Assembly: GCA_021780195.1 (NCBI GenBank) | Contig: JAJXZE010000017.1 | Coordinates: forward strand, 1 to 38,321 | Direction: 5' to 3' | DNA: 38,321 nt | From: a bacterium | Lineage (GTDB): Bacteria; Patescibacteriota; Minisyncoccia; UBA6257; 2-01-FULL-56-20 | In this document: positions 1 through 38,321 of the stretch, in pieces | Layout of the letters: every line of letters begins with the position of its first letter | How positions within the stretch are numbered: position 1 is the stretch's first letter | Notes under the pieces: model-generated | What the model was told of the DNA's origin: nothing | What the model saw: only the letters and a program-made list of their open reading frames with translations | Database searches by the model: none | Position numbers and translations under genes: made by a program

Positions 1-660
1 TTCCTCCTGCTTCTCTGGGGATACCTTTCCGCGCGGTCCCATCTCCGGAACGGCATCGAGATCTCGTTCCTCGGGACGTCGCGGCGCGTGATCGGGAAGC
101 TCGCGACCGCGGCGGTCGTGTTCATGATCCTCGTCTACGCGCCGCAGGCGGCGGCCGGGGGGGCGGCGCTCGCGCCGCGCGCGAGCTTCGGAACCTTCTT
201 CGACTGGTCGGCGGGGGTCGTCGGCGCGTTCTATCCGAACATCCCGTTCACGGGTTCTCTCGGCGCCTTTTCCGAGGGGATCGCCAAGACGGAGCTCAGA
301 CAGAATCCGTCGTTCACCCTGCTCGATCCGAATTCCCAGAATGCCGCAGTGGCCGCGGCCGCAGCGCAGATCACCGCGAACGTGGGCGCCGCGACCGGCG
401 TCGCGGCCGCACCGGGCGATTCGCTCGGGGACGTCGCGTACCGTGCGGTCGCGAACCTGCTCGCGGGCGTCCGTCAGAAATTCCCGCGCGCGTTCGTCTT
501 TGCGTGGGCCGTCGTGCTCTTCTTCATCCTCCGGAGCGTCGGCATCGTCTTCGTATGGGTCGCGCAGTTCGTCGCCCTCGTCGCGTATGAAATTCTGCTC
601 GCCGCCGGGTTCATGAAGATCACCCAAGAAACGCAGACCAAGGAGTTAATATCGTTTTAA
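1..660 (+). CDS. Membrane protein, 5'-truncated by the window edge
   Basis: Frame 1 is open from base 1 (FLLLLWGYLSARSHLRNGIE...) to TAA at 658-660. Hydrophobic segments; the ORF track start at 88 is an internal GTG. Confidence 0.7.
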   Translation, partial: FLLLLWGYLSARSHLRNGIEISFLGTSRRVIGKLATAAVVFMILVYAPQAAAGGAALAPRASFGTFFDWSAGVVGAFYPNIPFTGSLGAFSEGIAKTELRQNPSFTLLDPNSQNAAVAAAAAQITANVGAATGVAAAPGDSLGDVAYRAVANLLAGVRQKFPRAFVFAWAVVLFFILRSVGIVFVWVAQFVALVAYEILLAAGFMKITQETQTKELISF

Positions 661-706
661 TGACGCGCGGTTATACTGAAGGCGTAGCGCCGCGCCGCGA
701 ATCACC

Positions 707-1828
707 ATGCCCAAAGATTATTACCAGATTTTAGGAGTATCAAAAACGGCCTCGGAGGAGGACGTCAAAAAGGCGTACCGCAAGCTTGCGCACCAGTACC
801 ATCCCGACAAGTCGGGCGGCGACGAAAAGAAATTCAAGGAGATCAATGAGGCGTACCAGATCCTCTCAGACAAAGCCAAGCGCGCGCAGTACGACCGCTT
901 CGGTACGGCTGAGCCCATGGGGGGATTCCCGGGAGGCGCGCAGGGCGCGCAGTGGGGCGGGTTCCAGGGAGGCGGGTTCCCCGGCGGCTTCGAAGGGTTC
1001 GGTTTTGACCCGAGCCAATTTCAGGGCGCGGGGGATATGGGGGACATATTCGAGGATCTTTTCGAGGGACTCGGCATGCGCCCGCGGCGCAAGACCTATG
1101 AACGGGGATCGGATCTTGAAATGCGCGAGGAGATCACGCTCGAGGAAGCGTTCCGCGGAATCGTGAAGCAGATCCGCCTGCGGACCTTCGTCCAGTGCGC
1201 CGCGTGCGGCGGCAAGGGTGCGGAGGCCGGCAGCGGTTTTGAAAAGTGTGCGGCATGCGACGGGCACGGGGAAGTGCGCGAAGAGCGGCGGACATTCTTC
1301 GGCCACTTTTCGCAGGTCAAGGTGTGCGCAAAATGCCACGGGCGCGGCGAGGTGCCGAAGAAGGCGTGCGGCGCCTGCAAAGGCGAGGGGCGCGTGGAAG
1401 CAGACCGCACGGTGAAGATCGAACTCCTGCCGGGCATCGAAAACGATCAGCTGATCAAGGTGCGCGGTGCGGGAGAAGCGGGTCTCTACGGCACCGCCGC
1501 GGGCGATCTTTACGTCCGGGTGCGCGTGCGCCCGCACGCGGTTTTCGAGCGCCGCGGCGCCGACCTCGTGGCCCGCGGGGAACTCAAGGTGATCGACCTC
1601 ATGATGGGGCGGAAGATCGAAGTGCCGACGATCGAGGGCCGCAGGATCTCGGTGGAGATTCCCGCGCGGTTCAACCTCAAGGAACCCCTGCGCATTCCGG
1701 GCGAGGGCATGCCGCGCTTCGGCGCGAGCGGCCGCGGCGACCTCCTGGTCGATTTCGCGGTCAAGGCGCCCAAACCGTTTGGCGCAAAGGCGAAGAAGGC
1801 GCTCGAAGATCTGGGCGAAGACCGATAA
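707..1828 (+). CDS. dnaJ: Chaperone DnaJ
   Basis: N-terminal J domain with HPD ([34 protein letters not shown]), G/F-rich region, four CxxCxGxG zinc motifs ([32 protein letters not shown]). Confidence 0.97.
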
Positions 1829-1829
1829 C

Positions 1830-2270
1830 ATGGCGGCGCGCCGCACCCCATCCGGAACTTCCGCGGCGCGTGTATTTCTCGCGCGGCACGGCCGCGGTGT
1901 AGCGCCCGCTGAAGCCGCCGCGCTTTACGTCGAGTTGGGATGGGGGACGCCGCGCGACTACTCGGCCGCGCGTATGAAGCGGTCGCTCGCGGGGTGCGAC
2001 TTCGTGGCCTACGCGCGGAACGGCGTGGGCGAGCTCGTGGGTATCGCGCGGGCATTGACCGACGGTGCGCTCGACACAAAGATCCTCGACATGATCGTCG
2101 TGCCGGAATACCAGCGGCAGGGGATCGGTATCGCCATGATGCGGAAGATCGAAGCGGCCGCGAAAGGCACCGCCGTTTATTTCGAGACCGAGCCGAAGAA
2201 CTTCGGCTTTGCCGCGAAGTGTGGCTACCGCAGGCGGAAAGGCCTCACGGTGTTCGTGAAGAAGGTGTAA
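1830..2270 (+). CDS. GNAT family N-acetyltransferase
   Basis: ILDMIVVPEYQRQGIGIAMMRKIE matches the acetyl-CoA binding motif of GNAT. ATG at 1830 immediately follows the dnaJ stop. Confidence 0.85.
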   Translation: MAARRTPSGTSAARVFLARHGRGVAPAEAAALYVELGWGTPRDYSAARMKRSLAGCDFVAYARNGVGELVGIARALTDGALDTKILDMIVVPEYQRQGIGIAMMRKIEAAAKGTAVYFETEPKNFGFAAKCGYRRRKGLTVFVKKV

Positions 2271-2309
2271 AACATTCTGCGGTCTTGAATTTTCCCCTGA
2301 AGTAGGGAT

Positions 2310-2996
2310 TTATGCGGATCTCCGGATGATTAGTTCTTCCTCCGGTACTGTACGTTCAATATTCGCAATAATCTTTTCCGCGACATAGTAGGGCGGCATA
2401 TAGTTGCCGATATCCTCCGGCTTCTTTTCGTCGAAGAGATTGGTCTGCATGCCTCCAGGATATACCGCGATGACGCTAATTTTGTCATCGGCGACCTCTT
2501 TACGGAGGGACTTGGTGAATCCTAATGCCGCGTACTTGCTCGCGCCGTATGCCGATGATCCTGATCGTCCGTCGAGCGCGCTCGTTGAAAGAATGTTGAC
2601 TATGACTCCCGCATTCTGCTTTCTCATTGGTATCAAGGCAGCCTTAGAGCCATAAACCGTTCCAAAAAGATTGACCTCGATAAGATCGTGCGCACGTTTC
2701 CAATTGGTTGTTTCGATTGGCGCGGGTGGCATCCAGATACCTGCGTTATTGATCCAGATGTCGATCCTCCCGTACGATTCAACGACCTTAGTTGCCAACG
2801 AGAGGAGATCCGGTTCTTTGGTAACGTCGGCGACCATCGGGATAGCACCAATTTCCGCGGCGGCTTTTTCCAACTCGGCCATTTTCCGCGCACTTATAAT
2901 CACCGTGGATCCAGCTTGTCGGAACGCATACGCGAGCACTTTCCCCAAACCCTTGCTGCCGCCCGTGATGACTACGATTTTATCCTTAATCTCCAT
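2310..2996 (-). CDS. Short-chain dehydrogenase/reductase (SDR)
   Basis: MEIKDKIVVITGGSKGLGKVLAYAF (TGxxxGxG), NNAG, YxxxK (YGASKYAALGF). Confidence 0.92.
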   Translation of the reverse strand: MEIKDKIVVITGGSKGLGKVLAYAFRQAGSTVIISARKMAELEKAAAEIGAIPMVADVTKEPDLLSLATKVVESYGRIDIWINNAGIWMPPAPIETTNWKRAHDLIEVNLFGTVYGSKAALIPMRKQNAGVIVNILSTSALDGRSGSSAYGASKYAALGFTKSLRKEVADDKISVIAVYPGGMQTNLFDEKKPEDIGNYMPPYYVAEKIIANIERTVPEEELIIRRSA

Positions 2997-3005
2997 GTAT
3001 TTCCG

Positions 3006-3078
3006 TGCCCCCACCAGGACTCGAACCTGGGACCGTCTCCTTAAAAGGGAGCTGCTCTACCAGCTGAGCTATAGGGGC
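3006..3078 (-). tRNA. tRNA-Lys (anticodon UUU)
   Basis: Minus strand GCCCCTATAGCTCAGCTGGTAGAGCAGCTCCCTTTTAAGGAGACGGTCCCAGGTTCGAGTCCTGGTGGGGGCA folds as a cloverleaf: 7-bp acceptor, TTCGAGT T-loop, anticodon loop CTTTTAA. Confidence 0.95.
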
Positions 3079-3154
3079 GTGACGAGCATTTTCAATGGAT
3101 TCAATTGCTCGCATGGGTATTCTAAGGAAAATCACCGGGATATTCAACCCGTGG

Positions 3155-3160
3155 TATACT
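3155..3160 (+). promoter_or_regulatory. Extended -10 box GTGGTATACT
   Basis: TATACT ends 7 nt upstream of the ATG at 3167. Confidence 0.55.
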
Positions 3161-3166
3161 GACCCC

Positions 3167-3757
3167 ATGCCAGACCGCGACTTAGAATTCCTTTTTGAAA
3201 CCGGCTCGCTCCGCAATGTCCAGCGAGGGTGGCGCCAGCATTTCGGCATGGATTGCGCGAATGACCTTGAACACAGTTTCCGGGTGGCGATGATTGCGCT
3301 CATGCTCGCGCGCAAAGAGGGGGTAAAGAACGAAGAGAAGGTGCTTAAGATGGCGCTCATCCATGATCTTGCGGAAAGCCGCACCGCCGACCACGACTAT
3401 ATTTCGAAGGTCTATGTAACTGCGGACGAGGAGCGCGCCGCGAAGGATCTTTTTGAAGGAACTATCCTTGCGGATCTCGAGCGCGAGGTGCTCGCGGAAT
3501 ACGAGGAGCGCCAATCCCTTGAGGCAAAGATCGTGAAGGATGCGGATAATTTGGATGTCGATATTGAGATGAAGGAAATCGCTGACCGCGGTTCTAAACT
3601 TCCGGGAAAGTGGGCCGCGTTTCGGAAAATGGTCCGCGACGAGAAGCTTTACACCGAGTCCGCAAAGGAGATGTGGAATTCTCTTCAGGGCGCCGATCCG
3701 GCGAGCTGGCATCTCCGCGCGAACAAATGGCTCAAGATACCCGATGCCGGAAAATAA
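3167..3757 (+). CDS. HD-domain phosphohydrolase (HDDC2/YfbR-like)
   Basis: LEHSFRVAMIALML, LIHDLAE and D-rich KDADNLDVD motifs typical of HD hydrolases. Confidence 0.88.
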   Translation: MPDRDLEFLFETGSLRNVQRGWRQHFGMDCANDLEHSFRVAMIALMLARKEGVKNEEKVLKMALIHDLAESRTADHDYISKVYVTADEERAAKDLFEGTILADLEREVLAEYEERQSLEAKIVKDADNLDVDIEMKEIADRGSKLPGKWAAFRKMVRDEKLYTESAKEMWNSLQGADPASWHLRANKWLKIPDAGK

Positions 3758-4157
3758 TGACACTTTCAAGATTGATCCGGTGACGCCACCGGTACCTGTT
3801 CCCCCGGCGTCGATTTGTCCGGTGTGCCATGCGCCCGTGCTCCCCGAATATTATTTCTGCCCGAATTGCGGGACGAATTTGAGGGCGGCTCCTCCGAAAA
3901 CGGACGCGCTCACCCAGGCGGGAATATATCTTTTCAGCATCGTCCTGCCCATGATCGCGTTCATCGCCGTCACGCGGTGGCCCGGCATAAAATACATGCG
4001 TTCGGGCGATCCGCGCGCCCGCGCGGTAGGCATTACGGCGACGGTCCTGCTTGCCGCCTCCACGATCATCACGTGCTGGCTTGCCTATGTCTGGATCGTA
4101 CAGGCCATGCAGTCCGCTCAGCAATCCGTGCAGAGCATCAACACGCTCGGACTTTAG
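3744..4157 (+). CDS. Zinc-ribbon membrane protein
   Basis: CPVCHAPVLPEYYFCPNCG zinc ribbon followed by two hydrophobic helices. Confidence 0.75.
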   Translation: MPENNDTFKIDPVTPPVPVPPASICPVCHAPVLPEYYFCPNCGTNLRAAPPKTDALTQAGIYLFSIVLPMIAFIAVTRWPGIKYMRSGDPRARAVGITATVLLAASTIITCWLAYVWIVQAMQSAQQSVQSINTLGL

Positions 4158-4161
4158 CGCG

Positions 4162-4884
4162 ATGCAACGGAGCCGTGCGGCGGAAGCGGGATGGACGGTG
4201 GGTATCGACGAGGTGGGGCGTGGCGCGCTCGCGGGACCCGTGGTCGTGGCCGCCGCCGCGGTACCCGCGCGGTTCGCTCGCCTCGGGCGCGGTCTCGGCA
4301 CCGGCCGCGGTCTTGGTCTCGGCGCATTGAAGGATTCAAAGAAGCTCACGCCCGCCGCACGCGAGCGGTGGGCGGCGTATTTCTCGTCGCATCCGGACAT
4401 CCGCTTCTCGGTTGCGCGGGTTTATCCGCGCCGGATCGAAAAAATGAACATCTCGCGCGCCGCGAATCTGGCGGCGCTCCGTTCGTGCGAGCGCCTTTTC
4501 ACGCGAGGTCTGCCTCCCGGTGCGTCCGCGCTGCGTGTCGCGGGCACTAAGCGCATCGCTTCCACGGCGACGCCCGTGTTCCTCGACGGAGGACTCTACC
4601 TCGGCGGCCGTGAACGGCAGGAACGATCGGCGAGGCGGCGCGCGACGACGGTGGTAAAAGGGGATGAAAAAATTGTGGCGGTGGCCGTGGCGTCCATTAT
4701 CGCGAAGGTTTACCGCGACCGTCTGATGAGCCGTCTCGCGAATCGGCATCCAGGGTACGGCTTCGAGATCCATAAGGGCTACGGAACCGCCGCGCACCTC
4801 CGCGCCCTGCGCCGCCGAGGGCCCTCGCCCGCGCACCGTTTGACGTTCATCAAAAAGTCCCTTATCATAAGGGAAAGACACTAA
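4162..4884 (+). CDS. rnhB: Ribonuclease HII
   Basis: VGIDEVGRGALAGPVVVAA, LKDSKKLTPAARE, HPGYGFEIHKGYGTAAHLRAL. Confidence 0.95.
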   Translation: MQRSRAAEAGWTVGIDEVGRGALAGPVVVAAAAVPARFARLGRGLGTGRGLGLGALKDSKKLTPAARERWAAYFSSHPDIRFSVARVYPRRIEKMNISRAANLAALRSCERLFTRGLPPGASALRVAGTKRIASTATPVFLDGGLYLGGRERQERSARRRATTVVKGDEKIVAVAVASIIAKVYRDRLMSRLANRHPGYGFEIHKGYGTAAHLRALRRRGPSPAHRLTFIKKSLIIRERH

Positions 4885-4888
4885 TCCT

Positions 4889-5041
4889 ATGGGAGGCGTA
4901 CCGACCAAACATCACACCCGAAGCAAAACGGGGAACCGCCGATCGCATCTTGCGATGAAGAATCAACGGCTTCTGGTCTGCAAGAACTGCGGGGCGCCGA
5001 AGATGGCACATCGCGCGTGCGCGCAGTGCGGCAAAAAGTAA
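4889..5041 (+). CDS. rpmF: 50S ribosomal protein L32
   Basis: Translated by hand (below ORF-track cutoff): [50 protein letters not shown]. Confidence 0.93.
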
Positions 5042-5078
5042 GCCCCTGCGCATTCCGCGGTCCCGCTCTTTTTCACTC

Positions 5079-5570
5079 ATGGCAACCAGGCATTTAATAC
5101 GAACCGTCATCCTGCAGACCCTGTACGAATGGGACTTTTATGCCCGCAAGAAGGACATTACGGCTCTCCTTGACCGCAACCTTGAGGAATTCGCCCCGGG
5201 CATCGACGAGCCGGAGTTCGCATGGAAGATCATGCAGGGGATCACGGAACATCTGAAGGCGATCGACAACGTCATCACAAAAGCCGCGCCCGAGTGGCCG
5301 CTCGAAAAGATCGCGGTCATTGACCGAAATATTCTGCGCATCGGCCTTTACGAACTGCTCTACGCGGATCCCGGAGAGGTGCCGCCGAAGGTGGCTATCA
5401 ACGAGGCGATCGAACTCGCCAAAAATTACGGCGGACCGAACTCCCCGCGCTTCGTGAACGGCGTGCTCGGCACGATCTACCGCGAGGTCGGCGAGCGGCA
5501 GGGGGGAGATAGCGCCGCGAGCGCCGACGCAAAGGAAGGCGCCGGCGAGGACGCCGCAACGCAAGAGTGA
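5079..5570 (+). CDS. nusB: Transcription antitermination factor NusB
   Basis: [10 protein letters not shown]...[13 protein letters not shown]...[29 protein letters not shown]. Confidence 0.95.
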
Positions 5571-5582
5571 CCGAACGCGATC

Positions 5583-6266
5583 ATGGATCCCGAAAAACTC
5601 GAAAAGAAGCTGGGAATCGTTTTCAAGGACAAGGACCTCCTGACCGAGGCCTTGACGCACCGTTCGTACCTCAATGAATTCCCGCGGTGGCGCCTGCCGC
5701 ACAACGAACGGCTGGAATATCTTGGCGACGCCGTGCTCGAACTCCTGGTTTCCGAGGAGCTCTTCCGGAAGTTCCCGCAGTATCCGGAGGGCCAGCTCAC
5801 CGTGCTCCGCGCGGCGCTCGTGAATTACCAGATCCTCGCCAGGGTCGCGGAGGGGCTCGGCCTCGAACGCTACATTCTGATGTCGCGCGGCGAGAAGAAG
5901 GACACCGGCAAAGCGCGTGAAGTGATTCTTGCGAACGCGATCGAGGCGGTGATCGGCGCGATGTATCTCGACCAGGGATTCGAAAAGATGCGGCCGTTCG
6001 TCCGGAAGTTCGTGATGAGCAATCTGGACGAGGTGCTTACGACCAAGAGCTATCGCGACGCGAAAAGCGAACTCCAGGAGGCGGTGCAGGACAAGCTCCG
6101 CCTCACGCCGACGTACCGGATGCTTGAAGAATCTGGCCCCGCGCACAAGCGCGTGTTCCGCATGGGCGTGTACTTCGGCGAACGGCTCGTGGCGGACGGC
6201 GAAGGTACGTCGAAGCAGGAAGCGGAGGTCGCGGCCGCAAAGAACGCCCTCAAGAAGAAATTTTGA
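5583..6266 (+). CDS. rnc: Ribonuclease III
   Basis: LTHRSYLNE, NERLEYLGDAVLELLVSEELF, C-terminal dsRBD. Confidence 0.97.
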   Translation: MDPEKLEKKLGIVFKDKDLLTEALTHRSYLNEFPRWRLPHNERLEYLGDAVLELLVSEELFRKFPQYPEGQLTVLRAALVNYQILARVAEGLGLERYILMSRGEKKDTGKAREVILANAIEAVIGAMYLDQGFEKMRPFVRKFVMSNLDEVLTTKSYRDAKSELQEAVQDKLRLTPTYRMLEESGPAHKRVFRMGVYFGERLVADGEGTSKQEAEVAAAKNALKKKF

Positions 6267-8539
6267 TGGCGCACTTCCTGAAACGGCTGGAACTGAACGG
6301 ATTCAAGTCATTCGCGGGGAAAACCGTCCTTGAATTCCCTGCGGGGATCGTGGCGGTCGTGGGGCCGAACGGGTCGGGCAAGTCGAATATTGTGGACGCT
6401 CTGCGCTGGCTTCTTGGGGAGCGCGACGCCAAGAATCTCCGGGGCGGCAAGGTGGAAGACCTCATTTTTTCCGGTACGCAGAAGCGGACGCGGGCGGGCA
6501 TGGCTTCGGCAAGCCTGTATTTCGAGAACCGGCACAAGTTTTTTCCGGTGGATTTCGAGGAGGTGGTGATCACGCGGCAGGTTTCGCGCGGCGGCGACAG
6601 CAAGTATTTTTTGAACAAATCGGAGGTGCTCCTCCGTGACCTCGTTGATTTTTTCGCGAAGGCGCGCATGGGTTCGCGCGGCCTCATTATCATTGGCCAG
6701 GGCGACAGCGATCTTTTCATCCGTTCCACGCCCGCGGAACGCCGCGAGATGATCGAGGAGCTGCTGGGTCTCCGCGAATATCAGCTGAAGAAAGCGGATG
6801 CCGAGCGGCGGCTCCGGAACAGCGGCATCAATCTCGACAAGACGAAGGCGCTTATCGAGGAGATCCTTCCGCACCTCCGGTCGCTCAAGCGGCAGACGAA
6901 CCGGTGGGAGCGCCGCGGCGCGCTCGAAGAGGAGCTCCGCTCGCTTGAGGCGGGCTTTTTCGGGTTCCAGTTGCGCGAGCTTTCCGAAAAAGGCCGCGCC
7001 GCCTCTGCGCGCCTTGCCGCGCTCTCGGGGGAGTTTGACGCGCTTGAGGCGGAACGCCGCGCGGCCGAAGCGCGTCAGGCGAAAGTGGAAGCAAGCCAGC
7101 CGGAAGAGAAGCGGGAACTTGCCGCGGTGAAGCGGGAGATCCAGGAACTTCTTGAAAGGAAGAGCGCGCTTCAGAAGGACCTCGGCCGCCTGGAGGCGCA
7201 GATCGAACTTGCGGAATCGCGGCACGCTTCCGCGGTCTCGCCCGGGCCCGCGGACGGGATTCTTGAATCGATCGGGAATATCCGGGCGGAACTCCTGCGG
7301 GCGCTTGACGAGGAGGAGCTCGAGCTCCGCGCCACCGTGCAGAGCGTGCTCGAAGAAATCGATGAAATTTTGAGCGGTAGCGCGCGCCCGGCGGCGCCCT
7401 CCTCGCATCGAGGTCGGAACGATGCCGATGCCAGCGGGGCCGCCTCCGCCGGCGCCGAATTCCGTCCCCAACTCGAAAAGCTTGCGCGCGATTTGTCCGC
7501 GCTCGACCTTGCGGTCGCTTCACTCCGCGAACAAGAAAAAGCATTCGAAGCGGGCCAGGAGGCGTTCTACGCGGCTTTCAAAGCGGCGGTGGCCGGCGTG
7601 CAGGAAGCCAAGAACAAGATCGCCGCGTGGGAGCACCGGAACCGCGAAGCGACGCTTGACGGGGAACGGCTGGGACTCCGTCGCGATGAGCTTTTGCGTC
7701 AGATCGAGCAGGCCGGCCGGAATGCGGAGGACTTTACGGACGCCGATGTTCCCGCGGCGATACGCGAGGAAGATCTTACGGAGATGGAGCGACGTATTTT
7801 CCGCCTGCGGGGCGACCTGGCCGCGATCGGCGAGATCGATGAGGCGCTCATGAAGGAAGCGCGGGATACCGAGACGCGGTACGAGTTCCTCTCCAAGGAG
7901 TCAGAGGATCTTACGCGCGCGGTCGCTGACCTCACGGGCCTCATCGTCGAGCTTTCCGGCAAGATCGTAACCGAATTCGACAAGTCGCTTGCTCTGATCA
8001 ACGAGGAGTTCAACAAATTCTTTGGCCTCATGTTCGGCGGCGGTACGGCGAAGCTCCGTATCGAGAAGCCGCGCGCGCCGCGCCGGCTCGGGGAAGAGGC
8101 GGATGGCGAAACGGGAGAGGGGGCAACGGATGCCGAAGAGGAATCCGCCGAGGATTACGTTGCCGGCATTCCCGCGCGGGACGGCGGCATTTTGATCGAG
8201 GTCAAACTTCCGCGCAAAAAGATCACTTCACTTGAGATGCTTTCGGGAGGGGAGCGATCGCTCGTCGGTATCGCCGCGCTCTTTGCCATGGTCGCGGTGA
8301 GCCCGCCGCCGTTCCTCGTGCTCGATGAGATCGACGCGCCGCTCGACGAACGCAACGCGCGCCGCTTCGGCGAGATGCTCAAGGAATTCTCCAGGCACAC
8401 GCAGTTTGTGGTGGTCACGCATAACCGTGCGACCATGGAGGCCGCCGAGATCCTTTACGGCGTGACGCTCGGCGAGGACGGCAGTTCGAAGATCGTTTCG
8501 CTGAAGCTTGAACGCGAGGAAGCGCCGGCGGAAGCGTAG
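6266..8539 (+). CDS. smc: SMC-like chromosome segregation ATPase, short form without recognisable hinge
   Basis: Walker A GPNGSGKSNIVDALRWLLGE, QGDSDLFI Q-loop region, signature LSGGERSLVGIAALFA, Walker B FLVLDEIDAPLDE. Only about 757 aa. ATG overlaps the rnc TGA. Confidence 0.9.
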   Translation: MAHFLKRLELNGFKSFAGKTVLEFPAGIVAVVGPNGSGKSNIVDALRWLLGERDAKNLRGGKVEDLIFSGTQKRTRAGMASASLYFENRHKFFPVDFEEVVITRQVSRGGDSKYFLNKSEVLLRDLVDFFAKARMGSRGLIIIGQGDSDLFIRSTPAERREMIEELLGLREYQLKKADAERRLRNSGINLDKTKALIEEILPHLRSLKRQTNRWERRGALEEELRSLEAGFFGFQLRELSEKGRAASARLAALSGEFDALEAERRAAEARQAKVEASQPEEKRELAAVKREIQELLERKSALQKDLGRLEAQIELAESRHASAVSPGPADGILESIGNIRAELLRALDEEELELRATVQSVLEEIDEILSGSARPAAPSSHRGRNDADASGAASAGAEFRPQLEKLARDLSALDLAVASLREQEKAFEAGQEAFYAAFKAAVAGVQEAKNKIAAWEHRNREATLDGERLGLRRDELLRQIEQAGRNAEDFTDADVPAAIREEDLTEMERRIFRLRGDLAAIGEIDEALMKEARDTETRYEFLSKESEDLTRAVADLTGLIVELSGKIVTEFDKSLALINEEFNKFFGLMFGGGTAKLRIEKPRAPRRLGEEADGETGEGATDAEEESAEDYVAGIPARDGGILIEVKLPRKKITSLEMLSGGERSLVGIAALFAMVAVSPPPFLVLDEIDAPLDERNARRFGEMLKEFSRHTQFVVVTHNRATMEAAEILYGVTLGEDGSSKIVSLKLEREEAPAEA

Positions 8540-8568
8540 CGCGGCTTGAATCCGCGCCGTGCGGATGG

Positions 8569-8574
8569 TATCAT
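8569..8574 (+). promoter_or_regulatory. Putative extended -10 (TGGTATCAT) for the tRNA-like locus
   Basis: ATGGTATCAT resembles the GTGGTATAAT box of rnpB; no clear -35. Confidence 0.35.
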
Positions 8575-8592
8575 CGGAAAGTCTTTTTCAGG

Positions 8593-8622
8593 CGAGTCCT
8601 TTATGGGCCCATAGTAAAGTGG
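8593..8622 (+). repeat. Orphan 5' tRNA fragment, direct-repeat copy 1 (CGAGTCCTTTATGGGCCCATAGTAAAGTGG)
   Basis: 30-bp perfect copy of 8680-8709, covering the leader and 5' end of the complete tRNA. Confidence 0.9.
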
Positions 8623-8657
8623 CCCCTCGCCAGGGGCGAGGCGATTGCAGTTTGAAA

Positions 8658-8787
8658 AGCTTTCGATTTTATTTACTATCGAGTCCTTTATGGGCCCATA
8701 GTAAAGTGGTATTACGCCGCATTCGCATTGCGGAGGCGCGAGTCCGATTCTCGCTGGGTCCACATCAGGGTAAATAAAATCGAAAGC
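8658..8787. repeat. 18-bp perfect inverted repeat flanking the tRNA-Ala-like gene
   Basis: GCTTTCGATTTTATTTAC (about 8659-8676) and GTAAATAAAATCGAAAGC (about 8770-8787). Confidence 0.92.
8692..8762 (+). tRNA. tRNA-Ala-like (anticodon CGC)
   Basis: GGGCCCA/TGGGTCC acceptor with G3:U70, D-stem GTAA/TTAC, anticodon stem CCGCA/TGCGG with loop TTCGCAT, T-stem GCGAG/CTCGC. Atypical T-loop TCCGATT (C at position 55); variable loop 4 nt; followed by CA. Confidence 0.75.
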
Positions 8788-8791
8788 GTGT

Positions 8792-8839
8792 CCGCATCCG
8801 CATTGCGGAGGCGCGAGTCCGATTCTCGCTGGGTCCACA
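8792..8839 (+). repeat. Orphan 3' tRNA fragment (copy of 8717-8764)
   Basis: 48 bp with one mismatch (T33 to C) to the 3' part of the complete tRNA. Confidence 0.9.
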
Positions 8840-8845
8840 AATAAA

Positions 8846-8880
8846 AAAACTCCGCTGGATTGGTGTCTGTGCGGAGTTTT
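8846..8880 (+). terminator. Intrinsic terminator, possibly bidirectional
   Basis: AAAACTCCGC ... GCGGAGTTTT 10-bp stem. Confidence 0.8.
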
Positions 8881-8891
8881 GCTATAGGCGG

Positions 8892-9731
8892 TCAGCGTCG
8901 GAAAAGCGATTGATTTCCTGGGACGAGGCCAAGGAGGCGAATTGAGAAAACCTCGTAGTTTACAAGTCCAAGAATCGCACCTACCACCGCACCGACGAGT
9001 GCACTGCCGACAAAGTAACCGATGGCGCTACCGATGGCCGCATCCACGGCGCAGAGTAATCGCACCTCAGAATGAATGACTCGGAAAGACATTTTCAGGA
9101 ATCGGTAGAGAGCGTTCACGTTGTGTCTAAATTTCTGCTGATTTTCTTGGGAAAACCAGCAAGCAACCCTCTTTTGTATCGCGCGGGGTACGGTCCAGAA
9201 GAAGAACTTAGGCACCCTTAAGCCGTAAAAGCGAAATGGGTCGCAAAGATACATTCCTCCTAAAAACAGAACCTCTTCGCGGAGGGCATTAGCTTTTTGG
9301 CTGTTGCTCGCCCAGAATCCCACTATCAATCCCGCTATCAATCCCGCACAAAGCATACATTGCATCATCATCGCTACGCCAAGGAGGAGACTGGCGATAG
9401 TCTCATCCCCTTTGACAAGCGCTGCGGAAATAGCGAGGAATAAAATCAAGGACACTTCAGCTATTGCAATCGTGACAAGCAGGCCAATCATTTCCATCAC
9501 GAGTGCGTAACGGGCGCGCCACAATTCAAGGTTGGGGCGCCATGCGGTAGCCGCTGACCATGCTTGGGGAATTGCGGCTGCTACCGCCTTCCATTCGAAA
9601 GATAGATAACCAGTAGATCCACCCACGACCAGTCCTATCCACCAAAAGAATGGATGTAGCTGAAGGGCAGTCAGCGCTCCGACAAATGCGCCGAGAGCGC
9701 AGGAAAGCGAAATTTTAAAGCCCGTTTTCAT
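8892..9731 (-). CDS. Multi-pass membrane protein of unknown function
   Basis: 279 aa, several hydrophobic helices and glycine-zipper-like segments; GGAGG upstream of ATG (CGGAGGCCAACCAATATG). Confidence 0.75.
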   Translation of the reverse strand: MKTGFKISLSCALGAFVGALTALQLHPFFWWIGLVVGGSTGYLSFEWKAVAAAIPQAWSAATAWRPNLELWRARYALVMEMIGLLVTIAIAEVSLILFLAISAALVKGDETIASLLLGVAMMMQCMLCAGLIAGLIVGFWASNSQKANALREEVLFLGGMYLCDPFRFYGLRVPKFFFWTVPRAIQKRVACWFSQENQQKFRHNVNALYRFLKMSFRVIHSEVRLLCAVDAAIGSAIGYFVGSALVGAVVGAILGLVNYEVFSIRLLGLVPGNQSLFRR

Positions 9732-9795
9732 ATTGGTTGGCCTCCGTCAAATCGAAGTTCGGCTCGCTGGCCGGTATATTCAAAAAACTGTTCAT

Positions 9796-9824
9796 ATAAT
9801 ACATTTTAACTGGTTCGTAGTCAA
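9796..9824 (-). promoter_or_regulatory. Promoter of the membrane protein at 8892-9731
   Basis: Minus strand TTGACT (9824-9819), 17-nt spacer, TATTAT (9801-9796). Confidence 0.55.
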
Positions 9825-9837
9825 GCATTTGTAAGTG

Positions 9838-9949
9838 GATTCTCACGCTCACTGTATAGGAGTTTGCAGGTTAACTGCACGGGTATCTTTGATACCCCAT
9901 ACTCTGATGTATGTCATGCATTCACATCGGAAGGGAGGATTTGTCGGTC
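9838..9949 (-). repeat. Dispersed intergenic element, copy 1
   Basis: Aligns over about 110 bp to 38198-38310 (ATTCTCAC.CTCA.TG...GTTTGCAGG...CCAT.CTC.GA.GTATGTCAT...CATCGGAA...CGGTC). Confidence 0.8.
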
Positions 9950-10202
9950 CTCGTCCGTATGCTGTAGGCCGGATATATGGGCGCCGAGATCGCCCCGCAC
10001 CTTCTGGAAAGATCCGAGCGCGATGAACCGCCGCATCGCGTAGCACGGCGGCAGGGGCGCGTATGATGTCCGCGAGGCGCGGCGGCGAAAGCATATTGCT
10101 CGCGTGGATGCGATGCAAAGCGTCCGCGCATTGAATGGTCGGCTCCTCGACATGGTCATGAAGATGCTCAAGGGGCATCTTTCTCCCGAAATGACCGCCC
10201 AC
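9917..10202 (-). pseudogene. Possible frameshifted small coding remnant
   Basis: MPLEHLHDHVEEPTIQCADALHRIHASNMLSPPRLADIIRAP in one frame continues as APLPPCYAMRRFIALGSFQKVRGDLGAHISGLQHTDEDRQILPSDVNA* in the next, with GC-rich third positions in the second frame. Confidence 0.3.
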
Positions 10203-10231
10203 GAAAACGTCTCAAATTCAAAAGTCCGCTA

Positions 10232-10280
10232 CAGATATTCAAAAAGACCAATCTGTGCAATGAGAGTGCAAGTTCAAGCG
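10232..10280 (+). repeat. Dispersed intergenic element, partial copy 3
   Basis: TATTCAAAAAGACCAATCTGTGCAATGAGAGTGCAAGTTCAA versus minus strand of copy 2 TTATGAAAAAGACC---TGTGCAATGAGCCTGCAAACCCC. Confidence 0.55.
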
Positions 10281-10293
10281 TGGCGCGCTGACC

Positions 10294-10368
10294 TCCCTGC
10301 AGGCATTCCCTTTCCGGAACGCTTACTGGGGATGGTTGCATTCCGGAAAGGGAATGCCTGCAGGGAGA
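10294..10368. repeat. Long perfect inverted repeat (27-bp arms, 21-nt loop)
   Basis: CTCCCTGCAGGCATTCCCTTTCCGGAA (10294-10320) and TTCCGGAAAGGGAATGCCTGCAGGGAG (10342-10368). Confidence 0.97.
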
Positions 10369-10447
10369 GCAGTCCCGGTTTGCTATACTTATAGCAAGGG
10401 TATTTTCCCTGCCAAAGGTCGAAGTACAGCAAATTTCACTAACGCTA

Positions 10448-11131
10448 ATGATAGTGCAAAGTTGGACTGATGTGGTCACGCAGTCGTTGCAGAGCGTGTG
10501 GATGCAGTTTGCGTCGTTCATGCCGAATCTTATCGGGGCGATCATCGTCCTTATCATCGGCCTCGTCGTGGCGGCCGGCCTCGGCGCGCTCGTCGAGAAG
10601 ATCTTCGAAGCGCTCCGGCTGGACACCTTCCTCGAGAAACTTGGCCTCCGGCCTTATTTTGAGAGGGCGGGCCTTCGCATCCGCGGCGCTTACTTCCTCG
10701 GACGGCTGGTCTACTGGTTTATCGTGATCGCGTTTCTGCTTGCGGCGTCCGACAGCCTGGGCCTCTACGCGCTTTCGAGTTTCCTCGACTCCGTGCTGGC
10801 CTACCTGCCAAACGTCATTGCGGCGGTCTTGATCATGCTTGCGGCCCTCGTCCTCGGAAACTTCGTCCGGAGGGTGGTTACGGCATCGGTATTGAGCGCC
10901 AAGCTCCACGCCGCACACTTCCTCGGCACGGCGTCGTGGTGGGTGATCGCGATCTTCGGGTTCTTTGCGGCCCTTACGCAATTGAACATCGCAACGGCGA
11001 TCATCCAGAGCATCGTGACGGGTTTCATCGCGATGCTCGCCCTCGCCGGCGGCCTGGCCTTCGGGCTCGGCGGCAGGGAATATGCGAGCCATCTCGTGAG
11101 CCGCCTGCGCGAGCGCACGGAATCGAAGTAG
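10448..11131 (+). CDS. Membrane protein with conserved TM-helix repeats (MscS-related/CmpX-like)
   Basis: LPNLIGAIIVLIIGLVVAAGLGALVEKIFEAL and LPNVIAAVLIMLAALVLGNFVRRVV repeats; C-terminal LAFGLGGREYAS. Confidence 0.8.
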   Translation: MIVQSWTDVVTQSLQSVWMQFASFMPNLIGAIIVLIIGLVVAAGLGALVEKIFEALRLDTFLEKLGLRPYFERAGLRIRGAYFLGRLVYWFIVIAFLLAASDSLGLYALSSFLDSVLAYLPNVIAAVLIMLAALVLGNFVRRVVTASVLSAKLHAAHFLGTASWWVIAIFGFFAALTQLNIATAIIQSIVTGFIAMLALAGGLAFGLGGREYASHLVSRLRERTESK

Positions 11132-11152
11132 GTTCCTTCATGGTTCATCAAG

Positions 11153-11175
11153 AACCCCGCCCCGCGGGGTTTTTG
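11153..11175 (+). terminator. Intrinsic terminator
   Basis: AACCCCG CCCCG CGGGGTTTTT. Confidence 0.8.
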
Positions 11176-11180
11176 ATTTC

Positions 11181-11210
11181 TTGACGGCGCGGGCTGTTTT
11201 CGCCTATACT
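11181..11210 (+). promoter_or_regulatory. Promoter of rpsP operon
   Basis: TTGACG (11181-11186), 18-nt spacer, TATACT (11205-11210); ATG at 11219. Confidence 0.7.
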
Positions 11211-11218
11211 GTTAACCA

Positions 11219-11506
11219 ATGTTGTCCATCAAATTACAACGCATCGGGAAGAAGCATCAGCCGAGCTACCGGCTCGTGGTCGCCGAGGGGCGTTCGAAGC
11301 TCGCCGCGCCGCCGATCGAAGACCTCGGCGCCTACAGCACATTCACGAAGAAGGCAACCTTCCGCAAGGAGCGGGTGGCGCACTGGATCAAGATGGGCGC
11401 CCAGCCCACCGCCACGGTGCACAATCTTCTCGTAAAGTATGGGTTCATCACCGCGACGAAGAAACAGGTCAAGATAAAGAAGAAGGCCGAAAAGAAGGAA
11501 GCGTGA
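11219..11506 (+). CDS. rpsP: 30S ribosomal protein S16
   Basis: MLSIKLQRIGKKHQPSYRLVVAEGRSK...IEDLGAY, MGAQPTATVHNLL. Confidence 0.97.
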   Translation: MLSIKLQRIGKKHQPSYRLVVAEGRSKLAAPPIEDLGAYSTFTKKATFRKERVAHWIKMGAQPTATVHNLLVKYGFITATKKQVKIKKKAEKKEA

Positions 11507-11511
11507 TTTCT

Positions 11512-11799
11512 ATGCCGAATACTTCAGCGGTCGACCAGGAATTTCTTGAATATCTCGTGAAGTCGCTTGTCGACCACCCCGAGGACGTGAAGATCGACCG
11601 CAAGGTTGATGAGATGGGCGTGCTCCTCACGCTTCGCGTGAATCCCGTCGACATGGGACAGGTGGTCGGGCGTCAGGGGGCGACGGCGAAGGCTATCCGG
11701 TCGCTTCTCAGGATCGTGGGCGTAAAGAATAACACGCGTCTCAACCTGAAGATCGAAGAACCGGAAGGGGGCGCACGCCTTCCGCGGACGGAAGCGTAA
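11512..11799 (+). CDS. khpA: KH-domain RNA-binding protein KhpA
   Basis: FLEYLVKSLVDHPEDVKI...DMGQVVGRQGATAKAIRSLLRIVG; downstream of rpsP as is common. Confidence 0.92.
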   Translation: MPNTSAVDQEFLEYLVKSLVDHPEDVKIDRKVDEMGVLLTLRVNPVDMGQVVGRQGATAKAIRSLLRIVGVKNNTRLNLKIEEPEGGARLPRTEA

Positions 11800-11811
11800 C
11801 CGGCATCACCC

Positions 11812-12375
11812 ATGGCTCTCGCGTACACCGATCTCACTAAGGGGATACTCTTCATCATGGACGGCGCGCCTTACGAGGTGCTCGAGTCGCATTTTTTGCG
11901 CATGCAGCAGCGGAAGGCGGTCGTGCAGACCCGCATCAGGAACCTCATCACGGGGAAGATCCTCGACCGCAATTTCCAGCCGAGCGATTCATTCGAGGAG
12001 GCGGAGATCGAACGAAAGCCCGCAATGTTCATCTACGCGAACCGCGGAGAGTTTTGGTTCCACGAGGACGGCAATCCCAAGAACCGCTTCTCGCTTGCGG
12101 CGGAGATCGTCGGCGAGCCGGGGAAATTCCTGAAGCCAAACACCAAGGTGACCACCTTCGTCTTTAACGGTGCGGTCATCAAGATGGACGTCCCGATCAA
12201 GATGGAGTTCAAAGTGACCGAAGCGCCGCCGTCGATCCGCGGCAACACCGCTCAGGGAGGCACGAAGCAGGTAACGATCGAGGGAGGCGCAAAGATCAAC
12301 GTGCCGCTCTTCGTGAACGAAGGAGAGACGATCCGCGTGAACACGCAGACGGGGGAGTACGTGGAGCGGGTGTAG
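11812..12375 (+). CDS. efp: Elongation factor P
   Basis: KGILFIMDGAPYEVLESHFLRMQQRKAVVQTRIRNLITGKI ... GEYVERV. Confidence 0.96.
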   Translation: MALAYTDLTKGILFIMDGAPYEVLESHFLRMQQRKAVVQTRIRNLITGKILDRNFQPSDSFEEAEIERKPAMFIYANRGEFWFHEDGNPKNRFSLAAEIVGEPGKFLKPNTKVTTFVFNGAVIKMDVPIKMEFKVTEAPPSIRGNTAQGGTKQVTIEGGAKINVPLFVNEGETIRVNTQTGEYVERV

Positions 12376-12436
12376 GAGCGGCACACGGAGAAATAATTTT
12401 GATTTTTACGCTCCGGGCGGGTAGGATGGGCAGGTG

Positions 12437-13573
12437 ATGCAGGGACAAAAAGGGAAGAAGGTCTTCGTCGGCATGTCGGGCGGAGTGGACAGCTCCGTTG
12501 CGGCGATGCTAATGAGGGACCGCGGCTACGACGTCGCGGGAGTTTTTATGCGTTCGTATAATCTTGACGGCTGCGCCGATCGCGATGCGGAAGACGCGCG
12601 GCGCGTGGCGGAAGCGCTTGGGATCCCGTTCTACGTTTGGGACTTCGAGGAGGAATACAAGCAACGCGTGGTGGATTACATGATCGAGGGGTACCGCGCG
12701 GGCATGACGCCGAATCCGGACGTGAGGTGCAACAAGGAGATCAAGTTCGGCTTGTTCCTCGAGCGTGCGCTCGCCGCGGGCGCGGATTACGTGGCGACGG
12801 GGCACTACGTGCGCCTCATGGATGGCGTCAGGAGTGATGGTCATGACGGCGGTGCGCGGCTTTTTGAAGCGGTCGACGGAAACAAAGATCAGTCATATTT
12901 TCTCTGGACGCTTACCGGGGCCCAGCTTGCGCATTGTCTTTTCCCGATCGGCGATTATCGGAAGCCGGAGGTGCGTGCGATGGCGCGCGTGGCAGATCTC
13001 CCGACCGCGGAAAAGAAAGATTCGCAGGGGATATGCTTTCTCGGCATGGTGGATCTGGATGCATTCCTGAAGCGCCATATCCCTTCGCGCCGAGGCGCGC
13101 TCATAACGACCGCGGGCGAAAAGATCGGTGAACATTCGGGCGCGGAATTCGTGACGATCGGCGAGCGACATCTCCGCGCGGATTTTTCGTTCCCGAAGAC
13201 GGGCGTCGCGCGCGCCCGAAAGCCGTTCTATGTCGCGGCGAAAGATACCGCAACGAACGTGGTCACGGTCGCCGAGGGGAGCGATCACCCCGCGCTCTAC
13301 CGGAAGGAAGTATCTCTGGACCAAGTGCATTTCATCGGGGGAGATTCGCTCGTGGCTCCGGTCTGCCGTGCCGCGGCCGGCGATGCGGCGCCCCTCCGCG
13401 TGCGCGCCCGCGTGCGCTACCGCGAACCGCTTTCAGACGCGGCGCTCTCGCGGCTCGACGACGGCCGCTACCGCCTGGCCTTCGATGAGCCGAGGAAATT
13501 CGTGGCTTCGGGCCAATCGGCGGTGTTTTACGGCGCGGACGGGGAGATGCTCGGCGGCGGGATCATTATTTAA
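12437..13573 (+). CDS. mnmA: tRNA-specific 2-thiouridylase MnmA
   Basis: VGMSGGVDSSVAAMLM, GMTPNPDVRCNKEIKF, GATGHY-like ADYVATGHYVR, KDSQGICFLG. Confidence 0.97.
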   Translation: MQGQKGKKVFVGMSGGVDSSVAAMLMRDRGYDVAGVFMRSYNLDGCADRDAEDARRVAEALGIPFYVWDFEEEYKQRVVDYMIEGYRAGMTPNPDVRCNKEIKFGLFLERALAAGADYVATGHYVRLMDGVRSDGHDGGARLFEAVDGNKDQSYFLWTLTGAQLAHCLFPIGDYRKPEVRAMARVADLPTAEKKDSQGICFLGMVDLDAFLKRHIPSRRGALITTAGEKIGEHSGAEFVTIGERHLRADFSFPKTGVARARKPFYVAAKDTATNVVTVAEGSDHPALYRKEVSLDQVHFIGGDSLVAPVCRAAAGDAAPLRVRARVRYREPLSDAALSRLDDGRYRLAFDEPRKFVASGQSAVFYGADGEMLGGGIII

Positions 13574-13609
13574 GAAAGTTTTAATGTGTGGTGTGGTATA
13601 GTGGCGGCT

Positions 13610-14119
13610 ATGGAGGTCGCCGAACGGAGGGAAATTTTTACGGAGATGAGCCGGATCGTCGGGGTAATCACGGAGAGTTTTGACGACAAGATCCAGCTTG
13701 TCGTTGAGCAGTTTTTGAGCGTGCACGACGAATTGCATGATATACGGAGGACGCTCGCAATCCACGAAGAGAAGATCGATCGCCTGACCGTCTCGGTGGT
13801 GGCGCTCAAGCAGGATGTCACCGTGCTTAAGCAGGAGGTAGCCGAACTGAAGAAGGATGTCGCCGTGCTTAAGCAGGATGTTGCCGAACTGAAGAAGGAT
13901 GTCGCCGTGCTCAAACAGGATGTAGCCATTCTCAAGCAGGATGTTGCCGAACTGAAGAAGGATGTCGCCGTGCTCAAACAGGATGTAGCCATTCTCAAGC
14001 AGGATGTGACCGTGCTTAAGCAGGATGTCGACGGGTTGAAGAATGACATGGGCGAGGTGAAGACGTCTCTCGCGGGCAAGGCGAATCTCGTCGACGTCCG
14101 CGAGCTTCGTCGCGCGTAG
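13610..14119 (+). CDS. Coiled-coil heptad-repeat protein
   Basis: Near-perfect heptads VLKQDVA/ELKKDVA; ATG 8 nt after a TATAGT box. Confidence 0.75.
   Translation: MEVAERREIFTEMSRIVGVITESFDDKIQLVVEQFLSVHDELHDIRRTLAIHEEKIDRLTVSVVALKQDVTVLKQEVAELKKDVAVLKQDVAELKKDVAVLKQDVAILKQDVAELKKDVAVLKQDVAILKQDVTVLKQDVDGLKNDMGEVKTSLAGKANLVDVRELRRA
13802..14032 (+). repeat. 21-bp tandem repeat (about 11 units) within the coiled-coil gene
   Basis: Units such as GTGCTCAAACAGGATGTAGCC / ATTCTCAAGCAGGATGTTGCC / GAACTGAAGAAGGATGTCGCC; a 63-bp three-unit block is duplicated almost exactly. Confidence 0.95.
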
Positions 14120-14197
14120 CGGCGCGCGAGGCGCGCACCCATTGCGTCCCGCGCCTGGATTTTGCCGAGGCGCGATTTTGGTGATATTCTGTATGGA

Positions 14198-15487
14198 ATG
14201 AGACAGTCGGCACTCTTCTCGAAAACCGAACGGAACGCGCCGAAGGATGAGGCGACGGTGAATGCCCAATTGCTCGCGCGCGCGGGATTCGTCTCCAAGC
14301 TCATGGCGGGGGTATACAGCTATTTGCCCCTCGGCCTGCGCGTTTTGCGGAACATCGAGACGGTGGTGCGGGAGGAAATGAATGCCGTGGGAGGGCAGGA
14401 AATTCTGATGCCCCAGATCCATCCGAAAGCCAACTGGGCGCGGACGGGCGGGTGGGATCGGATCGACGTGCTCTTCAAGCTGAAGAGCCGGACGGGCAAG
14501 GAGTATGCTCTGGGACAGAGCGAGGAGGAAATCGTGACGCCGCTCGTCATGAAATACGCGACCACGTACAAAGATCTTCCGAACGCGGTCTACCAGATCC
14601 ACTGGAAGTTTCGCGACGAGCTTCGTTCGAAGTCCGGCCTTCTCCGGGGCATCGAGTTCCTCATGAAGGACATGTACAGCTTCCACGAGAACCAGGAGGA
14701 TTTTGAGCGCTACTACGAGGAGGTGAAACAGGCGTATTTCCGCATCTTCACCCGCCTCGGCCTTGTGGCAAAAGCCACCGAGGCGTCCGGAGGCGCATTC
14801 ACGGAAAAAATATCGTATGAATTCATGGTGCTCACCGATGCGGGCGAGGACGATATCCTGTATTGCGACGCCTGCGAGTTCTGCGTGAACCGCGAGGTTG
14901 CGAAGGAGAAGGCCGGGGAGCGCTGTGCGCGGTGCGGCAAGGGAATGCTCGCCGGAGCCAAGGCGTCCGAAGTGGGTAACGTATTCGATCTGGGCCAAAA
15001 ATTCGTGAAGGATTTCGATCTGACCTTCACGGACCGCGAGGGTAAAAAGCAGTATCCGGCCATGGGGTGCTACGGCATAGGCATCTCGCGCCTTATGGGC
15101 GTGATTGTGGAAAAATTCCACGATGAGCGCGGCATCGTCTGGCCGGAGGCGGTGGCACCGTTCCGCGTCCATCTGATCGCGCTTGGCGGCGCGACGGAGG
15201 ACGGAGATCACGCCTATGCCGATTTACAAAACGCCGGTATTGAGGTACTTTATGACGACCGGGATCTCTCGGCGGGCGAGAAATTCGCGGAGGCGGATCT
15301 CATCGGTATTCCGTGGCGCATGGTAGTGAGTCCCAGGCTTGAGGGAAAGGCGGAGCTCACGCGGCGGGACGAGAAAGAAGAGAAGATCATGGCGCGGGCG
15401 GACGCGATCGCGGAGATTGCCGCGGCCGGGATCGGGACGGCGGCCGGAGGCGGGATGGGAATCGTGCCAGACAGAGCGGGATCATAA
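14198..15487 (+). CDS. proS: Prolyl-tRNA synthetase, short form
   Basis: MRQSALFSKTERNAPKDEATVNAQLLARAGFVSKLMAGVYSYLPLGLRVLRNIE; FRDELRSKSGLLRGIEFLMKDMYSFH; MGCYGIGISRLMGVIVE. Confidence 0.96.
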   Translation: MRQSALFSKTERNAPKDEATVNAQLLARAGFVSKLMAGVYSYLPLGLRVLRNIETVVREEMNAVGGQEILMPQIHPKANWARTGGWDRIDVLFKLKSRTGKEYALGQSEEEIVTPLVMKYATTYKDLPNAVYQIHWKFRDELRSKSGLLRGIEFLMKDMYSFHENQEDFERYYEEVKQAYFRIFTRLGLVAKATEASGGAFTEKISYEFMVLTDAGEDDILYCDACEFCVNREVAKEKAGERCARCGKGMLAGAKASEVGNVFDLGQKFVKDFDLTFTDREGKKQYPAMGCYGIGISRLMGVIVEKFHDERGIVWPEAVAPFRVHLIALGGATEDGDHAYADLQNAGIEVLYDDRDLSAGEKFAEADLIGIPWRMVVSPRLEGKAELTRRDEKEEKIMARADAIAEIAAAGIGTAAGGGMGIVPDRAGS

Positions 15488-15502
15488 AAAATAACATTGA
15501 AC

Positions 15503-16546
15503 ATGTCGCTTTTCGACAATATCTTCAAGGACATCGGGGTGGATCTTGGCACGGCGAACACGCTTGTCTATCTGAAGCACAAGGGCGTCGTGGTGGATGA
15601 GCCGTCGGTCGCCGCGATGAACGTAAAGACAAACCACATTCTTGCGGTGGGGGATGAGGCGAAGAAGATGCTCGGCAGGACGCCCGCGCACATCAATGTG
15701 GTGCGGCCGCTCGTGAACGGCGTGATCTCCGATTTCGAGATGACGGAGGAGATGCTCCGCCACTTCCTCCGCCGCCCGCAGGTGAGCCCGATGACGTCCT
15801 ACCGCCGCGCGCTGATCGCGATCCCGAATCACCTGACCGAGGTGGAGCGGAAGTCGGTCGAGGATGCGGCGCTGAACGCCGGATGTGCGAAGGTGTACCT
15901 TGTGGAGTCGCCCACGGCGGCTGCCCTCGGCGCGGGCCTTGCCATCATGGAGCCTGCGGCAAACCTGATCGTCGATATCGGCGGTGGCACGACGGACATT
16001 GCGGTGATCTCAATGGGGGGCACGGTCGTCGCGCGGACACTCAAGATCGCAGGGGATCGTTTCAACGAGGAGATCATCCGCTTTGCGCGCGAGGAATTTC
16101 ATCTCGCGATCGGCGAGCCGACGGCCGAATACGCGAAGATCACGGTGGGTTCGGCGATCCCGCTCGACGAACGCCTCGAAGTACCGGTGCGCGGCCGCGA
16201 CATGTCGACCGGACTTCCGCGGGAAATCGGCCTCAAGAATAACCACGTCCGCATGGCGATTGCGAAGCCGCTCCGCACCGTGATTGATTCCGTGCATGAA
16301 GTGATCGAGGAGACTCCGCCGGAACTTGCGGGCGACATTCTCCGCCAGGGGATCACGCTATGCGGTGGCGGGGCGCTTTTGCGCGGCCTTAGCGACCTCA
16401 TCGAAAAAGAAACCGGCGTTTCGGTGCGCATCGCGGATGATCCCCTGACCTGCGTTGCGCGCGGCCTTGGACAGATGGTGGACGATTTCGAAGGGCATCG
16501 CGGTCTGCTCGACAACCCCCTGAAGCCTCTCTCCATCAACCTTTAG
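15503..16546 (+). CDS. mreB: Rod shape-determining protein MreB
   Basis: IGVDLGTANTLVYLKHKGVVVDEPSVAAMN; NLIVDIGGGTTDIAVISMGG; GITLCGGGALLRGLSDLIEKETG. Confidence 0.97.
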   Translation: MSLFDNIFKDIGVDLGTANTLVYLKHKGVVVDEPSVAAMNVKTNHILAVGDEAKKMLGRTPAHINVVRPLVNGVISDFEMTEEMLRHFLRRPQVSPMTSYRRALIAIPNHLTEVERKSVEDAALNAGCAKVYLVESPTAAALGAGLAIMEPAANLIVDIGGGTTDIAVISMGGTVVARTLKIAGDRFNEEIIRFAREEFHLAIGEPTAEYAKITVGSAIPLDERLEVPVRGRDMSTGLPREIGLKNNHVRMAIAKPLRTVIDSVHEVIEETPPELAGDILRQGITLCGGGALLRGLSDLIEKETGVSVRIADDPLTCVARGLGQMVDDFEGHRGLLDNPLKPLSINL

Positions 16547-16558
16547 CAAGCGTCCATC

Positions 16559-17227
16559 GTGCGCACGTACCACCCCTGGGTTCTGATCGTCTACGCCGCC
16601 GCCCTCGCCGCCCTCCTTTTTCTCCGTCCGTGGTACGGATGGACCCTCCGTGCATGGCTTGCGCCGCTTTCGACGCGCGATACCGATAGCGCCGGGCTTG
16701 CCGCCGCGAATGAAGCTTTGAAAGCGGAACTCGCCCAAGTTGCGAAAGTCGCCGCCGAGCTTCCGCAGGCCTCTCCGCACTATCTCCGCGCCATGGTCTA
16801 TTCGCGGTACCCCTTTAATTTCAAAAATGAACTCCTCCTGAATGTGGGCTCGAGCGAAGGCGTGGTTACGGGGCACGCCGTCACCTTCCAGGGAATTTTG
16901 ATCGGCCGTGTCTCCCGGGTGTTTGCGGACACCGCGCTCGTGCAGACGGTTTTCGACAGCGACTTCAAATTGCCGGTGCGGATCGGCGCGGGCGGGTATG
17001 ACGCCCTGATCGTCGGAGGCGCATATCCAAAAGCGGAGTCGATCGTGAAAAGCGCGGCGCTTCATGCGGGCGACGTGATCTATTCCGCCGCGCCGGGCCT
17101 TCCCTACGGCCTTCCCGTAGCGGAGGTGGTGTCCACAAGCACCTCGCCTGACAATCTCTTCATCCAGGCGGATCTTTCATTCGCCTACGACCTGAACACC
17201 GTGCAGACGGTGCTGATCGCCCAATGA
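16559..17227 (+). CDS. mreC: Rod shape-determining protein MreC
   Basis: Follows mreB; N-terminal TM; NVGSSEGVVTGHAVTFQGILIGRVSRVFADTALVQTVFDSDFKLPVRI. Confidence 0.88.
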   Translation: MRTYHPWVLIVYAAALAALLFLRPWYGWTLRAWLAPLSTRDTDSAGLAAANEALKAELAQVAKVAAELPQASPHYLRAMVYSRYPFNFKNELLLNVGSSEGVVTGHAVTFQGILIGRVSRVFADTALVQTVFDSDFKLPVRIGAGGYDALIVGGAYPKAESIVKSAALHAGDVIYSAAPGLPYGLPVAEVVSTSTSPDNLFIQADLSFAYDLNTVQTVLIAQ

Positions 17228-17652
17228 CGCGGAAGTTTCTCCTCGCGTTCCTCGCGCTCTCCGTTTCCCTTGTCCTGCAGGCGTGGCTTGCGGGCGCGGG
17301 TATTTTTCTCGACCTCTCTTTTGCGACGCTCATCGCCCTCGCATTCTTCCTCGATTTTCTTGAATTACTGACACTCGCCCTGGGTGTGGCGTTCGTACTG
17401 AACTGGCAGCCGGCGCCGAGTGCGACCCTCGCGTTCCTCGCGGGGTATCCGTGCCTTATCCACCTTCTCTACCGCCTTGCGCCATGGCAGATCTGGATCA
17501 TGATCCCCGCCGCGATCGTGGTCGGCTTCACGGCGCTCCTCTTTGTCGCCGCGCCGGGGTCCTTCGCGGCGGCACCAGGCCTTTTCTTCGGAGATCTTTT
17601 TGCGGGAATTCTCTTTGGATATCTCGCCTTCTTCTCCCTCGCCCGCGCATAG
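17224..17652 (+). CDS. mreD: MreD-like membrane protein
   Basis: Hydrophobic 142-aa protein overlapping mreC, preceding PBP2; called mainly by context. Confidence 0.65.
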   Translation: MTRKFLLAFLALSVSLVLQAWLAGAGIFLDLSFATLIALAFFLDFLELLTLALGVAFVLNWQPAPSATLAFLAGYPCLIHLLYRLAPWQIWIMIPAAIVVGFTALLFVAAPGSFAAAPGLFFGDLFAGILFGYLAFFSLARA

Positions 17653-17669
17653 TGGTATTCTAAGAGACG

Positions 17670-19601
17670 ATGAAGCGGCACTCCTACGATGACGTGGCGT
17701 TCGAGGATTCCCTGAATGACGACTGGGGACGCGATCTCGACGTGGCCGAGGTGCCGATCGGCAACCGGCCGCTTGCGTATCTCGGCGTCGCCGTTGCCGC
17801 GGTCATTGCTGCGGTGGCGTTCCAGGTCATATTCCTGAACTGGTCGGCCGGCGCGTATTACCGCGCACGCGCGGAGGATAATGTGGCCCAGTATGCCGAG
17901 ACCCCCGCGCCGCGCGGAATCATTTATGATCGCGAGGGGGATGTTCTCGCCGAAAGCAAGGCGGCTTTTGCGGCGGTGCTCGACGTCCGGTCGTTCATCC
18001 ATGACGCGGCCGCGCGCACCTCGACGCTTGAGGCCGCGCAGAATATCCTCGGCCTTTCGCCCGGCGCGGTCGATTCGCTCGTCACTTCCTCCGCCGCGGA
18101 GGATTTCGCCACGCCGATCGTTCTGAGGGACAACCTGACCCCGTCGGAACTCGTGAATCTTCAGGCGCTTTCCTCGGGAGCGATCAAGATCGAAAGCGAT
18201 TTCGTGCGCTCCTATCCGAACGGCCCCGCCTTCGCTTCGGTCGTCGGATATACGGGGCGCGTGACCCAGAACGATCTCGCGGCCGATTCGTCGCTTCACG
18301 GGAACGATTTCATCGGCAAGGCGGGCGTCGAGGCGTATTACGACAAGATGCTCCGCGGCACGCCGGGAATAACGGTGGAGTACCGCGATGCGCAGGGGCA
18401 CCTGCTTCGTACGGAAACCAAGTCGACGCCGCAGATCGGCACGCCGCTCCATCTTACGATCGACGGCGGCCTGCAGGCGTATCTCGCCGCGCGCCTCGGT
18501 GCCGGTCTCCGCGCGCTCGGGCGGACGGTAGGATTCGGCATCGCGATGGATCCGCGGAACGGACAGATTCTCGCACTCGCCGACCTTCCCGGTTTCGACA
18601 ACAATCTTTTTTCCGGCTCCGGCACTTCGACCTCGGCCGCGATACAGGCCCTGCTTGCATCGCCCGACAAGCCGCTTTTCACGCGCGCCGTTGCCGGGTA
18701 TTACAACCCCGGTTCTACCATCAAGCCGCTCGATGCGGTCGCGGGGCTGACGGAGGGCGTGATCACGCCGGAACGCACCGTATTTTCGAACGGCGTGCTT
18801 CTGGTGCCGAATCCGTACGATCCTTCGACGCCGAGCCGCTATCTTGACTGGCAGTACCAGGGAACGGTGAATCTCGCCTCGGCGCTCGCGCAGTCCTCGG
18901 ATGTGTACTTCTATCTCGTGGGCGGCGGTTCGCCGCCGGAATCGGTGCCGCTCCTGAACGACCCGAGCGATTACGGGATCAAGGGCCTCGGCATCGATCG
19001 CCTGCATTCGTGGTGGGAAAAATTCGGCCTCGGGAAGCCGACGGGCGTCGATCTTCCGGGCGAAGCCGCCGGATTTCTCCCGACTCCCGCATGGAAGCAG
19101 GCGCACTCCGGTACGCCGTGGCTCCTCGGCGACACGTACAACGTCTCGATCGGGCAGGGCGATCTGCTTCTCGGCCCGCTCCAGCTCCTGAGCTATATCA
19201 ACGCGATCGCGAACGGCGGCACGATCTGGCGCCCCTTTGTGAATACTGCGTCCACGCCGCAGGTCGATGAAAACCTTACTTCGCTTGCGGCGGAGATCGT
19301 CGCGGTGCAGAGGGGCATGGTGGCGGGAGTCGCGACCCCGCGGGGCACGGCCTATACCATGCACGACCTCCCGTTCTGCGCGGCGGCCAAGACCGGCAGT
19401 GCGCAGGTGAAGAACAATGCGGAGGAAAACGCGCTTTTTGTGGGATATGCGCCGTGCAATAATCCGCAGATATCACTCCTCATCCTCATTGAGAATTCGA
19501 AGCAGGGGAGCCTGAACGCGGTGCCGATAGCGAAGGACGTGATGAACTGGTATTATGTGAACAGGATGGCGACTGCCACCACGACCGCTGTTACTCCATG
19601 A
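17670..19601 (+). CDS. mrdA: Penicillin-binding protein 2 (transpeptidase)
   Basis: PBP dimer domain; YYNPGSTIKPLDAVAGL (SxxK), SSDVYFY (SxN-like SSD), KTGSAQ (KTG). Confidence 0.93.
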   Translation: MKRHSYDDVAFEDSLNDDWGRDLDVAEVPIGNRPLAYLGVAVAAVIAAVAFQVIFLNWSAGAYYRARAEDNVAQYAETPAPRGIIYDREGDVLAESKAAFAAVLDVRSFIHDAAARTSTLEAAQNILGLSPGAVDSLVTSSAAEDFATPIVLRDNLTPSELVNLQALSSGAIKIESDFVRSYPNGPAFASVVGYTGRVTQNDLAADSSLHGNDFIGKAGVEAYYDKMLRGTPGITVEYRDAQGHLLRTETKSTPQIGTPLHLTIDGGLQAYLAARLGAGLRALGRTVGFGIAMDPRNGQILALADLPGFDNNLFSGSGTSTSAAIQALLASPDKPLFTRAVAGYYNPGSTIKPLDAVAGLTEGVITPERTVFSNGVLLVPNPYDPSTPSRYLDWQYQGTVNLASALAQSSDVYFYLVGGGSPPESVPLLNDPSDYGIKGLGIDRLHSWWEKFGLGKPTGVDLPGEAAGFLPTPAWKQAHSGTPWLLGDTYNVSIGQGDLLLGPLQLLSYINAIANGGTIWRPFVNTASTPQVDENLTSLAAEIVAVQRGMVAGVATPRGTAYTMHDLPFCAAAKTGSAQVKNNAEENALFVGYAPCNNPQISLLILIENSKQGSLNAVPIAKDVMNWYYVNRMATATTTAVTP

Positions 19602-20647
19602 CGACCACGAGCGAGTTCAGGGAAGATCCGGTATCGGGCGATTGGGTGATCCTCGCGCCCGGGAGGGCCGGACGTCCAGAAGATCTTATTAAAACGCAAA
19701 AACCGCGCCGGCCTTCGCCGCGCCGCACGTGTCCCTTTGAAGACCTTCGGAAATCCGGCAACTGGCCTCCGGTCGCGGCATTTCCTTCGGTCGAAAATTG
19801 GAAGATCGCGGTAATTCCCAACAAGTATCCCGCCCTCACCCATGGCGCCGGGTGTGCCGTGAGCTTTACTCGCGGAATGTACCACGCAAAGACGGGGGTG
19901 GGGGATCACGAGATCGTCGTGACGCGAGACCACCTGAAAAATTTCGCGGACCTCGGCGCGCGGGACGCCGCCGAACTTTTCCAGGTCTTCCGCGCGCGCC
20001 ACCGCGCCCTCGCGACCGATCCGTGCAACGCGTACGTCAGCACGTTCTTCAACTGGGGACCGGGCGCCGGCGCGTCTATGTGGCATCCCCACTATCAGAT
20101 CCTTGCGCTTCCCATCGTGCCCCCACATGTTGCGCGCTCCCTCCGCGGGGCGCGGGAATATTTCCGCCGGCATCATCGGTGCGTGCGGTGCGACATCATC
20201 GCCGCGGAACGGCGCGGGAAGGAACGGGTGGTCGCGGAAAATTCCGGCGCCATCGCCTTCGCGCCTTTTGCCGCGAAGCACGCGTTCGAGGTGAGTATTT
20301 TCCCGAAACGCCACGAGCCGAGCCTCGCCGGGACTCCGGATGGCGCGCTGGCGGACGTGGCGCATCTCCTGCAGGAAGTCATGCGGCGCATGAAGCGCAC
20401 GCTCGGCGATCCGGATCTTAATATGTTCATTCACGACGCGCCCCTCGGCCGTTCGTACCCGTACCATCATTGGCACCTCGAACTCCTTCCCGTGGAAGTC
20501 GTTTCGCCTCCAGGGGGATTCGAAGCGGCGACGGTGGCAAACATCAACGTGGTGACTCCCGAGGCCGCCGCTACAGTGCTCCGCGGACGACGCGTCCGAC
20601 GGCCGGAACGGCCGCACCGACCGGGCCGCCCGCGCAATTCCCGCTGA
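19598..20647 (+). CDS. galT: Galactose-1-phosphate uridylyltransferase-like HIT protein
   Basis: FREDPVSGDWVILAPGRAGRPED, CPFED, NKYPAL, MWHPHYQILALP (HPHxQ), HHWHLELLP. Confidence 0.88.
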   Translation: MTTTSEFREDPVSGDWVILAPGRAGRPEDLIKTQKPRRPSPRRTCPFEDLRKSGNWPPVAAFPSVENWKIAVIPNKYPALTHGAGCAVSFTRGMYHAKTGVGDHEIVVTRDHLKNFADLGARDAAELFQVFRARHRALATDPCNAYVSTFFNWGPGAGASMWHPHYQILALPIVPPHVARSLRGAREYFRRHHRCVRCDIIAAERRGKERVVAENSGAIAFAPFAAKHAFEVSIFPKRHEPSLAGTPDGALADVAHLLQEVMRRMKRTLGDPDLNMFIHDAPLGRSYPYHHWHLELLPVEVVSPPGGFEAATVANINVVTPEAAATVLRGRRVRRPERPHRPGRPRNSR

Positions 20648-20648
20648 C

Positions 20649-20993
20649 ATGCGCACGCAACTCAGGCGTTCGAAAGAGGTCGTGATTACCTGCCTTGCCG
20701 CGCTCGGATTCGTGCTCGGCGGATGGGTCGCGGCAGGCCTCGCTCTCCGCGGCGTGGGGGATGCGCCCCTTATTCTGCATTTCGACGACCTCCAGGGGGT
20801 CACGGCGGTCGGCGGATGGCAGGGCCTTGCGGCCATCGGAGCCCTCGGCATCATCGTGGTCGCGCTGAATCTTGCGATCGCCCTTGAGCTCGACGCGAGG
20901 GACCGTTTTCTCGGTAAATTCGTCGCCGCGCTGACCCTTTTCTTCGCGGTCTTGCTTTTCATGGGATTCCTTGCTATCATGAACGTCAATTGA
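20649..20993 (+). CDS. Small membrane protein, three predicted TM helices
   Basis: 114 aa with three hydrophobic segments, immediately upstream of rplU. Confidence 0.65.
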   Translation: MRTQLRRSKEVVITCLAALGFVLGGWVAAGLALRGVGDAPLILHFDDLQGVTAVGGWQGLAAIGALGIIVVALNLAIALELDARDRFLGKFVAALTLFFAVLLFMGFLAIMNVN

Positions 20994-21001
20994 GCATTGC
21001 C

Positions 21002-21316
21002 ATGGAAAAAGATTTCGTCGTCATCGCGTCTGGGGGAAAGCAGTATCGCGTTTCCACGGGCCAGAAGCTGAAAGTGGAGAAGCTCGCCGCCCGGAAAGGG
21101 GAGGCCTTTGCATTCGACAAAGTCCTGCTTCGTTCTGCGGGGGGCAAGGTAGCGGTGGGAACCCCCTATCTTGAAGGAGTGACCGTGGAGGCGAATGTGT
21201 TGGGCGACGTCCGCGGCGAGAAGAAGATCATCTTCAAGTATCACGCCAAGACGCGCGGCCGGAAGAAGAAGGGGCACCGTCAGACCTACACCGAGGTGGA
21301 GATCGCCAAGATCTAA
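21002..21316 (+). CDS. rplU: 50S ribosomal protein L21
   Basis: FVVIASGGKQYRVSTGQKLKVEKL...KIIFKYHAKTRGRKKKGHRQTYTEVEI. Confidence 0.96.
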   Translation: MEKDFVVIASGGKQYRVSTGQKLKVEKLAARKGEAFAFDKVLLRSAGGKVAVGTPYLEGVTVEANVLGDVRGEKKIIFKYHAKTRGRKKKGHRQTYTEVEIAKI

Positions 21317-21383
21317 CGCGAGACGGGGTGCACGCGGGGTGCGGCGCGCGGAGACGCGTGTCGCGATAGCGACGCGGACAACG

Positions 21384-21404
21384 CCGCCCGAAGGGGCGGT
21401 TTTT
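21384..21404 (+). terminator. Intrinsic terminator
   Basis: CCGCCC GAAGG GGGCGG TTTTT. Confidence 0.75.
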
Positions 21405-21441
21405 GGTGAAAGGACGCCAAGGTTGCTATAATAAAGAGGTT

Positions 21442-21867
21442 ATGGCTGACGCCGCTTCCACATTTGAACACGCGCTTGAGGCGGATATGAAGGCGCTTGC
21501 CGCGGAGATCAAAAACCAGCGCGAACGGCCGGAACTCAAAAACGCGGAGGAACAGGATCTTGTGAAGGAGGCCATCCGCGCGTTCCCGGCGTCCGGAGAG
21601 CGCACGCCGCCCCCGGCTCCTCCTGCGCCGTCCCGCGCTCCCGCCGGCGACGCTACGGCGGCAAGCCCGCTTCCGGCCTACGCCCAGAACGCCCCCGCGG
21701 AGGTAAAACTTGAGATCGAGTATCTCCTCGACCTCGCTCTGCGGCAGGGACTCACGAAGGCGCTCGACGAAGCGCGCAAGTCGCCCTATTTCGTGCAGGA
21801 TGCGTTCCATGACGCCCTGGCGGGGCGTCTCTACCCGGAGCTCCGGAAGCGGGGCATCGTGAAATAA
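21442..21867 (+). CDS. Hypothetical protein paired with the downstream TraG/VirD4-like ATPase
   Basis: 141-aa ORF with proline/alanine-rich linker, ending 2 nt before the ATPase gene; TATAAT at 21427-21432. Confidence 0.7.
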   Translation: MADAASTFEHALEADMKALAAEIKNQRERPELKNAEEQDLVKEAIRAFPASGERTPPPAPPAPSRAPAGDATAASPLPAYAQNAPAEVKLEIEYLLDLALRQGLTKALDEARKSPYFVQDAFHDALAGRLYPELRKRGIVK

Positions 21868-21869
21868 TA

Positions 21870-24275
21870 ATGCTCTCATTCTATATTTTTCTCGCCGTGG
21901 TCTTCGCCGCCGTGGCCGGTACCGCCGCGTATTTCATCGCGCGAGGCATGGTGCGCCGCCGCTACGCCGATTCGCTTTCCACGGCTCTCTTTCTCGTGAA
22001 GATCCCGCGTCCTTCCGCCGAGCACGACGCGGCGCAGGCGGGAGGCGGGGAGAGTAAGGATTTCAAGGCGGAGCTCGCGCACTTCGAACAGCTTCTCGGC
22101 GCGCTCGGTTCGATCAAGAAGCCCTTCGCCCTCGAGGTTGCCGTACCGCATGTGGGAGAGGAGATCCATTTCTATCTTTCGGTTCCCAGACATGCTTCCG
22201 AAATCGCCGCGAAGCAGATCCAGGGGCTCTGGAACGGCGCGAGCGTCGAGGCGGTGAATGACGACTTTAATATTTTCAATACGCACGGCACGACCTCGGC
22301 CGCGTTCATCAAAGAGAAGGAGCATTACGGCCTGCCCATCCGCACGTATGCCGAGCTCGGCATCGATTCCTTCGAATCGATCGTGGGCGCGTTCGCGAAA
22401 ATCAACGAGATCGGCGAAGGTGCCGCTTTGCAGGTCGTCGCGTTGCCCGCGCCGTCCGGCGCCAAGAAGGAGGTTCAGCGCGCGATCGAGCGCCTCAAGA
22501 AAGGGGAGGAGTTCGGGAAGGTATTCCACGGCGAGTTCCGCCGCTCATTTTCGGATGCAGGCGAGATCCTGAATCCAAAGACCAAAGAGGAAAAAGCGGA
22601 GAAGAAGGCGGAGCGCGTGGTGGATGAGGAGGCGGTGAAGGCGCTCCAGGCGAAGATCGCAAAGCCGCTCTTCCGCGTGAACGTGCGCCTGGTCGCGTCC
22701 GCAGGATCGCCGTTCCAGGCGGATGACATTCTTGACGGCCTCGCGGCGGGGTTCAACCAGTTCGCGAGCCCCACGCGGAACGAATTTCGCGTCGTGAAAC
22801 CGCGCAACCCGGATGCACTCATCCGCCAGTTCATCGCGCGCGAATTTGACGCGGCGCAGGCCATGATGCTCGGCACGGAGGAGATCGCGAGTTTCTATCA
22901 CCTGCCGATCTCGTCCACCGAGACGCCACGCGTCAAGTGGCTCAAGTCCCGCGAAGCGGCACCGCCCGACAATTTGCCGAAGCAGGGGATGCTGGTGGGG
23001 GAGAGCGTGTTCCGAGGCCAGACGAAGCCCGTGTATCTCACGGACGACGACCGTCGCCGGCATATGTATCTCGTCGGACAGACGGGCACCGGCAAATCGA
23101 CCGCGCTCGGCAATATGGTGATCGAGGACATCCAGGCGGGCCGCGGTCTTGCGATCATCGACCCGCACGGCGACCTCGTGGAGAACGCACTCGGCTTCGT
23201 GCCGCCCTCGCGCCTCGACGACGTGATCTATTTCGATCCGGGCGATCTCGCGCGGCCCCTCGGACTCAATATGCTCGACTACAACTTCAACCGGCCGGAG
23301 GAGAAGACCTTCATCGTGAACGAGATGCAGAGCATCTTCAACAAGCTTTTTTCGCAGGAGACGATGGGCCCGATGTTCGAGCAGTATATGCGGAATGCGC
23401 TCCTGCTCCTCATGGAGGATATGCCGAACGAGCCCGCGACCCTGGTCGAGGTGCCGCGCATCTTTACGGACGCCGCGTACCGCCTCCGCAAGCTCGAGCG
23501 CATCAAAAATCCGGTCGTGATCGATTTCTGGCAGAAGGAGGCCGTGAAGGCGGGCGGCGAGGCGTCCCTCGCGAACATGACACCGTACATCACGTCCAAG
23601 TTCAACAACTTCATCTCGAACGATTACATGCGCCCGATCATCGGCCAGCCGAAATCGGCGTTCAACTTCCGCGAAGCGATGGATTCGGGGAAGATCCTTC
23701 TTGTGAATCTTTCGAAGGGGAAGATCGGCGACATCAATGCCGGCCTCCTCGGCATGGTGATCACGGGCAAGATCCTCATGGCCGCGCTTTCGCGGATCGA
23801 TACTCCCGACGCCGCCGCGCGGCGCGATTTCTATCTTTACATCGACGAGTTTCAGAACTTCACGACGGATTCGATCGCGACGATCCTTTCCGAAGCGCGC
23901 AAGTACCGCCTGAGCCTCACGATGGCACACCAGTTCATCGCCCAGCTTGAGGAAAAGATCCGCGACGCCGTCTTCGGGAACGTGGGTTCGGAGCTCGTTT
24001 TCCGCGTGGGGGTGCAGGATGCGGAGTTTCTGGTGAAACAGTTTGCGCCGGTCTTCAATCAGAACGACCTTCAGAACATCGACAACCTGAACGCGTACGC
24101 GCGCATCCTCATTAACGGGGAGACCTCGAAGCCGTTCAATCTGCGGATCGGCACGGCGTCGTGGGGCGGCGGGAATAAGGAGCTCGCCGCGAAGTTCAAG
24201 GAATATTCGCGCATGAAGTACGGCGAGGAGCGGCAGGTGATCGAGGACATGATCTACCGGAGGCTGAGAGAATAG
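21870..24275 (+). CDS. VirD4/TraG-like (DUF87/HerA-superfamily) membrane-anchored ATPase
   Basis: N-terminal TM; Walker A YLVGQTGTGKSTALGNMVIEDIQ, AIIDPHGDLVENAL, Walker B FYLYIDEFQNF, SLTMAHQFIAQL. Confidence 0.9.
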   Translation: MLSFYIFLAVVFAAVAGTAAYFIARGMVRRRYADSLSTALFLVKIPRPSAEHDAAQAGGGESKDFKAELAHFEQLLGALGSIKKPFALEVAVPHVGEEIHFYLSVPRHASEIAAKQIQGLWNGASVEAVNDDFNIFNTHGTTSAAFIKEKEHYGLPIRTYAELGIDSFESIVGAFAKINEIGEGAALQVVALPAPSGAKKEVQRAIERLKKGEEFGKVFHGEFRRSFSDAGEILNPKTKEEKAEKKAERVVDEEAVKALQAKIAKPLFRVNVRLVASAGSPFQADDILDGLAAGFNQFASPTRNEFRVVKPRNPDALIRQFIAREFDAAQAMMLGTEEIASFYHLPISSTETPRVKWLKSREAAPPDNLPKQGMLVGESVFRGQTKPVYLTDDDRRRHMYLVGQTGTGKSTALGNMVIEDIQAGRGLAIIDPHGDLVENALGFVPPSRLDDVIYFDPGDLARPLGLNMLDYNFNRPEEKTFIVNEMQSIFNKLFSQETMGPMFEQYMRNALLLLMEDMPNEPATLVEVPRIFTDAAYRLRKLERIKNPVVIDFWQKEAVKAGGEASLANMTPYITSKFNNFISNDYMRPIIGQPKSAFNFREAMDSGKILLVNLSKGKIGDINAGLLGMVITGKILMAALSRIDTPDAAARRDFYLYIDEFQNFTTDSIATILSEARKYRLSLTMAHQFIAQLEEKIRDAVFGNVGSELVFRVGVQDAEFLVKQFAPVFNQNDLQNIDNLNAYARILINGETSKPFNLRIGTASWGGGNKELAAKFKEYSRMKYGEERQVIEDMIYRRLRE

Positions 24276-24359
24276 AGCGCGGCGCCCGAGTTCATTGCTT
24301 TTATCTCCGGAAAAAGCTACCCTTCGTGAAAGTCCTTCTCGGCGTAAAAATATCTCTAT

Positions 24360-24761
24360 ATGAATAATTTCAGAAAACCTCACGGGAATCGTCCGGGTGC
24401 CCGTCCCGGAGCCGGATTGAGGCCCGGGTCCGGAATGGGCGCGGGTCGCGACGCAAGGCCCGGCGCGCGCCCGCGGTTCGCGGGTGTCCGCGACGAAGCG
24501 TCGCCACGCATGTTCGACGCTGTCTGCAGTACCTGCGGCAAGGCATGCGAGGTTCCGTTCCGTCCAGACGGCGTGAAGCCCGTCTACTGCAAGGATTGCT
24601 TCGGCGCCCCAAAAGAGACGCGCGCGAACCGTAGGGGTTCCGCGGCGCCCGAAGGGGGCAAGAGCATCGCGGATCTCACGCGCCAGATCGCCGCGATGAA
24701 CGAGAAGATCGACCGGATGCTCAGGGTCATCGAGGACGGGGACGAACCCTCGTCCCGATAA
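24360..24761 (+). CDS. CxxC-x17-CxxC zinc-ribbon protein
   Basis: FDAVCSTCGKACEVPFRPDGVKPVYCKDCF has exactly 17 residues between the CxxC pairs; RG/PG-rich N-terminus. Confidence 0.82.
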   Translation: MNNFRKPHGNRPGARPGAGLRPGSGMGAGRDARPGARPRFAGVRDEASPRMFDAVCSTCGKACEVPFRPDGVKPVYCKDCFGAPKETRANRRGSAAPEGGKSIADLTRQIAAMNEKIDRMLRVIEDGDEPSSR

Positions 24762-24766
24762 CCCGA

Positions 24767-25342
24767 ATGCGGCCCATCCGCGCGGAGTTCCTTCGGGGCG
24801 TGAACGGCACCGACGAACTTCTGTCCGACGGGACTCCCCAGGTGGCGCTTATCGGGCGGTCGAACGTCGGGAAGTCGAGCATCATCAATTCCCTTGTGGG
24901 ACGCAAGGATCTCGCGCGCACGAGCGATACGCCCGGCCTCACGCAGGAGATCAACGTCTATGGCATTGATCGGGCGTGGTATCTTCTGGACCTTCCCGGG
25001 TATGGATTCGCAAGGGTGCCGGAAAAAGTCAGGGAGCGCCTCCAGAAGCTCAACTGGTGGTATCTTTTCGATTCGTCGTACGCGCAGAAGGCGGCGGTGC
25101 TCGTGATGGACGCGAACGTCGGTCCCTCAGAGAATGATCTCGAGATGCTCGCGCTCCTCCGGGAGCACGGGAAGCATATCGTGATCGTCGCGAACAAGAT
25201 CGACAAGATCGCAAGGGCCGACTACGAGGAACGCCTGCGGGCGATCACGGAAGTGGCGTGGGGCATTCCCGTCATTCCATATTCCGCGAAGAGGGGGATC
25301 GGGGTTGAGGAGCTGAAGGAGGAGATATTTGGTAACGATTGA
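24767..25342 (+). CDS. engB: Ribosome biogenesis GTPase EngB/YsxC
   Basis: ALIGRSNVGKSSIINSLVGRKDLARTSDTPGLTQEINVY, LLDLPGYGFARVP, VANKIDKI. Confidence 0.95.
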   Translation: MRPIRAEFLRGVNGTDELLSDGTPQVALIGRSNVGKSSIINSLVGRKDLARTSDTPGLTQEINVYGIDRAWYLLDLPGYGFARVPEKVRERLQKLNWWYLFDSSYAQKAAVLVMDANVGPSENDLEMLALLREHGKHIVIVANKIDKIARADYEERLRAITEVAWGIPVIPYSAKRGIGVEELKEEIFGND

Positions 25343-25385
25343 CAGGTAGCTATTATTTTGATATAATCTGGTCCGGAGGTGCGAT

Positions 25386-25667
25386 ATGATCATAACGGCT
25401 CACGGGGGCGGGGGGTCTTCAAGTGAGGATCGCCCGATGGTAAAGAGAGGGGAGGCGGATCCCCATCTTCTTGCTCTCCCCCTGTCATTAATGGTGAGAT
25501 TGCCGGGAAAGGTAGTCCGGCGTCTTGCTCGAGCGGGGATCGTGTGCCTCGGTCAACTGAGCGAGTGCGACGAGGCACGGCTTGCGGCATTGCCGCTTGA
25601 CGCCGCGGAGATCGAAAAAATCCGGGAGGTTTTGAGGTTCATGGGTCTCCCGCTCGGCGGCGAATAA
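25386..25667 (+). CDS. Stand-alone RNA polymerase alpha-CTD-like (helix-hairpin-helix) protein
   Basis: LMVRLPGKVVRRLARAGIVCLGQLSECDEARLAALPLDAAEIEKIREVLRFMGLPLG resembles the alpha-CTD pattern; GGAGG SD and TATAAT upstream. Confidence 0.7.
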   Translation: MIITAHGGGGSSSEDRPMVKRGEADPHLLALPLSLMVRLPGKVVRRLARAGIVCLGQLSECDEARLAALPLDAAEIEKIREVLRFMGLPLGGE

Positions 25668-25672
25668 GCATT

Positions 25673-25707
25673 GGGGTTTCTGCATTCCACAGAAACCCCG
25701 TTTTTTT
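25673..25707 (+). terminator. Intrinsic terminator
   Basis: GGGGTTTCTG CATTCCA CAGAAACCCC G TTTTTTT. Confidence 0.9.
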
Positions 25708-25726
25708 ACTTTTGGTGATGTTATGC

Positions 25727-25925
25727 TATACTGAAGCTACAACCGAATACATCAAGAGTATGGAGATGCGAAGGGATTTGGCCCAACGCTCCATCCGCAA
25801 CCAGCCGCAGGCGCGGCAACGGTGCGAAATCCAACCCTTCACGGGGAAGATGTTCACTCGAACGATATCGACCGCCGTGAAGGCGGTTGTTTCGTTCTTT
25901 GCCAAAGGAATAGAGGAGAGGAATC
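25727..25925 (+). promoter_or_regulatory. Promoter and long 5' leader with hairpin upstream of the 25926 ORF
   Basis: TATACT at 25727-25732; ACCGCC GTGAA GGCGGT (25871-25887) followed by T-rich TGTTTCGTTCTTT, then SD GAGGAGAGGA. Confidence 0.45.
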
Positions 25926-26156
25926 ATGATTGTCATACGGCCGGTTGAAGCGATCGATACGACGCCCCAAACCATTGCATTCCACTTCCGCATACTCGAC
26001 GCGATGGATCGTCTGCGCACGGGCAAGGAATCGTCCTGCGTGGTCGATCTCAGGGACGCGCCCATCGTGGGAGCGGTCGCACGGAATCTGCTCATGCATT
26101 TCATCCGCTGGGCCCTGCGCCACGATGCTTGCCTTGTGGTAATCCTGATGCTATAA
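25926..26156 (+). CDS. Small protein with possible STAS-like C-terminal half
   Basis: CVVDLRDAPIVGAVARNLLMHFIRWALRHDACLVVILM is reminiscent of a STAS beta-alpha-beta unit; weak. Confidence 0.5.
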   Translation: MIVIRPVEAIDTTPQTIAFHFRILDAMDRLRTGKESSCVVDLRDAPIVGAVARNLLMHFIRWALRHDACLVVILML

Positions 26157-26166
26157 GGAGGGCAGT

Positions 26167-26541
26167 ATGGAAGATAAATGGAGCGGGTTTGGGTCTGACC
26201 GATACCGCCTGCAAAATTTGGGGCGGCCGGCGGTCTTCCTTGTCCCGTTAAAGAAGCTTGCCTTCAAGATCGGCGATGAGACCGTCGAGGACCAATTGCA
26301 CCGTTTTCTCATCAAGCAATTCGGCGCCTTCACGACCTCGGCGATTCCGGGCTACGGGGTCTACACGGACCCTGAGCAGAAGGTTGTACTCGACGAATCC
26401 CGCGAGTACAAAGTTTCATTTAACGGGAAAGAGCGTATTCCTCTCCTTATCGACGAGCTCGCGCGCATTGCGGCGCTCGTCGGAGAGGATTGCATTTACC
26501 TTGAAGCGGGACAGTACGCGTGCCTTGTGTACCCGCGCTAG
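26167..26541 (+). CDS. Hypothetical protein, 124 aa
   Basis: Complete ORF with AGGAGG SD (ATAAGGAGGGCAGTATG). Confidence 0.7.
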   Translation: MEDKWSGFGSDRYRLQNLGRPAVFLVPLKKLAFKIGDETVEDQLHRFLIKQFGAFTTSAIPGYGVYTDPEQKVVLDESREYKVSFNGKERIPLLIDELARIAALVGEDCIYLEAGQYACLVYPR

Positions 26542-26557
26542 ATCGCTTCGAGTCAGC

Positions 26558-26597
26558 ATGGGGCAGTCCTTCGGGGCTGCCCCATTTTCATTTTTTG
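26558..26597 (+). terminator. Intrinsic terminator
   Basis: ATGGGGCAG ... CTGCCCCAT followed by TTTCATTTTTT. Confidence 0.85.
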
Positions 26598-26638
26598 CGA
26601 TGAGCAATAAAAAAAACAAAAGTATAAACCATAACTTC

Positions 26639-27610
26639 ATGAATACTAAAATAAAAACCGCGGAATTCGTTTCGCCGAAGCATCCGGACAAGCAGTGCGA
26701 CCTTATCGCCGATACGCTTCTTGACGCATATCTTGCGGGCGACCAGCCAGAGGGACCCCGGAGCCGCGTAGCGGTCGAGGTAATGGGCGGCCACGGGCAT
26801 ATTTCAATTTCTGGTGAGGTGACGAGCGGGACGGATCCCGACATCCCGAAGATCGTGCGGGGGATCGTAGGCGAGGGCTACGCCGTGCATCCATACCTCA
26901 CGCGGCAGAGCCCTGAAATCGCGCACGGGGTGGATACGGGCGGCGCCGGCGACCAGGGGATTATGACGGGCTACGCGACGCGGGAGTCGCCGAATTTCAT
27001 GCCGCTCGAGTATGAACTCGCGCGGAATCTTTGCCGGAAAATCTATGAGAAATATCCCTTCGACGGGAAGACACAGGTGACGATCGAGGCGGGCGACGGG
27101 GTGCCGCGCGTACGGACGGTGGTGGCGAGTTTCCAGAATACAAAGACGGCGGACCTCCTTGCGCTCACGCGGTCGCTCATCGGTGCCGACGAGTATCTCA
27201 TAAATCCAGCGGGCGAATGGGGCGTAGGCGGCTTCGACGCGGACTCGGGTCTTTCGGGACGGAAGATTGTGATCGACAATTATGGGCCGGAAATCGGCGT
27301 GGGCGGAGGATCGTTCTCCGGCAAGGATTACACCAAGGTGGATCGTTCGGGGGCGTATATGGCGCGCCGGATCGCGGTGGACTATCTCGGACGTTTTCCG
27401 GAAGCGCGGGAAGCGCGGGTGAAACTCGCGTATGCGATAGGGAAAGCGGAACCGGTGATGGCCATGGTGGAGGTGGATGGAGGGGAAATGACGATTGAAG
27501 GATACGACCTCACGCCATCGGGGATTTACCGATTTCTGGAACTCGATAAGGTGCGATGGGCGGAAACCGCGGTGTGGGGGCACATGGGAAGAGGGTGGAG
27601 GTGGGGGTAG
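26639..27610 (+). CDS. metK: S-adenosylmethionine synthetase
   Basis: FVSPKHPDKQCDLIADTLLDAYL, GAGDQGIMTGYATRES, GVGGFDADSGLSGRKIVIDNYG, GGGSFSGKDYTKVDRSGAYMARRIA. Start uncertain (26600 also possible). Confidence 0.95.
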   Translation: MNTKIKTAEFVSPKHPDKQCDLIADTLLDAYLAGDQPEGPRSRVAVEVMGGHGHISISGEVTSGTDPDIPKIVRGIVGEGYAVHPYLTRQSPEIAHGVDTGGAGDQGIMTGYATRESPNFMPLEYELARNLCRKIYEKYPFDGKTQVTIEAGDGVPRVRTVVASFQNTKTADLLALTRSLIGADEYLINPAGEWGVGGFDADSGLSGRKIVIDNYGPEIGVGGGSFSGKDYTKVDRSGAYMARRIAVDYLGRFPEAREARVKLAYAIGKAEPVMAMVEVDGGEMTIEGYDLTPSGIYRFLELDKVRWAETAVWGHMGRGWRWG

Positions 27611-27674
27611 ATAAAAAATGACCCGCAATGGCCCACGATTGAGTCCGCGTCCAATCCGCGGTAAAATCTATTTA

Positions 27675-28772
27675 ATGATGCGATTCTTAAGCGCGGTCGT
27701 CAAGGATCCCGCCTGCCTCCGCGGTACGGCGCTCCTGCGTCTCGATTTTAATACCACGGACGATTGGCGCATGAAGGCGGTTCTGCCGACGATTGCCCTT
27801 CTCCGAAAACGCGCGGACCGCGTCGTCATCGTGAGCCATCGCGGGCGGCCTGAAGGGGCTGATCGAAAGCTCAGCTTAAGGAAAGAGGCCAGGGATCTCG
27901 CGAAACTCATCGGCCACCCGGTGGTTTTCATCAATCACTTCCGTTTCGCGGCGATCAGGACGCAGGTGGCCCATGCTCCGCGCGGCACGGTGTTCCTCTT
28001 GGAGAACCTGCGCTTCCTGCCCGGCGAGGAAAAGAACGACGCCCGATTCGCCCGGAAGCTCGCATCCCTCGCGGACTATTACGTGAACGACGCCTTCGCG
28101 GTTTCGCACCGCGCGAACGCATCGGTGGTCGCCATCACAACGTTCCTTCCGTCCTATGCGGGACTCGAGCTCGAGCGCGAGATCGCGTCGCTCGGCCGCG
28201 TGATGCGGAAGCCCGCCCGGCCGCTCACCGTGATCCTCGGCGGCGCGAAGGCGTCGGACAAGCTCGGTGTGATCAAGTTTTTCCGGAGGCGTGCGGATGC
28301 CATCCTCCTCGGCGGCGGATCGGCAAACACCATGCTCGCCCTTAGAGGCACCGAGGTGGAACAATCCTTGCGCGACCGCGACCCGAAGGATCTCCGTGCG
28401 CTTCGGGCGGTAATGAAATACCCGAATCTCGCGGTTCCGGTCGATGCGGTATGGCACGACGGCATGATCTGGGACGTCGGCCCGAAGACGGAGGAGCTTT
28501 TCACGAAGAAGATCGCCGCCGCGCGGACGGTGATCTGGAGCGGACCTCTCGGTTTCATCGAGCGGCCGGCCTTCGCGAAGGGGAGCATCGCCGTGGCGCG
28601 GGCGATCGGGCGGAACCGCCGCGCCTATTCCGTCGCGGGCGGGGGAGAGACCGTGATGTTCCTCAAAAAATACCGCCTTGACCGGAAGTTCAGCTTCATT
28701 TCGACTGGCGGCGGCGCCATGCTGGATTTTCTCGCGGGCAAAAAACTGCCGGGAATCGAAGCGCTGAAATAG
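27675..28772 (+). CDS. pgk: Phosphoglycerate kinase
   Basis: LLRLDFNT, VSHRGRPEG, LLENLRFLPGEEKND, ILGGAKASDKLGVI, WSGPLGFIE, STGGGAMLDFLAGKKLPGIEAL. Confidence 0.95.
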   Translation: MMRFLSAVVKDPACLRGTALLRLDFNTTDDWRMKAVLPTIALLRKRADRVVIVSHRGRPEGADRKLSLRKEARDLAKLIGHPVVFINHFRFAAIRTQVAHAPRGTVFLLENLRFLPGEEKNDARFARKLASLADYYVNDAFAVSHRANASVVAITTFLPSYAGLELEREIASLGRVMRKPARPLTVILGGAKASDKLGVIKFFRRRADAILLGGGSANTMLALRGTEVEQSLRDRDPKDLRALRAVMKYPNLAVPVDAVWHDGMIWDVGPKTEELFTKKIAAARTVIWSGPLGFIERPAFAKGSIAVARAIGRNRRAYSVAGGGETVMFLKKYRLDRKFSFISTGGGAMLDFLAGKKLPGIEALK

Positions 28773-28799
28773 CCACGCGGAACGCCTCCGCCATCTGCC

Positions 28800-29762
28800 A
28801 TGACCTACGACCTTTATTTCCATAACGATTTCGACGGACACGCGTCTGCGGCGGTCATGCTCTCGTTTCTCAAGAGCCGCGGCGACCGCGTCGCGCACTT
28901 CGTTCCCGTCGATTACCATCTTCAGGACGAGTGGCTCCGCGAGGATTTTTTCTCGGCGCACAAACTTTTCCGCGGGAAGCGCTATCCTGCCGTCGTGCTT
29001 GATTTCGCGTATCATCCGAAGGCGGCGATGTGGTTTGATCATCATCCGACCGGTATCAAGCGTGCGGATTGGAGAAAGCGCTTCATGCCGGATTCCCTGC
29101 ACGTGCTCGCACCGCACTACTTCTCGTGTTGCCACGAGGTCTACGATGTCCTCCGAAAGAATTTCGGCTGGAAGCCGCCGCGGCACTTCGCCGCGCTTGC
29201 GCAGTGGCTCGACGTGGTGGACGCCGCGCGGTACGCCTCCGCCCGGCAGACGATCGCCCTCAAAGAGCCGGCACTCCAGGTGGACGCGTTCATCGAGCGC
29301 GAAGGAGGTTCCGCGGCGGGGTCGGCGCGGATCGTGAAAGCGCTCGCCGCGAAATCGCTCCCAGCGATCGCGCGCCTGCCGCGCGTCCGGAAAACCGTCG
29401 CGGTACAAAAAGCGGAGATCCGCAACGCGCTCGCGTTCTACCGCGCGCATATGGCCTTTGACGGCCGCGTGGCTTCCATCGATCTCACGAAGGCGAAAGT
29501 CCTGCGTCTACGCTTTGCGCCGTATTACCTCGAGCCCCGCACGGCGTATGCGGTGCGCATGACGATGAGCGGGGAAAACGTGTTCCATGTGAATGTCGGC
29601 GAGAATCCGTGGCGGCACCGAAACCGCCTGGACATCGGCGCGATCGTGAAAAAATACGGAGGAGGCGGGCACAAGACCGTCGGCGGCATGGAGTTCCGGA
29701 CGCGCGCCGACGCGGAACAGGCCACGAAGGAGGTGATCGCGATCCTCAATAAAAAGGGATGA
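28800..29762 (+). CDS. DHH/DHHA1-family phosphoesterase
   Basis: FHNDFDGHASAAVM, FDHHPTG, C-terminal YGGGGHKTVGG. Confidence 0.85.
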   Translation: MTYDLYFHNDFDGHASAAVMLSFLKSRGDRVAHFVPVDYHLQDEWLREDFFSAHKLFRGKRYPAVVLDFAYHPKAAMWFDHHPTGIKRADWRKRFMPDSLHVLAPHYFSCCHEVYDVLRKNFGWKPPRHFAALAQWLDVVDAARYASARQTIALKEPALQVDAFIEREGGSAAGSARIVKALAAKSLPAIARLPRVRKTVAVQKAEIRNALAFYRAHMAFDGRVASIDLTKAKVLRLRFAPYYLEPRTAYAVRMTMSGENVFHVNVGENPWRHRNRLDIGAIVKKYGGGGHKTVGGMEFRTRADAEQATKEVIAILNKKG

Positions 29763-30388
29763 GCGTGAAAAAGAAGAATTCCTGGTACGCCTATCTTGTC
29801 CCGCGCGGATCGAAGGGAGTTGCGGCACGCTGGCCGGAGTGCGAGAAAATCGTACGCGGCGTGCCGGGCGCACGGTATCGCGGTTTCTCGTCGGAGTTAG
29901 AAGCGCGCGCTTGGCTTACCGCTGGCGCATTGTATGAAACATCAAAACCCGCGCCGCGCCTTTCGCCCGGCATCTATTTCGATGCGGGGACCGGGCGCGG
30001 GGAAGGAGTGGAGATCAGCGTGACGGATGAGCGGGGGAGGAATCTGCTCCACAAGACGCTTGCGAAAACCGCGTTGAACCGTTTCGGCAAGCACCGCGTG
30101 TCGCTCCGCGGCGGTGCGGACGTGACCAACAACTACGGCGAGCTTCTCGCCCTGCGCCACGCGCTTCTGATCGCAAAAAAGGAACGCGCAAGGCGCATTT
30201 TCGGCGACAGCGCGCTCGTGATCAATCACTGGTCGCAGTGGCGCATCAAGCGGAAGGAACTTCCCGCGGCGACCGTGGCACTCGCGGACGAAGTATCAAA
30301 ACTGCGCGAAGCATTCGAAAAGGCCGGCGGCACGGTGGCGCGCATCTCGGGCGACCACAATCCCGCGGATTTGGGATTCCATAGATAA
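29759..30388 (+). CDS. RNase HI-like protein with N-terminal viroplasmin/hybrid-binding-like domain
   Basis: WYAYLVPRGSKGVAARWPECEKIVRGVPGARYRGFSSELEARAWL; YFDAGTG, TNNYGELLALRHAL, FGDSALVINHW, GDHNPAD. Confidence 0.8.
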   Translation: MSVKKKNSWYAYLVPRGSKGVAARWPECEKIVRGVPGARYRGFSSELEARAWLTAGALYETSKPAPRLSPGIYFDAGTGRGEGVEISVTDERGRNLLHKTLAKTALNRFGKHRVSLRGGADVTNNYGELLALRHALLIAKKERARRIFGDSALVINHWSQWRIKRKELPAATVALADEVSKLREAFEKAGGTVARISGDHNPADLGFHR

Positions 30389-30439
30389 AACAAAACCGGC
30401 TTGCTTTTGGCGCCGCCGGCGGGGGATAAGGGAGCTAAT

Positions 30440-30730
30440 TTAATAAAGCGGAGGGAGTAATTCATCCCAACGACGGCAACCGAGCGCGATAAGGATGAGG
30501 CGCAAGGTTTCAAGGTCAGGGTACCGCTCGCCGTTCTCAATGGCGCGGATGGTGTCTGGGCTAACGGTCGCCCTTTCGGCGAGCTCTTTTTGAGACCACC
30601 CTCTTGCAACTCTCCGCCGCTCAACTCGTTCGCCGAGCCGCTCTCGCAGATTTTTTGGTCTACGAAGTGCTCGGCGTTCGCCGTCATCACTAAAAAATGT
30701 TCCCTCAACGTTTTCGAATTCAGGGGTCAA
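30440..30730 (-). CDS. XRE-family helix-turn-helix transcriptional regulator
   Basis: RVARGWSQKELAERATVSPDTIRAIENGERYPDLETLRLILIALG; TTG start preceded by AGGAGG on the minus strand. Confidence 0.85.
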   Translation of the reverse strand: MTPEFENVEGTFFSDDGERRALRRPKNLRERLGERVERRRVARGWSQKELAERATVSPDTIRAIENGERYPDLETLRLILIALGCRRWDELLPPLY

Positions 30731-30772
30731 TTTATTTTTCCTCCTTTCGGCAAATGTGCCGCTTTCAATACT

Positions 30773-30822
30773 AAAGCATCGCGCCGCGTTGTCAATGATT
30801 TCGCGGCGTGGTATAATGCTTT
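30773..30822. promoter_or_regulatory. Divergent rnpB/xre promoter region with nested dyads
   Basis: rnpB: TTGTCA (30789-30794), 17 nt, TATAAT (30812-30817). xre: TTGACA on the minus strand overlapping it. Dyads AAAGCAT/ATGCTTT and CGCCGCG/CGCGGCG. Confidence 0.75.
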
Positions 30823-30823
30823 C

Positions 30824-31224
30824 GGCGGTCCAGACGGTCGCCCTCCGGTCGGCGCTTCGGCGCCGGACGAGGGGAGGAAAGTCCGGACACTCACGTTCCG
30901 CCGCGAGGCGGAAGTTAAAACGGTAGCGGCCAACCGCCGCACAGCGCAAGCTGAGAGGTGCGATCAGTGACGCCCCGATTCGAAAGGACCGGGGGAGCCC
31001 CATCCCGACGTTGATGGCTCAACTCCGCCATAGGGACAAAAAAGCGGAGATGAAACGGCAAAATCCTTACCGAGTGCAAGGCCGTGCTCTCTTTGCGCCG
31101 CGCACGCGGCGCGGAGGGGGAGTGCCGCACGAGCCCGCGAGCGATCAAGGGCCAAGATGAATGACCGTCCCTCGCGCCTGCCGCAAGGCAAGCGCGGGCG
31201 ACAGAATCCGGCTTACGGACCGCC
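30824..31224 (+). ncRNA. rnpB: RNase P RNA
   Basis: GAGGGGAGGAAAGTCCGGACA and ACAGAATCCGGCTTACGGACC conserved cores; P1 GGCGGTCC/GGACCGCC closes the ends. Confidence 0.93.
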
Positions 31225-31229
31225 AGCAC

Positions 31230-31259
31230 AAAACAGCTTCAGAAATGAGGCTGTTTTTG
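31230..31259 (+). terminator. rnpB terminator
   Basis: AAAACAGC TTCAGAAATGAG GCTGTTTTTGTT. Confidence 0.8.
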
Positions 31260-31272
31260 TTATACTTGGCGC

Positions 31273-31986
31273 ATGGAAGAACACCGTTTTAATAATGATA
31301 TCGGAAGCGAATACGAGCTTTATAAACTAGCCTCGCCGTATTACGAGATCTTACATCAGTGCATCACGGACATATTACGCGAGAAGTTTGGCCAGCATTC
31401 TTCTGTTCAGATTATGGAAATCGGGTTTGGAACGGGCGTGACGTCGCGGGCTATCCTAAGGGCCAGCGATTCGATTCATTTGATTGGCGTTGATAATGAA
31501 CCCATGATGCTCGAAAAAGTGAGCCATTTATTGGATTCGGAGATCAAGACGGGAAGAGTTGAGTTGAAAACTGAGGATGCGCTCGGAGCGTTGCGGTCGA
31601 TGAAATCGCGGGAGTATGAAGCCGTTATTTCCGGTTTTGTTATCCATAACTTTCAGAATGACTACCGAAGTGAGGTTTTGAAAGAAATCCATCGCGTCCT
31701 GAAGTCCGGCGGTATATTTATAAATGGCGATAAAATTGCGGCGGATAACTCGGAAGAACATCGCAAGAACTATACATGGCAGATAAAACAGTTCCAAGTT
31801 TATAGAAAAATGGGAAAACCGGAGTTGGCGGATGAGTGGGTCAAGCATTACGAAGAAGATGAACGACCAGACAGAGTTCTTCGCGAAGACGATTTCATTA
31901 AAGAGTTAGTCGCCATGGGATTTACCGATGTTAAGTTGCGAGAACGTTGGTATATGGATGCGGTCGTAACTGCCGAGAAAGCCTGA
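31273..31986 (+). CDS. Class I SAM-dependent methyltransferase
   Basis: IMEIGFGTGVTSRAIL, LIGVDNEPMML, EIHRVLKSGGIFINGDK. Confidence 0.88.
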   Translation: MEEHRFNNDIGSEYELYKLASPYYEILHQCITDILREKFGQHSSVQIMEIGFGTGVTSRAILRASDSIHLIGVDNEPMMLEKVSHLLDSEIKTGRVELKTEDALGALRSMKSREYEAVISGFVIHNFQNDYRSEVLKEIHRVLKSGGIFINGDKIAADNSEEHRKNYTWQIKQFQVYRKMGKPELADEWVKHYEEDERPDRVLREDDFIKELVAMGFTDVKLRERWYMDAVVTAEKA

Positions 31987-32072
31987 GTGGGAAGGCGAAT
32001 GCGGGACAAGTACGTGCCCGCCGCAATAATCCACGATGGCGGCAAGGGACGCGCCGAACTCTGCAGGGAAGA

Positions 32073-32549
32073 TTACCGCCCCGCGTTCCGTTCTAGCCGT
32101 TCAGACAAGTTGATCCTGCGGAGCACGTAAAGGACGATCGCGATTATGACGGTCGCCGTTGCGGCGAAGGGGATGAGGCCGATGCCGACCAGGATGCCGA
32201 TCGCGGCGGTGGCCCAGACGAGGGCGGCGGTCGTGATGCCGTGCGGACGGTCGTCGCCTTTGATGATGAGGCCGGCGCCCAGGAATCCGATGCCGACGAC
32301 GATATTGCCGATCACCGTGAGGAAGCCGCTGTTGCGCGCCACGACATCCGCGAGGTTGCCCGTGGGCGCGGAGACGATATAGGGGAGCACAAGGCCGACC
32401 ATCGTGAAGATCGACGCGCCGCCCGCGACGAGCATCTCCGTGCGGATTCCCGCCTCACCTTTGCCGACGAGTTCCCGTTCGATGCCGAGGATGGCGCCGA
32501 GGACGAGCGCCGCCGCAAACCGCGCAAGCATTTGTTCAAACGTCAACAT
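32073..32549 (-). CDS. MgtC/SapB family membrane protein
   Basis: MLARFAAALVLGAILGIERELVGKGEAGIRTEMLVAGGASIFTMVG...GFLGAGLIIK...GITTAALVWATAAIGILVG. Confidence 0.92.
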   Translation of the reverse strand: MLTFEQMLARFAAALVLGAILGIERELVGKGEAGIRTEMLVAGGASIFTMVGLVLPYIVSAPTGNLADVVARNSGFLTVIGNIVVGIGFLGAGLIIKGDDRPHGITTAALVWATAAIGILVGIGLIPFAATATVIIAIVLYVLRRINLSERLERNAGR

Positions 32550-32576
32550 TGTATTAATATTAGCATATTCGCATCC

Positions 32577-33962
32577 ATGAGAACGCATATTGCGGACATC
32601 GCAGGGCAGGAAGGGAAGGAGGTCGAGCTTGCGGGCTGGGTTCACGCGCGGCGCGACCACGGCAAGCTCGTCTTCATTGATCTCCGTGACCGGAGCGGCC
32701 TTGCTCAGGTCGTGTTCGGGCCCGGCGTCGCGGCGGCCTCGGATCTGCGGCTCGAATACGTGGTGCGCGTGAAGGGCGAGGTCAAGAAGCGCCCGCCCGC
32801 CATGGTGAACGACAAAGTCCCGCTCGGCGAATACGAGGTGAGCGCGAAGGAGCTTACGATCCTTTCCGTCTCGGCGCCATTGCCGTTCCCGGTGGACACG
32901 GACGGCTACGAAATCGACGAAGAGGTACGGATGAAGTACCGCTATCTCGACCTCCGTCGCGAACGGATGAAACGCAATCTCGTTCTGCGCAACAAAGTAA
33001 CCCGGCTTGTCCGCGACTATATGGAGGAGCACGGATTTGTCGAGGTGGAAACACCGACCCTCACCAAAACCTCGCCTGAAGGCGCGCGGGATTTCTTGGT
33101 GCCGTCGCGGATGCATCCGGGGAAATTTTATGCTCTGCCACAGGCGCCGCAACAGTACAAACAGCTTCTCATGATCGCGGGCATCGAGCGTTATTTCCAG
33201 CTTGCGCACGCCATGCGCGACGAGGATCTCCGCGGCGACCGGCAGTTCGAGCATACGCAGATCGACCTCGAGATGTCCTTTGCGACGGAAGAAGAGGTGC
33301 GCGTCATGGTGGAGGGGCTCATGATCCGCGTGGCGGAATCCTGCGGCAAGAAAATCTGGAAAAAACCGTTTCCCGTCTTCACGCACGAGGAAGCGATGAA
33401 AAAGTTCGGCGCGGACAAATTCGATCTTCGGAGCGACGAGGAGAAAAAGGATCCGGATCTCATGGCGTTCGCCTGGGTGGTGGACTTCCCGCTTTTCGAA
33501 ATGGATGAAACGACGAAGCGGTACACCTTCGCGCACAATCCGTTTTCTGCGCCGAAGGCCGCGCATGTCGAGAAGCTTATGAAGGGAGAGGATCTCGGAA
33601 TCCTTCGCGCCCAGCAGTACGACCTTGTCTGCAACGGGTATGAGCTGGCTTCGGGCGGCGTACGCATCTCGGATCCCGTGGTTCAGCGGAAGGTGTTCGA
33701 GATCATGGGCCTCAGCGCCGCGCAGGCGGAGGAACGTTTCGGACATCTGGTGCGCGCCTACGAATACGGCGCGCCGCCTCACGCGGGCATGGCGCCGGGC
33801 CTCGACCGCCTGGTGATGCTCCTCGCGAACGAGCCGAACATACGCGAGGTGATTGCTTTCCCGGTTTCGGCGAACGGACAGACGGCGGTGATGGATGCGC
33901 CGAGCGAAGTGGACAAGGCCCAGCTCGATGAACTAGGATTGGAGATAAAGAAGAAAAAATAA
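32577..33962 (+). CDS. aspS: Aspartyl-tRNA synthetase, short form
   Basis: VELAGWVHARRDHGKLVFIDLRDRSGLAQVVF, YRYLDLRRERM, FLVPSRMHPGKFYALPQAPQQYKQLLMIAG, GAPPHAGMAPGLDRLVMLL. Confidence 0.95.
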   Translation: MRTHIADIAGQEGKEVELAGWVHARRDHGKLVFIDLRDRSGLAQVVFGPGVAAASDLRLEYVVRVKGEVKKRPPAMVNDKVPLGEYEVSAKELTILSVSAPLPFPVDTDGYEIDEEVRMKYRYLDLRRERMKRNLVLRNKVTRLVRDYMEEHGFVEVETPTLTKTSPEGARDFLVPSRMHPGKFYALPQAPQQYKQLLMIAGIERYFQLAHAMRDEDLRGDRQFEHTQIDLEMSFATEEEVRVMVEGLMIRVAESCGKKIWKKPFPVFTHEEAMKKFGADKFDLRSDEEKKDPDLMAFAWVVDFPLFEMDETTKRYTFAHNPFSAPKAAHVEKLMKGEDLGILRAQQYDLVCNGYELASGGVRISDPVVQRKVFEIMGLSAAQAEERFGHLVRAYEYGAPPHAGMAPGLDRLVMLLANEPNIREVIAFPVSANGQTAVMDAPSEVDKAQLDELGLEIKKKK

Positions 33963-33982
33963 TCAAACCCACAAAAACCACC

Positions 33983-34597
33983 ATGAGCGATACGCATCCG
34001 AAGCATGAAAGAACCCTCGTCGTCGTAAAGCCCGACGGCATCCAGCGCTCGCTGGTCGGCGAGATCATCAAGCGCTACGAGCAGAGCGGCCTCAAGCTCG
34101 TGGGCGTGAAGATGCTCGTCCCGACGGCCGACTTCGTCGAACAGCATTACACGCTCGATCCCGAGTGGCGGATGAAGACGGGCATGAAGACCATCGAATC
34201 GTACAAGAAGAAGGGCAAACAGCCGCCGTCAGAGGATCCGCTTGCCATCACGGCGATCATCCTCCGCAATCTTACCAAGTATCTTTCGCGCGGCCCCGTG
34301 GTGGCGATGGTCTGGCAGGGGATGCACGCGGTGGGCATTGTGCGCAAGATCACGGGAGGCACCGAGCCCCTGACGTCCGACATGGGCACCATCCGCGGCG
34401 ACTACACGATCGACTCCTATGAGGTTTCGGACGTCGATGGCCGCGCGGTGCGCAATCTCGTGCACGCGTCCGGTTCCGTCGACGAGGCGGAGAAGGAAAT
34501 CACGCACTGGTTCAAAGAGGGCGAACTTATCGACTACCGCCTCATCAACGAGGCCATGATCTACGACAAGGAACTGGAGGGAATTCTCCGGGCGTAA
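33983..34597 (+). CDS. ndk: Nucleoside-diphosphate kinase with internal insertion
   Basis: RTLVVVKPDGIQRSLVGEIIKRYE, GPVVAMVWQGMHAV, GTIRGDYTID, RNLVHASGSVDEAEKEI; 204 aa versus about 140 typical. Confidence 0.93.
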   Translation: MSDTHPKHERTLVVVKPDGIQRSLVGEIIKRYEQSGLKLVGVKMLVPTADFVEQHYTLDPEWRMKTGMKTIESYKKKGKQPPSEDPLAITAIILRNLTKYLSRGPVVAMVWQGMHAVGIVRKITGGTEPLTSDMGTIRGDYTIDSYEVSDVDGRAVRNLVHASGSVDEAEKEITHWFKEGELIDYRLINEAMIYDKELEGILRA

Positions 34598-34615
34598 GCC
34601 TGCGAGTACCGCGCT

Positions 34616-35104
34616 ATGGACCTTGATCCGCGCCTGCATTTCGTCGCCGTAACCGTGATTATCGCACGGCGCGAAGGGGACGGCGCGGTTCGTTTTTTGA
34701 TCACGAAGCGCGCCGCGAGCGAAAAAGTATTTCCCGGAAAATGGACCGTGCCGGGAGGAAAGTTCGTGCGCACGGAATACGAAACTCTTCCGCGCGCCTC
34801 GGACGCATATCCGCAGTGGTACGCCGTTGTGGAATTCGTGGCGCGCAAGGAGGTGCGGGAGGAGGCCGGCATCGAGATCGGAAAGCCGGAATATCTGACC
34901 GACCTCGTTTTCGTGCGTCCCGACGGTTATCCCGTGGTCACTCTGTCCTTCTGGGCCTGGCATGAAAAAGGCGAAGTGAAGCTCAATCATGAGATGAGCG
35001 ACTTCGCGTGGGTGACCGCCGAGGAAGCGGGGAAGTACGATCTCATCGACGGCATCGCGGACGAGATCGCCTCCGTAGCCGGATTGATCGCGGGGCAGGC
35101 ATAA
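34616..35104 (+). CDS. NUDIX hydrolase
   Basis: GKWTVPGGKF...EFVARKEVREEAGIEIG approximates the Nudix box Gx5Ex7REUxEExGU with a small insertion. Confidence 0.88.
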   Translation: MDLDPRLHFVAVTVIIARREGDGAVRFLITKRAASEKVFPGKWTVPGGKFVRTEYETLPRASDAYPQWYAVVEFVARKEVREEAGIEIGKPEYLTDLVFVRPDGYPVVTLSFWAWHEKGEVKLNHEMSDFAWVTAEEAGKYDLIDGIADEIASVAGLIAGQA

Positions 35105-35208
35105 GAATCCTTTGAGGAACGTCCCGGAGCCGCGAAGGCGGCGAAGGAGAGGCGCGCGCCGAGTACGGCGCGACGCCGTTTCCGAAAAGGTTTCTTATGC
35201 CTGCCCCG
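35091..35208. repeat. Inverted repeat spanning the convergent 3' ends of the NUDIX and prfA genes
   Basis: CGGGGCAGGCATAAGAA (35091-35107) and TTCTTATGCCTGCCCCG (35192-35208), extended imperfectly to about 31 bp. Confidence 0.9.
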
Positions 35209-35929
35209 TCTTCTCGAACGCCTTCACGATCGGATCCATATTGCCCTCGAGGACCTTCTCGATATTGTGCCACTTTTTGCCGATGCGGTGGTCCGTGATG
35301 CGGTCATCGGGAAAATTGTAGGTGCGGATTTTTTCCGAACGGTCTCCCGTGCCGATCTGCTCGCGCCGGAGGTCGGTCACGGAGCCGGTGGCCCGGAGCT
35401 GTTCGATCTCGTAAAGCTTGGCGCGGAGGATATCGAGCGCTTTTTCGCGGTTCGCGTTCTGCGAGCGTTCCTCGCGCGAGGAAACGACGATGCCGGTCGG
35501 CTTGTGGAGGAGGCGCACGGCAGTTTCCACCTTATTGACGTTCTGCCCGCCGGGGCCGCCGGCGCGCGAAAAGGTCACCTCGAGATCGCCCGGGACGATA
35601 TTCACCTCCCGGGCTTCCACGACGGGAAGCACGGCGACGGACGCGGTCGACGTATGGACGCGGCCCGCTTTTTCGGTTTTTGGCACGCGCTGGACGCGGT
35701 GCACGCCCGATTCGTGCCGGAACGCCTCATAGCATCCCTCGCCCTTCACTTCGGCGACGAGATGTTTCACTCCCTGGAGCGTTGTGGCGTTCGAGTCCAG
35801 GACGGAGAAGCCCCAGCCGCGGTTCGCGGCATAGCGTTGATACATGCGCGCAAGGTCGCCGGCGAACATGGCCGCCTCATCGCCTCCCGCCCCCGCCCGT
35901 ATTTCCATAATGATCTTGTTCGCCGTCAT
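35195..35929 (-). CDS. prfA: Peptide chain release factor 1-like protein, lacking N-terminal domain
   Basis: [52 protein letters not shown] (PxT), [17 protein letters not shown] (GGQ). 244 aa. Confidence 0.9.
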
Positions 35930-35958
35930 GATCGTTATGTTATGATAATAGTAAATCG

Positions 35959-36348
35959 ATGGCGGAGCAACCTTTCATCCTGATCGTAGACGACGAACCC
36001 GACTTCCGGGAAATCTTCGGCGCGAAGCTCACGGCGATGGGGTGCCGCGTGGAGACCGCCGAGAACGGCGCCGCGGCGCTCGAAAAACTTGCTTCCATGA
36101 CGCCCGACCTCGTCCTGATGGACGTGAAGATGCCGGTGATGGACGGCGCCACCGCGGTCCTCAAAATGAAGGCCGACCCCCGCCTCAAGGACCTCCGCGT
36201 GGCGTTTCTCACGAGCCTCGGCGATCCGCGCTTCGAGATGCAGGAGATCAACCGGAAATTCGCCGCAGAAGTGGGCGCGCACTATCTCCAGAAGACCGAG
36301 GACCTGGATATATTGGGGGAGCAGATCAAGCGGATTCTATCATCATGA
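35959..36348 (+). CDS. Single-domain response regulator 1
   Basis: [34 protein letters not shown]. Confidence 0.92.
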
Positions 36349-36740
36349 GGGAGAAACCGCTGATCCTCGTGGTGGACGATGAACACGACCTTCTCGAGAT
36401 CATGTCGGTGAAACTCAGTGCTTCGGGGTTCGATACCGTCGTCGCCTATAACGGCAAAGAGGCGTACGAGGCGGCTAAGAAGGTGCATCCCGACCTCATC
36501 CTGATGGACATCCATATGCCGGGCGAGACGGGGACCGACGCCGCGCTCACCATCAAGCAGGATGCGGAGACCAAGGACATCAAGATCGCGTTCCTCTCGA
36601 GCCTGAAGGATCCGTGGCCGAAGACGCTCTCTCCCCGCGACAAACTCGCCAAGGATCTTGGCATGGAGGATTTCATCGACAAGACCGGCGACCTTGAAAC
36701 GATCGTGGGGAAGGTGCGCGAGATCCTCGCAAGGAAATAA
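36345..36740 (+). CDS. Single-domain response regulator 2
   Basis: ILVVDDEHDLLEIM, LILMDIHMPGETG, DFIDKTGD; ATGA overlap with the previous gene. Confidence 0.92.
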   Translation: MREKPLILVVDDEHDLLEIMSVKLSASGFDTVVAYNGKEAYEAAKKVHPDLILMDIHMPGETGTDAALTIKQDAETKDIKIAFLSSLKDPWPKTLSPRDKLAKDLGMEDFIDKTGDLETIVGKVREILARK

Positions 36741-36750
36741 TCTGACGCGC

Positions 36751-37503
36751 ATGACGGACGCCCGCAACGAAGAACTGCACCGCAAGCTCCGCGAGGAGAA
36801 CCGCGAGCTCGCGGAACTGAACCACTTCAAGACGCACCTTCTTTCGCTCACGTCGCACGAGATGAAGACGCCGCTCGGCATCATCCGCGGCTATGCTGCG
36901 CTCCTGCGCGAAGGGCACTACGGCGATATTGACCCGCAGGCCAAGGAGATCATCGGGAAGATAGAGTTCGCGGCGGAGGACCTGGTGAACCTCGTCGACA
37001 ACGTGATCAATCTGCGCAAGGTGGAGGAGGGGAGGATGGAGTACGAAATGGAGGACGTGGACTTCGTGAAGCTCGCGCGGCAGGCGGCGGAGGAGCTCGG
37101 GCACATGGCGACGAGCAAGGGTCTCGACATGAGCTTCAGCGCGCCCGACCGCGAGATCATGGTCCGCGCCGACGAGCAAAAACTAAGGCACATCATCCAG
37201 AACTTCCTCGATAATGCGGTGAAGTATACCCGTAAGGGCTATGTTCGTGCGAAAGTCATAGAGGAGGAGCGCAACGCGGTCTTCTCCGTGGAGGATTCGG
37301 GCGTCGGTATCCCACACGAGGTCATCCCGGCTCTTTTCCAGGAATTCGTCCGCGACGAGCGCATCAGGCGCGAGATCCGTGGCACGGGACTCGGTCTTTA
37401 TGTGGCGCGTGTGTTCGCCGAGGCGCACGGCGGCAGGGTATGGGTGGAGTCGGGAGGGGAGGACAAAGGATCGGCATTCTATCTTTCAGTGCCAAAGATC
37501 TGA
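36751..37503 (+). CDS. Soluble sensor histidine kinase without TM or recognisable input domain
   Basis: H-box LTSHEMKTPLGIIRGYA, N-box NFLDNAVKYT, G-boxes VEDSGVGIP and GTGLGLYVAR. Confidence 0.93.
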   Translation: MTDARNEELHRKLREENRELAELNHFKTHLLSLTSHEMKTPLGIIRGYAALLREGHYGDIDPQAKEIIGKIEFAAEDLVNLVDNVINLRKVEEGRMEYEMEDVDFVKLARQAAEELGHMATSKGLDMSFSAPDREIMVRADEQKLRHIIQNFLDNAVKYTRKGYVRAKVIEEERNAVFSVEDSGVGIPHEVIPALFQEFVRDERIRREIRGTGLGLYVARVFAEAHGGRVWVESGGEDKGSAFYLSVPKI

Positions 37504-37508
37504 GGCCT

Positions 37509-37591
37509 GGCTTCGCTCTCCGGCATATGTGTTGCCGGAACATCCCTTCCTCGTAAATGTTCCGGCAACACATATGCCGGAGAGCGAAGCC
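37509..37591. repeat. Long perfect inverted repeat (35-bp arms, 13-nt loop)
   Basis: GGCTTCGCTCTCCGGCATATGTGTTGCCGGAACAT (37509-37543) and its exact complement (37557-37591). Confidence 0.97.
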
Positions 37592-37615
37592 GCCTACGGC
37601 ATTTGGGGGAAGAAA

Positions 37616-37641
37616 GAAAAAACGCCGGGAGGCGTTTTTTC
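37616..37641. terminator. Bidirectional intrinsic terminator
   Basis: GAAAAAACGCC GGGA GGCGTTTTTTC between convergent genes. Confidence 0.85.
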
Positions 37642-37663
37642 TTGTGATGCGGTCGGGAATTCC

Positions 37664-37906
37664 TTAATTTTTCTTCGCGCGAACCTTTTTCGCTTTCGGC
37701 GCAACAGCCTTCGTGCGGCGCGTCTTGAATTTCTCGACGCGGCCCGCGGTGTCGATGAGCTTGGTCTCGCCGGTGTAGAACGGGTGGCACTTTGCGCAGA
37801 TTTCCACGCGGATCTCTTCTTTGGTTGCCCCCGTCGTGAACGTGTTGCCGCAGGCGCAGATCACTTTTGCTTTGGGGAAATATTTCGGCTGGATGTCCTT
37901 CTTCAT
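37664..37906 (-). CDS. rpmE: 50S ribosomal protein L31
   Basis: [60 protein letters not shown]. Confidence 0.95.
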
Positions 37907-37960
37907 GATGGTGTCTATTATAGAGGGGATCGGGGGATACGTCAAATAGAAAACCGGGTA

Positions 37961-38134
37961 CTAGGGTACCCGGGGGAGCAGGTGCTCCACGAGTGGTGCG
38001 GACCACTCGATAAGAGCACCGAGGAAAAAAATGGTGGCGATAAATACAAATACCGCCACCGCCGGCCATAACGTGGCCGGCTCGTGATCCCGCCGTTTGG
38101 CGGGGATGATACCTTGGCGCTCCCACTGAATCAT
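37961..38134 (-). CDS. Small single-pass membrane protein, 57 aa
   Basis: MIQWERQGIIPAKRRDHEPATLWPAVAVFVFIATIFFLGALIEWSAPLVEHLLPRVP; AGGAGG SD. Confidence 0.65.
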   Translation of the reverse strand: MIQWERQGIIPAKRRDHEPATLWPAVAVFVFIATIFFLGALIEWSAPLVEHLLPRVP

Positions 38135-38157
38135 GGAGCACCTCCTTTCTGGAATAA

Positions 38158-38185
38158 AGAGTACCATATTATTCTGTTTTGTCAA
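38158..38185 (-). promoter_or_regulatory. Promoter of the 57-aa membrane protein gene
   Basis: Minus strand TTGACA (38185-38180), 16-nt spacer, TACTCT preceded by TGG. Confidence 0.6.
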
Positions 38186-38197
38186 ATGGCGCAGGGT

Positions 38198-38310
38198 GAA
38201 TTCTCACCCTCATTGCACAGGGGTTTGCAGGCTCATTGCACAGGTCTTTTTCATAATCCATGCTCCGAGGTATGTCATACACACGCATCGGAAAAGAAGA
38301 TTGGACGGTC
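38198..38310 (-). repeat. Dispersed intergenic element, copy 2
   Basis: Homologous to 9838-9949. Contains an internal 13-bp direct repeat CTCATTGCACAGG at 38209-38221 and 38232-38244. Confidence 0.8.
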
Positions 38311-38321
38311 ATAGCCCGCAT

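Follow-up and report, generated by a model that had tools for sequence, protein, structure and literature searches.

Why should a complete tRNA gene lie inside a broken second copy of the same gene? This question is raised by a locus in the DNA analyzed here (the window, 38,321 nt), which stems from a member of the Patescibacteriota with a genome of 0.70 Mb that is 98% complete. A complete tRNA-Ala(CGC) gene, flanked by the arms of an 18-bp inverted repeat, is enclosed there by two orphan halves of a second copy of the gene. This layout had been proposed in the original prediction, and it was confirmed to the base.

Organization of the Nested Locus

All parts of the nest are located on the plus strand, downstream of rnc and smc. 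The RNase III gene rnc (5583–6266, Pfam Ribonuclease_3 and dsrm) precedes smc (6263–8539, Pfam SMC_N, 1.4e-63), which lies directly upstream of the nest and marks a conserved site. The outer unit is preceded by a sigma-70-like promoter-like site (TTGAAT-17-TATCAT, 8546–8574, consensus scan only). It starts with a leader (8593–8604) identical in sequence to the leader of the inner tRNA (8680–8691), followed by an orphan 5' fragment comprising nt 1–18 of tRNA-Ala (8605–8622, 100% identity to the inner tRNA). The D-loop of this fragment is occupied by a GC-rich segment (8623–8641) that forms a hairpin (8625–8641), and GC palindromes are present at the equivalent position in the ORF-bearing relatives described below. 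A TTGC (8645–8648) that pairs with GTAA is possibly a leftover of the 3' strand of the outer D-stem; its counterpart at locus L002 of genome G005 is GTTAA/TTAAC, which is paired in the minimum free energy (MFE) fold.

The inner part begins with a second sigma-70-like promoter-like site (TTGAAA-16-TACTAT, 8652–8679, consensus scan), the spacer of which is the 5' arm of the inverted repeat (8659–8676). Similar motifs occur at the equivalent position in L002 and in L003, a locus of genome G012. The complete tRNA-Ala(CGC) gene (8692–8763, or to 8762) and the perfectly pairing 3' arm (8770–8787) are followed by the orphan 3' fragment (8792–8839), which starts at nt 27 and is 98% identical to the inner tRNA. 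A hairpin with a subsequent T-run (about 8849–8880) is likely to be the terminator of the unit; a strict terminator scan missed it owing to the length of its loop. The duplication of tRNA sequence is visible as two direct repeats, one of 30 nt (8593–8622 and 8680–8709, 100% identical) and one of 48 nt (8717–8764 and 8792–8839, 98% identical). The acceptor strands of the orphan halves are complementary (8605–8611 with 8830–8836), as had been claimed. Downstream of the nest lies an ORF of 279 aa on the minus strand (8892–9731) without a Pfam match.

The nest is a single copy in its genome, and none of the other testable tRNA loci of the genome has arms or halves of this kind. Metagenome-type contigs with repeats invite the suspicion of an assembly artefact, which the original prediction had also raised, but nests of this kind are found again in assemblies that are independent of one another and have arms of another sequence, and the probability of an artefact is negligible.

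The Inner tRNA Gene and the Orphan Halves

Only one tRNA was called at the nest by both ARAGORN and Rfam (RF00005), namely Ala(CGC) with 64.2 bits, in agreement with the predicted gene, while the orphan 3' part reaches 19.3 bits in the tRNA model and remains under the cut-off. The inner gene scores as a tRNA and has intact stems and U33, as expected of a functional tRNA-Ala(CGC). A search of the genome for a further tRNA-Ala(CGC) gene returned none besides the inner one, which is accompanied by genes for tRNA-Ala(TGC) and tRNA-Ala(GGC).

Two nucleotides had been singled out as odd in the original prediction, and they fared differently. C55 in the T-loop of the inner tRNA is not unusual, as 19 of the 87 complete tRNA-Ala(CGC) genes of the order have a T-loop that starts with TCCGA. 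C33 of the orphan 3' half is really odd: all 86 readable complete tRNA-Ala(CGC) genes of the order have TT at positions 32–33, and C33 is absent from them. We infer that the inner tRNA is the working gene and that the outer halves, with their C33, are relics.

In the window and in L002 the outer shell has retained intact acceptor, T-, and anticodon stems, which could mean that splicing or base pairing unites its halves to give a second functional tRNA, the intron of which would contain the inner tRNA. However, nt 19–21 and most of the D-loop are replaced by the hairpin and the outer half has C33, so that the halves cannot rebuild a mature tRNA, also not by splicing at a BHB motif. In addition, only tRNA matches scored above the gathering threshold of Rfam, group I or group II introns were not matched in 8540–8900 at E<=0.1, and the shells decay freely in relatives. 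A split or intron-containing tRNA is thus very improbable.

The smc Site in Related Genomes

Among 38 genomes of the family a tRNA-Ala(CGC) gene often adjoins the 3' end of smc, in either orientation. A plain single tRNA, i.e., an empty site, is found beside smc in L006, L010, and L014, while decayed pieces of the shell are present at this site in L005 and probably also in L004. Nests of the window type occur in two related genera, in L002 and, triple nested, in L003. The window, L002, and L003 share the breakpoints and the order of the parts (nt 1–18, GC hairpin, insert, complete tRNA, nt 27–73), and the gap between the 5' fragment and the inner tRNA is 69, 69, and 68 nt long, respectively. 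In L003 two shells surround one tRNA; the outermost shell is truncated, and the middle shell is derived from a different tRNA-Ala variant with another T-stem and acceptor pair.

The non-tRNA segments of the window, L005, L002, and both shells of L003 align better with one another than shuffled sequences do. The 3' segment is alignable between the window and L005 and between L002 and L005 (p = 0.0005, the floor of the test), and the 5' segment between the window and L002 (p = 0.003), whereby nothing but base composition is preserved in the shuffles and the significance may be inflated by promoter motifs that the segments have in common. The alignable non-tRNA parts suggest that the shell was probably inherited by common descent and later decayed in some lineages.

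A scan across GTDB with a strict pattern matched only the two relatives that were already known. A relaxed pattern, applied to 244 genomes of the order and 384 genomes of the class, yielded three further real nests (L157, L160, and L161), a nest-like locus (L158) that is ambiguous on its 3' side, and two loci, L156 and L159, with plain tandem pairs. Independent truncated tandem tRNAs were rejected as an explanation of nests, as the two halves of a nest always complement each other at a single loop.

The Inverted Repeat and the Concentric Fold

The arms of the inverted repeat vary in sequence between species, and they pair perfectly within each of them. The perfect arms comprise 18 bp in the window, 20 bp in L002, and 16 bp in the middle shell of L003, and all 54 pairs are Watson-Crick pairs, with zero G-U. 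The pairing score of the window is 18, well beyond a null distribution from mismatched flanks, which reached at least 16 in 0.09% of 1101 pairings. Between the window and L002 8 of the 18 pairs differ, and every change is compensated, whereby only three intact units are available and the arms were aligned from the tRNA-proximal end and counted by hand, because MAFFT misaligns the arms of the three units. A transposon or MITE was rejected: the arms differ between the window, L002, and L003, there are no shared ends, and the nest is a single copy in its genome.

It had been proposed that an RNA of roughly 300 nt could fold concentrically, and this was borne out: a region of 288 nt adopts such a fold with z = -5.3 versus dinucleotide shuffles, and the three intact units have the concentric MFE fold in common. 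The compensated changes in the arms can reflect selection on the RNA level. Together with the fold and with the position of rnc two genes upstream of the nest, they speak for a selected RNA of about 235–300 nt, in which the inner tRNA would be enclosed by the 18-bp stem and by the acceptor stem of the outer shell. Such an RNA might be a regulator or a processing scaffold, the long stem of which is cut by RNase III. However, transcripts from the inner promoter-like site would be devoid of the 5' arm, and the outermost shell of L003 contains one mismatch, one G-U pair, and a truncated 3' half. Template switching has been described to create and to maintain or repair perfect stems (PMC8794818), and the complete lack of G-U pairs fits such palindrome copying on the DNA level better than compensation on the RNA level. 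Relatives with a plain tRNA or decayed flanks, which in the original prediction would have spoken against a structured unit, do exist, also among close relatives at the very same site, although every difference between the arms of the window and of L002 is compensated. The fold is real and recurrent, but many relatives have lost the outer shell or retain it in decayed form, and a selected concentric RNA is rather unlikely.

GIY-YIG Reading Frames Within Broken tRNA Genes

Short GIY-YIG ORFs are present in 182 of the 244 genomes of the order. In L095, L113, and L145 such an ORF (GIY-YIG by Pfam, 1e-13 to 1e-19) is located between a 5' tRNA part and a complete tRNA, and in L095 and L113 a 3' tRNA part is present as well. 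A sample of 70 ORFs, consisting of the 30 best-per-genome and 40 lower-ranked ones, was examined. A complete tRNA gene follows on the same strand within 100 nt in 37 of them, compared to a chance expectation of well under 1% (a rough value, based on about 45 tRNAs in 700 kb). A significant 5' fragment of the same tRNA is found upstream in 24 of the 37 cases, usually with a D-loop that is broken by a GC palindrome, and a second tRNA block is present in 17, most of which end at nt 22–27. The isotype of the orphan 5' fragment is identical to that of the inner tRNA in 24/24 cases, and its own isotype fits best in all. The encoded putative nucleases are short and consist of a single domain, and their closest relative in the PDB is UPF0213.

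The tRNA-Val locus L210, which comprises nt 1–18, a hairpin, nt 18–25, the ORF, and a complete tRNA, corresponds to the left side of the window nest plus an ORF. Further ORF-bearing examples affect tRNA-Gln (L245), tRNA-Ser (L189), and tRNA-Leu (L215), and other insertions, in genes for tRNA-Ala, tRNA-Ile, and tRNA-Gly, use the anticodon loop. In L199 the inner and the outer tRNA-Tyr differ in the acceptor stem; therefore, the cargo can be foreign. Some observations speak against counting the nest among these elements. An arm score of at least 8 was observed for 11 of the 37 ORF-bearing elements versus 7% in the null, and arms as long and perfect as those of the window are atypical for ORF-bearing insertions in the D-loop. 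No GIY-YIG match was obtained within the window; the genome has one, inside a frame of 472 aa, and no close match to the small GIY-YIG ORF was found in the three genomes with D-loop nests in tRNA-Ala.

These results also bear on the possibility that no element is involved at all, and that a single replication accident, i.e., template switching and two local duplications, copied the leader with nt 1–18 and nt 27–73 with the trailer and made the arms. The 12-nt leader is indeed duplicated exactly along with the 5' half, template switching is known to generate and preserve perfect stems, as mentioned above, and the inner and outer halves share window-specific changes in the T-stem. The near-identity of the inner and outer halves in the window also fits a plain local duplication. 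Halves within one genome are more alike than their counterparts in other genomes, as gene conversion would give. However, the breakpoints, the D-loop hairpin, and the spacing are alike in three genera, which independent accidents are unlikely to produce, and ORF-bearing counterparts with the same breakpoints exist in many isotypes. Furthermore, the outer and inner tRNAs of L003 and L199 are clearly different variants, and therefore the cargo need not be copied from the target. A mere accident is rather unlikely.

A Proposed Origin of the Nest

The original prediction had offered a structured RNA, an atypically processed tRNA, or the scar of the insertion of a tRNA-bearing cassette. The last reading is best supported, by the empty sites, the decayed shells, the same-isotype cassettes, and the ORF-bearing counterparts. 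The nest of the window is probably an ORF-less member of a class of elements that invade tRNA genes and bring a replacement tRNA with them. An ancestral single tRNA gene beside smc would have been opened at the boundary between D-arm and anticodon arm (nt 26). A complete tRNA of identical isotype, equipped with a promoter-like site of its own, would have been brought along or duplicated by the insert, which would have spared the cell the loss of its tRNA. Of the opened gene, nt 1–18 with the GC hairpin in the D-loop and nt 27–73 would have stayed behind as a broken shell, and presumably only the inner tRNA is used. Autonomous relatives would be those in which the 5' fragment and the replacement tRNA are separated by an ORF for a small GIY-YIG endonuclease. 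The enzyme is presumed to cut intact copies of the respective tRNA gene, whereupon repair would copy the filled allele, as with T4 SegB and the fungal mobile ORFs described below, and the class would move by homing. With tRNA sequence at both of its ends, the unit could also insert into its own inner tRNA, which would have led to the triple nest of G012. Gene conversion and template switching may keep the halves alike and the arms perfectly paired.

The insertion place is defined in the window, L002, and L003 (nt 18 and nt 26–27) and is accompanied by the empty alleles L006, L010, and L014, and the complete tRNA-Ala(CGC) inside is a replacement for the broken target. A GIY-YIG homing element encodes its endonuclease, which is the case for the architectural relatives L113, L095, and L145, and not for the window; the nest is thus classified as ORF-less and related, and not itself as a homing element. 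The window form presumably lost, or never carried, the ORF. As the window is devoid of the ORF and the genome of a small nuclease, its copy is either a dead relic or dependent on a nuclease or recombination in trans.

A somewhat different scenario, which is possible albeit doubtful, is that the ORF-less nest is a protein-free selfish tRNA that spreads and nests in itself by gene conversion. Breaks would be made in trans, and because the nest starts and ends in tRNA sequence, a break in an intact copy would be repaired from the nest; the stem would be renewed by template switching or kept for processing.

If the proposed invasion by an element with a replacement tRNA is right, invasion of tRNA genes by very small elements is routine in these ultra-small bacteria, and a single-copy tRNA is broken and replaced in one step. 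This would explain the short GIY-YIG ORFs in the genomes of the order and why many of them lie directly before tRNAs, and it would open a route for the exchange of tRNA genes between lineages. The nests would also be a Russian-doll gene structure that occurs in nature, and they would provide a clear system in which to test homing that is not tied to introns. For annotation it would be a warning that an orphan tRNA half and a short GIY-YIG ORF are to be regarded as parts of one unit. The nest of the window is a modest, ORF-less example, and the class behind it is more interesting.

Relation to Known Systems

Integrative elements that use the 3' end of tRNA genes as attachment site insert into a tRNA gene and restore an intact tRNA. 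Unlike these, the nest has neither an integrase nor direct-repeat boundaries at the 3' end, and the new tRNA lies between the two halves of the old one.

The GIY-YIG nuclease SegB of phage T4, which cleaves inside tRNA genes and promotes that they are inherited or amplified (PMC2988022, PMC13096335), is likewise tied to tRNA genes. However, it is free-standing between phage tRNA genes, whereas the ORFs described here are located inside a split tRNA and travel with a complete tRNA of the same isotype, and the window copy has no ORF. Mobile ORFs of fungal mitochondria (Allomyces atp6; Glomus atp6, atp9, cox2, and nad3) bring a copy of the displaced gene part, and the native end is left as a relic (PMC3630166). 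In both cases an endonuclease element in a gene supplies a replacement, but in fungi mitochondrial protein genes and only their 3' ends are affected, in contrast to a whole tRNA gene in bacteria. Insertion sequences in rRNA genes of the Candidate Phyla Radiation (CPR), i.e., in the same bacterial group, are not introns, and some of them encode GIY-YIG proteins (PMC11270868). That study concerns rRNA genes and describes neither a replacement rRNA copy nor tRNA genes. Group I introns are insertions in bacterial tRNA genes that may carry homing endonucleases (PMC3984707); the nest differs from them in that it has no match to an intron ribozyme and that rescue is by a second tRNA and not by splicing. 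No description of a nested tRNA, or of GIY-YIG with a tRNA, in CPR/Patescibacteria was found in the open-access literature searched, which is not a proof of absence. The class would belong to a known kind, endonuclease-associated insertion with target replacement, and is apparently undescribed for tRNA genes in the literature covered.

Further Nests and Hairpins

ORF-less nests are also present in genes for tRNA-Gly (L108) and tRNA-Ile (L157 and L160). In L108 (G223) a tRNA-Gly(TCC) lies inside a split tRNA-Gly with a 15-bp arm pair. A tRNA-Ile(GAT) is enclosed by a split tRNA-Ile in both L160 (G343), with a split in the anticodon loop, and L157 (G155), with a split in the D-loop and a hairpin. 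The short arms of two ORF-bearing tRNA-Gln nests, L211 and L225, covary (GTCCAAA/TTTGGAC versus ATCCAAA/TTTGGAT).

The D-arms of broken 5' fragments of different isotypes (L215, L224, L231, L245, and L161) contain a near-identical palindrome, CCTGCCTGCGCAGGCAGG or CCTGCCTGCCGGCAGGCAGG, which may be read as a short mobile hairpin that marks dead tRNA copies. The anticodon-loop nests L020, L067, L081, L108, and L122 have a common upstream block (TCCCGCC..GGCGGGATTGCGATTT..AAATCGGGAACATTCGCAC) and a common leader, AAACTTGTGGGCC, which is complementary to the tRNA 3' end and trailer and could therefore pair with the 3' strand of the acceptor. A palindromic element of about 100 nt (CCCCGTTAGAAGTAG...CTACTTCTAACGGGG) is located directly at the 3' end of tRNA-Ala(CGC) in L090 and L112, with GTCCAC on both sides; its CCCCGTTA ends recur in the anticodon-loop nests L120 and L161. 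In L065, L082, L087, L122, and L161 complete tRNAs are trailed by a separate insert of about 150–200 nt that contains a motif like GGGAAGGGGTCGGGAAAC...; an inverted T-arm forms its beginning, and after it the tRNA 3' end is present for a second time.

Follow-up and report, generated by a model that had tools for sequence, protein, structure and literature searches.

The targets described for E. coli IS30 are hot spots of nearly palindromic sequence or the element's own inverted repeats, with attack at a 2-bp distance (PMC9333248), and a 2-bp direct repeat has been described for ISApl1 (PMC10916398). Mutator-type elements, namely TnGBS, ISLre2 (p-MULT 3) and some ISKra4 (p-MULT 4), are known to insert in one orientation and at a constant distance upstream of sigmaA promoters, which for TnGBS and related ISs is 15–17 bp from the -35 box (PMC3942029). 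For TnGBS and ISLre2, contact of the transposase with RNA polymerase was proposed, with the orientation being determined by the inequality of the inverted repeats, and the position-specific integration of the yeast retrotransposon Ty3 through the transcription initiation machinery was cited as an analogy (PMC3942029). The repeats described here are very probably ends of IS30-family elements, and judging from their sequence context the transposase of this clade would be guided to pre-existing promoters at a fixed register.

The window, i.e. the whole 38,321-nt stretch of DNA that was analysed, is the entire contig C2 of a 701-kb genome (G000; 20 contigs, 98.4% complete). The presence of a repeat in the window was confirmed, since its two main copies form a gapless alignment of 126 nt (score 97 versus at most 27 in 300 shuffles). 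Both of them carry GTGAGAAT(T/C)CAC followed after 10 nt by TTGAC(A/T), i.e. the -35 box lies 10 nt past the conserved dodecamer, as had been noticed in the original prediction. The copies are longer than the roughly 110 bp first assigned to them (9838–9949 and 38198–38310, both on the minus strand), with copy 1 reaching to about 9961 and copy 2 to the contig end at 38321. A partial third copy had been placed at 10232–10280 on the plus strand. It has only a short block in common with copy 2, its alignment with copy 1 is no better than with shuffled copy 1, and it turned out to be the opposite (right) end of copy 1's element instead of the same segment.

Window positions 9834–10278 match the intact 1.05-kb IS of a relative from the same order (G066) from end to end, except that about 0.66 kb is missing internally. 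In an alignment of a 1061-nt query holding this IS to the window genome, query positions 5–303 correspond to C2:9835–10134 and positions 965–1055 to C2:10189–10278. Copies 1 and 3 therefore represent opposite ends of a single decayed IS. The features of the window are listed below; offsets (register positions) were counted with reference to the G of the GAA trinucleotide that is conserved in the inverted repeat, so that the IS terminus falls at offset 9, and promoters here and in the following are sequence predictions.

8892–9731, minus strand: 279-aa membrane-type ORF without Pfam family, downstream of the promoter flanking the decayed element.
9796–9801, minus strand: -10 box TATTAT, 17 nt from the -35 box TTGACT.
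9819–9824, minus strand: -35 box TTGACT of the promoter adjoining the left end of the decayed element, at register position 18.
9834–10278, plus strand: decayed, internally deleted IS30-family element, aligned to the intact IS; accounts for copies 1 and 3.
9834–9857, plus strand: inverted repeat on the left side of the decayed element, whose terminus is at 9834, from the alignment with the intact IS.
9862–9881, plus strand: inner repeat in sub-terminal position at the left end, bearing another TGCA-type motif; its counterpart in copy 2 is at 38223–38243.
9993–10199, plus strand: transposase remnant with one internal stop codon, 64% identity to residues 28–96 of the intact transposase (E 5.4e-23).
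10190–10249, plus strand: remnant of the transposase C-terminus (NDRPRKRLKFKSPLQIFKKT), from translation and DNA match to the intact IS.
10254–10278, plus strand: right inverted repeat, the former partial third copy, from the alignment with the intact IS.
37961–38134, minus strand: small 57-aa membrane-type ORF downstream of the promoter flanking the younger copy.
38158–38163, minus strand: possible weak -10 box TACTCT, 16 nt from the -35 box TTGACA.
38180–38185, minus strand: -35 box TTGACA adjoining the left end of the younger copy, at register position 18.
38195–38321, plus strand: left end of a younger IS copy that is truncated where the contig stops, including the transposase start (MSYTRIGKEDWTVIARM); 88% identity, IS positions 4–130.

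At the decayed copy no matching 3-bp repeat was found as a target duplication, and the DDE triad is not whole in the remnant, the middle of the element being deleted. Long inverted repeats with 35-nt arms are present at 10288–10372 and 37509–37591 (91 and 100% complementary, loops of 15 and 13 nt, respectively). The former directly follows the decayed IS on its right side, and a similar hairpin occurs in the flank of contig C20 by an IS right end. A tandem array with a 21-bp period at 13762–14097 holds 12 overlapping register copies. Rfam returned two gathering-level matches in the window, both of them tRNAs outside the repeat. Around the tRNA gene at 8692–8762, stretches within 8593–8839 are duplicated: a 30-nt exact repeat with copies 87 nt apart, and a 48-nt repeat (98%) with copies 75 nt apart that covers the 3' part of the tRNA.

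The intact IS of the relative has 24-nt inverted repeats (88% complementary) that are 1000 nt apart, and one ORF of 315 aa. The encoded transposase belongs to the IS30 family (NF033563, 239.1 bits, cut-off 80) and contains the Pfam rve domain along with a sub-threshold match to HTH_38, while no Mutator-type transposase family is listed among its domain matches. The DDE triad D173, D230 and E264 is conserved in 26 aligned transposases, with at most two exceptions per column. Direct repeats of 3 bp were found at the predicted terminus (offset 9) in 23 of 69 copies, compared to 1.1 expected and to at most 5 at other offsets. The element is an IS30 insertion sequence of 1.05 kb with imperfect inverted repeats of about 24 bp, one DDE transposase gene and a 3-bp target duplication. 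NF033563 has no match in the window genome, because the only copies there are decayed or cut at contig ends. No relatives were found in the viral contigs searched, nor was a sequence relative found among solved structures. On contig C25 of genome G015 (locus L054, positions 1–420), two IS left ends lie about 220 nt apart with a right end near position 400; these are nested or rearranged IS30 remnants.

The original prediction had regarded the repeat as an upstream regulatory element or operator of membrane-protein genes. Fixed spacing and orientation to the -35 box in both main copies would suit such a role, but the repeated DNA consists of an IS inverted repeat and the 5' part of the transposase coding sequence, and every further copy found in other places is a complete or broken IS. 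The analysis gave no sign of an operator or of a leader element, and both were rejected on the end-to-end match to the intact transposon; a regulatory function is thus extremely improbable. Orientation toward membrane-protein genes holds for the genes concerned, but carries no special meaning. The argument that consistent orientation and fixed -35 spacing are not chance repeat debris stands, since both hold across genomes. The first interpretation is thereby supported in part, while the cause is apparently target-site choice by an IS30-family transposase.

Further ends of the element were found at contig ends of the window genome. The last 127 nt of C2 are repeated exactly where C18 ends, in identical orientation; another end, of 126 nt, is common to C15 and C20. 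The ends of C2 and C18 comprise IS positions 4–130, those of C15 and C20 positions 936–1056. From the length of the overlaps we infer the typical result of an assembler halting in a multicopy element. By its 3-bp target duplication (CGT) C18 is paired with C15. The flanks of C2 and C20 (CAG, GTC) are unmatched despite the 126-nt overlap joining C20 to C2, possibly due to an IS-mediated rearrangement. In the flank of the IS left end on C18 (L043), TTGACA is located at offset 28, not 18, about one helical turn farther out. A second repeat family, probably another multicopy IS, occurs at the ends of C3, C4, C5, C6, C8, C9, C12, C13, C16, C17 and C19, with sequences such as ...GTGTCCTAAGATTGGGGTCATTGACA and ...TCTTTGGACAATCCGACC...GGGGTCAAGGCCA.

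IS copies for the analysis of the promoter register were collected from the order first, then from class and phylum, as well as from genome contigs including other phyla. Automatic anchoring was mis-set on the inner sub-repeat in L096 and C2c1, and also in L118; some IS ends were anchored by hand, and L118, being mis-anchored in the register count, was scored as a miss. In the relative with the intact IS, TTGACT stands at the identical position past the left end, in a flank that is otherwise unrelated. Within the left-end group of Patescibacteria, 17 of 27 flanks match TTGACA at offset 18 in at least five of six positions (mean of 0.17 and maximum of 3 in 2000 shuffles). The mean -35 match at this offset is 6.5 sd above the average offset, the next best offset reaching 1.5, and the TATAAT match peaks at offset 41, 17 nt downstream of the -35 box (3.7 sd). 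In a sister clade the right end lies by the promoter and the register is shifted by 1 bp, with TTGACA at offset 19 in 8 of 10 right flanks (9 of 10 with L118 re-read) and a TATAAT peak at 42. The left-end register thus reads IS end, 3-bp duplicated target, 6 bp, TTGACA, 17 bp, TATAAT, with 7 bp in place of 6 in the right-end clade. In each case the promoter reads away from the element and sits in host DNA outside the IS, with a different sequence at each site.

The rule was recorded after the order-level search and before the searches of class and phylum, where by our own count it was obeyed in 8 of 14 left flanks and 6 of 7 right flanks. Among relatives outside Patescibacteria, none of 40 ends had the promoter register. 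In a quick transposase tree, calculated without bootstrap, left-end-promoter rows fall mostly into one group of 28 rows and right-end rows into one of 13 rows (SH-aLRT 99 for both), with the non-promoter relatives outside. In L095, L098, L160 and L151, a weak -35 box is accompanied by a strong -10 box at the proper spacing. The other end is used in L102, L105 and L155, and in L142, L157, L159, L165 and L150, which belong to the same clades, no promoter was found at that position. An ORF of at least 45 codons with a Shine-Dalgarno-like motif was present within 330 nt downstream in 20 of 31 cases, as counted in a simple scan without background control.

A more distant IS30 clade (about 27–31% identity; loci L107, L111, L120, L121, L122 and related) has an inward-reading TATAAT peak at one offset past the right end (mean match 3.53, z 4.1, 15 copies). 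A -35 peak matching this TATAAT peak was not seen in the clade, which seems to insert downstream of promoters, between the -10 box and the ribosome-binding site.

Could promoters next to IS ends merely be leftovers of selection, which purges insertions in genes after ordinary IS30 copies have inserted at random? Compact genomes favour an intergenic location, and this speaks for such an origin, as do those copies that have no promoter at their end. Selection would, however, permit varied distances, whereas the observed peak at offset 18 is one base wide and differs by one base between the two clades. Random insertion was rejected on the promoter register, and we consider it very unlikely.

Due to the fixed register, the transposase instead seems to target positions that lie upstream of sigma70 promoters by about 9 bp, and since the sequences differ at every site, these promoters should predate the insertion. 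We propose that the transposase complex is guided to promoters already present, which would include a step of promoter sensing. Guidance would probably involve contact with RNA polymerase sitting on the promoter, through its alpha-CTD or sigma region 4 near -44; alternatively, the transposase itself may read promoter DNA. Insertion would thus take place upstream of genes without breaking them, as would suit a 0.7-Mb genome, and the orientation would be fixed if the two ends are recognised unequally, as has been suggested for TnGBS and ISLre2.

A simpler process may be considered, in which the transposase reads TTGACA as plain DNA with no role for the -10 box or RNA polymerase, and surviving hexamer sites are mostly promoters. 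The -35 signal indeed exceeds the -10 signal, and L154 has TTGACC with no recognisable -10 box. Copies with a poor -35 box (TTGCTT, TTGCAT, TTGCAA, TTGCGC) nevertheless keep a strong -10 box at the right distance, and the -35 box of the C18 copy is displaced by about one helical turn. Recognition of the hexamer alone is conceivable but rather doubtful. The loci with weak -35 and strong -10 boxes, together with the helical-turn case on C18, would favour a promoter complex over the bare hexamer, although they are no proof of it. With regard to guidance by the promoter complex, we see about equal grounds for and against a wider proposal, namely that promoter guidance arose in IS30 transposases of Patescibacteria separately from that of Mutator-type elements, through docking onto the complex of RNA polymerase and promoter, and that the promoter-facing end, the spacing (6 or 7 bp) and perhaps the side of the promoter used vary among clades.

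If true, a further, unrelated transposase family would be in register with promoters almost to the single base, and promoter guidance would seem to have emerged repeatedly as a way of living in small, gene-dense genomes. How a DDE transposase senses a promoter could be tested on these elements, and if promoters precede insertion, each IS copy marks a promoter in uncultivated Patescibacteria. A literature search with incomplete coverage, and therefore weak as evidence of absence, returned no relevant report on promoter targeting by IS30 or on IS30 in candidate phyla.

The elements of Patescibacteria share with IS30, IS1655 and ISApl1 the transposase family model, the rve domain with its DDE triad, a single ORF, a length of about 1 kb and imperfect inverted repeats of 20–30 bp. 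In contrast to E. coli IS30 and ISApl1, they show 3-bp duplications and a promoter register. Oriented insertion at a fixed distance upstream of promoters is a feature in common with TnGBS, ISLre2 and some ISKra4, but the transposase family is a different one and the distance from IS end to -35 box is 9 or 10 bp. Ty3 differs in being a retrotransposon that uses eukaryotic RNA polymerase III factors, with contacts established by experiment. Being IS30 by structure and TnGBS-like by target, the elements described here would thus work like p-MULT without being a member of it.
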